Assembly (NCBI GenBank): GCA_031177355.1
Contig: JAPSGR010000001.1
Coordinates: 48,620 to 112,619 of the forward strand
Source: Candidatus Nitrosocosmicus sp.
GTDB taxonomy: Archaea > Thermoproteota > Nitrososphaeria > Nitrososphaerales > Nitrososphaeraceae
DNA: 64,000 bases
Direction of reading: 5' to 3'
A program made the translations under genes and the position numbers. Positions 1-64,000 of the stretch are shown here, piece after piece (positions within the stretch are counted from its first letter, which is position 1; each line of letters opens with the position of its first letter). Under the pieces are notes generated by a model. The model made no database searches and had not been told where the DNA came from. It saw only the letters and a program-made list of their open reading frames with translations.

Positions 1-46
1 GATTTTGCAGAATAGATGATCAAACAACTGCAATATTCACGCATAG

Positions 47-928
47 GTGATAAAACTCATGAAAATAGCAAGAATTAGATTAAAAAATTCGATGGAATCG
101 TATGGTATAGTTTCTGACGATGGTCAGAAAATTATTACAAAAGAACAAATTCAGGAAGAAACTGGAATCCCCATACCACCTAGGATAAAGGAATTTTTAT
201 TTGGAGGTTGGATATCCGAGGTCAGAGAAGTGGGTAAAAATCTTCAATTTAAAATGCCTTTGTCAGAAGTTGAATTGTTGGCTCCCCTTCCTAACCCTCC
301 TAAAATTATATGCCTTGCCTTCAATTATTACGACCACGCAAGAGATGCGGGACTAACTCCCTCTGAAGAACCTGTCATCTTTTTGAAACCTCGCACTGCT
401 CTAAATTCGCCTCATGGCGATGTAATCTCACCATCTTACGTTAAAAGGCTTGACTATGAAGCTGAAATAGCTGTTGTAATAGGCTCACGTGTAAAAAAAA
501 TTTCCGAGGAAGAATCATTAGATGCGGTTTTCGGATATATGATATTTCATGATGTCTCTGCCCGTGATATCCAGTTTAGAGACAAGCAATTTACCAGAGG
601 GAAAAGTATAGATACATTTGCACCATGTGGTCCTTGGATAACTACAAAAGATGAGATTAAAGATCCTCAAAACTTGCGCATTACTACTAAAGTAAATGGT
701 GAGACTAGGCAGAATTCTTCAAGTAGTAATATGGTGATCCCAATTCGTAAAATAATATCTTCTCTGAGTAATCTAATTACTATAGAACCTGGTGACATCA
801 TATCTACTGGCACTCCAGCGGGCGTGGCCATGTCTATGAAGGAACCTCGTTACCTCAAACATGAGGATATAGTAGAGATTTCGATCGAAGGATTGGGAAC
901 CATACAAAATAGGATCTTATTTAACTAG
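47..928 (+). CDS. Fumarylacetoacetate hydrolase (FAH) family protein
   Basis: ORF 293 aa; PKIICLAFNYYDHARDAG...PVIFLKPRTAL, DYEAEIAVVIG, GDIISTGTPAGVA motifs typical of FAH/HpaG family. Confidence 0.9.
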   Translation: MIKLMKIARIRLKNSMESYGIVSDDGQKIITKEQIQEETGIPIPPRIKEFLFGGWISEVREVGKNLQFKMPLSEVELLAPLPNPPKIICLAFNYYDHARDAGLTPSEEPVIFLKPRTALNSPHGDVISPSYVKRLDYEAEIAVVIGSRVKKISEEESLDAVFGYMIFHDVSARDIQFRDKQFTRGKSIDTFAPCGPWITTKDEIKDPQNLRITTKVNGETRQNSSSSNMVIPIRKIISSLSNLITIEPGDIISTGTPAGVAMSMKEPRYLKHEDIVEISIEGLGTIQNRILFN

Positions 929-1008
929 ATTAAATTAGTTTCGGAGCGTGACAGGGGAACAATCTATTGGTTTAAAACAAACTAGAGAAGAATTTAAGTA
1001 CTGTTAAA

Positions 1009-1329
1009 TCAGTTTATCGACTTCTTTTTTTTATCGTCTTGGAGGTTAAGTCTTAACTCACTTTCCAAGATAGAAATATATTGTTTGTAAATCTCCAATA
1101 ATTGCTCTCTCACGTTAGCCAACTGCATGGACATATTCAAGGTTTTGATGCAGCTATCTAAAGTTCGTTCTGCAACAAAATTTTCCATTTCAAATTTAAA
1201 TTTCTTTATGATGTCTCGTTGATCATTACTTATTTCTTCTATAGTTTTGGTAATCTGTTGCAAATTTTCATTTAGCAATTTCATCTCTTTCGGGACATCA
1301 GATTGATCTCGCCTTTTTAAAAATATCAA
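1009..1329 (-). CDS. Small coiled-coil hypothetical protein
   Basis: 106-aa ORF, helical and charged; no domain recognised. Confidence 0.5.
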   Translation of the reverse strand: MIFLKRRDQSDVPKEMKLLNENLQQITKTIEEISNDQRDIIKKFKFEMENFVAERTLDSCIKTLNMSMQLANVREQLLEIYKQYISILESELRLNLQDDKKKKSIN

Positions 1330-1643
1330 TACTTAAATAACAATCCATTTTTATTTATTTGTTCAACTTTGTTTAACTTTGCCCAATATTTTCTCAGTGG
1401 AGTTTATTTAATTAAAATTATTTAATGCTGTATATTGATACTATATAATTTTGCATATTTGATACCTAATTCCAGAGTAATTGGTGAATCTCTATGTCGG
1501 CAATAGATGCTAACTCCATTCTTTGCCTGGATATTTAAAGAGATTAAACCTCCTTCAATTACATGCGATGAACTGTGATTCCCTATTGTTGAATCTTGCA
1601 AAACTATAAAACCACATCGAATGAATATAATATGTAACATTTA

Positions 1644-2840
1644 TTGAAATATGACATTGCTATAGTCGGTGGAGGGCCAGCAGGATTATCTGCAGCCTAT
1701 TCTGCATCAAAACAAGGTGCTAAGGTAATTCTGTTCGAAAAAGATCCTTCGTTTGGTCATAACGTTAGGACGAGTGGTGTTAGCTGGATAAAGGAGATGG
1801 AAAAATACGGAATCTCTAGAGAATTTTATAATCCCATAAAAAACTTTTCCTTTATCTCGCCTAATAATGAAGCTAAAATTTCGGGAAATGATGATACAGC
1901 TTGCGTCTTAGACGTTAAAAAAACTTACCAGCTATTAGCTTGCAAAGCCGCAGCTGAAGGCGCTGAATTACTAGTAAAAAGTCAGGTCACAGAGGTATCT
2001 CAAAATCGTGATGATAGAACAAATACTTTAAAGATAGTTACACCTGCAGGTCAAAAATCTGTTGAAGCCACTTTAATTATAGATGCGTCGGGCTTCAGCA
2101 GTTTTGTTGCTAGAAAATTGGGCTATGTTAAGGAATGGCAAAGATACGGTGTAGGCGCTGAATATGAGTGTTATTGTGATAGTGTTGATAAATCAACATT
2201 GACACTTTTGGTTGGGAAAATTTATTCTGACGCTGGATATGCATGGGTTTTCCCGCTGTCTAATAACAGGGTGAGAATTGGCGTTGGTATAGGAAAGCCT
2301 AACTCAAAATTAGATCCAATAAAAAAACTGAATGAATTAACACAAAACAGGATCAAACCATTGGATTCTATGGGTAAAATTCAACCAATTGAATTCCATT
2401 TTGGCTTGATACCTAATCAGGGCTTAAGAACAAAGAGCGTTTTCAATGGGCTAATTTTAGTAGGAGACACAGTAGGGCAGGCGAATCCCATTGTACTGGA
2501 AGGGATACGATATGCCATTGAATTTGGAAGACTTGCTGGAAAAGTGGGCGCAGAATCTCTGGCATATGGTTCTACCGAAAGCTCTTTAAGATCTTATGAA
2601 ATAGCAAATAAAACGACTCTTGAGAAGAAAATAAATTCGGCACTTAAAGTACAGTCGCGTTGGCTAAGTCTATCTGATTCTGAATGGGACAGGGAAATCG
2701 ATATAATAAAGGAATTAACAATAGACGAGTTTTTAGACTTCATCAAGTCTGAATTTACTCCTTCCAGAATGATCAAAGTTGCTTTGAATCATCCAAAATT
2801 GTTAGCCAAGCAGTTATTTAACCTCGTACTGAACAGATAA
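1644..2840 (+). CDS. Geranylgeranyl reductase family FAD-dependent oxidoreductase
   Basis: N-terminal DIAIVGGGPAGLSAAYSASKQGAKVILFEKD Rossmann motif; LILVGDTVGQANPIVLEGIRYAIEFGRLAG motif of the GGR family; TTG start. Confidence 0.85.
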   Translation: MKYDIAIVGGGPAGLSAAYSASKQGAKVILFEKDPSFGHNVRTSGVSWIKEMEKYGISREFYNPIKNFSFISPNNEAKISGNDDTACVLDVKKTYQLLACKAAAEGAELLVKSQVTEVSQNRDDRTNTLKIVTPAGQKSVEATLIIDASGFSSFVARKLGYVKEWQRYGVGAEYECYCDSVDKSTLTLLVGKIYSDAGYAWVFPLSNNRVRIGVGIGKPNSKLDPIKKLNELTQNRIKPLDSMGKIQPIEFHFGLIPNQGLRTKSVFNGLILVGDTVGQANPIVLEGIRYAIEFGRLAGKVGAESLAYGSTESSLRSYEIANKTTLEKKINSALKVQSRWLSLSDSEWDREIDIIKELTIDEFLDFIKSEFTPSRMIKVALNHPKLLAKQLFNLVLNR

Positions 2841-2975
2841 AACTACGTTGCATGGGATTTGTTGAAAATCCTTCTTCGATTATTTGTTTTCAAATCTTCC
2901 AACAGATTATAGAACTAGCATGAAATAGGATTTTATTTTATATTAATTCACTTTTGACGCTCATTAAACAATAAG

Positions 2976-2985
2976 ATATTTATAT
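2976..2985 (+). promoter_or_regulatory. Putative TATA box of the nuo operon
   Basis: atatttatat about 30 nt upstream of the nuoA TTG start; spacing fits a (near-)leaderless transcript. Confidence 0.45.
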
Positions 2986-3009
2986 CTACAATTCTCAGCC
3001 ACTTTTAAT

Positions 3010-3384
3010 TTGGCAGGAGAAACCGCTACACAATTTCTTCCAATATTATATTTATTTGGATTTGGGATTTTGGCTGGAGTTCCTTCGATAGTCTTATCAA
3101 GGTTATTATCTCCTAGAAGAAGGCATAATCCAGTAAAATTCCTTCCAATGGAATGTGGTCAAGTTCCTTCAGGAGAAGGACGATCTCATTTTATGATGCA
3201 GTATTATTCGTATATTCTCATGTTTGTGGTTTTTGATGTAATGTCTATATTTCTTTATGCATGGGGTACTACTTTCTTCTCAATTCCTAGAGAATCAACA
3301 TTACCCATGATTGGATTTTTGGGGATCATGTTTGCAGCGATGGGTTATGCATTATTCTTAGCAGGAAGAAAAGGAATATGGTAA
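3010..3384 (+). CDS. nuoA: NADH-quinone oxidoreductase-like subunit A
   Basis: KFLPMECGQVPSGEGRSHFMMQYYSYILMFVVFDVMSIFLYAW motif; first gene of complex I operon. Confidence 0.93.
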   Translation: MAGETATQFLPILYLFGFGILAGVPSIVLSRLLSPRRRHNPVKFLPMECGQVPSGEGRSHFMMQYYSYILMFVVFDVMSIFLYAWGTTFFSIPRESTLPMIGFLGIMFAAMGYALFLAGRKGIW

Positions 3385-3453
3385 AGTGATTGGTATTGAT
3401 TATTCCAATAGATATTAATAACTTGATCGCCTTATATTATCAGAGGTAAAAAC

Positions 3454-3969
3454 ATGCTAAAAGATTTAGTAAATCCTACCAACGTCAATATTTATGTATC
3501 AAAACTTAGCGATGTTTTAATTAAAGCTGTAGAGGAACCATTAGGATACGCTATTAATTGGGGTCGGATTTATTCATTATGGCCTGTGCATCTCGAAACC
3601 GGATGTTGTAGTGTTGAATTCGGTGCTGCTTCAAGTCCGAGGTATGATGTAGAGAGATTTGGGATGTTAGAAGCTTTTGGGTCTTTAAGACAGTGTGATT
3701 TGATTGTAGTTCTAGGTACAGTCACCCGAAAAATGGCACCTAGGCTAAGAATGGTTTATGATCAAATGCCTGAGCCCAAATATGTTATAGCTATGGGCGC
3801 TTGTGCTATCACTGGTGGCTTATATCTTGATTCATATAATGTTCTGCCCGGAGCAGATAGTGTAGTGCCTGTAGACGTCTACGTGCCGGGTTGTCCTCCG
3901 AGACCTGAGACTTTAATCCAGGGATGTTTTCTCCTACAGGAAAAAATTAAGAGGTCAAAAATAAAATAA
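3454..3969 (+). CDS. nuoB: Complex I subunit B (Fe-S)
   Basis: WPVHLETGCCSVEFGA...DLIVVLGTVTRKMAPRLRMVYDQMPEPKYVIAMGACAITGG...VPVDVYVPGCPPRPE. Confidence 0.97.
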   Translation: MLKDLVNPTNVNIYVSKLSDVLIKAVEEPLGYAINWGRIYSLWPVHLETGCCSVEFGAASSPRYDVERFGMLEAFGSLRQCDLIVVLGTVTRKMAPRLRMVYDQMPEPKYVIAMGACAITGGLYLDSYNVLPGADSVVPVDVYVPGCPPRPETLIQGCFLLQEKIKRSKIK

Positions 3970-4493
3970 TGGAAAATAAAGATAACTCTTTTGGGCAACT
4001 GATAGATACCAGTAAAGACTTAGATAATAAAATAACCTCTAATATAATAAAATCCGCTATTCAAAACTTTAACCAGAAAATTCAATTAGTATACGAAAAA
4101 CCAAATCGTTCTAAAATATTTGTAAATAATGAATCATTGGTAGAAGTAGCCCTATTTTTGAGAAATACATATGGGTTAGATCATGTGGAATCAATGTCTG
4201 GAACCGATTTTCCCGCCGAAAATGAAATTGAAATTAATTATCATCTGGGCTCTTACATTAATCAAGACTTGCATCCTTACATACTAAACCTAGCTACACG
4301 TGTTGATAGAGAAAATGCGAAATCAAATAGTTTGATAAATATCTTTCCGAGTGTTGAATATTTTGAGCGTGAAACATACGAAATGCTAGGAGTGTATTTT
4401 GTAGGGCATCCAAGAAATGAACCTTTCTTATTACCAGAAGATTGGGCTGATCTACCTCCACTGAGAAAAGATTTTAAACTAAAAGGAAGATAA
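3969..4493 (+). CDS. nuoC: Complex I subunit C
   Basis: VEYFERETYEMLGVYFVGHP...LLPEDWADLPPLRKDF motif. Confidence 0.93.
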   Translation: MENKDNSFGQLIDTSKDLDNKITSNIIKSAIQNFNQKIQLVYEKPNRSKIFVNNESLVEVALFLRNTYGLDHVESMSGTDFPAENEIEINYHLGSYINQDLHPYILNLATRVDRENAKSNSLINIFPSVEYFERETYEMLGVYFVGHPRNEPFLLPEDWADLPPLRKDFKLKGR

Positions 4494-4513
4494 TCAAGGA
4501 GAATTCAAAAGTA

Positions 4514-5674
4514 ATGTCTACTCTTGATGATAAAATTAACGAGATCAATAGATTAGCAATTCAGATTACTAAAGATAATGATGATGACCGTTTAATGAAT
4601 TTGAGTATTGGTCCTCAGCATCCTGGTTCAGGCCATTTTCGTATAGTCATAAAGGTAGATGGAGACTATATAGTATATGCCGACCCTGACATAGGTTACG
4701 TCCACAGGGGAGAAGAGAAAATGTCTGAACATAGAAATTTTATTCAGAATATTCCCCATTTGGAAAGACCTGTGATTCATGACTCTACTAATATTATTTA
4801 TTCATATAGTTTGGCGATAGAGGAACTTATAGGGATTAATCCACCTCGAAGGGGACAATTTGTTAGGGCAATTGCTGCAGAATTGGATCGATTAGTTTAC
4901 ACTACCTATTGGCTGGCAATATATGGAATATTTTTAGGTCATTCGACTATGTTTATGTGGCCTACAGGCGACCGAGAATTAATAATAGATTTGCTTGAAA
5001 GGATGACGGGACACCGAGTTACTCATGCATTTAGTGTACCAGGAGGAGTGAGAAACGACATTCCCTATAATTTCAAAGAAAAATGCCTTACTCAGATCAA
5101 TTACTTTGAAAAAAGACTAAAGGAGTATGAAGACATCTTTTACAATAATCCATTACTGAGACAAAGAACTGAAGGGGTTGGAATCATGAATAAAGAAGAT
5201 GCAATAAAATTGGGAGTAACAGGCTCAGTTCTTCGAGCTTCAGGCGTTCCTTATGATATTAGAAAAGTTGAGCCTTATGATGTGTACGATGAAATAGATT
5301 TCAAAGTCCAGTATATGAAATCATGTGATACATTTGCCCGAGCTTATGTTCCTTATTTAGATATGAAGGAATCGTGCCATATAATTAGACAGCTTTTAGA
5401 TAAAATGCCTGATGAAGGAAGTGTGAGAGAAAAGATAGTTGGAAACGTCAAGGCTCAGCCGGGGGAGACATATAGAAGAGTAGAGTCAGGCAGAGGCGCT
5501 TTGGGTTATTATATCATTAGTGATGGAAGTACCAAACCATATAGATTAAAAATCTCGACAGGGTCATTCCGAAATATATTGGCCTTACCCTTTCTATTAG
5601 TTGGTTCCAAGTTGGGTGATATGCCAGCTATATATTGGGCTTTGAATTATTGGCCTATAGAGGCAGATAGATAA
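4514..5674 (+). CDS. nuoD: Complex I subunit D
   Basis: LSIGPQHPGSGHFRIVIKVDGDYIVYADPDIGYVHRGEEK; RVESGRGALGYYIISDG. Confidence 0.97.
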   Translation: MSTLDDKINEINRLAIQITKDNDDDRLMNLSIGPQHPGSGHFRIVIKVDGDYIVYADPDIGYVHRGEEKMSEHRNFIQNIPHLERPVIHDSTNIIYSYSLAIEELIGINPPRRGQFVRAIAAELDRLVYTTYWLAIYGIFLGHSTMFMWPTGDRELIIDLLERMTGHRVTHAFSVPGGVRNDIPYNFKEKCLTQINYFEKRLKEYEDIFYNNPLLRQRTEGVGIMNKEDAIKLGVTGSVLRASGVPYDIRKVEPYDVYDEIDFKVQYMKSCDTFARAYVPYLDMKESCHIIRQLLDKMPDEGSVREKIVGNVKAQPGETYRRVESGRGALGYYIISDGSTKPYRLKISTGSFRNILALPFLLVGSKLGDMPAIYWALNYWPIEADR

Positions 5675-6975
5675 TGGGCTCTTTGACTCCAGATTTTCGT
5701 TTTGGAAATTTTGTAGGTAGTATAGTTTGGTTAGTATTTGTAATATTGGCCTTAGTTACATTGCTTATATTACCTATTATCTTTTTCACATTATTTTATA
5801 TTCCATTACCGGTGGTAGATGGCGAGGTACTCACTCCCTATCTTTTCTTTTCAATGATGGTTGATCCGTCAAGAACATTACCAATCGTCCAATTCTTCAT
5901 TCACACCGATTTGTTTCGAGCGGCTATCTTCCCAGGATTTGGTTTCGCTGCGCTAATAGCTGCAGCTACTATATTTGTTGAGCGAAAATTGTTGGCCAAA
6001 ATGCAATTGCGCGTAGGTCCTTTATATGCAGGTAAAGTTGAAGGAATTTTTCAGTTGTTAGCTGATGGTTTAAAATTACTTACCAAGGAAATTATTGTTC
6101 CATCTGGTGCCGATAGACCAATCTTTTGGTTGGCTCCGATTATGTATGTTTCTACTGCTGCTGCAGTAGTCGCCTTGATACCTGTGGCCTCAGGATGGGT
6201 TGTCGCAGATGTAGACGTTGGATTGATAGCTGCATTTGCAATCCTGGCGTTCTTCCCACTCATTGCTCTCTTGTTCTCCTGGGCTAGTAATAGCAAATTC
6301 CCATTTATTGGGGGATTAAGAGCCCTACATCAGATGATTGCATTTGAGATACCATTTTTCTTATCTGCTTTACCTGTAGTAATAATGTCATCTTCACTAA
6401 ATCTTTCTGACATAGCACGGTCGCAAAATATCTTTTGGAATATATTTATACTTCCAATAAACGCATTTGTATTTTTTATATCATCATTAGCCGAATTGGA
6501 AAGAATTCCATTTGATTTACCTGAAGCTGAGAGCGAAATTGTTGCGGGTTGGTTAACTGAGACTACAGGAATGATGTATGGATTAATTCAATTGGGTAGT
6601 TACCTGAAATTATACGCTTTGGCGGGGTTGTTTGTTGTTCTGTTCTTGGGTGGATGGAGTGGTCCACAGATTTTCCCGCCCGAATTGATACCCGGTGCTC
6701 ATGATTCTAATTTGCCTTTACTACAGATGATCGCACTAGATGGACTTTATAATCCAGTGACTGTAAATGGCATATTTTGGTTTTTGATAAAGATAATTAT
6801 CGTAATACTGCTGATGCTGATAGTAAGAGGTATCAATCCTAGAATTCGAATCGATATCTTACTTCATACAGGTTGGTACAAATTGATCGTTTTAACATTC
6901 ATAAATCTGTTTGTGGTATTGATGTTGATCTACGGTGGAGTTATTGGACCAGGAGGATTGATTTCGGCAAGATGA
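5674..6975 (+). CDS. nuoH: Complex I subunit H (membrane)
   Basis: VERKLLAKMQLRVGPLYAG; ELERIPFDLPEAESEIVAGWLTE. Confidence 0.97.
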   Translation: MGSLTPDFRFGNFVGSIVWLVFVILALVTLLILPIIFFTLFYIPLPVVDGEVLTPYLFFSMMVDPSRTLPIVQFFIHTDLFRAAIFPGFGFAALIAAATIFVERKLLAKMQLRVGPLYAGKVEGIFQLLADGLKLLTKEIIVPSGADRPIFWLAPIMYVSTAAAVVALIPVASGWVVADVDVGLIAAFAILAFFPLIALLFSWASNSKFPFIGGLRALHQMIAFEIPFFLSALPVVIMSSSLNLSDIARSQNIFWNIFILPINAFVFFISSLAELERIPFDLPEAESEIVAGWLTETTGMMYGLIQLGSYLKLYALAGLFVVLFLGGWSGPQIFPPELIPGAHDSNLPLLQMIALDGLYNPVTVNGIFWFLIKIIIVILLMLIVRGINPRIRIDILLHTGWYKLIVLTFINLFVVLMLIYGGVIGPGGLISAR

Positions 6976-7472
6976 ACACAGCGACAGGATTTATTAAAGC
7001 AATACAATCTGGCACAAAGCATATTGTGATGAAGAGATTCACTTTGCGTTATCCAGAAGAGAAACTTAAGTTTACGGGCGACGGATATCAGTTTGATCCA
7101 AAAAAAGGTGTAGGAATTGCAGGAACTCGAGGCCGACATATCTTATTTCATGACAAATGTACTGGCTGTCAGCTGTGTGCAATTGCTTGTGAAGGAATTG
7201 CTGAAGCTATTACTATGGTCAAAGTTGATGAACAGTGGAAACAAAATAAGAAATCTATAATGCCTCAAATAGATTATGGTAAATGTGTTTTTTGTGGGTT
7301 CTGTGTAGACGCATGCCCCTTCTACGCTTTATATATGACAAACGATTATGAGTTGTCTGCTTATACCAAGACTCATCTAATCTATACACCTGCTCAACTA
7401 GCAGTAAAACCAAGGGATGATGGCGAAGTTGAAATAAAGATGGGCAAACGTGGTGCATATCATGGTAGATAG
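6972..7472 (+). CDS. nuoI: Complex I subunit I (2x[4Fe-4S] ferredoxin)
   Basis: CTGCQLCAIACEG and CVFCGFCVDACPF; track ORF begins at 6873 but the ATG at 6972 overlaps the nuoH stop (ATGA). Confidence 0.93.
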   Translation: MNTATGFIKAIQSGTKHIVMKRFTLRYPEEKLKFTGDGYQFDPKKGVGIAGTRGRHILFHDKCTGCQLCAIACEGIAEAITMVKVDEQWKQNKKSIMPQIDYGKCVFCGFCVDACPFYALYMTNDYELSAYTKTHLIYTPAQLAVKPRDDGEVEIKMGKRGAYHGR

Positions 7473-7983
7473 CATATTCGTAGGATTATCAATTATTACT
7501 GTTGGTTCTGCCATACTCTCTCTTGAGAGCAGAGAATTACTATATGGTGGAATAGCACTAGCCATATCAATGTTAGGGATAGCAGGATACTTTATTATTT
7601 TAGATGCACCTTTCGTTGCAATGTTTCAGATTGCGGTATATGTTGGTGCAGTAGCTGTATTAATTATATTTACAGTAATGTTAGTCAGAGCACCTAATAC
7701 CGTTACGAAAAAAGAGACAAGAAAAAGAAAAATTACTGGAATATTATTAGGTTTAGCTTTTTTGCTATTAGCTGGTTCTATTCTCGGAAGCTCTGCTGTT
7801 ACTCAGTTAAAATTCAATGAGGATGCCCCAGTATTTGATGTCCAAGAGATAGGGAAAGGATTATTAACTTATTATTCTCCGGTACTAATAGTCTTGGCTT
7901 TAACATTGGCAAGTGCTGTAATAGGGGCTTTAGCGTTAGCCCGAAGGGAGGATATAGAGGAGCGAAATGAACCAACCAACTGA
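7450..7983 (+). CDS. nuoJ: Complex I subunit J
   Basis: Hydrophobic; FVAMFQIAVYVGAVAVLIIFTVMLV motif; start may be 7462. Confidence 0.9.
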   Translation: MVHIMVDSIFVGLSIITVGSAILSLESRELLYGGIALAISMLGIAGYFIILDAPFVAMFQIAVYVGAVAVLIIFTVMLVRAPNTVTKKETRKRKITGILLGLAFLLLAGSILGSSAVTQLKFNEDAPVFDVQEIGKGLLTYYSPVLIVLALTLASAVIGALALARREDIEERNEPTN

Positions 7984-8269
7984 TTTTCTCTACATTGCGG
8001 TAATCCTTGTATCTATAGGAATATATGGATTAGTCGTAAAAAGGAACGCACTGCGATTGATTTTTTCAATTGAATTGATAGCAAATGCAGTAAATCTTGC
8101 ACTAATTGCGTTCTCCAGGATGCTTCCAAGCCCTGAAGGACAGATCTTTGTACTATTTTCTATAGCCATATCAGCTGCAGAAGTTGCAGTAGGATTAGGA
8201 ATCATCATAGTAGCTTATCGATTCTATAAGGATATAGATATTACAGAGTACCAGAATCTCAAAAATTAG
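7967..8269 (+). CDS. nuoK: Complex I subunit K
   Basis: IGIYGLVVKRNALRLIFSIELIANAVNLALIAF...AISAAEVAVGLGIIIVAYR. Confidence 0.93.
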   Translation: MNQPTDFLYIAVILVSIGIYGLVVKRNALRLIFSIELIANAVNLALIAFSRMLPSPEGQIFVLFSIAISAAEVAVGLGIIIVAYRFYKDIDITEYQNLKN

Positions 8270-8373
8270 ATCAGTCTTAAAATTAACAATACTTTTTTTC
8301 AATAATCAACCGTATAATATATAAAAGGAGTCAATGTCGTTGAGGTAGGGGTATTCGGAGCAAGAGAATGTAG

Positions 8374-10224
8374 ATGGTGGATTCTTCCTATTTTCTTATG
8401 GTGGCAACATTTATGCCCTTGGTATTATCTCCTGTAGTATATTTTTTAGGTAGACGCAAGGGAATAAACATTACAACGTGGTTGACTTTTGGAATTTTGG
8501 CTATCTCAACAACACTTGTAATTATTCCGTGTATTGACCTGAGTTCTGGGGGTTCTTATCAAGAAATCTTTGATTGGAGTCAATTGGGACATTTCGGGTT
8601 AAAGCTTGATGGACTAAGCATTCCTTTTGCGATTACAATTTACTTGTTATCAACTATCATTGTAATTTATTCAAAGCCCTATATGGTTAGAAAAATACTA
8701 ATACAGTTCGAACAACTCAAGAACTCTAAATTTGTCTATGATTCTCACTACACTGATGTGGAAACTGACCAATACTCTGCAAAAGATGGAAAATCTCTAT
8801 CTGCATTAATACTATCAACAGACCAAAAAGCATACTTAAATGAGCAGTTGGGATTGTATTATTCACTTTATCTTGTCTTTGCCATGGGGATGTTGGGAAC
8901 TGTTTTAGCAACTAATCTGTTTGAATTTTATGTTTTTTTTGAACTTATGCTTGTTCCATCTTTCTTTTTGATTGCCTTTTTTGGATATGGCAATAGAAAA
9001 AGGACATCATTAATGTTTTTTTTCTGGGCACATGTAGGCGCAGTCATCATGCTGCTGGGTTTGATGGCTATGGGATTTTTAGCCGGTGGTTTTGATTATG
9101 ATGTTGTCAAAGCCAACATCTCCCAGATACCATCTGCTTGGATAGTAGTAATTGTTGCTGCATTGATTATAGGATTTGGTGTTAAATTAGGTGCCTTTTT
9201 AGTGCATGTTTGGCTCCCTGATACATATACTGATGCACCCACACCTATCTCAGTATTAATATCCTCAGCCATGACTGGAATAGGTGCATATGGTCTTATC
9301 CGGATTTGGATAGATCTGTTATCTGGCCCTGGAAATTACTCTGATTATGCAGTGTATGTCAGTATTTGGGGCTTAGCAACAATGATTTATGGAGGCGCCA
9401 TGGCTTTGATGCAGAAGGACATCAAGAGAGTCTTGGCATATTCAAGTATAAGCTCTATGGGGTATCTTCTCTTTGGTATAGGGTCCGAAAGTGTTCTTGG
9501 AATAAGCGGGGCTATATTCATGTATGTGACACATGCTCTTGGGAAAGGACTTTTGTTTATGATGGCCGGATCAATAATTTTGCAAACTGGAACACGCAAT
9601 ATGGATAAACTGGGAGGTTTGGGTGGAAAGATGCCCTATACTGCTGTTTTTGCATTAATCGGTGGGCTTACCATAATTGGAGTTCCAATTACAAGTGGAT
9701 TTATGTCAGAATGGGTTTTATTTAATGGAGCACTAGCGAATGCAGTCGTTGACTGGAGTTCTGTGAAGGCCATTTCGTTTGCTTTAGCCATCTCGGCAAC
9801 CATTCTAACATCTGCCTATATCCTGTGGATGTACAAGAGAATTTTTTATGGGGTAGCACCAGAAACATTAAAAAATGTACGCGATTCGAGTAAGTATGTT
9901 TTAATTACAATGGGGATTTTGGCTTCACTTACATTGATTCTTGGTTTATATCCTGATTTATTTTACAAACCTATTATAGGATACGTTGAAAACTTATATG
10001 ATGGCGCTCCGGATGAATTGATACCTGTAAAGATTAAGCCTGTTTCGTCTCAAAATCAAGAACAGCCAGATGGTGCTATCGCTGCTAATGCTGTTGTTGC
10101 AGCGAATGATTTGGGAGAACAGAAATATAAAACAAGTAACGTTACCAATAACGAGGCAATAACGCTGACACAAAAGACACATTTAATTTCGGGTAGCCAA
10201 TTGGTTTCCTTTGTTGCGATATAG
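8374..10224 (+). CDS. nuoM: Complex I subunit M (Mrp-type antiporter-like), enlarged
   Basis: NLFEFYVFFELMLVPSFFLIAFFGYG; KLGAFLVHVWLPDTYTDAPTPISVLISSAMTGIGAYG; 616 aa. Confidence 0.92.
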   Translation: MVDSSYFLMVATFMPLVLSPVVYFLGRRKGINITTWLTFGILAISTTLVIIPCIDLSSGGSYQEIFDWSQLGHFGLKLDGLSIPFAITIYLLSTIIVIYSKPYMVRKILIQFEQLKNSKFVYDSHYTDVETDQYSAKDGKSLSALILSTDQKAYLNEQLGLYYSLYLVFAMGMLGTVLATNLFEFYVFFELMLVPSFFLIAFFGYGNRKRTSLMFFFWAHVGAVIMLLGLMAMGFLAGGFDYDVVKANISQIPSAWIVVIVAALIIGFGVKLGAFLVHVWLPDTYTDAPTPISVLISSAMTGIGAYGLIRIWIDLLSGPGNYSDYAVYVSIWGLATMIYGGAMALMQKDIKRVLAYSSISSMGYLLFGIGSESVLGISGAIFMYVTHALGKGLLFMMAGSIILQTGTRNMDKLGGLGGKMPYTAVFALIGGLTIIGVPITSGFMSEWVLFNGALANAVVDWSSVKAISFALAISATILTSAYILWMYKRIFYGVAPETLKNVRDSSKYVLITMGILASLTLILGLYPDLFYKPIIGYVENLYDGAPDELIPVKIKPVSSQNQEQPDGAIAANAVVAANDLGEQKYKTSNVTNNEAITLTQKTHLISGSQLVSFVAI

Positions 10225-10234
10225 GTAACTTGAA

Positions 10235-12355
10235 ATGGTAGACGCAATTGGATTCGAAGGCTTGGGGGTAAATGCATGGCTAATTTGGATGACCCCTTTT
10301 ATTGGGGCCGCTTTTATTCCGCTTTTGAGAAAAAAGAGCGAAAAAATCAAGAGTTATGTAGCCGTTGGATTTTCATTATTAAGCGCATTTTTGGCTCTGA
10401 GTATTCTTCCTGTTGGTTTATCCAATGGAGAAATTCATAGTCAAATTCCTTGGTTTTCAGCACTGAACTTAGAAGCTGGTGTATTAGCTGATCCTCTAGC
10501 AATTATTATGAGTAATCTGGTGGCATGGATATCATCTGCAATATTTGTATATTCTATTTCTTATATGCATAAAGAAAAGTCTCTAATTAGATATTGGTTT
10601 TTCATGTTATTCTTTATTGGATCGATGCAACTGATCGTCTTGTCCGATAATCTTTTAATGGTTTTCTTTGGATGGGAAGGCGTAGGTTTAGCTTCTTATG
10701 CTCTAATTGGATTTTGGTATCAGGATAGAAAGAAAGATTATGTTGGTAAAGAGGGGCACACTGTATGGGGTATCCCACAGTGGACGTCTCCAACTCATGC
10801 TGGCATAAAGGCCTTTTTGCTTAACCGCGCTGGTGATGTAATGATGTTATCCGGTATGTTTATGATATTTATGTATGCTGGAACGTTCGGCTTTAGGGAA
10901 CTCCTTTCTGATCAGACTTGGGCCCATGAGATGATGAAGCAGAATCTTTTGGTGCCGGCGGCTGTATTAATTTTCGGTGGAGCAATAGGCAAATCTGCAC
11001 AATTTCCGTTAAATGAATGGTTATTAGAGGCGATGACTGGTCCTACCTCTGTTTCGGCTTTGATTCATGCCGCAACAATGGTAAAGGCTGGTGTCTTTTT
11101 AGTAGCGCGTATTGGACCATTATTCTTTGCCCTTGCTGTATTTAATATGCAACAATTCTTTGAAATTGTTGCATGGGTTGGCGCTATTACAGCTATCTTA
11201 TTGGCAACACAAGCACTCGTCAATCCTGAAATTAAAAAAGTACTTGCATACTCGACTGGATCTCAGATCGGTTACATGATGCTAGCGTTAGGAATAGCTG
11301 GTTTAAGTACTAATTTTGTTGATGGCTATACTGCAGGGTTCTTTCACTTGATTAGTCATGCATTATTCAAAGCCTCTCTTTTCATGGCTGCGGGTGCAAT
11401 TCTACATACTGTTCATTCTAGGTTTATGAATGATATGGGTGGCCTGAGAAAGAATATGAAAAAAACTTATATCTTTATGTTATTGGCGAGTTTATCGTTG
11501 GCTGGCGCACCGCTTATTACCTCTGGATTCTGGAGCAAAGATGCAATATTTGCATCAATAATAGAATCCAACTATGAATACTCATCCTTTTTGTTTTTCA
11601 TAGCTGTTACTGTAGCTGTAATGACTGCTTTCTATACCTTTAGAATGGTTGGGCTAGTATTCTTTGGAAAAGCAAGCCAAAACGTTACAAATATTGAAAA
11701 CAAAGGCCATCATATTCGGGAAGTAAATCAAATTATGTGGTTGCCTTTCGCAGTTTTGGCGGTCGCTTCAATTGCAATAGGAATAGTGGGATTTGCTTTT
11801 GAAGGTCAACTACATCATATCTTTTCTCTATATCTTGCCAGTTCTTTTGGTATAATAGAAGGAGGTGAAATCGAACCCTTTGCAGTAGCCTCTCAAAATG
11901 AAGACGTTGCAACAGCACAACAGCTACAAGCAGAAGGACATGCAGAAGCTCAAGCACAAGGTGCCTTCGAATTAAATCCGATAGCGATACTGGCCTCTGT
12001 CGCTGCTTTTGGAGTGGGTGGATTTCTGGGATACCTCTTTTATATTAGAAGAGCTGCCGATCCGAACAAAATCAGCGAAAATGTTGTATCAAAGGCATTA
12101 TGGAGGTTCCTTTACAATCGATGGTACCTCAACTCGCTTTTGTATTGGTTAGGAGTTGTAATTCCACTCGGATTTTATAGACGAGTTAACAAATACTTTG
12201 AAAATATACTAATGTACGGAATCAACCCATCGGTACAATACTCTATGGTTTTCATGTCTAAAGTGGCCAAGGCCGCACAAACTGGTAACGTACAAACATA
12301 TCTTTATGTTTTCTCTGCGGGCATAATACTAATTACCATGTTATTATTGAGTTAA
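10235..12355 (+). CDS. nuoL: Complex I subunit L
   Basis: FFGWEGVGLASYALIGFWY; KSAQFPLNEWLLEAMTGPTSVSALIHAATMVKAGVFLVAR. Confidence 0.95.
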   Translation: MVDAIGFEGLGVNAWLIWMTPFIGAAFIPLLRKKSEKIKSYVAVGFSLLSAFLALSILPVGLSNGEIHSQIPWFSALNLEAGVLADPLAIIMSNLVAWISSAIFVYSISYMHKEKSLIRYWFFMLFFIGSMQLIVLSDNLLMVFFGWEGVGLASYALIGFWYQDRKKDYVGKEGHTVWGIPQWTSPTHAGIKAFLLNRAGDVMMLSGMFMIFMYAGTFGFRELLSDQTWAHEMMKQNLLVPAAVLIFGGAIGKSAQFPLNEWLLEAMTGPTSVSALIHAATMVKAGVFLVARIGPLFFALAVFNMQQFFEIVAWVGAITAILLATQALVNPEIKKVLAYSTGSQIGYMMLALGIAGLSTNFVDGYTAGFFHLISHALFKASLFMAAGAILHTVHSRFMNDMGGLRKNMKKTYIFMLLASLSLAGAPLITSGFWSKDAIFASIIESNYEYSSFLFFIAVTVAVMTAFYTFRMVGLVFFGKASQNVTNIENKGHHIREVNQIMWLPFAVLAVASIAIGIVGFAFEGQLHHIFSLYLASSFGIIEGGEIEPFAVASQNEDVATAQQLQAEGHAEAQAQGAFELNPIAILASVAAFGVGGFLGYLFYIRRAADPNKISENVVSKALWRFLYNRWYLNSLLYWLGVVIPLGFYRRVNKYFENILMYGINPSVQYSMVFMSKVAKAAQTGNVQTYLYVFSAGIILITMLLLS

Positions 12356-12376
12356 GAGGAGAGTGAATAAGTTACA

Positions 12377-13876
12377 ATGATTGATATCTTTTCAACACCC
12401 TCTTTAGTAACCATAATTTTGGGCACTGTTGCGCTAATAATACCTATCTTAGATGCTCTCAATAAGGAACGAGGTTCTAAAAACAAGGTTTATAGTGCTA
12501 TAGCTTTTGGTGCTCTTGCGCTAGCGTTAGTGGTGGTAATTTTTAGGATCTTTACGGGAGAAAATCTTCCTGCTCTTTCACTTACAAATAGTGGTGTAAT
12601 TGCTGATGATATTTTTGGGGCGTTCTTTTCTATTGCTTTTCTGATAGTTTCCATAATGGTGACTGTTTCCTCATGGAGTTATATGAAGAAAAAAAGCAAT
12701 CATGCTGCATACTATTCGTTAATATTATTGTCTAGTATAGGAATGATCCTTATTGGATATTCAACAGATTTTGTAATGTTGTTGGTTGCCTGGGAGCTCA
12801 TGTCAATACCTACATATGCCCTGGCGGCCTTTAACAAGAGAGACCCTGTATCAAATGAAGCGTCTATCAAATACTTTCTCTTTGGAGCTCTCTCATCTGC
12901 TATTATAATTCTAGCAATGGGTATTGTATATGGAATAACTGGAACTACTAATATCTATGATTCAATTGTGGCTATGACTGACCTAAATCCTCAGTTGATC
13001 CCATTTGCCTTGCTGGCTATTGGTTTGTTTATAGCAGGATTTGGATTTAAGATGGGACTCGTTCCATTTCATATGTGGCTTCCTGATACCTACTCTGGGG
13101 CTCCAACGACTATAGCTACACTACTTGCAGCTGGGACTAAAAAAGCTGGTTTTGCGGCTGCAATCAGGGTAATCGTAATAGGCTTAATAGCCTTAAATGT
13201 ACATTGGACACTTACCCTTGCTGTAATAGCTATATTTACAATGACTCTGGGTAACTTGGGCGCTCTAACACAAAAATCACTTCCGAGAATCTTAGCTTAT
13301 TCTAGTATTGCTCAGGCAGGTTATATTTTGATTGGTTTATCCGTCGCTCCTTATTCTAATTTTGCCTTGGATGCTTCCTTGTTGCAAATCATGAACCATG
13401 CAGTAATGAAGTCTGCAGCCTTCATAGCCGTTGCTGCAGTTATCATTACTTTAGCAGGGTATACATTAGAAAAGTATAAGGGATTAGGGTTTAGAATGCC
13501 CATTACGGCCTTAGTTCTTGCGATCGCTTTGTTGGCTCTCGCAGGTGTACCTCCTTTAAATGGTTTTTGGGGCAAGTATTTGATATTTGGAGCTGCGGTA
13601 GACAGTGGAGAATTAGTCTGGTGGGGACCCTACCTTGCAATAGCAGGTGTTCTTAATAGTGCATTATCCCTTGGATATTATGCATGGATTATAAGAAAAA
13701 TGTATATGGAAGAAGGGGAAAATCGAGTGAGACAAAAAGAACCAAAACCCATGGTGGCGGTCTTGTTATTTGCGTTGGGATTCATGATCATATTTGGAAT
13801 ATGGTATGGTCCATTACTTGACCTGGCGTCCATGGCTGTTCCAAATGACATAGTGAATTTGATTAGCACTAGGTAG
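12377..13876 (+). CDS. nuoN: Complex I subunit N
   Basis: LLVAWELMSIPTYALAAF; MGLVPFHMWLPDTYSGAPTTIATLLAAGTKKAGFAA. Confidence 0.93.
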   Translation: MIDIFSTPSLVTIILGTVALIIPILDALNKERGSKNKVYSAIAFGALALALVVVIFRIFTGENLPALSLTNSGVIADDIFGAFFSIAFLIVSIMVTVSSWSYMKKKSNHAAYYSLILLSSIGMILIGYSTDFVMLLVAWELMSIPTYALAAFNKRDPVSNEASIKYFLFGALSSAIIILAMGIVYGITGTTNIYDSIVAMTDLNPQLIPFALLAIGLFIAGFGFKMGLVPFHMWLPDTYSGAPTTIATLLAAGTKKAGFAAAIRVIVIGLIALNVHWTLTLAVIAIFTMTLGNLGALTQKSLPRILAYSSIAQAGYILIGLSVAPYSNFALDASLLQIMNHAVMKSAAFIAVAAVIITLAGYTLEKYKGLGFRMPITALVLAIALLALAGVPPLNGFWGKYLIFGAAVDSGELVWWGPYLAIAGVLNSALSLGYYAWIIRKMYMEEGENRVRQKEPKPMVAVLLFALGFMIIFGIWYGPLLDLASMAVPNDIVNLISTR

Positions 13877-14510
13877 TCATCAAATAGTTGACACATCATA
13901 CCTACTTTTTTTTTGAATACTAATGTATCTAATTCTTCTATAGAGGATTAAATGCTCTACCTTTACATTTTAAGGTCTCAAAAATAACTTTGTTATAGAT
14001 TGCATATATTGGAAATTCTTCAGGAATGAGAAGATGCTGGATTTACTTTCAAGGTTTTGAAAAAAAATTATAAGGTAGATAAATATTATAATAGTAGAGC
14101 TTCGAACGGCATTCTGTTATACTATGTTCTTAGAACATTTTTAATATCTATATAAATTTGTTCTTTTTTCGAGGTTATAGATGAAGAAAAACTACATTTT
14201 ATATGATTAAAGTATAATGTTTACTAGCAATCATTATCTTTAGAAACACATTGGGGGGTGAGATTAGATCCCCATGTATAGTATTTGGTTAATGCCTTTT
14301 CACACATAAAATTTCATTTGTTATTATGGTAACTTTTTATTTATAAACAATTTATATTTGAGCATGGAAATCTAGCGTAGGATCAATCAAGATATATCAA
14401 ATTTTAGCAAATTATGTCTAAAATATTCTAAATAGGTAACTCCTGATGATATCCACATTATTTGAACCAAACCATGGTATGCTACCCACAATGGGTTTGA
14501 TAATATTGTT

Positions 14511-15098
14511 TCAAAGATAATCTTTTAAGGTGCTTGTGTCCTCTTTTACAATTTGTGCTAATTTTTGAATATCTTTAAAAAATACCTCTTTTAACTTGAT
14601 GTTGTATATAGTTGCAGCCGGATGATAAGTTACAAAATATTTATTCGATGAAATTTGCAGAACCTTACCTCTATGTTTATTCAAATGTTCTAGGCCAAGT
14701 AGAGATTTTAATGCAGTTGCGCCCATAATACAAATAATTTTTGGAGAAATTAATTTGATCTCATTTTTGAGGTAGGCATTAATGCAAATATCAATCTCTA
14801 CCTCTGTAGGAACTCTGTTATTAGGCGGCCTACACTTTACTATATTGGTAATATAAACATCTTCTCTGTTTAAGCCCGATTCAGTTAATGCCTTATCTAA
14901 GATCTTTCCTGCACTCCCTACAAATGGAACACCTCTCTCGTCCTCGTTTTTCCCTGGAGCTTCTCCTACTAGTATTATCTTATCATGAATATTACCAGTT
15001 CCAGGAACAGCATTTATTCTATTTTTTGACAAATCACATAGTATGCAATTGACGATTTGATTTTTTAGGGAGATAAGTGTTTGGTTTGGATAATTCAA
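14511..15098 (-). CDS. Uracil-DNA glycosylase, family 4
   Basis: CILCDLSKNR, VGEAPGKNEDERGVPFVGSAGKILDKAL, NIVKCRPPNNRVPT. Confidence 0.93.
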   Translation of the reverse strand: MNYPNQTLISLKNQIVNCILCDLSKNRINAVPGTGNIHDKIILVGEAPGKNEDERGVPFVGSAGKILDKALTESGLNREDVYITNIVKCRPPNNRVPTEVEIDICINAYLKNEIKLISPKIICIMGATALKSLLGLEHLNKHRGKVLQISSNKYFVTYHPAATIYNIKLKEVFFKDIQKLAQIVKEDTSTLKDYL

Positions 15099-15240
15099 TA
15101 CTGTATCTGTAGTGAGTTAATATGATAAAGTTTTTTAGATATCATTGAAGTCAAATATATCTAGCAATAACGGTAACTTTTTTTAACTGATGAAACTACT
15201 AGCACGCTGGAATAGATTACAAAAGAAATTAAAATAGTTA

Positions 15241-15480
15241 TTACTTTGATTCCATCACTGATCCTGATGATAGACCTCCTGTATCGTTTTGAGAATTAGG
15301 TGAGTTTACTGCTGAGTTAGTGGCATTTGACTCCGCTAGATTTACTGATCCTGATGATAGACCTCCTGTATCATTTGAATTGACCACTGTTGTATTTGTA
15401 GAATTTTGGCTTGACGCTGTGGTGGGGGTTAAAATTAATGAAACTGCAATAGCCAATAATATAGATAATAAACCTTTCAT
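15241..15480 (-). CDS. Small secreted protein with internal repeat
   Basis: N-terminal signal-peptide-like MKGLLSILLAIAVSLILTPTTASSQ, then two copies of NDTGGLSSGSV. Confidence 0.55.
   Translation of the reverse strand: MKGLLSILLAIAVSLILTPTTASSQNSTNTTVVNSNDTGGLSSGSVNLAESNATNSAVNSPNSQNDTGGLSSGSVMESK
15257..15289. repeat. 33-bp direct repeat copy 1
   Basis: actgatcctgatgatagacctcctgtatcgttt; one mismatch to copy at 15344-15376. Confidence 0.8.
15344..15376. repeat. 33-bp direct repeat copy 2
   Basis: actgatcctgatgatagacctcctgtatcattt. Confidence 0.8.
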
Positions 15481-16037
15481 AATTTTCTCTCATCTTTATA
15501 GTATAAAATAATTTCGTTAGGTTTGGCTATTTTTGAGACACAGGCAGGTCTTGCTTTCGTTAAATTATTATCTCTAGATAAGAACATAAACGATACATTA
15601 GAATTGTTTACAGTGCATATGAAATTTTTCATTAATTTTTGTTATTCTTCTTAGATGCAGTTTATTTTTCTTTAAATTTTTGGTTTCCGTTTTAAAAGAT
15701 GACGAAGTTTTAAATGAGTCTCATTTACAATTATGACTCGACACCATTCTTTTACCTACTCAATTTGTAACAATGTGATTATAGATTCGATTTTGATTTA
15801 CTATGATAATTATAGTTACTGACCTTGCGATTAAATGTAAAACTAAAAGTGTATTTCCTAGAGATAAATCTGACAATAAAAGATAAAATTCTTAATAAAA
15901 AAAAGGTATATAATTCAAAATTATATATCTAGAAGGATGATAAAGTAAAAAACAACCGTAATAAACTTGTTTTACTAATGATTTTCGTGATAGAAACGAT
16001 AAAATGCTGGTCTCACATTATATAAAGGACTCGGAAT

Positions 16038-16991
16038 GTGGAGGAAAATATCAAAATGAGTCAAAAACTAATAAATTCGTATTCATCAGTCTTATGTCCT
16101 TTATGTAATAAACATACTAATATAATTACCGATCAGGAATCTGGCGAATTAATATGTACCGCCTGCGGTAGCGTAATTGTTGATAAGAATCAGTCAGGAA
16201 ACTCTGGATGGATTGGACAAAATACTGAAGAGGTGAGTTATAGATCTAGAACTGGTGCCCCAACTTCGTTAGCAAAATATGATAGGGGCTTATCTACAGT
16301 TATAGGCAGAGTCAATAGAGATGCTTCAGGCCGTCAGATTGACATCTCTATGAGAAGTAGGATTGGACGTTGGAGAACTTGGGATATGCGAACTCAAACA
16401 AACGATTCTTCAAAGAGGAATCTACAAGCTGCATTTGTTCATCTATATACTATGAAAGATGCTTTAGGACTGCCTGAATCAGCAATTGAGAAAGTAGCGT
16501 ACCTGTATCGAAAAATTCAAGAAAGGAAGCTCATAAAAGGAAGAACCATAAAAGGTGCTTTAGCTGTAGCATCCTATATTGCTTGTAGGGAAATGGGAAT
16601 TCCTAGAACGTTAAGGGAAATATCTAAGATTACTAACCTAAAGGAAAAGGAAGTTGCCCGCATCTATCGAAAAGTAATGGTTGAACTTGATCTAAAAATA
16701 CCTCAGGTTGACGCAGTAAAAGAAATAATCAAAATTGGGAACATGTGTTCTGTATCAGAAAGATCTAAAAGATTAGCAATACGAACATTAGTTAGCATTA
16801 TGAAAACGGAGATGGCAGCTGGAAAGAATCCAATGGGACTTGCTGGAGCAGCGCTATATCTTGCATGTAAGGAAAACGATGAGGAGTTAACACAATCCAA
16901 AATTGCAGAAGTTGCCGGGGTAACTGAGGTAACCTTAAGGCATGATCTAGATCTAATATTAGATTTACCTGAGATAAAGGTGAGTATATAA
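16038..16991 (+). CDS. tfb: Transcription initiation factor IIB
   Basis: Zn ribbon CPLCNKHTN...LICTACG and two cyclin-like repeats (KGRTIKGALAVASYIACRE; MGLAGAALYLACKEN...VTEVTLR). Confidence 0.95.
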   Translation: MEENIKMSQKLINSYSSVLCPLCNKHTNIITDQESGELICTACGSVIVDKNQSGNSGWIGQNTEEVSYRSRTGAPTSLAKYDRGLSTVIGRVNRDASGRQIDISMRSRIGRWRTWDMRTQTNDSSKRNLQAAFVHLYTMKDALGLPESAIEKVAYLYRKIQERKLIKGRTIKGALAVASYIACREMGIPRTLREISKITNLKEKEVARIYRKVMVELDLKIPQVDAVKEIIKIGNMCSVSERSKRLAIRTLVSIMKTEMAAGKNPMGLAGAALYLACKENDEELTQSKIAEVAGVTEVTLRHDLDLILDLPEIKVSI

Positions 16992-17340
16992 GAGGATATC
17001 ATAAACTATCTCCCATATTTCAACAAGATGACAAGAAGTACATATAATGAATGATTTGCAATAGTTCACGCATCACTATTTAAAATCTTTATTTATAATT
17101 AACCAAAATCATTAATAAGCAGAAAGTTTGATGAGAATAAGTAAATACTTTATTTTGTTTATGAATGGAAATATCATGGATATTATAATTACCTTGTCCA
17201 AAATACGAATTTTTTAGTAACCATGGTAATGATTATCAAATTAAATTATTATGAATCGGGATAGAACCCAAAATTTGCATCACTTGTCTCCCTTCTGTGG
17301 TTTATTAAAAATGAAATGATAAACGAGGTAAGGTTGAATT

Positions 17341-18024
17341 CTATCTAGGTACTTTTACCTTGAAGTGGTCCAGTCGTGTACCTATCAAGTTAAGGGTTAC
17401 TTCCTGACCATTGTAAGATTGAATCTCTTTTTTTGGAAAATTATATTCTTCTTTTGCTCCCTCTGACGTCACAATCACTCCATCATCATTTACAGCTGTT
17501 ACTACTCCTACTGAAATTTCATCCTGGGTTTTTACTCCTTTCTTGAGTATTGAGTCCCAATCTTCAATGCCGGCGGTTGTATTAGTATAAGATGCATCAG
17601 TTCCAACTTTATCAATATGCCTTTTCTCGATTAGTGGTAGATAATCCTGTAAACTGCGTGATGAATCTGTCTGATTCTGTGATTGAACATCAGGCTGTTG
17701 TGTTACAGACGCAGATTTGTATCGTGAATATTCGCCCATCTGAGGTGGATTATCTCTCTTGAAATTATCCTCGGCTTCATCTTCAGTTATATTAAACCAT
17801 AATACCTCCCCATCAAATCCTGCTACTAATACCTTGGGAAGATAAAATTTACTTTTGCTAATTCTGCCTTTTTCAGTTACAACAAACTCCTGCCCTATTT
17901 CCTGTACTTCTCCTAAGTCATCGCCTTTATCATATCCTCTAGCTTCTTTCTTTATGATTTCTTCCCATTTTATCTGATTGTCTTTCCAATCAATAGTCTT
18001 TTCTTCTTTAGATTGACTACTCAT
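17341..18024 (-). CDS. Hypothetical protein with two beta-barrel (PRC-barrel/DUF2171-like) segments
   Basis: DLGEVQEIGQEFVVTEKGRISKSKFYLPKVLVAGFDGEVLWF and SVGVVTAVNDDGVIVTSEGAKEEYNFPKKEIQSYNGQEVTL resemble PRC-like repeats. Confidence 0.6.
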   Translation of the reverse strand: MSSQSKEEKTIDWKDNQIKWEEIIKKEARGYDKGDDLGEVQEIGQEFVVTEKGRISKSKFYLPKVLVAGFDGEVLWFNITEDEAEDNFKRDNPPQMGEYSRYKSASVTQQPDVQSQNQTDSSRSLQDYLPLIEKRHIDKVGTDASYTNTTAGIEDWDSILKKGVKTQDEISVGVVTAVNDDGVIVTSEGAKEEYNFPKKEIQSYNGQEVTLNLIGTRLDHFKVKVPR

Positions 18025-18489
18025 GCAATTACATTAGGAGCATTGTATTTAACACTATTAAATTTAAGCATATACATTCTAATCTTTGGATCTTCTCAGA
18101 CCATACCTGAATATTATATTGTTATGTAGAGCAGATTAAACAGTTAGAGATAGATCATTTAGGATACCCTTTTCAATGAATATTAGAAAAACCTCAGAAA
18201 TATTATTGATTATCCACATATAGTCGAGATTTGTTCCGAAAAAATGGAAATGGCATGTTTATGCTAGTAAATGGAGAAACCATATTATGAACCAGTCCTG
18301 TGTCTGACCTTTATTTACAACCATATAATCACTGTATGGAATGAAAGTGCAAGTTATAATTTTACAAGATAATTTATAACCTATTTTTAACAAGTATCTA
18401 TATTTTTATTTTAATCTATATCATAATCTGAATAGCATTATGCCAGACTTTTTATAGACTGATTGTATTCTTCTTTCTCCTTTCTATTC

Positions 18490-18615
18490 TCAATGTTTTT
18501 TACAGAATAATTTCTTTTGATGATCTCCCAATTTTTCTTGAGGTGATGCACCGGCATACAAATTCATTAAATCCACCAATCTGCCAGGACAATTGTAAGA
18601 TAGATGGTTACCCAT
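18490..18615 (-). CDS. Candidate small protein (41 aa), not in ORF track
   Basis: Reads MGNHLSYNCPGRLVDLMNLYAGASPQEKLGDHQKKLFCKKH*; TATA-like tataaaata just upstream but too close for a leaderless ATG. Confidence 0.25.
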   Translation of the reverse strand: MGNHLSYNCPGRLVDLMNLYAGASPQEKLGDHQKKLFCKKH

Positions 18616-19050
18616 TAGTTGTCGTTTATTTTATACGCTCATTTTAGGCATGATTCATTACATTCTGTTGGCCAAATTCAGTTTGTTCATCAGAAATTCA
18701 TTGCATGCTATCATGTTATGTATTAACCAAGAGATTGCAAAAAAGGGGGATAGTAACATTAAGATGATTATTTCTTAAATACTCTCACAATTAACTAACC
18801 TCTGTTACTAAGATGAGAGAAAAGAAATAACATTTCTCTGTCGACCAAGTAATTTAGATGAATGATTACCTTATTAACTTTAGAAATCAAAAAATAAATC
18901 ACTACATGCTATAAATAAATTCTCTCAAAAACTCGTCTGGTATCTTGACAGCTACGAAGCAGTAGATCACTATATCATTAGTTTATCTATTACAATGATG
19001 GCTTGTAGTATCTTAATTCTAATGAATAAAAACCAATATATAATAAAAAA

Positions 19051-19239
19051 TTAGGCTGGTTCACTTGATTTATCTTCGGTGTCTGACTCTTCAAACGCCT
19101 CTTCCCTAACGTTATCTGTTGGACCAGTTGTTTCCGGATTTGAAGCTGCATCACCAACGTCGCTTTGGTTTTCCTGAGAAGATTCTAAATCCTTGTCATT
19201 TTTATTATTATTAGCTTCCTCTGAACTATTATTACTCAT
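19051..19239 (-). CDS. Small acidic, Ser/Glu/Asn-rich disordered protein
   Basis: 62-aa ORF MSNNSSEEANNNKNDKDLESSQENQ... Confidence 0.5.
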   Translation of the reverse strand: MSNNSSEEANNNKNDKDLESSQENQSDVGDAASNPETTGPTDNVREEAFEESDTEDKSSEPA

Positions 19240-19431
19240 TAATAGTAGTTAAATAACAAAAGATAAAAGGATCTTAGAATAACGTGTACCTTTACATAGA
19301 TAAAGCTCATTATATTAAAGAATAACGTTACCAAACCCATGCCTCTTTACCACTAGTTTAAAGAGAGTTATTGATATCAAATGTCATTATATATATTATA
19401 TTAAAAAAAAGTGTGGAAGTTACTTGTTGTC

Positions 19432-19677
19432 CTATACTTTGGTCATTCCTTTCTTTTTATATTGTTCTTGGGCTTCTGCGCTCTCTGTTCCAGTTTGACC
19501 CTCTGACGTAATCGCTTGGTCATTAGGATCTCTTTTTACCGCAGTGGGTTCACCTGCATTAATTTTTGCTGGAGTCATAGGTTCTTTATCAGAATATTCT
19601 TTTAATGGATCACTTTTTCGTTCCTTATTAGTTCCAGCTGCACCTTCTTCATACTCTCTATTATTTTCATTTGTCAT
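19432..19677 (-). CDS. Small hydrophilic disordered protein (hydrophilin-like)
   Basis: 81-aa ORF MTNENNREYEEGAAGTNKERKSDPLKEYSDKEPMTPAKINAGEPTAVKRDPNDQAITSEGQTG... Confidence 0.55.
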   Translation of the reverse strand: MTNENNREYEEGAAGTNKERKSDPLKEYSDKEPMTPAKINAGEPTAVKRDPNDQAITSEGQTGTESAEAQEQYKKKGMTKV

Positions 19678-20013
19678 GAAGTAAAAAGTATAACATATTA
19701 TTTAACTATCTGTAGATTTACAATAAAAAAATAAACATATACCTTATCAGTGTTTTAGGTACTCAAGAAGTTTAATGGCAAATTAACATGAAATATGTTT
19801 TTTTAAGTAGAAAAATTTCGATGTAGATTTGTAAAAAGCTAATATGACCCGACTATAACCTTGTATTAAATTAACTTTTCCATTTAGATGTCTTGTTTGT
19901 TTAGATATTACTTATTTTCGAATACCTTTTGATTTATTTACTAAAGTTTTAACATCATATACTTTTAGTTTGAAATAGTACTTAGATATATAATTTGATG
20001 ATAAAAATTCAAT

Positions 20014-20892
20014 ATGTTCTTATCAGTAAAAAGGATACCGCATCCCATTCCACCTGCAGATAAGCCAGATCCTAAGGCCGCTCAGGCACTGCAAGAGGGT
20101 TTAGGAGGTCAATTTGGTGAAATGCGCACAATGATGCAGTATTTTTTTCAAAATATGAATTTTAGAGGAGACGCAAAGCCATATCAAGATTTACTGAGGA
20201 GTATGACTGCCGAAGAGATGGGACATGTTGAGCAAATTACAAATACAATAAATGTTCTTCTAGACGGTGCTTCAATCACATCGGAACAACCAAACGAATT
20301 ACCCTTATCTATAGCTCTTGAATCTCCAAATATACATCACTTTCTGGTTGCAGCTCAAAGTGCGCGTCCTGTGGATGCTGCAGGCAATCCTTGGAGTGCT
20401 TCTTATGTATATGACAGTGGAAATTTGGTACTGAACATGCTGTACAACCTGATGTTAGAAGCCACAGGGAGATTACAAAAGTGTCGATTGTATGAAATGT
20501 CTAGTAATAAGGCCTTTCGATCTACCGTATCATATTTGATAGTAAGAGATTTAGTTCACGAGAAGGTATTCGCAAAAGCTTTGGAAACATTGGGGGTGAA
20601 TTGGGGCAAATCATTACCAGTTCCAAGAATAGATACTTCGAATATGCCTGAAGTTCGAGATCTCGAACGCAAAAATTTGCATAATCAAATGTGGACATTT
20701 TCAAATTCAGGTGAGCCGTCATTATTGGATAAGATATTTAAAGGCGATTCTCCGTTTGATGATGGGGGAACCCTTGAGATGATTGATGGATTCCCCGAAG
20801 GGGCGAAAATTCCGAATATGCCTGAAGCACCTCAGGAATTTTCACCTGGTTTAGATTCAGACCTTAAACAAATGGCAAAGAAACTGCAATAG
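20014..20892 (+). CDS. Manganese catalase (non-heme)
   Basis: QALQEGLGGQFGEMRTMMQYFFQNMNFRG...LLRSMTAEEMGHVEQITNTIN...YLIVRDLVHEKVFAKALETLGV. Confidence 0.92.
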   Translation: MFLSVKRIPHPIPPADKPDPKAAQALQEGLGGQFGEMRTMMQYFFQNMNFRGDAKPYQDLLRSMTAEEMGHVEQITNTINVLLDGASITSEQPNELPLSIALESPNIHHFLVAAQSARPVDAAGNPWSASYVYDSGNLVLNMLYNLMLEATGRLQKCRLYEMSSNKAFRSTVSYLIVRDLVHEKVFAKALETLGVNWGKSLPVPRIDTSNMPEVRDLERKNLHNQMWTFSNSGEPSLLDKIFKGDSPFDDGGTLEMIDGFPEGAKIPNMPEAPQEFSPGLDSDLKQMAKKLQ

Positions 20893-21044
20893 ATCTTATG
20901 AATATAGTCATAACGTCATTTCTAAACTATTTTTTGTGTAATAGTGAAATCAATGAATCTAATGGTGTTTAGAAGCATGGACGATCTATCAAATTTAGAC
21001 AACAATCATGCTACTTATGGTATTTATTATATTTATTATTTGAG

Positions 21045-21326
21045 ATGATCATAATCTTTTCTCCTTGCAGTTCAAATGATAATACTATAATGATAGTAAC
21101 AATATTGGGTATGAAAATTATCAAGATTGATGACTCCAAAAGGAATCTTTTAAATTTTCTATATGAGAAAAACTCAAATAATTATCATTCTAGTGCACGG
21201 GATATGAATGCTTGGCAGTGTTTAAGTCATTTTTCGATGCTACCATCATTTATCCGAGATAAAAAGTTCAGTTATTTAGTAATGATTACTCTACAAGGAA
21301 TTAGTAGGAGATTAAAATCAGAATGA
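21045..21326 (+). CDS. Hypothetical protein (weak)
   Basis: 93-aa ORF, overlaps next ORF by ATGA; no domain. Confidence 0.25.
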   Translation: MIIIFSPCSSNDNTIMIVTILGMKIIKIDDSKRNLLNFLYEKNSNNYHSSARDMNAWQCLSHFSMLPSFIRDKKFSYLVMITLQGISRRLKSE

Positions 21327-21625
21327 AGGAGCTTGCGGCTATAAAGAAAATTATGTCATGTTTGTACTTTATTCTTAGTGAGGAACCACAACGCAATAAT
21401 ACGTTTAATTCGCTACAAGAATTATACGAAAAATTAGAACATCAGCTTCAAAAATCTGTAAAATCACATAATCCCACCCTTATTAAGAACGAGGTGTTAG
21501 AAAATTTTACACCAGCTATTAAATGGATGAAAGATAGAGAGGTTATTTTATATGATGCAAACGACATCCAGAGCCCTATTTTTGTTATAAAAGAAAAGTT
21601 GATAAAAAATATTGCCAATATTTAG
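21323..21625 (+). CDS. Hypothetical protein, helical
   Basis: 100-aa ORF with normal codon composition. Confidence 0.4.
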   Translation: MKELAAIKKIMSCLYFILSEEPQRNNTFNSLQELYEKLEHQLQKSVKSHNPTLIKNEVLENFTPAIKWMKDREVILYDANDIQSPIFVIKEKLIKNIANI

Positions 21626-22298
21626 ATTTGCAATTAATATCTCTAAGTAACCAATGGTTAGTTACCAAAAGACTTGGAGATAATGAGCAAGATGTTACTA
21701 GATCATGACTCCTCAATTCAATTAAAATCCCTATATCAATTAATCTTTGGGTCTGTGAGGCGATTCTCGATTTATGACCCATAAGGACCAGCGTACATAC
21801 GTATTTTACGATAGCTGTTGATAGGTATGGGTGTGATATCTTTCTGATATATAATTATTTGAATATGACTTTTTTTAATTATTTGTTAATAGTAGACTAA
21901 CCATATACAACTCCCAACAAAAAAAGCAATAAAATAGATTGTAATACTATGTAAGAGAGGCATTCCTCATGTTAATATAGGTTATCTGTATGGCCTTATG
22001 CGCTAAGTAATTATATATAAAAGATATGTTCTTAGTAATAATGATTCCTAGGTTGTCAGTTTCAGGTTGCTTTAAACTATACTTATCCTAATTGTTTACT
22101 AATTCATTAGAACATATTCTTCATGCATTATATTATATCTATAAGCATCTACACGTCAATACATAACGTTGGGAGTATAAATACTATTAAAAGGTATGAG
22201 TTTTTGCCAAGGTTTTAACACTGATTTTCAATTTGTTAAAGAATTTATTAAATATTGACATTAACATGGAGATTGTTGTGATATAGAAACTCTATAGT

Positions 22299-22442
22299 TC
22301 AAAGAGGATGTTTTTGATGATAGTGATTATCTAATTCGACTTCATCTTTTGCCACAAAATTACAAATCTTACATGTTTTATTGTCCTTGCGTCGATTTAA
22401 ATAATCTGAAAGATGCATTAATAACATTGTTATTCCCCACAT
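22299..22442 (-). CDS. Small C2H2 zinc-finger protein (47 aa), not in ORF track
   Basis: Manual translation MWGITMLLMHLSDYLNRRKDNKTCKICNFVAKDEVELDNHYHQKHPL*; C-x2-C-x12-H-x4-H; TATA-like tatata about 25-30 nt upstream on the minus strand. Confidence 0.65.
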   Translation of the reverse strand: MWGITMLLMHLSDYLNRRKDNKTCKICNFVAKDEVELDNHYHQKHPL

Positions 22443-22644
22443 GATTAATCTTACTTAACATCGTATATATCCAGGTAATTTATCATATAAACAAGATACC
22501 TTGAATTTTCATACTCTATCTTTTTTAGTTTCTCATTTTTTTATACATTTGTTCGCCAATTCAACATCAAGAGGTTCAATAGTTTCATGACTCATCAATT
22601 AATTTTTATGTACTATAAAATCTATGTTTTCCATTTGAAAATTA

Positions 22645-23355
22645 ATGAATTATATCATGACATTAATGCTTATTGGCGTTTTAGCCATTACAATGATGGC
22701 AATACCCATTATAGGCAATAGTTCGGTGCAGAATGCCGTTGCACAATCGCAATCAGCAACAAACCAAAGTGATTCTAAACCCCCATCTAAAAATAACACA
22801 AATCCACAAGTAGGCCAAGTATTTATTTTCAATGAAAAAAGTAAGGCTGCAAATGATCCAGAAAAATGTGCTGCTCTTGCAAGTGAAGTAAGTGGAAAAG
22901 CTATTCCAGATTATAATTTGTGTGATATTGTAGTGTATAGACAGGCACCTGCAATAACAAGGGACGATGGATTAGTAATGAATAACTTTTCGGGAATAGG
23001 TCACTATATTGAAATGGTGCCCGCTTCTTTAAATGATACCAAAATGTTTATGGGCAATAGCAGTAGCGGAAGTAGTGGCGACAATACCGAGAATCTAAAA
23101 GCTGGATTTGGCGAATTTGCTTTACTTGACTCTGAAGTAATTCCTGTAAGGGAAGTAATGCAAAAATACAACTGGACTGAAACTTCATTACATCATCACT
23201 TATTAGGTGAAACACCAAAGATATTGTTCTTACACTGGTCTGTAAATGGTGACGCGAATGAACTGATAAAACAAGCCAAAGAAATGATAATGCAGACATC
23301 TACATATGACAATCTTACTGATGATAGTAAAACACCTTCATCAGCAGGACCATAG
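22645..23355 (+). CDS. Secreted hypothetical protein
   Basis: 236 aa; N-terminal hydrophobic segment followed by Q/N/S-rich region. Confidence 0.6.
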   Translation: MNYIMTLMLIGVLAITMMAIPIIGNSSVQNAVAQSQSATNQSDSKPPSKNNTNPQVGQVFIFNEKSKAANDPEKCAALASEVSGKAIPDYNLCDIVVYRQAPAITRDDGLVMNNFSGIGHYIEMVPASLNDTKMFMGNSSSGSSGDNTENLKAGFGEFALLDSEVIPVREVMQKYNWTETSLHHHLLGETPKILFLHWSVNGDANELIKQAKEMIMQTSTYDNLTDDSKTPSSAGP

Positions 23356-23429
23356 CCTTTCTTTTTTTTGTTAGCTTCTGTATAAGATAGAGACGTCTTA
23401 TATATCACGAATAAACTATTAGAGACAAA

Positions 23430-23439
23430 TTTATATAAA
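23430..23439 (+). promoter_or_regulatory. Putative TATA box of threonine dehydratase gene
   Basis: tttatataaa; expected TSS about 25 nt downstream, around 23460-23465. Confidence 0.5.
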
Positions 23440-23467
23440 TCGGATCCTTTTAGTTATAAGATAAGAA

Positions 23468-24688
23468 ATTTCTTTATTAGATGTATCAAAGATAATTGAT
23501 GCTCAAAAACAGTTATCAAAATTAAATATTCGTCGAACTCAGCTTATAAAGTCTGCAACATTTTCAGAAGCCACAAAAAGCAACCTATATCTAAAGCTTG
23601 AATGCTTGCAGAAAACTGGATCATTTAAAGTGAGAGGAGCCATGCTGAAAATAAGTAACTTGCCTATAGATCTTAAGAAACAAGGTGTTATAGCTGCGTC
23701 AGCAGGGAACCATGCACAGGCTGTAGCTTTTGCATCGTCAATTCAAAAAATATCGAGTGTAATTGTCATGCCCAAAAATGCGTCACCAAGTAAGATACTA
23801 GCCACAAAGTCGTATGGAGCAAAAGTAATACTTGAGGGAAATAACTATGATGAAGCCGCAGAGTATGTAGAAGAGTATTCAAAAAGAGAGAATAGAACTG
23901 TAATTCCAGCCTTTGATGATGCTGAAATCATAGCTGGTCAAGGTACTATCGGATTGGAAATTCTAGAAGACCTTGCAGATGTTGATGAAATATATGTACC
24001 TGTTGGAGGCGGAGGTTTGATTTCAGGAATCGCAATGGCTGTGAAATCCTCAAACCCAAAAGTCAAAGTGGTAGGAGTCGAATCATCATCTTTTCCCACT
24101 ATGAAACACTCAATTAAACAGGGAAAAATATCGAAAATTAGCTCAGGCCATACTATCGCCGATGGTATTTCGATTAAAACACCCGGCGACTTGACATTTA
24201 ATCTTGTAAAAAAGTATGTCGACGAAATTGTTTTGGTAGATGATCCCTCAATTGTCAAGACTATGTTCTTACTGATGGAGCGGGCCAAAATTGTCTCTGA
24301 AGCTGCTGGAGCTGCCTCTTTAGCCTATCTTATTTCTTTATCAAAAGTTCATAAGAACGACAAGAATGTAGTCTCAATCGTTTCGGGCGGAAATGTTGAT
24401 ATGTATTTGCTTGGACAAATTGTGTCAAAAGGTCTTATGCAAACAGGAAGGATGCTAAAAATATTTGTAGATCTACCGGATAAACCAGGCGCATTAAAAA
24501 AGATTGTAGATGAGATCACCAAGGCCAACATCAACATTGTTGAGGTTGAGCATGATAGGTTAAGTACAAATGTTCCCGCAGGAACGGCTGGGGTATACCT
24601 GAGTCTAGAACTGGAGAACAAAGAGAAATCAATGACGCTAATTAACTTGTTTAAAAAAGAGAATATTACTTTTAATATACTGACGTAA
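23468..24688 (+). CDS. ilvA: Threonine ammonia-lyase (dehydratase) with C-terminal ACT domain
   Basis: Track ORF starts at 23606 mid-domain (LECLQKTGSFKVRGA); in-frame reading upstream gives I/M-SLLDVSKIIDAQKQLSKLNIRRTQLIKSATFSEATKSNLYLKLECLQKTGSFK, bounded by an in-frame stop at 23462; ACT domain IFVDLPDKPGALKKIVDEI. Confidence 0.85.
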   Translation: MSLLDVSKIIDAQKQLSKLNIRRTQLIKSATFSEATKSNLYLKLECLQKTGSFKVRGAMLKISNLPIDLKKQGVIAASAGNHAQAVAFASSIQKISSVIVMPKNASPSKILATKSYGAKVILEGNNYDEAAEYVEEYSKRENRTVIPAFDDAEIIAGQGTIGLEILEDLADVDEIYVPVGGGGLISGIAMAVKSSNPKVKVVGVESSSFPTMKHSIKQGKISKISSGHTIADGISIKTPGDLTFNLVKKYVDEIVLVDDPSIVKTMFLLMERAKIVSEAAGAASLAYLISLSKVHKNDKNVVSIVSGGNVDMYLLGQIVSKGLMQTGRMLKIFVDLPDKPGALKKIVDEITKANINIVEVEHDRLSTNVPAGTAGVYLSLELENKEKSMTLINLFKKENITFNILT

Positions 24689-24764
24689 ATAAATCCAAGG
24701 GCTAAAGGACAATGGTTAAAATACAAAATTAATACTACACTTGACCTGTCAGAATTTGAAAAAA

Positions 24765-25664
24765 TCAAAAAAGGACCGTACCTCCATCAATAACAATAGT
24801 GTTACCTGTAGCAAACGAAAAATTATTGTCAGCAATACAGGTTGCGATCTTAGCTACTTCATTTGGATTACCCCATCGTTTCATGGGTGCCTCTTGGGCT
24901 GCCTGAATCCTTTCTTCTTCTGTTATCGCTTCGTAAGTAGCCTTCGTTGCTATATTTCCAAGAGCCAAACTATATGCACGAATATTTTGATTTCCATACT
25001 CTTTTGCAATACATTTGGTTAATGAAATATTTCCTGATTTTGCTATCGTGTAAGGGAACCCTCCAGTACGTCCTGAAAGTGCTGGTGTAGATGAAATGGT
25101 AATAACAACACCTCCTTTACATATATTATTGTAGGCATTTTGATTTGTATCATAGGTTATTTCTGGTTGTTTTTCTTCTTCCTCATCTTTTTCAGAATCT
25201 ATTTTAGTATTTTCTAGCTTCTTCCTATTCTCTGATTTATTCTGATCAGATTCAGGATTAAGTTGTCTTAACATAATAGGAATTACAGCTCTTGAAAGTC
25301 TAACTGCACCAACCATATCGACATTCATTATTTTCAACAGTTCTTCCGTTGTTCCTTCATGCAATTTTTTATCCCAAATATCTCTATCAAATGGATATCC
25401 GGAATTATTTATTAATACGTCAATCCTGTTGTATTTTTTTATCACATTTTTGATGAATCTGTTGACACTTAAATCAGAGGTTACATCGACTTCAAGAGCT
25501 AGAGTAGAACCGTTTATCTTCTCGGCTGCCCTCACTGACCGCGCTAAAGACCTAGAGCATACGATCACATGAGCTTTTTTATTCTCTGAAAATTCTTTTG
25601 CAATTTCGAAACCTATCCCCTTGCTTGAGCCTGTGACAATAACTACTTTGCCTTTAAGTGACAT
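24765..25664 (-). CDS. Short-chain dehydrogenase/reductase with charged insertion
   Basis: GKVVIVTGSSKGIGFEIAKEF; IDVLINNSG; YTIAKSGNISLTKCIAKEYG; ATGNTIVIDGG. Confidence 0.9.
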   Translation of the reverse strand: MSLKGKVVIVTGSSKGIGFEIAKEFSENKKAHVIVCSRSLARSVRAAEKINGSTLALEVDVTSDLSVNRFIKNVIKKYNRIDVLINNSGYPFDRDIWDKKLHEGTTEELLKIMNVDMVGAVRLSRAVIPIMLRQLNPESDQNKSENRKKLENTKIDSEKDEEEEKQPEITYDTNQNAYNNICKGGVVITISSTPALSGRTGGFPYTIAKSGNISLTKCIAKEYGNQNIRAYSLALGNIATKATYEAITEEERIQAAQEAPMKRWGNPNEVAKIATCIADNNFSFATGNTIVIDGGTVLF

Positions 25665-26064
25665 TGAACTGAATATTGTTGTATGACTTTATAATTTGTT
25701 GTATACACAAAAATAATAATATATCTTATACAAGACGAGATCATTATTTGTCTCATACTATCTTCAATCGATATACATATTTAAAAGTGAATTATATTTT
25801 TTACTTGTAATTTTGTATAGCGATCTAATTGTCTTTTATCGACCAAATTAATCATTTGCAAGTGGTTGACAGTTGTCAAAAGTAACCATGCAAGGATGTC
25901 AATACAACAAATTTACTCTAAACTGTTACCCTGTAGGAAAAAGGAAGATAAGGTGTTTATTCCTTTAATAGGAGCATATGACGGGCTGCATATTTGGCAA
26001 AAATATTCAATCGATAACTTCTCTAATATATATATGATAAATTCTTCAATAATTACATAGAGTT

Positions 26065-26385
26065 ATGGTAGCAAAAGCAAAGTCAAGTAAGGTTAAAATC
26101 AAAAGATTGAAAAACTCAATAAAATTCTATTTGCCTAGAGTAGAAGGTTATTTAGAGGTAATCAGCGGCTTGTCAAGAGAATTTGAGGGGATGTCATTAA
26201 TAGAATTTGATGGTTATTTTGAAAAAAAAATAGAGCCTGCAAAGTATGTTAGAGCAGAAGTTCATACTCAGAAAATGAATGAAAGTAAGGTTATAGACCA
26301 AGCCAAAGAAATACGTTATAAATTAAAACAACAGAGTCTTGCTATCGAAATTAATGGTCAGTTAATTTTGATAGAACAGCAATAA
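26065..26385 (+). CDS. Hypothetical protein
   Basis: 106-aa ORF, charged and soluble. Confidence 0.5.
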   Translation: MVAKAKSSKVKIKRLKNSIKFYLPRVEGYLEVISGLSREFEGMSLIEFDGYFEKKIEPAKYVRAEVHTQKMNESKVIDQAKEIRYKLKQQSLAIEINGQLILIEQQ

Positions 26386-26515
26386 GATATACGGTATTTG
26401 AAATTCGAAATAGACATCTCCTTACAATCTTAAACGATATCTCTGTTTATTTGTTAGTTACTAATAATTAGAATGATGTTAATGGTTAATATTAAATGTT
26501 AAATTTGTATGCTAA

Positions 26516-27313
26516 TTAATAGATTAAATCACTTTTACCTATTTTGCATATTGGTATCGGGTTTTCATGCTTGTGACTATTGCTTTGAATCCAACTAACG
26601 ACTAATTCGACATCTTTTTTATCAACTCCGTCGATACTTGGAAGTTTCGAAGCATTAGATAACTTATTGTATTGAATGTTTTTCAGGATCGTATCGATAT
26701 TTTCATAACTTACCCCAATTTCTCCTTCAGCTGTTTGACCTCTCCAAATTCTAGCACTACTCTTCTTTTTTATTATAGCGTCGGGAACACCCAAATATTT
26801 CGCAAATTGTCTCACTTCAGTTTTATACAAATCCGCAATGGGGAAAATATCTGCACCACCATCTCCATATTTTGTAAAATAACCTAACTGAAACTCGCTT
26901 TTGTCAGCAGTCCCTACTACGATTCCACCCTTTACAGCAGCAAAATAATATAGTATTGCCATTCTAATCCTGACGAGAAAGTTTCCTCTAGCCAATTTGT
27001 CATTTGGAAAGCCTTTTAACAGCATTTTTTTTCCTTTTCCTACCTCAATTACTTTGTGATTTATACCTAATAATTTCGAAATCTCTAGGCCATGCTTTAC
27101 ATCAATTTTAGGAGTAACTGAATAATCCGGAAGTAATAGTCCTAGAACTTTTTTAGGACCCAGAGATTTTGCCGCCAGATAAGCCGTGACTGAAGAATCT
27201 ATGCCGCCACTTATCCCGATTACTACGCAGTTAGCGTTTCTAGAAACAAACTCTTTGCGTAAAAATTTCGATACTTTATCAAATACTTTTTCCTCGTTCA
27301 TTACATATTTCAA
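26516..27313 (-). CDS. nadE: NAD+ synthetase (NH3-dependent type)
   Basis: VIGISGGIDSSVTAYLAAKSLG; VVGTADKSEFQLGYFTKYGDGGADIFPIADLYKTEVRQFAKYLGVP. Confidence 0.95.
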   Translation of the reverse strand: MKYVMNEEKVFDKVSKFLRKEFVSRNANCVVIGISGGIDSSVTAYLAAKSLGPKKVLGLLLPDYSVTPKIDVKHGLEISKLLGINHKVIEVGKGKKMLLKGFPNDKLARGNFLVRIRMAILYYFAAVKGGIVVGTADKSEFQLGYFTKYGDGGADIFPIADLYKTEVRQFAKYLGVPDAIIKKKSSARIWRGQTAEGEIGVSYENIDTILKNIQYNKLSNASKLPSIDGVDKKDVELVVSWIQSNSHKHENPIPICKIGKSDLIY

Positions 27314-27658
27314 CTCTGTAATTTTTATTTAATATATATGGTTCAAATAAACTATGTTAAAAGGCGTTTAAAAATAATCGACAGGATAAACACCCAATCA
27401 ATCTGATGCTATATGTTTTTGAAATTGGATTGCAACAACCCAATAATATTATATATTTCTATACAATTGGAAGCCTTTATACACATTTGCTTTATACTTT
27501 ACGTGTTATGTCCAATACAATATGGATTACTTTAAAACTATACTATATACTTAGATAGCTATACCCATAATAGGATTGATCCGCCAAATTAATGTTACTT
27601 TCTATTTCTGGGCGAAGGAGGTGAAGTTACTCATTATGCTGTACATGAATTCATTACT

Positions 27659-27817
27659 ATGAATTTTAATGAGAGGAAATTTCGCGGTTCCATAAAAACA
27701 GTCTTAAGACCCGACAAGCCTCTCTCACCGTTTGCATGGATATGGCTAGGGAAAAAGTTTCCTTGTGATAATACTTCTAAATTAATTCAAAGACTACTGC
27801 ACCAGTTGATTATGTAA
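27659..27817 (+). CDS. Candidate small ORF (52 aa), not in track; open frame extends upstream without canonical start
   Basis: MNFNERKFRGSIKTVLRPDKPLSPFAWIWLGKKFPCDNTSKLIQRLLHQLIM*, preceded in frame by LGEGGEVTHYAVHEFIT; overlaps the 3' end of the convergent HAD gene. Confidence 0.25.
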   Translation: MNFNERKFRGSIKTVLRPDKPLSPFAWIWLGKKFPCDNTSKLIQRLLHQLIM

Positions 27818-28488
27818 TTTGTTGCAGACTTTGTATCCTTAAACACCACCTTTGCTAACTGTTCTTTATCTTCAGGCAAATTTTGAAATTCATCAAGATT
27901 TACAGGAGTATTGTTTAAAGTGACTATGAAAGGAATTTTTGCTCTCACGGCCGAATTCACTCCTAAGGGGGAATTTTCTACTACCAATGCTTCTTCTGAT
28001 CTAAGTCCTAACTTTTTTAATGCAGCTACAAAAGGTTCTGGACTCGGTTTTCCTTCTGTAAGGTCTTCACCCGATATTACCAGGTCAAAATAATCCAATA
28101 TGCCATTATCTCCCAATAGAGACTTGACCTCGTTTTCTGATGCACCACTTACGACAGCCTTAATGCATTTCATATCAGTAAGTAAATCCAGCAATTCTTT
28201 TACCCCCTCGAAAATTCTCGCTTTTTCTTTCTTCTTAAATAGACTTTTTTTCCGTTCACTTATGGATTTTATAACATTCTCTTCGGGTTCACTTTGTTTC
28301 ATTTTTTTGAAAATTTCTCTAATCAGTTCAGGTCCTGGCATTCCTTCAAGCAAAAATACATCTTTCTTATCTATTTCAAATTTAGCTAATTCTCGGAATG
28401 CTATTTGGAACGCTTCTGCATGAAAAGGCATCGCATCAATCAACACACCGTCCATGTCAAATAAAATTCCCTTCAATCTGATCCACAT
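27787..28488 (-). CDS. HAD-superfamily hydrolase (beta-phosphoglucomutase/phosphoglycolate phosphatase-like)
   Basis: GILFDMDGVLIDAMPFHAEAF; AVVSGAS; GKPSPEPFVAALKKLGL; VVENSPLGVNSAVRA. Confidence 0.9.
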   Translation of the reverse strand: MWIRLKGILFDMDGVLIDAMPFHAEAFQIAFRELAKFEIDKKDVFLLEGMPGPELIREIFKKMKQSEPEENVIKSISERKKSLFKKKEKARIFEGVKELLDLLTDMKCIKAVVSGASENEVKSLLGDNGILDYFDLVISGEDLTEGKPSPEPFVAALKKLGLRSEEALVVENSPLGVNSAVRAKIPFIVTLNNTPVNLDEFQNLPEDKEQLAKVVFKDTKSATNYIINWCSSL

Positions 28489-28715
28489 TAATTATCAAGA
28501 TTTAAATACGATCGATCTCAGGAATTATGATGCTGTCATTATTTAATTATATATCTTAAGTAAATCGAAACCACTACACAACTACACAACTACCGAGATT
28601 TTTTCATTTATTTTGTATAATTTCTTTTTCCTAAGAATTGAATTAATTTTTATGTATCGATTTTGGACTATTTACAATTAAACTTTATATGCGATGATTT
28701 TGATCTTACAAATGA

Positions 28716-29075
28716 TTAATATCTATTATTAATTATTTGATCGTTTACCTGGAGAAATATTTGACTTGTATCAAGTTTTTCTGTTGCCTTCATTAGCTCA
28801 ATTTGTAGTAAGAGATTGACTCCATCCCTTGAAGTAGTAAATAATTGTTTTCTCCCGTTATATATTAATAGATTATATTCGATCATATAAAAAAGATACT
28901 TTTTAATTAAATCGCTATGGATTGGCATTACCATTGAGATCGTTGAAACCAGATTTGATATGGTAATTCCTTGGAAACAAGATATGAGAATAGGTTGTAT
29001 AATAATAGCTTTCATGGTTATCTTTTTTCCATTTTCTTTATTGCTCTTTACAACTTTCATGTACTTCTTATCCAT
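28716..29075 (-). CDS. Winged-helix (ArnR1-like) hypothetical regulator
   Basis: 119 aa; pattern ISNLVSTISM...LIKKYLFYMIEYNLLIYNGRKQLFTTSRDGVNLLLQI resembles small archaeal wHTH proteins. Confidence 0.5.
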   Translation of the reverse strand: MDKKYMKVVKSNKENGKKITMKAIIIQPILISCFQGITISNLVSTISMVMPIHSDLIKKYLFYMIEYNLLIYNGRKQLFTTSRDGVNLLLQIELMKATEKLDTSQIFLQVNDQIINNRY

Positions 29076-29126
29076 CTGGACCCGGGGGTTGTAGAAATGC
29101 TATAACTTGGATTCGTCTTAAGCATA

Positions 29127-29252
29127 CTATAGCATCCTTTCGCTTTCGATAGTCTCTAAAAAGATTCCTATGTGGGTTCTATAAGCACCAAATAGAACCT
29201 GATTGATAATATCATACGCCACCAAATAAGAATATGATAACTGAGTGTTCAA
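29127..29252 (-). CDS. Candidate leaderless small protein (41 aa), not in ORF track
   Basis: TTG start; MNTQLSYSYLVAYDIINQVLFGAYRTHIGIFLETIESERML*; TATA-like tttatataaaat at 29277-29288 on minus strand, about 28 nt upstream. Confidence 0.4.
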   Translation of the reverse strand: MNTQLSYSYLVAYDIINQVLFGAYRTHIGIFLETIESERML

Positions 29253-29387
29253 CTTATTAGTACCAATTGAGTTAACATTTTATATAAAGACTGATCTTGT
29301 TATTAATTATTAAAAGTGTTACCTTAAGAGAATGATATCCCGAAATTCTATCATCCTGTTTTTGAAACACGGTGATTTCAGGTGATT

Positions 29388-31322
29388 TCAGCTCTGAATA
29401 ATCGTAAATTCCGTTGCCAGGATATGCTTACATTTTAGGCGCCGAAATGAGTAATCTGCACAAGTACAAGTCATCTTTTCAAGGTCGACTACGTATATTT
29501 TATTATGGTCTTCTGTACTCCTGACTTTGAAAATCCTCGATGCTTTTCTTAGATTTGAATCTGAGTAATCAGTCTTATTGATATCGTTGGTAGGACGATT
29601 TGAGTCTCCTTGTTCAGTAATCAAAGATTCTTCCCTGAGAGTGTGTTCTACTATTTGAAATGCCTTGTTGATTCTTTTTACTTGTTGGTCATCATCGGAC
29701 CTGTTCTTTACCAAATTTATGGCTTTTTTATTTAGAATATCTAAATCATCTTGCCCTTTGCTCGTGGGGGCCAACTTTGTATTTTTCTTTATCATATATT
29801 CACCATTTGTATGAGTTTTTGCGTCAACAACCACTGGATTAATGATTTTGTTGCCCGATTTCAATTTCAAGGGTCCTCGATGATTCGTCAGTTCCTCTTT
29901 GGGTGAAATGGCCTTAGCAACTGTGTCGATTACATTATCGTCTTTAGTATCTGGGATATAGACAACATAAATTAAGGCAATATTCTTCCCCTCATATTTC
30001 CTTAATACTCTTCCTATCCTCTGAACAATCTGATTTATATTTGAAGTTGTTGCAAGTATAATTTCTATTCTAACCTGAGGTACATCATAACCTATTTCTA
30101 AAGTATGTACTGACAAAAGCACATTAAATGTAGTTCCCCAGTTCTTGAGAATTCTTTGCCTTTCTGATGCTCGCACTTTAGCATCAATAATTTTTGATTC
30201 AATTCCTCTTTCTAGAAGCATTTCCTTTAATTTTTTAATTGATTCTATGGTCTCACTAAAAACCATAATTTTTTCATCGGGGAATTTATTGTGAATGATG
30301 TCGGCTGCAGCTGATAATTTATTTTCGGCATAACTTAGCAATAGTTTTCGCTTCCTAACATTTGCAAACCAAGCTTTTGCCATTCCACTTGCAAATCCCC
30401 CTGCTTTTAATAAATTGGTCATTGAATTTATATCAAAACGCTTGAAGCGATTGGAAATATTCCTTATCTTTGTACTAGCTATTTCATACTCTTCTCGTTC
30501 TTTGTCTGTTAAAGAGACCTTAACGGGAATAATAACTGGCTTGGCAAGTCTCTTATCGTTTACGGCCATTTTAATTGGGTATTTAATTATAGGAGGTATA
30601 ACTGCTAAAATTGTGCTATTTTTATAATCTTTCTCATCTAATGTTGCTGTTAGACCCAATATGCCTTTTTTTGGATCTTCTATTAGGTAATCAAATAACT
30701 TTACAAAGGATTTTGATGAATCTCTAATTAAGTGAACCTCATCTAAAATAACTATATTAGATCGTTTTATTAATATTGGATGTCTAATTACGCTGTTGTA
30801 AGTACTAATGATGATTTCTCTTTTCTCCTTTCGTTCCCCAAAATACGCCCCAATTTTATCTTCAGGAACACCATAGGAAATTAATCTACTGATAGTTTGA
30901 TCTATTAATGATATTCTAGGAACCAGTATCAATATATTAAAAAATGAAAATCTTATATGATTTGGTTGTCCCGATTCTTTAAGATCAACGTATTCTAAAG
31001 GTTTAATATTTTCACTCCCATTAGTTCTTGATAATAATATATTTGACCCTTGAGGTAACTCTTTCAATGATTTATCAGGGGTGTCAAGAGAGTGATGGTA
31101 TTTCATCATCAACCTTCTTGCGCATTCAAACGCAATCTCTGTTTTGCCAGTACCTGTGCTATATAATATAGTACCTCGATAATCGTTATCAACCCATGAT
31201 TCTACAGCCGTAATTTGATCGTCTTTCAGAGTAAAGGGAAACTTAAGGTATGATATAGAAGGTATTTTTAAATCATTTGATTCCGACTCTTTTGTTGAAA
31301 TTGTATCATCTGATGTACTCAT
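29388..31322 (-). CDS. SF2 DEAD/DEAH helicase with C-terminal SWIM zinc finger
   Basis: GTILYSTGTGKTEIAFECARRL (Walker A), VILDEVHLI (DEVH), GLTATLDE, QRIGRVLRKYEGK (motif VI); C-terminal CTCADYSFRRLKCKH SWIM. Confidence 0.92.
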   Translation of the reverse strand: MSTSDDTISTKESESNDLKIPSISYLKFPFTLKDDQITAVESWVDNDYRGTILYSTGTGKTEIAFECARRLMMKYHHSLDTPDKSLKELPQGSNILLSRTNGSENIKPLEYVDLKESGQPNHIRFSFFNILILVPRISLIDQTISRLISYGVPEDKIGAYFGERKEKREIIISTYNSVIRHPILIKRSNIVILDEVHLIRDSSKSFVKLFDYLIEDPKKGILGLTATLDEKDYKNSTILAVIPPIIKYPIKMAVNDKRLAKPVIIPVKVSLTDKEREEYEIASTKIRNISNRFKRFDINSMTNLLKAGGFASGMAKAWFANVRKRKLLLSYAENKLSAAADIIHNKFPDEKIMVFSETIESIKKLKEMLLERGIESKIIDAKVRASERQRILKNWGTTFNVLLSVHTLEIGYDVPQVRIEIILATTSNINQIVQRIGRVLRKYEGKNIALIYVVYIPDTKDDNVIDTVAKAISPKEELTNHRGPLKLKSGNKIINPVVVDAKTHTNGEYMIKKNTKLAPTSKGQDDLDILNKKAINLVKNRSDDDQQVKRINKAFQIVEHTLREESLITEQGDSNRPTNDINKTDYSDSNLRKASRIFKVRSTEDHNKIYVVDLEKMTCTCADYSFRRLKCKHILATEFTIIQS

Positions 31323-32202
31323 TTTTCATCGACCTAGGATTAATTATCCTTCTCCTTTGAACATGAATGTAAATAGGCAAAGTGTCGTATCACGAATTAT
31401 CTAAAATACACATTTTATCCTATTATGCTTTTGGATACACAGGATTAATTCATTTTACAAAGTTGTGGTTTAGAGTAACTTCGACATGTCATTGTTTGAT
31501 TGGATTTATTTTATATTACCTTGCATTATGTCCATCTTGTTTAATCCAATAATACCATAATAATTGAAATCATAGTAGAATTGGTTTAAGAGGCGCCTTT
31601 GATCAAATCATCTTTGCAACATATTAAAACGGTTCCAGTTTCTTTCCAAGTGCAGATATTTCTTAAATGGCCTTATAAATTACATCTGCATTTACATAGG
31701 TTACGTAGTTTAACAATACGAATTTCAAATGAAGTTTACTATTTAGTTCACATATTTTGTAATATAATACGTGAACTTCCCAATCTTGTACATATATACA
31801 CAATTTTACAAATTTATTGATATTCTGGCAATTTATTCTATATTTGTTTATATTTTGATCTAAATCATATTTTTTGTAAATGCATGTTTGAGCTACATAT
31901 CGTGTTCATTTATTGAGAGCTAATTTTCTTATTTGATGTGACTTTAAGATTACAAAATTGATTCGGGTTTAATAATACTAGTCAATTTTTGTCATCATTT
32001 CTATAGAAGTGTTACCAGCACATATCAAATGAAAAAAGGATTTAAAAAAACATACTGCCATAAAAAAATGAATATCATTACCTAAATACCTTTACTATTG
32101 AATTCTAAAAAGCATGTCCAAATCTATATAGATAAAAATGTGGTAGGAGTTCTGATAGTGTCCGGCCGTTACGATGAAATCAGAAGTTTAATGACTTCCG
32201 CA

Positions 32203-32922
32203 TTATACCAGCATTTTTGAGGATTGTGTCTGCTTAAGCCTGTTGGCTAATGTGTTTCTTATTATTGTAGACATATTATCTCCTATCATCATAACCTGTT
32301 CTGACCAATCTACGTTCTTAACTAATGGCATTGATTTTACCTCTTCGAGCAAATTATGTAATTCATCTGACGCGTGGTAGACAACTTCAAGACATAGATT
32401 GTTTGATGAATTAATCCTTGTGGATGCATTAATAACATTCCTATTGTATTTTTTGAGAAGTTCCTCGCCTGTTTCTTGTGCTTTGCCTTTTTGGACATCA
32501 ACAAATATTTGTGCTGTTCTATAACCTAGTTGTATCAAGTCCATTTGATACTTTTTCTTTAGAACTGTTTTTTCGATCCTTGTTCTTCTTCGCTGAATCG
32601 TAGAAAGTGGAATTTTTAATTTTTCTGAAATCTCTGAACTCTTTATATCTCCATTGCTTATCAGTTCATTAATGATCTTGATGTTAATTCTGTCCAAAAA
32701 AAAATGCCCTTTTACAGAGTAAAGATTGACATCATCTAAGTCATATTCATCATCTTTAATACTAGATAATCTGCTAGTCAGTTTTCTCTTAAATGTATTC
32801 TGAGACTTACTTTTCGATCCATTCTTTTTGAGATTATCTATACTTTTAACCGTCTCATTACTATAATCTCCATTTAGAGTAGTGGTGTTGTTACTGCGTA
32901 TTTTTCTTGGCACTGGACTCAT
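32203..32922 (-). CDS. Lrp/AsnC-like HTH regulator
   Basis: DRINIKIINELISNGDIKSSEISEKLKIPLSTIQRRRTRIEKTVLKKKYQMDLIQLGYRTAQIFVDV. Confidence 0.75.
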   Translation of the reverse strand: MSPVPRKIRSNNTTTLNGDYSNETVKSIDNLKKNGSKSKSQNTFKRKLTSRLSSIKDDEYDLDDVNLYSVKGHFFLDRINIKIINELISNGDIKSSEISEKLKIPLSTIQRRRTRIEKTVLKKKYQMDLIQLGYRTAQIFVDVQKGKAQETGEELLKKYNRNVINASTRINSSNNLCLEVVYHASDELHNLLEEVKSMPLVKNVDWSEQVMMIGDNMSTIIRNTLANRLKQTQSSKMLV

Positions 32923-34109
32923 TTATTTTTAATTTCAGATACATTTAAACATATTTATAAATAGAAATGATATCTATGTCCACAATCCATCAATATTATG
33001 ATTAAAGTCAACAGAATTCCTTTTTATCTAAAAACTAAATTCATCAAATAAAAGCAACAGTTAAGGAATTATTATTGCTACGATAAGATATACCTATAGA
33101 CCTTATGGATAGAAACTACAATTCTTTATTAACACATTTGTGGATAATCGATGTTGTGTAAATAAGTATCAACAGTCTAGTTGTTTTTTAGAGTTCTGTC
33201 TAAATTATCTTGGCTGTAATTGAATTACTAATTAACTATTCTCGGTTAGTTTATTCTACCCTCTTTAGATACAATTGTGTAAAAAATTAAAACGTCCCCT
33301 TTCCTAAAAAAAGTATAGTGTAATTGAAATTGCCCGATAATTTAGTTTGAAGGTAACAAATAGGAGGATCACGCTAGCTTGGGCTGTGTCAAATGAAGAT
33401 TAATTAAAATGATTCTGTTAAAAAACTCTCACTCTTGTTATGAAAGGATATATTGCGACTGTAGATCAAAAGTGATCTAGTGCTCTAGCTAAAAACGATT
33501 AATTAATTGAATTTTGATAATTTTTTCGCATCATTATTAGGACCGGCATCAAGTATTTAAGTTCAGTTTAGGTTTTTTTTGAAATAATGTTAAATAGATG
33601 ATAAAACTTATTCTACCATATCATAGATCATTGCAATAAAATTAAGATAGTTGATTTCAAAAAATATTATACATTACAAGTATTGAGACATTTTTTTACG
33701 CGAATTGACTAGACCTCATCTCAAGTCCACGTGGGTAAACTTAAATGCAATAGACTTACTGACAGCAATAGATACCCAATGTCCTTGCCGCAGTTAATGG
33801 AATAGTAACATATATCGTCAATATATTAAATTCTGTGACCATGAATATTCAATTTGGAAGTATTCTAATTCCATTGTACTTACACACTAATGACGAATTT
33901 ACAGGAATGATCATATCGATTTTCACATTTCACTAGTACAGTTTAATCAAAGAGTAAGATGCGAAGAGAAAATAGCAAAAGTAATAACGACTAGAAAACC
34001 CTTTGTTCCTCATTTGCATTTTCAAGTTGTGTATTTACGGGCCTTAATATATGGACTGATTTTTGAAACAACAGAGATTAGATTTGTTAAGAGTATGTAG
34101 TATAGTATA

Positions 34110-35153
34110 TTACATTTTTATTCTCAAGAATTTGGGATGAATTCTAAAAAAAGCAGGAAGAATGCCAGTAGGTTCTCCATCAAGACTAACAGTAATGTTG
34201 TTTTGAAAATCTGTTAACCAACTTACTGTTTGAGACTGCCCATAATAAATATCATCCTCATCGTTTATAGCTTCCTCTCCTTTCTTAATGCTTACAAGTT
34301 TTTGCAGTATTTTAAAACTATCAGAATTTTTTATTACTACGGTATCAAGCAATCCATCTGTAGCTTCAGCCTTGGTAGCAACTTGAAACCCTCCCCCCAA
34401 ATAACTTCCGTTTGAAACCATTCCCATTGTCATATTTGTGGTAAGGTTATTGACGATTTTTTTATCTGTTATAGAGCCTTCTATTATTTGGCAAACATTG
34501 CTCTTGTATATAGGTAACGTTGCAACAATTCCTGTGATTGTTGATAAAATTCTGCTACTGATCTGATCTCTTATCATTTTTCCTCTTTCAATAATTTCGG
34601 CTCCTAGCCCTATTTCAGCAGCATTTAAAAAAATCCTAAATTTATTTCCAGAAATATTCTCCGCATTTCCCCTTAAAACAGAACCGATAACGTCAATCAT
34701 CTGAGTCTTTGTCGAATTAGCCAGATACTTGCAACATTCTTCAAAATCTTGTGGCAATCCCAGAGATCTCACAAGAACATTGCGTGTTCCTCCGGGTAAA
34801 ACCGTCAGAGTCGAGTCACTTTTAATTTGTTCAATTTCTGTCAATGCCAGAATTTTGTCATACTCGACTTCCATTAAATCAATTTTATTTAGTTTGTCGC
34901 CATTGCTGTCACTAAAAAAACCGTTACTAACTTCATTTATTATCCCGTCTCCTCCTATGGGAATAATATTATCATATCCTTTTTTAAGATACTCTCTAGC
35001 AAGGATGGTTCCATCTCCAGATTTTTCTGTAAAAACATACTCTAGATCATTGCCAAAATATTTTTCCAAAATTTCTTTTACAGAATCCCAGTTCTTTCCC
35101 GTTTGACCACCTTTGGAATTTGGATTAACTATAGCAATTGAATCGATGGACAT
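34110..35153 (-). CDS. Diacylglycerol/lipid kinase family protein (DAGK catalytic domain)
   Basis: AIVNPNSKGGQTGKNW; NIIPIGGDGIINEVSNGF; TLTVLPGGTRNVLVRSLGLP. Confidence 0.88.
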   Translation of the reverse strand: MSIDSIAIVNPNSKGGQTGKNWDSVKEILEKYFGNDLEYVFTEKSGDGTILAREYLKKGYDNIIPIGGDGIINEVSNGFFSDSNGDKLNKIDLMEVEYDKILALTEIEQIKSDSTLTVLPGGTRNVLVRSLGLPQDFEECCKYLANSTKTQMIDVIGSVLRGNAENISGNKFRIFLNAAEIGLGAEIIERGKMIRDQISSRILSTITGIVATLPIYKSNVCQIIEGSITDKKIVNNLTTNMTMGMVSNGSYLGGGFQVATKAEATDGLLDTVVIKNSDSFKILQKLVSIKKGEEAINDEDDIYYGQSQTVSWLTDFQNNITVSLDGEPTGILPAFFRIHPKFLRIKM

Positions 35154-35304
35154 ATTTATAACTACTCTAAAGCGGGAGTGGAGCTATATATAAATAATCC
35201 ATGAATATAGGTATTGGCGTCTTATTGTTTTCGATACTAACTAGGAAAGCATATTTTTCTCTTTAATGGGACAAGAATAAAATGTTTGATGTATTTAATT
35301 TCTA

Positions 35305-35910
35305 TTATAATCTAATGTTTTTCTTTTTTCCTTCTTCTTCGTCATCATCTACAAGTGTGGTGCTAATTTCACCTACTAGTTTAGATGATTCTGTTACACT
35401 TTTAATCTGCAAATCATCGCTGCCAGAAATAATTTTTGATAAACTTGGGTTAGCATCCTTGCCCATAATTATAGCCTCTTTTCCCTTTCTCATCAAGACC
35501 AGAGTAATATTATTATCAGACAGTTTTTCGGCAAAATCTTTAGCTACTTTTAATTGATCAAAAATATTTGCTTCGGCATCTGTAAACAGGTGAAAAAAAT
35601 CTTTAGCTATATCCAGTTTATCTTTTATTTTATCAACCGACGAGTCCTTATGTTCATTCTTTATGGAATCATTAAAAGTTTCATTGTTTTTAAGTTCGAC
35701 ATTTCTAAAGATGCCAAATACTTCTGGATTTAGTATATCCACAGCGATCTTGTTCACCTCATTGGTTTTTGTTGCAGTGATATCTATGGTTGGTTTGTTC
35801 TCTAGCTCAATCAAAATGCTTCCACTCTTTAATGAGCTAATTGAACCAACTATACTGTCTAATATCGATTCTTCCTTGTTTAGAGTATTCTCATATTTAC
35901 CCGGGGTCAT
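35305..35910 (-). CDS. Hypothetical protein
   Basis: 201-aa ORF, soluble alpha/beta. Confidence 0.55.
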   Translation of the reverse strand: MTPGKYENTLNKEESILDSIVGSISSLKSGSILIELENKPTIDITATKTNEVNKIAVDILNPEVFGIFRNVELKNNETFNDSIKNEHKDSSVDKIKDKLDIAKDFFHLFTDAEANIFDQLKVAKDFAEKLSDNNITLVLMRKGKEAIIMGKDANPSLSKIISGSDDLQIKSVTESSKLVGEISTTLVDDDEEEGKKKNIRL

Positions 35911-36006
35911 TTTGCCTGTAAACCTCTTACTGTTTTATCCTAAATGGGCTAACACAAGACTCCAATTTTTCATACAATTATCAAAATGTTGAAAGTTTTG
36001 CCCATC

Positions 36007-36465
36007 TCATGTGGATGTGGCTGTATTCTCTGTACTGTTATAATCCCTTAGTGCAGGTTCATTATTTGTATTATTAACATGTTGGTTTGTTGTTTGGTTT
36101 ATAGAAGCGGTTGTAGAACTGGTAGTATCAGAACCTAGGGTATCGCTTGTCAAACTGCGTTCATATTTAAAGCTATTACCGTTATTACTAATACCACTAC
36201 CACTTCCATTACTACTATTCAAATTAGTGATTTTGTGCATTTTGGCAGAAATGGTAATTGTTCCATGGATTGTCATTCTCCCTCCACCTCTATTTCGGCC
36301 TTTGGGATCGGTAGCAGAAGGCATTTCAATATTTAGGTCCTCAAAAGAATATTTAATAAGTGCGCCTTTTCCTGTGAGTTTATTTAATAATTGTTCAATT
36401 AATGGTGCTCCTTGTTCGGTAAGCTTGTTGGTAATATTTCCCAAGTTTTTACTAATTTCACTCAT
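36007..36465 (-). CDS. Hypothetical protein with Ser/Thr/Asn-rich C-terminus
   Basis: 152 aa; same orientation as previous ORF and about 100 bp away. Confidence 0.55.
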   Translation of the reverse strand: MSEISKNLGNITNKLTEQGAPLIEQLLNKLTGKGALIKYSFEDLNIEMPSATDPKGRNRGGGRMTIHGTITISAKMHKITNLNSSNGSGSGISNNGNSFKYERSLTSDTLGSDTTSSTTASINQTTNQHVNNTNNEPALRDYNSTENTATST

Positions 36466-36679
36466 ATTTCTTATAATTGAATAAATGCACCATATGTTAT
36501 AAGGGGTGTCGTAGCTGAAAGGGGTGGAGAATAAAAAAATATAAATATTATTTCATATTCGCGGTGAAAAAAGAGAAACAGGTTATAACCCCTATGAATT
36601 CCTCTACATTTTTAGTTCATTAAGTTATTACTCACAAGTCAATTGTTGTAATACAAAACAGGAAAACAAAAGAAATTAA

Positions 36680-36991
36680 GTGGGATTAGTAGTATTAAAT
36701 TTAGTGCTTCCTGAAAGCTGCTCATTTGCTTATAAAGGTATCAAATGTCCTCTACCACCTGAATATATTATAGAAATAATAGATGAAAAAAATAACAGTA
36801 AATTTATGGTAGGTTTAACTTGTTCAGACCATAAATTAGTTTTAGAAAAGAAATTTATTTCACTACAGGAAAATAACGTTATTCCAATAGGCAAAGTTAC
36901 GATGACTGGTATAAGAGTAGTTCATACTGATTGTATCAAAGGAACTATAGAAGATGAAGAAGAAATTAAATTGAAAAGGTTGGATGAATAG
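36680..36991 (+). CDS. Hypothetical protein
   Basis: 103-aa ORF; CSFAYKGIKCPLPPEYIIEIIDEKNNSKFMVGLTCSDHKLVL. Confidence 0.55.
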   Translation: MGLVVLNLVLPESCSFAYKGIKCPLPPEYIIEIIDEKNNSKFMVGLTCSDHKLVLEKKFISLQENNVIPIGKVTMTGIRVVHTDCIKGTIEDEEEIKLKRLDE

Positions 36992-36996
36992 GTATA

Positions 36997-38001
36997 CTAT
37001 TCTACTAGTACTGCTTTTCTGTATTTTCCCTCAAGGACATTTATAATATTTGAAGCTGCTATTTCTGCCATTCTGTTTCTCGTATCTACAGTGGCGCTAC
37101 CAATGTGAGGTAATAACACTACATTTTTCATCTTTATCAACGGATCATTATTTTGAATAGGCTCATCCTCATATACATCTAATGCTGCACCTGCTATTCT
37201 TTTTTCCGTTAATGCTGAAATCAAGTCTTTTTGATTTATAATTTTGCCTCTTGCAATGTTTATTAAGAAAGCGCTCTTTTTCATTTGAAAAATAAACCGG
37301 CGATTTATCAAGTGGTAGCTATCTTTATTGAGAGAACAACATACGACAACGTAATCTGATTCTTTAGCGATTCGGTTTAGATCTACATATTTCATAGTCT
37401 CAGATAGAGGGATTTTTTTATTATCCAATAAATTTGGAATCGATCCTCTACTTGTATATAAAATATTCATATCAAAACCTAAAGCTCTTTTTGCGATTGC
37501 AGATCCTATTTTTCCCATACCAATAATACCAATGGTCTTGCCGTGGATATCTGTACCAATCATTAGGTCAGGACTCCATCCGTATTTCCATTTTCCATTT
37601 CTCACCAGCTTGTCACCTTCGATTATTCTTCTTCCGATTGAGAGCAAAAGTCCGAAACCCAAGTCAGCTGTTGTTTCAGTAAGTATACTTCCTGTGTATC
37701 CTACTTTGATATCCCTTTTTTTTGCTTCTAATATATCGATATGTTCATATCCCGTACTAAATGTGCTAATTATTTTTAAATTGGGACCTGCCAAATCCAT
37801 GATCTCTTTGTCTATCTTATCATTTAGAAAACATAGTATTGCATCCACGTTTCTAACTTTACGTTTTAACGCTATGCGGTCAAGTGGACGTCCTGTAGTA
37901 TTGAGAATGAGTTTATAATTATGTCTTATCAAATTTAGGCCAGAATCAGAAATTGGTCTCGTTATTAATATTGTCGGCTTTGAAAATAGTTTTTTAGCCA
38001 A
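36997..38001 (-). CDS. D-isomer-specific 2-hydroxyacid dehydrogenase (glyoxylate/D-glycerate type)
   Basis: GKTIGIIGMGKIGSAIAKRALGFDMNILY; LINIARGKIINQKDLISAL; AALDVYEDEP; LLPHIGSATVDTRNRM. Confidence 0.92.
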   Translation of the reverse strand: MAKKLFSKPTILITRPISDSGLNLIRHNYKLILNTTGRPLDRIALKRKVRNVDAILCFLNDKIDKEIMDLAGPNLKIISTFSTGYEHIDILEAKKRDIKVGYTGSILTETTADLGFGLLLSIGRRIIEGDKLVRNGKWKYGWSPDLMIGTDIHGKTIGIIGMGKIGSAIAKRALGFDMNILYTSRGSIPNLLDNKKIPLSETMKYVDLNRIAKESDYVVVCCSLNKDSYHLINRRFIFQMKKSAFLINIARGKIINQKDLISALTEKRIAGAALDVYEDEPIQNNDPLIKMKNVVLLPHIGSATVDTRNRMAEIAASNIINVLEGKYRKAVLVE

Positions 38002-38243
38002 TCAAAAAACTTAAAGGAAAAGTACATTTTATTTGTTCAGATGCATATGGAGCAGAGGATCTGTATAAAATTCTCAATCTTTCCAAGTACATGGAAATTG
38101 TTTTAGTTAAATGAACCTCACATATTTTAAGAGTGATTTTATATAATTATGGACAGCAACTTTGAACTACTACTCATACTATTGCTTCGGTGCAGCCGAT
38201 ACTGATAAGTAAATTTTTATAGATATTAAAGTATCAGAATACA

Positions 38244-39083
38244 ATGCATAAACCTCCTTCTTTTTCTCCTGACATTTATCAAAAAGATAAATTGAAAGTT
38301 GATGGAGAAAAGAAAAAGAGTCTACGTGCCAGCAACATCAAGGAATCGAAGAATTTGGCTTTAAAATCTGTAGCTTCTCAGACTAACGATATTCCACAAC
38401 TTGATCTTTCCATTAATCTGTTTGAAAATATTGTGGGTTATGATGATGTAAAGAAGATATTCAATTATGCTTTAAACTCTTCCTTACCTGTTCATATTCT
38501 ACTGGTAGGACCTCCAGGTTCAGCAAAAACATTGTTTCTGATGGAATGTATGAAACTCTCACGGTCTTATTTTACACTTGGCAGTCATAGTACCAAAGCG
38601 GGAATGTTAGACTATTTGTTTAACAACAGGCCACGAAATTTAATCATTGACGAAATTGAATACATGGCAATAAAGGATCAGGCCGCTTTGTTGAGCCTAA
38701 TGGAAACTGGTATTCTAAGTGAAACCAAATTTGAAAAAACTCGTAAATCTGTTATGAGAACTTGGGTGTTTGCATCTTGTAACAATGAAAAAAAACTATT
38801 AACTCCATTACTTTCACGTTTCTTTGTTCTCTACTTTAAGAAATACAATTATGAAGCATTTGAAAAAATTTCAAATCATATACTTAATAGAGAATGTAAC
38901 CTTGATACAGAAATTTCCACATTGATATCTAATTTAGTTTGGAATAAACTAAGATCACGGGATATTAGAGATTGTGTTAAGATTGGGCGAATTTGTAAGA
39001 ATAAAGATGATGTTTACATGATTGTGAAAACATTAAGGCATTATGGCAATACAAATTTAAGTAACGATAAAGATAAGAATTAG
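38244..39083 (+). CDS. AAA+ ATPase (MoxR/RuvB-like)
   Basis: ILLVGPPGSAKTLFLME (Walker A), NLIIDEIEYM (Walker B), VFASCNN (sensor 1), LLSRF. Confidence 0.85.
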   Translation: MHKPPSFSPDIYQKDKLKVDGEKKKSLRASNIKESKNLALKSVASQTNDIPQLDLSINLFENIVGYDDVKKIFNYALNSSLPVHILLVGPPGSAKTLFLMECMKLSRSYFTLGSHSTKAGMLDYLFNNRPRNLIIDEIEYMAIKDQAALLSLMETGILSETKFEKTRKSVMRTWVFASCNNEKKLLTPLLSRFFVLYFKKYNYEAFEKISNHILNRECNLDTEISTLISNLVWNKLRSRDIRDCVKIGRICKNKDDVYMIVKTLRHYGNTNLSNDKDKN

Positions 39084-39163
39084 ACGAAAAAATGGCAATA
39101 TAGCTTTAACATACTTCCAACAATGCCTGTGTGAATTTTTAAATTAGGAATAAATGATTTAGC

Positions 39164-40294
39164 TTGAAAATTTTTATTTGTGGGCCAACTCTGTATTCCC
39201 GTAGCCATTTAGGACACGCACGAATCTTCACCTTTTTTAATTTTTTTATAAATTATTTGAGAGCAAAGGGATACTCGCCGATTGCAGTAATTCAGCTCAC
39301 AGACATTGATCCAAAGATATTCTCTAAAGCTCAAAATACTGATACGAAAAAACTAACAAAAAAATATTTCAAATCTTTGGTGAATGATTTGGCTGCACTT
39401 CAGGTATTGGATAATTTTTGCTTTTCAAGGGTCTCTGATTTTCAAGATCAAATGAAAGATCAGATAGTAAAGATGATAAAGTCAAAAATAGCTTATTCAT
39501 ATGGTGGAAATATTTACTTACATTCGGCTAATCCATTACAAGTAAGCCCATTTGGAAATGGTCCAGAGGAACTAGATAAAATGCCAATAGATTTATCGTC
39601 TGGAAAACTTGATCAAAAAGATATCTTAGTTTGGAACGCAGAAAATTTTTATCCATACTTTTCCACAAGTAATTCACAAAATGGTTTTTTCCAAAATTTT
39701 CTTGTCAGCGGAATCCCGGGTTGGCATTTCCAAGATAGCCAAATAATAGATACAATTTTTAATGGTCAATATGATTATCACGGAGGTGCCTCAGAGTTGG
39801 TGTATCCTCATCATGAATTTATTTATCGATTGTTAGGCAAACTGGGCCCAAACAATTTAATCAATCAAAATCCCGTAAGTTGGATTCATCTGGGAATTTT
39901 AAAAATTAATTCAAAGAAAATGTCCAGTTCTTGCGGGAATATCATCTCAATGAGAAATGCTTTAAAATTATATCATCCCAACACAATCAAGATATTTTTT
40001 TTAAATCATCCCTATAACATTGATATTAACTTTACTAAAGAAAAAATTAAAATAGCAAACTTGATTGACGAAAAAATTTTTTATTTTTTTTGTGATTTAC
40101 ATAATGAAAGAAAACATGGTAGTGAAAACATGAATCGGGAAGCTAAAATTAAATTCTCCAATTTTATAAATATTATAGATGAGAATTACAATACAAAATC
40201 TGCTCTCGGTTTCGTTTTAGAATGTATTGACAACAAGGAAGACCCAGTTTTAATTCGTAAAATGACTTACACCCTTGGACTACAATATTCTTGA
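39164..40294 (+). CDS. Cysteinyl-tRNA synthetase-like class I adenylating enzyme, short paralogue
   Basis: IFICGPTLYSRSHLGHARIF (HIGH region), LTDIDPKIF, GGNIYLHS, GWHFQDSQI, YHGGASELVYPHHEF, KKMSSSCGN (KMSKS); no obvious C-terminal tRNA-binding extension. Confidence 0.85.
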   Translation: MKIFICGPTLYSRSHLGHARIFTFFNFFINYLRAKGYSPIAVIQLTDIDPKIFSKAQNTDTKKLTKKYFKSLVNDLAALQVLDNFCFSRVSDFQDQMKDQIVKMIKSKIAYSYGGNIYLHSANPLQVSPFGNGPEELDKMPIDLSSGKLDQKDILVWNAENFYPYFSTSNSQNGFFQNFLVSGIPGWHFQDSQIIDTIFNGQYDYHGGASELVYPHHEFIYRLLGKLGPNNLINQNPVSWIHLGILKINSKKMSSSCGNIISMRNALKLYHPNTIKIFFLNHPYNIDINFTKEKIKIANLIDEKIFYFFCDLHNERKHGSENMNREAKIKFSNFINIIDENYNTKSALGFVLECIDNKEDPVLIRKMTYTLGLQYS

Positions 40295-41141
40295 ACTAGT
40301 AAAAGAAAATGAGCTCAGCTTCTGTCGAAGTTGGAGCAATAAAGTAGTGAGGCTATTTGGTAATAAAGCCCAAGTCATCATTTGCAAAGACTTCAAAGAT
40401 GATTATTTTTTAAATCGATTCGTTTTCCTTGATAGTCAAATCCTGCACAGATATTGTGAAAAAGATTTTTGTAAATTGCTAGATAAATTGCATAGAATAG
40501 AAAAAAAATATGAAATCGATTTATACATCCATATTGACGAAACTGATCGTGTAATTGAAGAGATATTTCATAAAAATGGACTTTTTGTTATTGACAAGGT
40601 TAATGGAATGATCTATGATCACAATATTTTGAGGAATGTAAAAAAGGAAGTTCAAAGACAAATAAAAGGTTCACTTCCCAAAAACAGTGAATCTCATTAT
40701 AAATTAAACTATGTTACTAATGAAACGGATTATTTGATATGGACAGATACATACAGAAAATCTTTTGATATTGAAGCTAAATTTTCAAAAGAAATTCTCA
40801 AGCACATATGTGACCGTAGGTTTGTTGAGGCAAGATTTATTATTTGTCAATCAAATGCTTGTACCATTGAAACCGAGCACGTGATTTCGAAGGGTTGCTG
40901 CCTGTTTTATCGGACTAGGAGTACAATTGGAATATATTGCCTGGGAACCATCAAATCCTATAGGGGATCTGGAGTAGCTTCTACACTGATTCAGGGAGCC
41001 ATAAATTACTCCCGCCAGCTAGGTTTGGCTCCTGTATGTGCTCAAACTTTGAAGAGTGACAATTTAGAATTATTCTATGAAAAAAACGGATTTAAGAAGG
41101 TATATACTAATTGTATATATAAAATACCAATCCATCGTTAA
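40275..41141 (+). CDS. GNAT-family acyltransferase-like protein (possible N-terminal degenerate GNAT plus C-terminal GNAT)
   Basis: C-terminal GIYCLGTIKSYRGSGVASTLIQGAINYSRQLGLAPVCAQTLKSDNLELFYEKNGFKKVY; overlaps previous CDS by 20 nt. Confidence 0.8.
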   Translation: MDYNILELVKENELSFCRSWSNKVVRLFGNKAQVIICKDFKDDYFLNRFVFLDSQILHRYCEKDFCKLLDKLHRIEKKYEIDLYIHIDETDRVIEEIFHKNGLFVIDKVNGMIYDHNILRNVKKEVQRQIKGSLPKNSESHYKLNYVTNETDYLIWTDTYRKSFDIEAKFSKEILKHICDRRFVEARFIICQSNACTIETEHVISKGCCLFYRTRSTIGIYCLGTIKSYRGSGVASTLIQGAINYSRQLGLAPVCAQTLKSDNLELFYEKNGFKKVYTNCIYKIPIHR

Positions 41142-41180
41142 ATTTAATATGCCTTTCGCGTTATTACATATAGTAATCGG

Positions 41181-42329
41181 TTGAATTCCTTAGATTGTAA
41201 GTTGGATGATTTTATTTTTCCCATATTTGTTTATGAAGGTGAGAACGCGTATAAGCAGAGTTTAGCATCCGGCTACATGAATCAATCAAAAGTATACTAT
41301 AAGAATTTAACTGACTTGTTGGAACGATTACATCTGCTTGGAGTCACTCAAATACTATTATTTGGAGTTCCCAAAACACGGAACAGGAATGGGAGCAAGT
41401 CATCATTTAAACAAGGCGTGATTCAGAGCTCGATAAGAAGGGTAAAAGAAAATTTTGGTAACAATTTTTTAGTTCTTTCAGACGTATGTCTGTGTCAGTA
41501 TAATACTTCTGGTCACTGTGGTATAATATCTGATAGCTACAGTAACAATCAAGCAAAAAAAAATTCTCTAGAGATTGAAATTGACAATGATAAAACCTTG
41601 TATTATTTGGGAAAGGTTTCATTGAGTTTATGCGAATCCGGAACTGATTTCGTAGCTCCTTCTGCCATGATGGATGGCCAGGTATTATATTTGAGAAAGT
41701 TATTGAATAATCATGGGTTTCGGCATGTAAAGATTTTGAGTTATTCGGCAAAACATAATTCATGTCTCTATTCACCATTTAGAAATAATAATTATCTCAA
41801 ACCCGGATTTATAGAAAAATCAAGCTATCAGTCTTCTATATATAACGAAAGGGAATCCTTAAGAGAGATTTTGCTTGATATCAAAGAGGGTTCTGATTGG
41901 ATCATGATAAAGCCATCTCTTTGGTATATGGATATTATCAGACGTGTAAAAGCAATTGTAAACGTGCCAGTTGTTGTGCAAAACGTATCTGGAGAGTATG
42001 CAATGATGAGCAACATTTTGAATTTAATGCGAGGGAAAAACTTTCCTAAAACTTCTGATGACGCAAGAAATGGCGCAATCAGCGAAGATTTAACCCATAG
42101 GTTAGACTTCAAATTAAATTCAGGATCAATCTCTGTCAAACAAAAACAAAAACAAAAACAAAATTTGACCTTATCAATATCCTCCAAAGAATCAAAAATA
42201 ACTGATGACTATGCTGAGGTCTGTAATTTTCTCACTTCATTAAAGAGAGCAGGTGCAGACAAGATTATTACCTATTTTCTGTTGGATTTACTGGATGAAA
42301 AAAGTGATCAAGTTAAGTTTAAAATGTAA
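41181..42329 (+). CDS. Porphobilinogen synthase (HemB)-like protein, divergent
   Basis: VLSDVCLCQYNTSGHCGII (Zn Cys triad), FVAPSAMMDGQV, ILSYSAKHNSCLYSPFR, DWIMIKPSLWYMDIIRRVK, QNVSGEYAMM, SLKRAGADKIITYF. Confidence 0.88.
   Translation: MNSLDCKLDDFIFPIFVYEGENAYKQSLASGYMNQSKVYYKNLTDLLERLHLLGVTQILLFGVPKTRNRNGSKSSFKQGVIQSSIRRVKENFGNNFLVLSDVCLCQYNTSGHCGIISDSYSNNQAKKNSLEIEIDNDKTLYYLGKVSLSLCESGTDFVAPSAMMDGQVLYLRKLLNNHGFRHVKILSYSAKHNSCLYSPFRNNNYLKPGFIEKSSYQSSIYNERESLREILLDIKEGSDWIMIKPSLWYMDIIRRVKAIVNVPVVVQNVSGEYAMMSNILNLMRGKNFPKTSDDARNGAISEDLTHRLDFKLNSGSISVKQKQKQKQNLTLSISSKESKITDDYAEVCNFLTSLKRAGADKIITYFLLDLLDEKSDQVKFKM
42137..42165 (+). repeat. Hexanucleotide microsatellite (CAAAAA)n inside HemB-like gene
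   Basis: caaacaaaaacaaaaacaaaaacaaaat, encodes KQKQKQKQ. Confidence 0.85.
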
Positions 42330-42349
42330 TGTATATAGCATCTCTTTCT

Positions 42350-42787
42350 CTATATTTCGGAAGAGTTGACCATATTAATTATTTGTCCGCTTGTAGAGTC
42401 TACATAATATTTTGTACCATTTGATAAAATTTCCCAACCAAAATGACTACCTCCGGTCAAGGGACTTTCGGTTTTGCCAATTATTCTGGAGGTTTCATGA
42501 TTATCTTTGTTCGCTTCATATATAGTACCATCACCATCGACCATTACATACTGAGCGGTAAATTTTCCTTTCAAGTCATTAAAGGTGATATTTCTGAGAT
42601 TATGGGGTGTTTCATTAAACACGTCATGTAAAATGATTATATAGGCCTCCTCTGGTATCAGTCTTGCAAAGGTCGTACTCTGCTGATTTAGCGAAAAATT
42701 GATGACAAAATACATTGCTATGGTGAATCCAATAGATAACAAAACAATAAAAAAGACTTTTTTACGTGATGCATCGAGGTTCACCAA
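42350..42787 (-). CDS. Membrane-anchored/secreted hypothetical protein
   Basis: 145 aa, N-terminal TM KVFFIVLLSIGFTIAMYFVINF; GTKYYVDSTSGQIINM PepSY-like tail. Confidence 0.55.
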   Translation of the reverse strand: MVNLDASRKKVFFIVLLSIGFTIAMYFVINFSLNQQSTTFARLIPEEAYIIILHDVFNETPHNLRNITFNDLKGKFTAQYVMVDGDGTIYEANKDNHETSRIIGKTESPLTGGSHFGWEILSNGTKYYVDSTSGQIINMVNSSEI

Positions 42788-42878
42788 TATATATTATATT
42801 TACAAAAAACACTATATAATCATTCAAAATACACTTACGATTAGATTATATATCAATCCTCCTAAAAAAATAATTATC

Positions 42879-43036
42879 CCGCGGTAGCTCAGCCTGGTAG
42901 AGCTTTCGGCTGTAGTTGTTGGCAATAATGCTAATCATACATCAGCCTATCAGGCTTACATTCAACAGTAACCGAAGAGTCGCAGGCTCAATCAAAAAAA
43001 GGAATCCTTTTTTGGGGTAAATCCTGCTCGCGGGAT
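42879..43036 (+). tRNA. tRNA-Tyr (GUA), apparently interrupted by two introns
   Basis: Acceptor CCCGCGG / TCGCGGG with A73; D arm GCTC-AGCCTGGTA-GAGC; anticodon arm TTCGG-CTGTAG..A-CCGAA; T arm GCAGG...CCTGC. Intron 1 about 42917-42971 (55 nt) after position 37; intron 2 about 29 nt in T loop (about 42993-43021). Confidence 0.8.
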
Positions 43037-43058
43037 ACACTCACTTTATGAGCAGCTT

Positions 43059-44147
43059 TTAATTTGGATTTATAATAGCACGTCCGATAATTTTTCCGTT
43101 CCTTAAATCTTCCAAAGCTTCGTTAACTTGATCTAGAGAATACCTTTTGTCTAATACTGTTTTTACCTTCCCCTTTGAGGCCAACTTGACTAATTCGGTT
43201 AAATCGGAAAAAGTACCAGTATATGCGCCAGTTAGAGTATATCCTCTTAGAGGAATCATTGGCAAGTTAAGTTCCATGGAGCCGCCGAATAACCCAACCA
43301 TTATCATTTTACCTCTTTTTCTTAACATGTTAAAAGAGTTAACTGATGTAATATTGTTATTTACAAAGTCTATCACTACATCGGTCCCAAAACCATCAGT
43401 GAGCTCTCTGACTTCTTTTACAACGTCAGATTTTTCTTTGCTATTGATAATATTGTCTGCACCTAATCTTTTCGCCTCTGATAGCTTTTGATCATTAACA
43501 TCTATGACCGTTATCTTAGAATCATGAATGGCCTTTGCAATTTGCACACCCATCAAGCCTAAACCGCCTGCTCCAACGATAACTATGTTATGGTCCTTCT
43601 CTATTCCTTCCGCAGGTTTGGCCTTCTTTACTGCGTTATATGCGGTAAGGCCTGAGCAAGCAAGCGAACACGCAGAATCAAATTCAATCTCAGTTAGCTT
43701 TATCAGATACTTTGAGTCTGGCACCATAACGAATTGTGCATACCCACCATTTTGGTAGATTCCCAGAGTCTTTGGTGTGTCACACAAATTTTGTTCACCT
43801 GATAAACACGCAGGACAAGATCCTTCACCTAACCAAGGATAAACTAACACATTGTCACTTACTTGAACATTGTTTACAGTATCTCCTATTTCTTCAATCT
43901 TGCCTGCTATCTCATGTCCTGGAATAAGAGGAAATTTCACTCCTCTATCCTCCACCTTCATAAATACTCCTTTGGGGCCGGCATACCCACCTTCCCATAA
44001 ATGAAGGTCACTATGACAAACTCCGGAAGCAACAACCCTTACTAGGACTTGATTTCCTTTTGGCTTGGGTATTTTTACCTCATTAATTTCTAATGGATGA
44101 TTTGTTTTAATTATTTGAGCCCCTTTCATACCAAAATCATAGTACAC
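43059..44147 (-). CDS. Zinc-type medium-chain alcohol dehydrogenase
   Basis: ASGVCHSDLHLWEGGY; PLIPGHEIAGKIEEIGDTV; CPACLSGEQNLCDTPKTLG; VIVGAGGLGLMGVQIAKA. Confidence 0.93.
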   Translation of the reverse strand: MYYDFGMKGAQIIKTNHPLEINEVKIPKPKGNQVLVRVVASGVCHSDLHLWEGGYAGPKGVFMKVEDRGVKFPLIPGHEIAGKIEEIGDTVNNVQVSDNVLVYPWLGEGSCPACLSGEQNLCDTPKTLGIYQNGGYAQFVMVPDSKYLIKLTEIEFDSACSLACSGLTAYNAVKKAKPAEGIEKDHNIVIVGAGGLGLMGVQIAKAIHDSKITVIDVNDQKLSEAKRLGADNIINSKEKSDVVKEVRELTDGFGTDVVIDFVNNNITSVNSFNMLRKRGKMIMVGLFGGSMELNLPMIPLRGYTLTGAYTGTFSDLTELVKLASKGKVKTVLDKRYSLDQVNEALEDLRNGKIIGRAIINPN

Positions 44148-44209
44148 ATGTTTAATTATCTTTGCTAACGATGGTTAAATTTAGTTCAAAAGAATATATT
44201 AATTGTAGC

Positions 44210-44367
44210 ATGAAAAACCACCTGATGTCAATGATGACGACGAAGAGCCGTCTGAATATGTTGAAATGACGAGGATTATGAGTACTGAGACATCAATTAT
44301 TTATCCAAAATTTGATACTTGGATTCATTTGTTTTTTTGGTCTAGACGAAGAGTGCTTAACCACTAA
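44210..44367 (+). pseudogene. Small acidic ORF with missing start or -1 nt disruption in an A run
   Basis: Open frame KPPDVNDDDEEPSEYVEMTRIMSTETSIIYPKFDTWIHLFFWSRRRVLNH* lies in a different frame from the ATG at 44210; one extra A in the AAAAA run would join them as MKKPPDV... Confidence 0.35.
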
Positions 44368-44506
44368 TTAATTGATATTTCTATACTATTATGGTTTAGT
44401 TGCTATCTTTAAACTGGACCACATATTTTCACCTAATCGATGGTTATAATATCTTAATTAAAGATCTAAAATTATATATCGTAATAGTTAAGATAAATCA
44501 AATTTA

Positions 44507-45184
44507 ATGAATTCCATACGACGGTTTTTGCTATCTTCTATATATTGCAATAGTTTATCCGATGGTCAAAACGATGGCAGACCTATTTTTTCTTATCTTT
44601 ATCAGAAATGGGGATTTGACACAACTTTTTTTGAGAATGAGCTGTTGGATCTCGAAAAATTGGGACTAGTAATGATAAAACAAGATAGACAGAGTAAAAG
44701 TATGTTTGAAAAAGACAAATTATTATTTTCCATTACAAAGAAGGGTAGAGCCGAAATTAGGGTTGTGCTTGTCGGCGGAGTTTTTGATCTTCTTCATGTA
44801 GGTCATATTCATACTTTAAAGTCAGCTAAATCCCTTGGAGACGTATTGGTTATAGTGGTGGCAACAGACACCACGGTAAGCAATGTAAAGAAGAATCGCA
44901 AAATCTATCATGACCAAAACAGTAGATTAGAATTGGTTTCTTCCATAAGGTTTGTAGATAAGGCTATTATAGGCACGAAAAAATCAATATATGATACTGT
45001 GGATTTTGTCAAGCCCGATATTATCGCATTAGGATATGATCAAACTCACGATGAAAAAGCAATTAAAAAAAGTTGTTTAGATAGGGGATTGCAACTTGAT
45101 GTGGTTAGACTTTCCTCTCCTATACCTCAACTAAAGAGTTCAATGATCAAAAGTGAACTCGGAAGCTCATTTTACGATCTCTAG
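44507..45184 (+). CDS. ribL: FAD synthetase-type nucleotidyltransferase (RibL-like) with N-terminal winged helix
   Basis: VVLVGGVFDLLHVGHIHTLKSAKSLGDVLVIVVATDTTV; wHTH-like N-terminus about 80 aa. Confidence 0.82.
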   Translation: MNSIRRFLLSSIYCNSLSDGQNDGRPIFSYLYQKWGFDTTFFENELLDLEKLGLVMIKQDRQSKSMFEKDKLLFSITKKGRAEIRVVLVGGVFDLLHVGHIHTLKSAKSLGDVLVIVVATDTTVSNVKKNRKIYHDQNSRLELVSSIRFVDKAIIGTKKSIYDTVDFVKPDIIALGYDQTHDEKAIKKSCLDRGLQLDVVRLSSPIPQLKSSMIKSELGSSFYDL

Positions 45185-45215
45185 ACCATAGAAGAATAGG
45201 ATTTATGGATCTAAT

Positions 45216-45956
45216 CTAATTTCTCATTTTGATGATAACACTATCGCCGTTTTTTAGATTGTATGTATCTTTGATGCTTTGTGGTCCAATGACTTCAATT
45301 AGGCTATTGTCATGATGGGTTCTTTCTAATAATAAAATATGCACTTCCTTTGCTTTATTATTTTCAAGATGCATGTCAGAATTGTAATTGCCTCTTACTT
45401 CTTGAAGTATCGTCGCTGCATAACATTTTACCCATCCGAAGGTTCTATCTTTATTTTTAAAACCTTCTATGTATATTGAGGGATGGTTTATCAGATCCCT
45501 TCTAGAATTAATATAGTGCTTGTCTTCCAACTTGACGTTTAGAGTGCCTGGAAACGGTTCATAACCCAATTTCCGTAAGAATTGCTTTTTGTATCCTTCA
45601 AGAGACATGTAGTATGCTCCTTCGCCCATTCCCGTGACTATCTTGCCTCTAAATTGTACCAGCTTATCGATAGGTTTCTCTATTGATTTCTTCAATAAAT
45701 CATAAACGTCCCGAAGAACTTCAAAACCTGCTTCCGTCAATTTCATCCCAAATTTTTTATTATTTTTAACTCTTTCTATATAACTATCTCTCTCTAAATC
45801 CAATAATACTTTAGAGGCCGTCTGTTGTGACCGATTAATTATAAGGCTTATTTGACTGCTTGTAATTTCAAGGTAATTGTCTCTACCTCCATTTTCTAAT
45901 AGATGAACTAAAACTAAAAAATGGAAATAGTTAAAGTTTTTATCTCTAACTATCAT
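45216..45956 (-). CDS. ribK: CTP-dependent riboflavin kinase with N-terminal HTH (RbkR/RibK-like)
   Basis: GKIVTGMGEGAYYMSLEGYKKQFLRKLGYEPFPGTLNVKL; SQQTASKVLLDLERDSYIER HTH. Confidence 0.92.
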   Translation of the reverse strand: MIVRDKNFNYFHFLVLVHLLENGGRDNYLEITSSQISLIINRSQQTASKVLLDLERDSYIERVKNNKKFGMKLTEAGFEVLRDVYDLLKKSIEKPIDKLVQFRGKIVTGMGEGAYYMSLEGYKKQFLRKLGYEPFPGTLNVKLEDKHYINSRRDLINHPSIYIEGFKNKDRTFGWVKCYAATILQEVRGNYNSDMHLENNKAKEVHILLLERTHHDNSLIEVIGPQSIKDTYNLKNGDSVIIKMRN

Positions 45957-45962
45957 ACGGAA

Positions 45963-47372
45963 CTAGCTGCTGCTTATCGATGGGCTTATCAATCCAATCT
46001 CAGAAAATGTCTGAACTCTGACTGCTGGATTTGGTTTTTTCAAATTACTTGTCCTATGGCCAATTATGTATTTGATTCCTGATTTATTTGCCGCCTCAAC
46101 CAGCCGTGGGGTTACTATCCCATCCAAGACCAACAAATTACCATCTTTCAAGTTTGAAATCTTTTTTAACATGTCTGATATTGGGGTTTTTATAATTTTC
46201 TTCATGGATTTGTCGAAAACTATTGCATTTAGAGTTTCGTTAATTTCTTGAAAAACTTTCTTTACTGTCGAGATTACTTCTTCGTCTTCCCTGGAAATTA
46301 TGGGTGATTGTGGTGCAGATGATGGTATTTGTGATTTTAGTCCATTTAGAGAAGACGATTCCTGCTTTTGATAATTATTTCTATTTGACTCATTTGAATA
46401 TTCTTTTTGATATTCAGCTCCTACAGAAGCTTCTTGTTCGTTCACAATCTTCAATCCATGCTCATTTCTATGACCATTTCTAATTTGTTGAACGTTAGAA
46501 GGAATACGAGATTGATTTTCACTTAACCTTTCTTTCATGAACTGCTCGACATCTTTGAGGATTTCGGAAATCTCTAAAGGTGTACATTCTTCCACTTCTC
46601 TACCTGGAGGGGCTCGATATACCTTATCGATCTCAACTAATCCTTGTAACTCTTTTAAAATAAGATCGCCAGCGCGATCCCCATCTATAAAAGCTACCGT
46701 TTTTTTTCCATCAGTTAATTTTAATATTGTCTCATCAATTTTTGCTCCTTCTATAGCTATTGAATTATCGTAACCGGCTCTGAGTAAATTAATTACATCT
46801 GCGCGACCTTCAACAAGTATTATCCAATCACTGTCAAATACCCCAACTCCACATGCTAATTGCGCTTTTCCAAACGTTGTTAATCTGCCTGGTTTGCTCG
46901 CATCGTATACATCTTTTAGCATTTCTTCGCCTTCGCTTATCGTCTTGGTTGCCCATTCCTGTACGATTTTTTTAGCCCTATCTACGATTACTTTTTTCTT
47001 GATGGCTCTAATGTCGTCGATACCTACTAGAAAAAATTTAGCTTGAAACGGCCCTACTTTATCAATACTCTCTATAGCTGCAGCAATTAATGCCGCTGTA
47101 GAGATATCCGTACTCATCGGAATTAAGGCATCGCCTCTGGCTGAGTTTGATTTTGTATCTACATTAACCTCAATCCTACCAACTTTAGATACCTTTTGTA
47201 ATTCATTTAGGTTCATTTCAGGACCTAACAAACCTTCAGTCTGACCAAAAATGGCGCCAATGATATCTGCCTTCTCTACTAAGCCATCGACATCAAATTT
47301 AAGCTTTACATGGTATTTTACAATACCTGTGTTTGGCATCTTTACTACCTCGTTGTTATTTTTGTTAATCAT
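45963..47372 (-). CDS. dnaG: Archaeal DnaG-like primase
   Basis: YHVKLKFDVDGLVEKADIIGAIFGQTEGLLG; Toprim WIILVEGRADVINLLRAGYDNSIAIEGAKI; VAFIDGDRAGDLILKEL. Confidence 0.95.
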   Translation of the reverse strand: MINKNNNEVVKMPNTGIVKYHVKLKFDVDGLVEKADIIGAIFGQTEGLLGPEMNLNELQKVSKVGRIEVNVDTKSNSARGDALIPMSTDISTAALIAAAIESIDKVGPFQAKFFLVGIDDIRAIKKKVIVDRAKKIVQEWATKTISEGEEMLKDVYDASKPGRLTTFGKAQLACGVGVFDSDWIILVEGRADVINLLRAGYDNSIAIEGAKIDETILKLTDGKKTVAFIDGDRAGDLILKELQGLVEIDKVYRAPPGREVEECTPLEISEILKDVEQFMKERLSENQSRIPSNVQQIRNGHRNEHGLKIVNEQEASVGAEYQKEYSNESNRNNYQKQESSSLNGLKSQIPSSAPQSPIISREDEEVISTVKKVFQEINETLNAIVFDKSMKKIIKTPISDMLKKISNLKDGNLLVLDGIVTPRLVEAANKSGIKYIIGHRTSNLKKPNPAVRVQTFSEIGLISPSISSS

Positions 47373-47506
47373 ATTTTGGTGATTAAGATAACTATAATAG
47401 CATGCCTTGATTAAGTTTTTTGTTTTTGAAAACCGTCACAGGCTGAATTAAACAATTTGCTTTCGGAATTTCGTATGCTAAAATATCATGGACAGAATAG
47501 ACTCCT

Positions 47507-47902
47507 TTAATTTTCTTTCATGCTATCATAAAAAGACTTAAGTTCTTCAACATTTTTAACCCTTCCTTGAGTTATGTTCATGAGCCTTGCCCTATATTTT
47601 TGATTAATGTATCTTTGACCTAGTAAATTACAGATTTTCTGTGTCATTATCTCGCCACTTCGATCTAAATCCAATAAAATTATTAGTTTCTTGTAATTGG
47701 AACGAAATTTATCCACTAAATCTATTGGATTCTTGAAATTATGATACAGTCGGATATTGCCGCTGCACCCTAAGTATGCTAATGCCTCAAAATCTCTTTT
47801 GCCTTCAACCAGAATCAAAGATTCTTGGGTCGATTCACTATTAATCTGTTCTATAAAATCATCAATTTGTTTAATGATTTGTATCTTTTCGTTTCTGTCC
47901 AT
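47507..47902 (-). CDS. Small Toprim-domain protein
   Basis: ESLILVEGKRDFEALAYLG; LIILLDLDRSGEIMTQKI. Confidence 0.82.
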   Translation of the reverse strand: MDRNEKIQIIKQIDDFIEQINSESTQESLILVEGKRDFEALAYLGCSGNIRLYHNFKNPIDLVDKFRSNYKKLIILLDLDRSGEIMTQKICNLLGQRYINQKYRARLMNITQGRVKNVEELKSFYDSMKEN

Positions 47903-47930
47903 TATTATTAAAGATTCATGGGGATAAAGA

Positions 47931-48233
47931 TTAGGAACCTACTCTCTTCATTTTTGATCCGCACTTTGGACATGCTGATTGATTATGCTTTGTACCACAG
48001 CTCATACAATAATAGCTAACGGAACTGCCGTTTCCCCCAAATACTGAACCGGCCATACCCATCTTCTTCATAGCTCTATTTCTGATATAGTAACTGAGCA
48101 ATATGAAAACTACTATTATTACAGGTAGGGATAACGGAAAGGGAAGCAAGAATGATATTGCAAGACTTATACCTAATGATATACCAATCCACAATAATTG
48201 TTGTGACAAGAATTCTTTGTTATTGCCTATCAC
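47931..48233 (-). CDS. Membrane protein with C-terminal zinc ribbon
   Basis: Two TM segments; YYCMSCGTKHNQSACPKCGSKMK. Confidence 0.7.
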   Translation of the reverse strand: MIGNNKEFLSQQLLWIGISLGISLAISFLLPFPLSLPVIIVVFILLSYYIRNRAMKKMGMAGSVFGGNGSSVSYYCMSCGTKHNQSACPKCGSKMKRVGS

Positions 48234-48301
48234 TATCTCTCAGATATATAATTAAGAAACATTATATATAAAATGTTTCCCATAGTAATTAAATCTAAAA
48301 T

Positions 48302-48610
48302 TTAGTTGTATTCGGTATAATATTTGTACCTTTTTTCTACTTCCTTATTCTTACCTGTCTTCACTATATCGCTCTCCCTTTGGAGCAATTCTCTACAGTA
48401 GCGCTTGAACTTCATTCCCTCCTCTGTGTCGGGAAATTTGTCAAGGGAGTGCTCAAATTGTTTCATAAATTCTACAACGGTATTCCTAAATTCTTCTTTT
48501 GAAGGATGTTTATTTTTATTAACTTTAAACAAAGATACAGCCAGCTGTGATGCATAAATTTTTGCAACGTCTTCTGCTAGTCTATCCACTTCAAAATAGT
48601 CTGTCATCAC
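48302..48610 (-). CDS. Hypothetical protein
   Basis: 102-aa ORF, helical. Confidence 0.6.
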   Translation of the reverse strand: MMTDYFEVDRLAEDVAKIYASQLAVSLFKVNKNKHPSKEEFRNTVVEFMKQFEHSLDKFPDTEEGMKFKRYCRELLQRESDIVKTGKNKEVEKRYKYYTEYN

Positions 48611-48704
48611 TTTAAAACTGTGAATTAATTAATATATTTTATGAGCATAAATGAAATAGATTACAATAGAAAGATAAAAATGGGATGCATTGAAGAATTG
48701 CATT

Positions 48705-48872
48705 ATGCCAATTACCGATGTAACAAAAAAGCAGATAGCTCAGCAGCGACGATTATTCTTTAAGATTTGTTTTGATTGTGGATCCAAAAACCCTATTGGA
48801 GGAAGTAGATGCAGAAAATGTCGGGGTAGCCACATGAGATTAAAAAATAGGACTTTGGGTGCTAAGAAATAA
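48705..48872 (+). CDS. rpl40e: Ribosomal protein L40e
   Basis: MPITDVTKKQIAQQRRLFFKICFDCGSKNPIGGSRCRKCRGSHMRLKNRTLGAKK; ATG at 48705 preferred over the track start 48690. Confidence 0.93.
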   Translation: MPITDVTKKQIAQQRRLFFKICFDCGSKNPIGGSRCRKCRGSHMRLKNRTLGAKK

Positions 48873-48970
48873 TTTAACAGTAATTTAACCTTTTTATAAT
48901 AATTTTTGGTTTTAAATAAGAAAACTTTAATTATCTTTTTAGATTCCTACACTGTGAGATAACATATAAT

Positions 48971-50695
48971 ATGAAGTATCCAAAGGTCGTTCTTACTGCT
49001 GATAGAACATTAATGTCTCCTTATAGAGGAATTTCACTCGCATCTTTTTTTGGATGTGCCCCTGCACTGGACCCGAATCGTAGTCATGATTCTATATGGT
49101 ATAAAATTTTGGGCAATCAAGTTACTCCAAAGTTACTTTTTGATTTTATATGTAATCCAATTGCGAATTCCAATGGGTTAGCTGATTATGCTCCTTACGG
49201 GTTGAGAAAAGTTGAAGCGTCGTTGCTAAGAGATGGTTATACTAAAGAGGACGTTGTCGTAGCTCATCCTGACTATATTGATAAATTCATTGGTCCCGAA
49301 ACACAATTCGTTGGCACATATGAAATGGATCCTCTTGGTATGGGACCAGTAACTATGACTTTTACATATGGTAGAAAACAAATGTCATATGCAGAGTTTT
49401 ACAATCGTGATTTACATCATCGTATTAATGCCGCAAAACAAAGGAATGGAAGCAAGGCAAAAGTCGTAGTTGGCGCCTCTGGTACATGGCAGTATAATTA
49501 TGATCCTGCAAAAATAGAAGAATATGGACTATATGCAATTGTAGAGGGTGATCTGGGAGGTATAGGTCCTGAAATTGATGGAGCTGGTGGAAGGTTTTTT
49601 GATTCACTTATTAACAATGAATTGGAAACTGCAAATCCATTCAAGAAATCTGAATTTAAGGTAGAAATTAAAGAATTTGATAGAAATGGTAGAAAATATC
49701 ACGGTAGATTTATTCATTACTCCAAGGAGCCAAGCGTCGATGAGATTCCTGAAATAATAAATCCCAGTATGCATGGAATGGTCGAAGTAATGAGGGGATG
49801 TGGAAGAGGATGCAAATTCTGCGACGTAACCCTCAGGCCGTTACGTTATTACCCCGTAGAGAAAGTGCAAAAGGAAATTCAGGTCAACATGAAGTATGGG
49901 GGTTTAAAAAATGCATGGATACACAGCGACGATATTTTTGTGTATGGTCTTAATCCTCGAACTACAAAGAATATGCAGCCAAACCGTGAGGCCATAGAAG
50001 AGCTATTTAAAGGCATTATGGAAACAGGTGTTGAACACACTAATCCTACTCATGGAACTCTCGCAGGCGCCATTGCTGATGAGAAACTTATACCAAACGT
50101 TTCCAAAATAATCAAGGCTGGTCCTTCTAATCATATAGGGGTCCAGTGTGGCTTTGAAACCGGCAGTATTCGTTTAATAGGCAAATATGCTGATAGAAAA
50201 CTTGCTCCCTTTAGGCCTTCTGAATGGCACTGGGTTGTTAAAGAAGGTGTAAAGACATTAAATGAAAATTATTGGGTGCCAGCCTTTACCCTTATTATGG
50301 GTTTAGACAACAATGAAAATGCAGACGACAGCTGGGAAACTATCCAACTTATCCATCAATTAGAAAAGGAGCAACCTGATTCTAAATTTACTGTAACACC
50401 TTTAACCTTTGTTCCGATCGGGCTATTGGAAAAGTCAGACTTTTTCGATATTGGAAATACAATGGACCCAGCAAAACTTGGAGTCATGTATAAAACTTGG
50501 CAACACAATTTCAAATATGCCATTCATAAGTTCATGCATAAGGTTGGCCAGAATGATCCGATAAAGAAAGTCTTCTTTGCAACCCTTGCGAGAACTTTAG
50601 GTGGTGTTCCACTTAGTGCAATGGAAAAATATGCACGTAAGAAGAGTCCAGAACACGAAAAAGTAATAGAAAAAATTAAGGCACAATATGCATAA
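48971..50695 (+). CDS. Radical SAM protein of B12-binding type (candidate GrsA/GrsB-like)
   Basis: MVEVMRGCGRGCKFCDVTLRPLRYYP (CxxxCxxC); long N-terminal Rossmann-like region; 574 aa. Confidence 0.85.
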   Translation: MKYPKVVLTADRTLMSPYRGISLASFFGCAPALDPNRSHDSIWYKILGNQVTPKLLFDFICNPIANSNGLADYAPYGLRKVEASLLRDGYTKEDVVVAHPDYIDKFIGPETQFVGTYEMDPLGMGPVTMTFTYGRKQMSYAEFYNRDLHHRINAAKQRNGSKAKVVVGASGTWQYNYDPAKIEEYGLYAIVEGDLGGIGPEIDGAGGRFFDSLINNELETANPFKKSEFKVEIKEFDRNGRKYHGRFIHYSKEPSVDEIPEIINPSMHGMVEVMRGCGRGCKFCDVTLRPLRYYPVEKVQKEIQVNMKYGGLKNAWIHSDDIFVYGLNPRTTKNMQPNREAIEELFKGIMETGVEHTNPTHGTLAGAIADEKLIPNVSKIIKAGPSNHIGVQCGFETGSIRLIGKYADRKLAPFRPSEWHWVVKEGVKTLNENYWVPAFTLIMGLDNNENADDSWETIQLIHQLEKEQPDSKFTVTPLTFVPIGLLEKSDFFDIGNTMDPAKLGVMYKTWQHNFKYAIHKFMHKVGQNDPIKKVFFATLARTLGGVPLSAMEKYARKKSPEHEKVIEKIKAQYA

Positions 50696-50705
50696 ACACA
50701 CTTTT

Positions 50706-51608
50706 TTATCTAGTCATTTCTCCTTCCAAATCGTTTAACAAATTATCAAAGTCAGTATACACTTTTGTTTCTGGCATATGTTTTTCGAATTTCTCCTTCA
50801 ATAATTTGTTTGAAAAAATAAAAACCTTATACATTTGCTGGGATTCATATTGTACTAAGGTTGAATAAAGAAATCTAATTGATGTTTCATTGTTTGAAAC
50901 GATGACTATTACCGACTTTCCGCTTACTCGTTTATAGACCTTATTAATATAACGTTGTAAGTCAATATCAAAAAATGGATCTATGTAATTCTCAACGTTT
51001 CCTACGAGTACAGATTTTATCCCTTCCTTGTTTGTTAATATTTCTAGCATAATACAAATCGGAACTGAATCATCATCGCCTGAAATAATTATTATTTGAG
51101 AATCGCCATAGCGAGTATTGTTTAACCTAGTCAGATTTCCAAGAACTCTCACGGAATTTGAGAGATTACTACACAAATGGATCTTTTCGGTTTTTCCAAT
51201 TTTGCCTCTGTTGAATAGCTCTAAAAATGTATTGAGAACTGGCAAATAGACATTGGAAACAATTTTTCTCAAATTAATATTGCGGTTAATCAAACTTAGA
51301 ATAATATTTTCAGCTAATTCTTTTTTACCATCAAGTAAAGCTCCAATAAGTTTTTGTTGAACATCCAGAAAATTTTCATCTTTCGAATCCAAATTGGTTA
51401 TCCCCGGATGTAAAAACCAAAAATTTACAGATCCGATTTTCTTTTTATTCAGGATTTTCTGAAAATATAAAATATCAAGATATTTGGATATTGTAATGCG
51501 ATTCGTTCCTAATGTTTGAGCAATTTCGGTACTTGACATGGGATTATTATTTTGGAGAAGATCTATTACGTTTCGTTGGATATCTGCTAAACTATATTTC
51601 TTGTACAT
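50706..51608 (-). CDS. HTH regulator with B12-binding cap-like and Rossmann-like domains
   Basis: HTH MSSTEIAQTLGTNRITISKYLDIL; KLIGALLDGKKELAENIILSLINRNINLRKIVSNVYLPVLNTFLELFNRGKIGKTEKIHLCSNLSNSV resembles the B12-binding_2 helical cap. Confidence 0.6.
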   Translation of the reverse strand: MYKKYSLADIQRNVIDLLQNNNPMSSTEIAQTLGTNRITISKYLDILYFQKILNKKKIGSVNFWFLHPGITNLDSKDENFLDVQQKLIGALLDGKKELAENIILSLINRNINLRKIVSNVYLPVLNTFLELFNRGKIGKTEKIHLCSNLSNSVRVLGNLTRLNNTRYGDSQIIIISGDDDSVPICIMLEILTNKEGIKSVLVGNVENYIDPFFDIDLQRYINKVYKRVSGKSVIVIVSNNETSIRFLYSTLVQYESQQMYKVFIFSNKLLKEKFEKHMPETKVYTDFDNLLNDLEGEMTR

Positions 51609-51659
51609 TAGTTACAATAGTCCACCTTTTGCTTACTATAAAATAAACGACTCTTTAAT

Positions 51660-52403
51660 TTAAGAGTCTTTAAATTCTATTGCTAGTTCGTGTATTTTGT
51701 TATACCAGTTATCGGACTTTACTATGCTGCTTGCTGCCAGAATTCCGATGGCCCCCAGATCCAACGCGATCCGTACATCCTTAGGTGTATTGATTCCTGC
51801 ACCACAAATCAATTTTGATTTTGTCCCGCTGGTCTCTAGGTAATATGCTGATTCTTTTATTAAAGATGGCTTTTCGGTAGAAATGGATCTATTAGTACCT
51901 ATCAATTCTGGTGGCTCTATTGCAATGAAATCTGGTTCTAAATTGCTGACAACTTTTAGTTCATCAAGGTTTTTTGCACAAACTATTGAAATAAGTTGTA
52001 ATGACCTCATTCTTTCTACTATCTTTGCTATAGTGTCTATGTCAATTGGATGTTCACTGTGATTTATTAATGAACCAACTCCTCCTGATGCCTTTACCAT
52101 TTCAGGTATTGTAAAGCCGGTACTGGGTCCTATTTGCTTTAAATCTATATGCTGAGCTACGATTTCGATTCTAGTTTTTTTAACTATCCAAGCTAAAAGA
52201 ACCTGTGGAGGAGATATCAAGATTCTTACATCTAAATTCCGGCAGACCTTCTCTGCTTCTTTGGCTATGATAACGGCTTTTTCGCCAGAGATTTCGCCAT
52301 AGTTCTTTAAGTTTATAATAAAGGGTCCATTTCTATCTGTCATCCGATTTATTCCTGCCAGCTCATTTGAATTTTTCATTAAGTTTGGACATTCTGGCTT
52401 CAT
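51660..52403 (-). CDS. tpiA: Triosephosphate isomerase (archaeal type)
   Basis: PFIINLKNYGEISGEKAVIIAKEAEK; VAQHIDLKQIGPSTGFTIPEMVKASG; LINHSEHP; AIEPPELIGT; ICGAGINTPKDVRIALDLGAIGILAASSIVKS. Confidence 0.93.
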   Translation of the reverse strand: MKPECPNLMKNSNELAGINRMTDRNGPFIINLKNYGEISGEKAVIIAKEAEKVCRNLDVRILISPPQVLLAWIVKKTRIEIVAQHIDLKQIGPSTGFTIPEMVKASGGVGSLINHSEHPIDIDTIAKIVERMRSLQLISIVCAKNLDELKVVSNLEPDFIAIEPPELIGTNRSISTEKPSLIKESAYYLETSGTKSKLICGAGINTPKDVRIALDLGAIGILAASSIVKSDNWYNKIHELAIEFKDS

Positions 52404-53445
52404 ATCCTTTGTTGTATTCTAATTCGTCAGGAACTAGAGTCGCAGGATGAATAAATCCTTGAACCCTTAATACCATGGCACGTTCTGAAGCGAGCCTTCT
52501 TTGATAATCCCAATCCGCTGTTCCAAATCCATCGTGCGGGCCGGTGAGCTTTCCATTATGCATACTAAATAGTAGACAAGAGACAATAGGGATCGAGTAG
52601 TTTAAACTAGCAGGAGAATTCAGTGCAACGGGCATAAATGGCATATGATGACTTCCTCGTGTATTTCCTGCTACAATGTGGGGGTCATTAAAAGCACTAC
52701 CTGCCTCCTCAGTAGCCGGAAAATTCTTTTGCGTTCTTACAATGGCAATTGGATCATCCTTGCCCACATATGTTCCTGCTATATTGTGAAGTCTATCTGT
52801 AGAGCATGATACTATCTGTTCGCCTTGATGAGATAAAATAGAATGTACGACATACCGACCAGGGTACATTAAAGCTGCTTCCAATTCGGGCTTATCATTC
52901 CATAACTGCAGATCAGCAATTTTTCCCGTCATTACATCCATTATTCTAAAAATAACGCCATGTGCAAGTTCTTCATTTATGATTAGACCAGTATTGCTCC
53001 TTGCGTCCACAAACATTCTCCAAAAGGGAAAATTGTAAGCCCCTGGCTCTGTCTTGTCGGCCGCAAAGACACAGAATACCTCGCTAGGTCTTTCCTCCAT
53101 TTCTATTTCTGCCACTCCTGGCCCCATTCCTTTTACGTTTCCTGAGAACGAATCCTTAAGTAGATCCTGACCAGCACCATATAATCCCTGTTCTTTTGCT
53201 ACTTTAGTTCCTTCAGTGAATGCATCCCATGCAAGCTGATGTATTTGTTTGTTATCCACCCCTAGGGTATGAGTCATGACAATATGTATATCGTCACCTG
53301 TGTAACCAATGTAATTGTCAATCAAAATGCCCTTGCCATTTTTAGTCACAAAGTCTTTTACAGTTTGTATTAATTTATCGCTTGGCCTGGTATGACCTCC
53401 AATTCCTCCTATGTCTGCTTTTATTGCTGAAACAGTGATCTTCAT
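52363..53445 (-). CDS. Fructose-1,6-bisphosphate aldolase/phosphatase (bifunctional, class V)
   Basis: KITVSAIKADIGGIGGHTRPSDKL; DDIHIVMTHTLGVDNKQIHQLAWDAF; GPHDGFGTADWDYQRRLASERAMVLRVQGF. Confidence 0.95.
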   Translation of the reverse strand: MKITVSAIKADIGGIGGHTRPSDKLIQTVKDFVTKNGKGILIDNYIGYTGDDIHIVMTHTLGVDNKQIHQLAWDAFTEGTKVAKEQGLYGAGQDLLKDSFSGNVKGMGPGVAEIEMEERPSEVFCVFAADKTEPGAYNFPFWRMFVDARSNTGLIINEELAHGVIFRIMDVMTGKIADLQLWNDKPELEAALMYPGRYVVHSILSHQGEQIVSCSTDRLHNIAGTYVGKDDPIAIVRTQKNFPATEEAGSAFNDPHIVAGNTRGSHHMPFMPVALNSPASLNYSIPIVSCLLFSMHNGKLTGPHDGFGTADWDYQRRLASERAMVLRVQGFIHPATLVPDELEYNKGYEARMSKLNEKFK

Positions 53446-53673
53446 ATACTTTTTTGGCTTGTATGAGGCTTAAAAATTTTTGTTTCAAGACTTGAATGAC
53501 TACATTAACTCTTCTCAATAATTACTACTATTATTGGATTTAGATTAAATTCCAATTAATTGTAAACGTAACTGTTACCCTCTTTCAATTTCATGTCACT
53601 ATTCTGTAAATAATATCGATATTTGTTGCCATAAAAAGTAACCAATAAATAGCCTTAGTTCCTCTTTACTATC

Positions 53674-53931
53674 ATGCGAGACGCAAACTTAATCAAAATT
53701 ATGATAGAGGAGAGAGCTTTAGTGAAGTTGATAAAGACAATAGGAGAAAAAGAATATTCTACAAGAGACCTTTTGAAGAAATTAGGTGCCTATGGGTATG
53801 GTCACAAATTGCTAATAAAAGCTGAAGATAAAGGATTGGTAGAAAGAAGTAACGTAAAAAATAAGACCTATAACAAACTCACAAAAGAAGGGAAGAAAAT
53901 CATAAAATTAGCCAAAGAGATCGGAGTGTAA
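53674..53931 (+). CDS. Small winged-helix-like protein
   Basis: TRDLLKKLGAYGYGHKLLIKAEDKGLVERSNVKNKTYNKLTKEGKKIIK. Confidence 0.6.
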   Translation: MRDANLIKIMIEERALVKLIKTIGEKEYSTRDLLKKLGAYGYGHKLLIKAEDKGLVERSNVKNKTYNKLTKEGKKIIKLAKEIGV

Positions 53932-54045
53932 ATGATAATTCAAAGATTGTTTAAATTTTTGTAAACAGATGCTCATTAAAGTATTATTTTAATTATTTTC
54001 AATTCATAAGAATTAAATTATTAATTATTCTACGGACGCCTATTA

Positions 54046-55233
54046 ATGAATAAAGTGATCCTCGCTTTTTCAGGCGGTCTAGATACATCCGTTTGTGTAA
54101 GATATCTACAGAAGTTGCACAATCTTGATGTGATTACACTCACTGTGGATGTAGGACAAAATGATGATTTCAGAGAAATTGAGAATGCTTCTTCGGAGTT
54201 AGGTGCGATTGAGCATGTATATATTGATGCAAAACAAGAATTTCTCCGAGACTTTATAGTCCCATCCATCAAAGCAAATGCATTGTATCAACAAAAATAT
54301 CCACTTGCAACTGCAATTTCTAGACCTTTGATTGCAAAAAAAGCCGTTGAACTTGCAAAAGAACATAATGCAGTGGCAATTTCTCACGGTTGTACTGGTA
54401 AAGGGAACGATCAAGTAAGGTTCGATATCACAATTCGTTCCCTTAATCCTAACCTGAATATCATAGCTCCTATAAGAGATATGAACCTGACAAGAGATAA
54501 GGAATTAGAATATGCAAATGAAAATGGAATTAAAATAGCGGAGGTAGCCAAAAAATATAGTATCGATGAAAATCTTTGGGGTAGAGCAATTGAAGGCGGC
54601 AGTTTGGAAAATTTGGAGAATGAACCACCAAGGGATGCTTTTAAATTTGTAAAACAGAACGATACTATTGCGACTTATGTCACTATTGGATTTGAGAAAG
54701 GAGTACCTATATCCCTAGATGGGAATAAAATGAATCTTGAAGATATTGTCCAAAAACTAAATGAAGTAGCGGGGTCGCATGGCGTTGGAATAATTGATCA
54801 TATAGAGGACAGGGTTATAGGAATCAAGTCTCGTGAGGTGTATGAAGCCCCAGCAGCTTTGGTTTTGATAGAGGCACATCAGGATTTAGAAAAATTAGTT
54901 CTGACGAATCATGAACTTAGATTTAAATTTCATATCGACAATCAATGGGCTTGGATGGCCTACTCTGGTTTGTGGTTGGATCCACTGCTGGATGATTTGA
55001 ATGCATTTATTGCCCAGACACAACAACGGGTTACGGGTGATATAAAGATTAAAATGCATAACGGGTCCTATCGTGTGGTGGGGAGAAAATCGACGTTTTC
55101 ACTATACGATAATAGCACTGTTACATACATGTCAAAATCTAACTTTGACCAGAAGTTGGCTACAGGGTTTGTGACTCTTTGGGGCCTCCAATCTTCTGCA
55201 GCTAATGCAAAGATCTGGGAAAACAAGGAGTAA
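54046..55233 (+). CDS. argG: Argininosuccinate synthase
   Basis: VILAFSGGLDTSVCVRYLQ; AISHGCTGKGNDQVRF; NLWGRAIEGGSLENL. Confidence 0.97.
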   Translation: MNKVILAFSGGLDTSVCVRYLQKLHNLDVITLTVDVGQNDDFREIENASSELGAIEHVYIDAKQEFLRDFIVPSIKANALYQQKYPLATAISRPLIAKKAVELAKEHNAVAISHGCTGKGNDQVRFDITIRSLNPNLNIIAPIRDMNLTRDKELEYANENGIKIAEVAKKYSIDENLWGRAIEGGSLENLENEPPRDAFKFVKQNDTIATYVTIGFEKGVPISLDGNKMNLEDIVQKLNEVAGSHGVGIIDHIEDRVIGIKSREVYEAPAALVLIEAHQDLEKLVLTNHELRFKFHIDNQWAWMAYSGLWLDPLLDDLNAFIAQTQQRVTGDIKIKMHNGSYRVVGRKSTFSLYDNSTVTYMSKSNFDQKLATGFVTLWGLQSSAANAKIWENKE

Positions 55234-55235
55234 AA

Positions 55236-56108
55236 ATGGTCAAATTAGATATATTATTTGATAAGTTGCGCTTTGAGGAGAAAGCATTATACAATACAGC
55301 TACAAAAAAAGGCCTTGATGTTCGGTTAGTTGATTCGCGGAATATTATTATTACTACGGATGATTTAAAATCTGATCATCGAGACTTTTCTGATATCATA
55401 CTACAAAGAAGTATAAGTCATTTTCGAGGTCAATTCTTAACCTATTCTTTAGAACTTTGTGGTTATAATGTCCTCAATGATTCTAAAATAGGAGAAGTCT
55501 GCGGCAATAAGCTTTTAACCTCATTGATACTTGAAAAGAATAACATTCCAACTCCAAAATCTTTTTTTTCCTTTAACTCGGATTCAGCATTTGACTTCAT
55601 TGATTCTGTAGACTTTAATAAGAATCCTGTTGTCTTTAAGCCGGTAATAGGTTCATGGGGTCGCGGCGTTTTTCCTATTAGAAATAAGGAAACAGGCAAA
55701 ATAATTATTGAAATGAGACAAGAAAGTACTAGTCCTTTTTCAAATATTTTTTACTTTCAAGAACTAATACATAGGCCGCCTCGAGATATTAGGTGCATTG
55801 TTGTAGGAGATCATTTGGTTGCAGCAGTATACAGATATTCATCCGAAGATGAGTGGCGTACCAATGTCGCTAAAGGAGGCAAAGCTGAGTTCATCAAGGT
55901 AACGAACGAATTAGAGGACCTCGCCTTAAAAGCTGCTAGTGTAGTGGGGAAAGGGATTCTAGGGATAGATATGATGGAGGATAAAGATAGGGGATTAATG
56001 GTCCACGAGATTAATAATACTGTAGAATTCAGGGGGGCTAGCTTGGCTACTGGAATTGACGTGGCCGATATGATTATTGAATATGCAAAAAATAATAAGA
56101 AAAATTAG
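55236..56108 (+). CDS. argX: LysW-dependent ATP-grasp ligase, ArgX-like paralogue
   Basis: ATP-grasp PVVFKPVIGSWGRGVFPI; YFQELIHRPPRDIRCIVVGDHLVAAVYRYS; VHEINNTVEFRG; directly follows argG. Confidence 0.88.
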   Translation: MVKLDILFDKLRFEEKALYNTATKKGLDVRLVDSRNIIITTDDLKSDHRDFSDIILQRSISHFRGQFLTYSLELCGYNVLNDSKIGEVCGNKLLTSLILEKNNIPTPKSFFSFNSDSAFDFIDSVDFNKNPVVFKPVIGSWGRGVFPIRNKETGKIIIEMRQESTSPFSNIFYFQELIHRPPRDIRCIVVGDHLVAAVYRYSSEDEWRTNVAKGGKAEFIKVTNELEDLALKAASVVGKGILGIDMMEDKDRGLMVHEINNTVEFRGASLATGIDVADMIIEYAKNNKKN

Positions 56109-56236
56109 GAGATTCCTATGGAACAAAAGAAATTTAAATGAGGATTATTAGACGATTCATAAAGTATGAAATTATTTGTTGATAAATACTTTTTATTTGT
56201 ATACACCATAAATATAGTCAAATTGGAGTATACTAA

Positions 56237-57289
56237 ATGAAAGTTGGCGTGATAGGGGCTTCTGGATTCGTCGGCGGAGAATTGCTACGTCTGCTCGTTA
56301 CGCATCCCGAGGTGGAAATATCTATGGTTACATCCAGACAAAAGGCCGGAGAATATGTCCACAGGATTCATCCTAGCTTAAAGAGTTTCATTAACTTAGC
56401 ATTCTCTGATCTTAATATGAATAAATTGACAGATAGTTGTGATATTGTTTTTGTTTCGGTTCCTCATGGTAAATCTAATAAAATAGTCCATGATTTGTAT
56501 ACAAGGGGAGTAAAGATAATCGATCTCTCAGCCGACTTTAGGTTGAAAAACCCTGAAGATTATGTGAAATGGTATGGATGGGAGCATCCATATCCCGACA
56601 TGCTATCTAAATCAGTTTATGGAGTTCCTGAATTTCATCGCGAAGAAATTAAAAGTGCACAATTGGTTGCCTGCCCAGGTTGCATGGCTGTTACTTCCCT
56701 TTTGGCTTTGAAACCCTTGATAGAAAACGATGTTCTTGATACAGATCATATAATAGTAGATAGTAAAATAGGGTCATCTGGTGCAGGTGGTCAGGCAGGA
56801 TCAGCAACTCATCATGCAATGCGATATGGTGTCATAAGACCTTACAAACCTGCAAAGCATCGACATACAGGAGAAATCGAACAGGAATTAAGAATGCTAG
56901 GTAATAAAAAAATTCATGTGAGTATGACGCCGCACGCTGTAAACATGGTTCGTGGTATACTAACGACTAATCACGCATTTTTGAAAAAAAACCTTAGTGA
57001 ATTAGAATTATGGAAGTTATATAGAAATGCTTATGGAAATGAGGTATTTATCAGACTCATCCGAGATAAGAATGGTATATATAAATTTCCTGATCCAAAA
57101 TTTGTCATAGCATCAAACTTTTGTGACGTAGGTTTTGACCTGGACGAGGAAAACAACAGGATTGTAGCAATGTCCGCATCTGATAATTTAATGAAAGGCG
57201 CTGCAGGTTCTGCAGTTCAGAATCTCAACGTAATGACTGGATTCGATGAAATGACTGGACTAAGACATACTCCAGTAACGCCAGTATGA
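56237..57289 (+). CDS. argC/lysY: LysW-linked N-acetyl-gamma-glutamyl/aminoadipyl-phosphate reductase
   Basis: VGVIGASGFVGGELLRLLVTHPEVEI; VACPGCMAVTSLLALKPL. Confidence 0.94.
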   Translation: MKVGVIGASGFVGGELLRLLVTHPEVEISMVTSRQKAGEYVHRIHPSLKSFINLAFSDLNMNKLTDSCDIVFVSVPHGKSNKIVHDLYTRGVKIIDLSADFRLKNPEDYVKWYGWEHPYPDMLSKSVYGVPEFHREEIKSAQLVACPGCMAVTSLLALKPLIENDVLDTDHIIVDSKIGSSGAGGQAGSATHHAMRYGVIRPYKPAKHRHTGEIEQELRMLGNKKIHVSMTPHAVNMVRGILTTNHAFLKKNLSELELWKLYRNAYGNEVFIRLIRDKNGIYKFPDPKFVIASNFCDVGFDLDEENNRIVAMSASDNLMKGAAGSAVQNLNVMTGFDEMTGLRHTPVTPV

Positions 57290-58083
57290 TTGTAATTAAG
57301 ATAGGGGGTAGTATCGTAGAGGGATTAAATCCTTCTATATTAGACGACTTCTCTGAATTAGTAAAGAAGGACAAATTGGTTATAGTTCACGGTGGGGGAA
57401 AAGATGTTACTGAAACTGCAAATAAAATGGGTAAAGAACAAAATTTTATTGTTTCCCCAGACGGGAAACGTAGTAGGTACACTGATAAAGAAACATCTAT
57501 GATTTATACTATGGTAATGTCGGGTAAGATTAGTAAAAACATTACCGCATTGCTAGAAAGTAGGGGAATACTGTCTGTTGGGATAACGGGAATAGATGGC
57601 GAAATGATTCGAGCTGATAGAAAAAAGAAACTTCTAATTCTCAATGAGAAAGGAAGAAAGATGATTATCGAAGGAGGATATACTGGTAAGGTTTCACGAG
57701 TTAACCCTCATCTCATTAACACCTTATTGAATAACGGGTTCATTCCTGTAATTTCTCCTATTGCTCTAGGGGAAAATTATGAATTTTTGAATATCGATGG
57801 CGACAGAGCTGCTGCAAATGTTGCAGGAGCAGTAAATGCAGACGTAGTTATATTCATCACGAATGTTAAGGGATTAATGATAGAGGATACGTTGGTTACA
57901 AATCTATCACTTGAGAAGGCAAGAAATTTGCTCCCAAAAATTGGGCCTGGTATGGAAAAGAAAGTACTTGCCTGCACCGAAGCTTTATCAATGGGTGTGA
58001 AAAAAGCTATAATAGCCTCTGGATCAATACAAAATCCTATAAAGATGGCGTTAGAAAATAATGATTGCACAGTGATAACATGA
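57286..58083 (+). CDS. argB/lysZ: LysW-linked glutamate/aminoadipate kinase
   Basis: MIVIKIGGSIVEG; VIVHGGGKDV; VSVGITGIDGEMI; ANVAGAVNADVVIFITNVKGLM. Confidence 0.94.
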   Translation: MIVIKIGGSIVEGLNPSILDDFSELVKKDKLVIVHGGGKDVTETANKMGKEQNFIVSPDGKRSRYTDKETSMIYTMVMSGKISKNITALLESRGILSVGITGIDGEMIRADRKKKLLILNEKGRKMIIEGGYTGKVSRVNPHLINTLLNNGFIPVISPIALGENYEFLNIDGDRAAANVAGAVNADVVIFITNVKGLMIEDTLVTNLSLEKARNLLPKIGPGMEKKVLACTEALSMGVKKAIIASGSIQNPIKMALENNDCTVIT

Positions 58084-59279
58084 TGCAAAGTGTGGAAACA
58101 GAAGAGTCTTATGTAGGAAGCATATTTCAAAGATTTCCGGTTAATATTGTAAAAGGAAAAGGATGCAAAGTTTGGGATACCAGAGATAAGGAGTATCTCG
58201 ATTGCATGGGAGGATATGGTGTAGCACTTGTTGGTCACTGTAATGATCGTGTTGTTAAAGCTATAACTGAACAGGCGCAGAATCTGATAACTTGTCACAT
58301 GTCTGTATATAACGAAGTTCGATTTAGTTTCTTAAAGAAATTTAATAATATCTCTCCAAGGAACTTGCAAAAGTCCTTTTTTACTAATAGTGGAACCGAA
58401 TCAGTTGAAGCAGCTTTAAAATTTGCGAGAAAATTTACTGGTAAAAGCGGTATCTTGGCCCTGAATGGTGGTTATCACGGAAAGACTTTTGGCTCGTTGT
58501 CAGTTACGTACAACGAAAAGTACCGAAAATCATTTTTGCCGTTACTCCCAGATGTAAAATTCGTATCGTATTCTGAGGCCGAAACAATTTTTGAAATTAT
58601 TAATAACCCTGAGAATAATATTGGCACAGTTATAATTGAACCTATCCAAGGGGAAACTGGAATAATTATGCCTCCACCAAATTTTTTGAAAACCGTTCGG
58701 GAAACTTGTACTAATAATGACCTTATCCTCATTTTCGATGAAATTCAATCAGGTTTGGGGCGAACTGGAAAGATGTGGGCAGGACAACATTGGGAAGTAG
58801 AACCAGATATCATGTGTTTAGCCAAGGGAATTGCAGGGGGTGTTCCAATGGGATTGACAGTAATGAGGCCCAAGATTTTAGAGTGCCTTAAAGTCGGAGA
58901 ACATTCATCAACTTTTGCAGGTAATCCACTAGCATGTGCGGCTGGATCTGCAACTATCGATGCGTTAACTGATGATGGTTTAGTCACAAATTCCGAGAAA
59001 ATTGGTAAAATATTTAAAAATGGGTTACTAGATCTAAAAGAAAAGTACAAAATTATCCGGGACGTTAGAGGCCTTGGAATGATGTTGGGAGTAGAGATGA
59101 GGTTCGATGTTAAAGATATCCTTCTTGACGGTATTAAAAATGGAATCTTGTTGCTGTATTCTGGCAGAAATATATTAAGATTGTTGCCACCTCTAGTTAT
59201 GAACGAAGCAGAAGTGAATGAATCTCTACGATTAATCGATATCTTAATAAGGAATGAGGAGAAAAGACGATTTGGCTGA
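58080..59279 (+). CDS. argD/lysJ: LysW-linked aminotransferase (acetylornithine-type)
   Basis: FFTNSGTESVEAALKFARKFTGKSGILALNGGYHGKTFGSLSVT; LILIFDEIQSGLGRTGKMW; ATG at 58080 overlaps previous stop. Confidence 0.94.
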   Translation: MMQSVETEESYVGSIFQRFPVNIVKGKGCKVWDTRDKEYLDCMGGYGVALVGHCNDRVVKAITEQAQNLITCHMSVYNEVRFSFLKKFNNISPRNLQKSFFTNSGTESVEAALKFARKFTGKSGILALNGGYHGKTFGSLSVTYNEKYRKSFLPLLPDVKFVSYSEAETIFEIINNPENNIGTVIIEPIQGETGIIMPPPNFLKTVRETCTNNDLILIFDEIQSGLGRTGKMWAGQHWEVEPDIMCLAKGIAGGVPMGLTVMRPKILECLKVGEHSSTFAGNPLACAAGSATIDALTDDGLVTNSEKIGKIFKNGLLDLKEKYKIIRDVRGLGMMLGVEMRFDVKDILLDGIKNGILLLYSGRNILRLLPPLVMNEAEVNESLRLIDILIRNEEKRRFG

Positions 59280-59709
59280 TACTAATTTAAACACAATTGA
59301 TGAAAAAATAATAAGTATACTCAAAAACGATTCTAGAAAGCCATTTGTTGAAATCGCTAATTCAATTGGGATGTCTGAATCTGCAGTACGTCGTAGAGTT
59401 AAAAACCTACAAGATACAGGTGTTATAAAGAGATTCACAATCGAAATGGGGCCTTCTAACAAGACAAGTGCTATTACTTTAATTTCAGTTAGTTCAGTCG
59501 CAGACACTTCAAATGTTTCTAACCAGCTACTAAAATTAAAGGGTGTTGAGACAGTTTATGAAATTACAGGACAATATGATATTGCTACAGTTATAGTCGC
59601 TTCCACTATCCTAGAGATTAATTCCTATATTGATGAAATAAGAAAGATAGATGGGGTTTCTGATACCAATACTGTTATCATTTTAAGAACGCTGGGGAAT
59701 GTTCGGTAA
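59254..59709 (+). CDS. lysM: Lrp/AsnC-family regulator (LysM-like)
   Basis: IDEKIISILKNDSRKPFVEIANSIGMSESAVRRRVKNLQDTGVIKRFTI; RAM domain; overlaps aminotransferase 3' end. Confidence 0.88.
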   Translation: MRRKDDLADTNLNTIDEKIISILKNDSRKPFVEIANSIGMSESAVRRRVKNLQDTGVIKRFTIEMGPSNKTSAITLISVSSVADTSNVSNQLLKLKGVETVYEITGQYDIATVIVASTILEINSYIDEIRKIDGVSDTNTVIILRTLGNVR

Positions 59710-59860
59710 GTACGTAAATAACCCCTCTATCAATCGTCGGTATTGCTACACTACTGAATTAAACAATTGATTAGCCTGATCTTTCATCTACTCACATATT
59801 CTATGATTTTTTAACGAAAACAAGCATTAAATAATCGATTATAGTAATATTATACGACGG

Positions 59861-61087
59861 ATGTCACTAAAAACAGATGACCCTAACTATTTTGCGCACT
59901 ATTATAATGATTCGGATAAGGATAAAAAAAAGATTAGGATATTAGACTCGACTCTGAGGGAGGGAGAGCAGCATCCCGGGGTGTCTTTTTCTAATAAACA
60001 GAGAATCCAAATTGCGTGGATGTTAGATTCTTTTGGGGTAGATCAGATAGAGATTAGTCCTATAGTTTCAGAAGATCATCATGAAGCAACAAAGGTCATT
60101 ATGAAGCAAGGTTTAACAGCCGATATTGTAGCCCATGTTAGGGCCATTAAGTCAGATGTTGACCGAGCTTTAGATTGCGATACTGATTGGGTTGCTACCT
60201 ATATGGGAATATCTGATATCCATTTAGTAGCCAAACTCCGAATTTCTAGGGAGGAAGCAAAAATTCGTGCACTCGAAGTTGTAGATTATATAAAATCTCA
60301 TGGTCTCAAATCCAGATTTACGATGGAAGATGCTAGCAGGACGGATCCTGAATATTTGTTAGAAATGTGTAAAGAAATGAATCAAAAGGGTATTGAAAGG
60401 ATTAGTATTCCAGATACAGTAGGAATTATGCGACCACGCGGAATGTACAATTTGGTCAAATTGGTTCATGATCACATTGACAATTCAAAAACATCTCTTG
60501 ACGTACATTGTCATAATGACGTTGGGTTGGCACTACCTAATGCTCTATCTGGTTGCGATGCTGGGGCTGACCAGATACACACTACTATTGATGGATTAGG
60601 CGAAAGGACTGGGATTCCATCTCTAGCTGAGACTGCTGTAGCTCTTAACCTAATATATAAGTCTAACAACAGCTTTCGACTACATATGTTAAAGGATCTA
60701 TCGCGAACTATATCTGATTATACTAATATCCCGATTCATGAATCCAAACCACTGGTGGGCGACAGTTCTTATAAACATAAGGCAGGAACCCACTTGGCAG
60801 CTATATTGAGAAATCCTTCTGCTTATGAAATAATAGAACCTAAACAAGTAGGAAACAGACGTAAAATAGTATTTGGTGAATTATCAGGTAAGAATGGGTC
60901 AGCGTATTTGCTCTCCTTACTAGGTTTGGAATCTACCAAAGAAAATTCGGAATCCCTTGCTAGGGGTTTAAAAGAACTGCGAATGGGGGATATTTTGGAA
61001 TTGTTTTTAGATGAAAAATTAGAGAGAAAAATACTTAATGAGGAATATGTGAAAAATAATAAGGATCAAGAAAATGTCAAAAGTTAA
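59861..61087 (+). CDS. Homocitrate synthase (alpha-isopropylmalate synthase family)
   Basis: IRILDSTLREGEQHPGVSFSNKQRIQIAWMLDSFGVDQIEI; VHCHNDVGLALPNALSGCDAGADQIHTTIDGLGERTGIPSL. Confidence 0.9.
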   Translation: MSLKTDDPNYFAHYYNDSDKDKKKIRILDSTLREGEQHPGVSFSNKQRIQIAWMLDSFGVDQIEISPIVSEDHHEATKVIMKQGLTADIVAHVRAIKSDVDRALDCDTDWVATYMGISDIHLVAKLRISREEAKIRALEVVDYIKSHGLKSRFTMEDASRTDPEYLLEMCKEMNQKGIERISIPDTVGIMRPRGMYNLVKLVHDHIDNSKTSLDVHCHNDVGLALPNALSGCDAGADQIHTTIDGLGERTGIPSLAETAVALNLIYKSNNSFRLHMLKDLSRTISDYTNIPIHESKPLVGDSSYKHKAGTHLAAILRNPSAYEIIEPKQVGNRRKIVFGELSGKNGSAYLLSLLGLESTKENSESLARGLKELRMGDILELFLDEKLERKILNEEYVKNNKDQENVKS

Positions 61088-61247
61088 TTGTAAGGAATGT
61101 GACGCAGAGATTCCCATTCCAGCCGACTCAATGCAAGGCGAAATAGTTACTTGTCCGGACTGTGGGGAAAGTTTTGAATTAGTTAAATCCGGCGAGGAAT
61201 TCAATATCAAACCAGCACAAGTAGTTGGAGAGGATTGGGGACAATAA
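61074..61247 (+). CDS. lysW: LysW amino-group carrier protein (57 aa), absent from ORF track
   Basis: Manual translation MSKVNCKECDAEIPIPADSMQGEIVTCPDCGESFELVKSGEEFNIKPAQVVGEDWGQ*; CxxC...CxxC zinc ribbon; overlaps flanking CDSs on both sides. Confidence 0.93.
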   Translation: MSKVNCKECDAEIPIPADSMQGEIVTCPDCGESFELVKSGEEFNIKPAQVVGEDWGQ

Positions 61248-62116
61248 ATATAGAGGAAGACAAATCTTCTCTCTATATCCTTTTTGATAATATCCGTTGG
61301 GAGGAGAAATCATTAATTGAAAAAGCTAAGGAAATGGAATGCGATTTAAAAACTATAGATTGCAAGGATCTTGTTCTGTTTCTAAATGAGGACTCTAACG
61401 GATTTAAAGATAGTATTGTTTTGCAAAGGTGTGTCAGTTATTTTAGAAGCTTACATTCAACTGCCGGATTAGAAGGATTAGGAGCCAAAATGATCAATTC
61501 ATTATATACTGCTTTTATGTGTGGAAACAAACTCATTTCACATATCGAACTACAAAAAAATGACATTCAAACTCCGAATGCAATGTGTGCGTTTACCTCA
61601 GAATCTTCTTTAAATGGTCTTGAAAAATTTGGGTATCCAGCAGTAATCAAGCCCACTGTTGGTAGTTGGGGTAGATTAATAGGTCTTTTAACTGATAAGG
61701 AAGCAGCAAAGATAGTGTTAGAAGATAGAGAACACATGTTCCCGATATATCATATTAGTTATTTTGAAGAATTTATAAAACGCCCTCCAAGAGATATACG
61801 TGCAATTGTCGTAGGGGAAGAGGTCGTTGCTGCAATTTATCGGTATTCAGGAGATAGCGAGTGGAAGACCAATATGGCTTTAGGTGGTCATGCCTTACCC
61901 TGTCCCATCACAAAAGAGATTGAAGATATTTGTATTAAATCTGCGAAGATTTTTAAGGGTGATATAGTTGGAGTGGATCTTATGGAAAGCGAGAAGTATG
62001 GACTGGTTGTTCACGAGGTGAATAACACCACTGAATTTAAGAACACTGTAAAAGTTACCGGGGTAGACATTCCAGAATTAATTATCAATTATATGAAAAA
62101 CATGTTAAAAAAGTAA
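61235..62116 (+). CDS. lysX: LysW-dependent ATP-grasp ligase, LysX-like paralogue
   Basis: PAVIKPTVGSWGRLIGLLTDKE; YFEEFIKRPPRDIRAIVVGEEVVAAIYRYS; VVHEVNNTTEFKN; TTG start overlapping lysW end. Confidence 0.9.
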   Translation: MGTINIEEDKSSLYILFDNIRWEEKSLIEKAKEMECDLKTIDCKDLVLFLNEDSNGFKDSIVLQRCVSYFRSLHSTAGLEGLGAKMINSLYTAFMCGNKLISHIELQKNDIQTPNAMCAFTSESSLNGLEKFGYPAVIKPTVGSWGRLIGLLTDKEAAKIVLEDREHMFPIYHISYFEEFIKRPPRDIRAIVVGEEVVAAIYRYSGDSEWKTNMALGGHALPCPITKEIEDICIKSAKIFKGDIVGVDLMESEKYGLVVHEVNNTTEFKNTVKVTGVDIPELIINYMKNMLKK

Positions 62117-62125
62117 TAGTAAAAA

Positions 62126-63253
62126 ATGGTCTCACCAAATTTTGCTATTGAACTTTTAAAAAATACGTTGGATATTTATACTCCATCAAGGTCAGAATCG
62201 CAACTCGCAAATTTTCTGAAGGATATTTGTATGGATCTTGGCTTTGAACAAGCTAATATTGACAGTGTAGGGAATATGGTGGCTATCAAAGGGAACGGTG
62301 ATCCGATAATTCTTCTTTGTGGTCATATGGACACTGTTCCAGGTATAGTACCTGTCAGACACGAAGGTGATTATATGTATGGCCGTGGTGCCTCTGATGC
62401 GAAAGCACCTCTGGTATCTATGCTGTTAGCCGCTGCAGACGTTCCTAAACAGACGGGGACAATCGTCTTTGCAGCAGTAGTTGATGAGGAGGGTAACGCT
62501 ACTGGTATAAAAAATCTTGTAAAGGATACTTCATTAAAACCTCATTATGCCATTTTCGGAGAGCCGAGTGGAATAGAAAATATTACAATCTCATATAAAG
62601 GCAGGCTTGAAATCCGTTTGATTTGTGAGGTAGACAATAGTGCCCATGCAAGCGCACCATGGCTAGCATTAAATGCCATAGATGAACTATATCATATATG
62701 GGATGAGCTTAAAAAAGTCTTTATACAGCAAGATTCTAAAAATCCCGTTAATAAAGCAGATCAAGTAAGTTTTAGTCTTACAGAAATAAATGGAGGCACT
62801 AGTCATAACGTTACACCTCAAAAATGCAGAATGACAATAGATATTAGGATTCCTACCAAAAAATCTTGCGACAGTGTTTTGGAATTCTTTGACGCTCAAG
62901 TAAAAGAGATTCAAGATCAATTACACGGTATACGAGTTAAATATAGGGTTGAAGATAAAACTGAACCCTTTGAAGCGAATATATCTTCTCCATTAGTTCG
63001 AGCTTTAGTTCTATCGGTGTTGGATCAGAGAAAGAAAAGGCCACTGTTGTTGAGAAAAACTGGAACGGGGGACATGAACATTTTAGGAAATGTGCTTAAC
63101 ATTCCCGTTGTAACATACGGACCAGGTGATCCTCACTCGTCACATACAGTTGATGAAAGAGTGTATCTGCCGGATTATCTTGCAGGAATAGAAGTTTACA
63201 AAAATGCTTTACTCCATATGGTACGACTACATAAGACCCTTCAAACAAAGTAA
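62126..63253 (+). CDS. lysK: LysW-lysine/ornithine hydrolase (M20 family)
   Basis: IILLCGHMDTVPGIVPV; YGRGASDAKAPLVSML; VVDEEGNATGIKNLV; YGPGDPHSSHTVDERV. Confidence 0.92.
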   Translation: MVSPNFAIELLKNTLDIYTPSRSESQLANFLKDICMDLGFEQANIDSVGNMVAIKGNGDPIILLCGHMDTVPGIVPVRHEGDYMYGRGASDAKAPLVSMLLAAADVPKQTGTIVFAAVVDEEGNATGIKNLVKDTSLKPHYAIFGEPSGIENITISYKGRLEIRLICEVDNSAHASAPWLALNAIDELYHIWDELKKVFIQQDSKNPVNKADQVSFSLTEINGGTSHNVTPQKCRMTIDIRIPTKKSCDSVLEFFDAQVKEIQDQLHGIRVKYRVEDKTEPFEANISSPLVRALVLSVLDQRKKRPLLLRKTGTGDMNILGNVLNIPVVTYGPGDPHSSHTVDERVYLPDYLAGIEVYKNALLHMVRLHKTLQTK

Positions 63254-63333
63254 TCTTGAATTTGCCATTTCTAGTGTAAAACTACGATAATTCATATACA
63301 CTCAAATATTTAATAAATTAATTCTGATCAAGA

Positions 63334-64000
63334 ATGCTTCACATAATTGGAATCGGCATATATGAGTTTGATTCATTATCTATGGGTTCCATAGAGATAA
63401 TAAGGAATTGCGATTTCATTTACCTTGAAAGATTTACTGGTTTTATATCTGATGAATTCCTTCATAAATTAAAGGAAGAAATACTAAAAGATTCATGCAG
63501 TACTTATTCCACTCCAAGATCTGAACTAAAATTTGTAAAGCGTTGGTTTATAGAAGATGGAACAGAGATTCTTCAAAAAGCTAATAATTTTGATGTATGT
63601 ATATTAGTATATGGTGATCCGTTAGTCGCCACTACATACAATGAATTAGTTGTAAGAGCTAAAAAACAATCAATTGGGGTGCGGATAATACATTCTTCGT
63701 CTGGAATTCTATCTTTGATTGGTGAATCTGGATTGCAACCATACAAATTCGGTAAAATGGTCACGATGATGGACGATCCCATGTCATCAATTACCGTATA
63801 CAATACTATTTATGATAACATGTGTATCGGATTACACACATTAGTGCTTGCCGAATACAATAACGATGACGGGAAATCTGACTTTGAATCTAGTTCCAAT
63901 CCATTCTTTTTACACCCCGGGAAGATTTTTGAGCTTTTATTAGAAAGAGAAAAAGAAATAAAGCTGATAAATTTCAGCCCTCAAACATTTGGTCTTGTAG
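63334..64000 (+). CDS. dphB: Diphthine synthase (SAM-dependent), truncated by window end
   Basis: Manual translation MLHIIGIGIYEFDSLSMGSIEIIRNCDFIYLERFTGF...VCILVYGDPLVATTYNELVVRAKKQSIGVRIIHSSSGILSLIGESGLQPYKFGKMVTM...; no stop before 64000. Confidence 0.9.
   Translation, partial: MLHIIGIGIYEFDSLSMGSIEIIRNCDFIYLERFTGFISDEFLHKLKEEILKDSCSTYSTPRSELKFVKRWFIEDGTEILQKANNFDVCILVYGDPLVATTYNELVVRAKKQSIGVRIIHSSSGILSLIGESGLQPYKFGKMVTMMDDPMSSITVYNTIYDNMCIGLHTLVLAEYNNDDGKSDFESSSNPFFLHPGKIFELLLEREKEIKLINFSPQTFGLV

Follow-up and report, generated by a model that had tools for sequence, protein, structure and literature searches.

The window analysed here, a continuous stretch of 64,000 nt, contains four consecutive genes on the plus strand. 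These encode an AAA+ ATPase (AAA; 38244–39083, 279 aa), a protein resembling cysteinyl-tRNA synthetase (CysRS) that we call CYSL (39164–40294, 376 aa), a tandem GNAT acyltransferase (40275–41141, 288 aa), and a HemB-like second porphobilinogen synthase with an insert near its C-terminus (41181–42329, 382 aa). The list of open reading frames confirmed the gaps of 80, −20, and 39 nt reported in a first-pass annotation of this DNA, the negative value being a 20-nt overlap of the CYSL and GNAT genes. The folds proposed in that annotation were likewise recovered using Pfam: an MCM/AAA P-loop in AAA, tRNA-synt_1e in CYSL (E = 1e-49), Acetyltransf_7 in the GNAT (7e-8), and ALAD in the HemB-like protein (3e-88). 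Taken together, the Pfam and NCBIfam assignments are an AAA/MCM P-loop, the catalytic domain of CysRS, a GNAT, and porphobilinogen synthase. Judging from the gene layout, it is plausible that the four genes form one transcription unit; the overlap of CYSL and GNAT is conserved. Canonical cysS (G000:C105:51189) and hemB (G000:C47:14399) genes are present elsewhere in the genome, which ruled out CYSL and the HemB-like protein as housekeeping copies and bore out their description as extra ones.

The order AAA-CYSL-GNAT-HemB-like was found on the same strand in 10 other genomes of the Nitrosocosmicus-like genus; in G012, the block is cut by a contig end. Thus, the expectation that relatives would share the four-gene order held within this genus, and the order was absent outside it. 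Four congeners (G002, G003, G005, and G007) have the same flanks, yet in them AAA directly adjoins HemB-like at a distance of approximately 300–470 nt, and no match to CYSL or GNAT was detected between the two. AAA was found across the window's family, f1, independently of CYSL, whereas the sampled genomes of other families lacked it. Similarly, nearly all f1 genomes have two hemB genes with or without CYSL, the HemB-like gene being the second, and no more than one was seen per genome in the order's other families. In all other families, CYSL-GNAT occurs without AAA and HemB-like. Based on the uninterrupted adjacency of AAA and HemB-like in the four congeners and the pairing of CYSL with GNAT across approximately 15 families, the four-gene block is a composite in which AAA and HemB-like are neighbours and not parts of the module. 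Within the genus, conservation was approximately 72–89% for AAA versus 43–52% for CYSL and 30–34% for the GNAT.

Like porphobilinogen synthase HemB, the HemB-like protein has two intact active-site lysines and the zinc cysteines (SYSAK, MIKPS, DVCLCQYNTSGHC). It differs in being a second copy across f1 and in the long insert of low complexity that it carries in the window lineage. Against NF006762, it scored 289.7 bits, just below the cut-off of 297. A second, catalytically intact hemB is thus shared by nearly all f1 genomes; in the window genome, it (41181–42329) accompanies the copy at G000:C47:14399–15163. Nothing was found that ties CYSL-GNAT to tetrapyrroles, a link that the first-pass annotation had suggested.

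Short D-type homologues of CYSL are spread over many families of this class. The GNAT gene lies directly downstream of CYSL in 73 of the 79 short-CYSL loci read, usually overlapping it; the remaining six comprise four from genera g4 and g7, whose GNAT lies on a different contig, and two that stop at a contig end. In a search of 61 genomes, the presence of CYSL was scored by hand from search matches, leaving out full-length copies; several of the genomes used in this work are incomplete metagenome-assembled genomes. On this basis, CYSL and GNAT occurred together in 33 of 33 genomes, with no discordant case. The two genes form the core of an ancient archaeal gene module, and the likeness previously drawn between CYSL followed by a tandem GNAT and MshC/MshD applies to a strongly conserved pair.

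Clustering of neighbouring genes revealed a small protein (SP) of 80–130 aa beside CYSL in 47 loci, mostly in divergent orientation. In the window genome, SP is encoded elsewhere (G000:C88, L234:3627–3971). SP contains the motif LDxDEGIR, and all 72 complete distinct sequences end in Tyr at a mean column identity of approximately 23%; a 73rd sequence lacking this residue (L174) looks truncated where its stretch ends. Searches with SP matched no Pfam family and no PDB sequence, and no fold match reached significance. In the 61 genomes, SP and CYSL were both present in 32 and both absent from 26, with one genome having CYSL only and two SP only. This agreement in 58 of 61 corresponds to p = 8e-14, a value that ignores shared ancestry. 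Using a stricter DNA pattern on 300 genomes, 285 agreed (79 with both, 2 with CYSL only, 13 with SP only, and 206 with neither), and three of the 13 SP-only genomes were CYSL-positive by protein search. The comparison within the genus is a stronger test than the p-values, as the latter ignore shared ancestry and SP is there unlinked to CYSL-GNAT. The tree of flanking genes requires at least two changes, both common to CYSL-GNAT and SP: the pair and SP were lost together at least twice. In genus g7, an 85-aa CYSL remnant (L245:8074–8328) lies beside the GNAT and inositol-phosphate synthase genes and a second copy of SP. CYSL appears to have relocated in this genus together with its own SP.

A further protein, MP, contains an HExxH motif. 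MP is the C-terminal domain of the GNAT in f20 and f22, the product of the next gene in f10 and some others, encoded nearby in f9, and absent from f1. Outside f1, it tracks CYSL (9 genomes with both, 2 with CYSL only, 2 with MP only, and 11 with neither; p = 0.003). MP scored 16.5 bits against Pfam Peptidase M78, below the gathering threshold of 22, and possesses a conserved TE-x-EAY in addition to HExxH. The matches found for MP were M78-like and sub-threshold only. A single locus (L274) from a different class of the phylum contains MP, SP, CYSL, and GNAT together; in a further family (L276), CYSL, SP, MP, and a GNAT-like gene share one stretch. SP and MP are the true partners of CYSL-GNAT that lie outside the four-gene block. 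Where SP and MP are unlinked, their neighbours gave no functional hint. In f10, f20, f22, and f52, the only lineages in which this was seen, the module is adjoined by a CPHC glutaredoxin-like gene whose Pfam glutaredoxin match is sub-threshold (e.g., L196:11107–11445 and L274:8746–9126), with a zinc-ribbon-like protein encoded near it in f10 and f20.

CYSL is a truncated paralogue of D-type CysRS. It lacks the anticodon-binding C-terminal domain, being 376 aa as compared to 440–500 aa, and the C-terminal columns are absent from the alignment. The short CYSL sequences constitute one clade nested in the D-type CysRS clade (SH-aLRT 99–100). At position 209 (E. coli CysRS numbering), where the zinc ligand is Cys, all 32 short sequences aligned have Asp. 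The near-fixed pocket residues in this family are C28, T68, W205, H206, D209, and H234, of which 205 is retained in 31 of 32 sequences and the others are invariant. The window CYSL conserves residues 28, 68, 205, 206, and 234, has Asp at 209, and carries HIGH as HLGH and KMSKS as KMSSS. By contrast, half of the family has another residue in place of E238, and E208, W194, and R202, which are fixed in full-length enzymes, are relaxed in CYSL. The window CYSL scored 180 bits against TIGR00435 (cysteinyl-tRNA synthetase), below the equivalog cut-off of 340, and 91.7 bits against TIGR03447 (MshC), below the cut-off of 485. Of three other short sequences compared with TIGR00435, two fell below the cut-off and one, from f20, exceeded it (374.5).

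Full-length CysRS with Asp209, the parent clade of CYSL with the same pocket, is widespread in archaea and Patescibacteria and occurs in a few Actinobacteria. These enzymes differ from CYSL in having the anticodon domain, and no GNAT or SP was found beside the copies read. No CysRS other than the full-length D-type enzyme was found in G048 and G050 (96% and 82% complete, respectively), and the copy from G048 exceeds the cut-off of TIGR00435; for these reasons, Asp209 fits the use of cysteine. An altered amino-acid specificity arising from the loss of Cys209 was considered and dropped because the same Asp is present in full-length D-type enzymes that are the sole CysRS found in some genomes. 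Given the loss of the anticodon domain and the retention of the pocket residues, it is most likely that CYSL continues to activate the substrate of the D-type enzymes, presumably cysteine, but with a different acceptor.

The predicted structure of the GNAT (pLDDT 90.8) is a tandem GNAT. Its fold matches include MshD (2c27/1ozp), other tandem acetyltransferases, and many unrelated GNATs, with aminoacyl-tRNA-dependent transferases ranking lower. The C-terminal half contains the acetyl-CoA loop, RGSGVA, at residues 230–235. The model thus places the protein in the MshD/tandem GNAT fold class, without identifying it as MshD itself.

The closest parallel to the pair, MshC-MshD of mycothiol synthesis in Actinobacteria, likewise combines a CysRS-derived enzyme lacking the anticodon-binding domain with a tandem GNAT, and CYSL shares with it HIGH/KMSKS and most pocket residues. 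However, MshC is a C-type enzyme with Cys at 209 (8hfm), whereas CYSL has Asp and stems from a different CysRS class. A GlcN-type pathway needs PIG-L, and the mycothiol pathway has the MshB-like PIG-L, but the presence of PIG-L does not follow that of CYSL: the counts for both, CYSL only, PIG-L only, and neither were 23, 10, 12, and 16 over the 61 genomes and 3, 8, 1, and 12 outside f1. Inositol-phosphate synthase is near-universal, so its adjacency to the module says little. Finally, SP and MP have no counterpart in the mycothiol pathway. Mycothiol synthesis proper was rejected based on PIG-L, the near-universal inositol-phosphate synthase, the zinc site, and the profile scores. CysRS* of Desulfobacterales, which charges SelC*, is also a CysRS homologue without the anticodon-binding domain, but it is linked to SelC*/SelB, whereas CYSL is linked to GNAT, SP, and MP.

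Based on these comparisons, we tentatively favour a reading in which CYSL-GNAT forms the core of a conserved module that handles cysteine outside translation. There, an MshC/MshD-like ligase and N-acyltransferase would act with SP as an obligate partner to yield a cysteine conjugate. In this reaction sequence, the CysRS pocket kept by CYSL would form the adenylate of an amino acid, most likely cysteine, and CYSL would pass this on to an acceptor other than tRNA-Cys; the acceptor of the cysteine is probably no tRNA at all. The tandem GNAT would then N-acylate the cysteinyl product, by analogy with MshC and MshD in mycothiol synthesis. SP may present the substrate, act allosterically, or serve as a scaffold, the C-terminal Tyr being its functional end, and MP, where present, may be a metallopeptidase-like trimming or release enzyme. 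Such a pathway would likely end in a conjugate of the N-acyl-cysteinyl type, which could be a thiol of low molecular weight or a thiol cofactor. Speaking for this reading are the adjacency and co-occurrence of CYSL and GNAT, the matching distribution and shared losses of SP, the tracking of MP and the locus L274, the single CYSL clade with its retained pocket residues, the fit of Asp209 to cysteine, MshD among the GNAT fold matches, and the CPHC glutaredoxin-like neighbour. Counted against this reading are the failure of PIG-L to track CYSL, the aminoacyl-tRNA-dependent and unrelated GNATs among the fold matches, the fact that mycothiol synthesis needs neither SP nor MP, the replacement of E238, KMSSS, and the restriction of the glutaredoxin link to some lineages with a sub-threshold Pfam match.

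Two other schemes retain CYSL-GNAT as the core, and we place both behind the cysteine ligase and N-acyltransferase, itself a choice made with some reservation. The first, which we consider rather unlikely, has SP as the substrate or carrier on which CYSL and GNAT build or make a modification, at the N-terminus, a side chain, or the C-terminal Tyr, with MP cleaving or releasing the product as in a carrier-peptide or RiPP-like system. The co-occurrence and co-loss of so small a protein with CYSL-GNAT, the terminal Tyr held despite low overall identity, and the HExxH motif of an MP that tracks the module outside f1 are consistent with this scheme. However, a C-terminal carboxylate is no nucleophile for cysteinyl adenylate, the SP alignment contains no conserved Lys, Cys, or Ser as an attachment site, and f1 lacks MP. 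Moreover, the Tyr may be structural, as the AF2 model places the SP C-terminus on a strand. Less likely still, CYSL could charge a tRNA or tRNA-like RNA without use of the anticodon and the GNAT could be a Fem-like aminoacyl-tRNA transferase acting onto a protein, lipid, or small molecule. CysRS* and YadB provide a precedent in charging RNA without an anticodon domain (PMC9437257), and the GNAT fold matches include MprF/A-PGS and aminoacyl-tRNA-dependent peptide synthases. Nevertheless, the MprF/A-PGS-type matches rank below acetyltransferases and MshD, the GNAT retains its acetyl-CoA loop, the 64,000-nt window contains no tRNA gene, and E208, W194, and R202 are relaxed in CYSL.

The first-pass annotation had instead suggested that AAA, CYSL, GNAT, and HemB-like might make up a single biosynthetic pathway, perhaps one related to tetrapyrroles. 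The order and strand of the block are indeed the same in every genome of the genus that has CYSL, but the distribution of the genes across the genus and families contradicts a four-gene system: AAA and HemB-like adjoin without CYSL-GNAT in the four congeners and extend across f1 independently of CYSL, and CYSL-GNAT travels without either outside the genus. We regard such a pathway as highly improbable.

Returning to the cysteine ligase and N-acyltransferase, neither a description of the CYSL-GNAT pair nor a low-molecular-weight thiol or cysteine-transfer pathway for Nitrososphaeria-type archaea was found in the open-access literature searched. We see about an even chance that the module represents a hitherto unknown system for making a cofactor or modifying proteins in Nitrososphaeria and related lineages of the phylum, in which a CysRS-derived ligase, a tandem GNAT, SP as a small scaffold whose C-terminal Tyr is obligatory, and a metallopeptidase make a new cysteine-based thiol or a new cysteinyl modification. 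A synthetase without its tRNA-recognition domain has been held through deep archaeal evolution with an acyltransferase and SP and has been lost cleanly with them, and the natural pairs of presence and absence within one genus make the product of the module directly testable. In the window genome itself, the module may be drifting, since the basic residue of DEGIR is replaced by Cys in its SP, residues 252–256 of CYSL are KMSSS, and the nearest relatives of this genome have lost the module.
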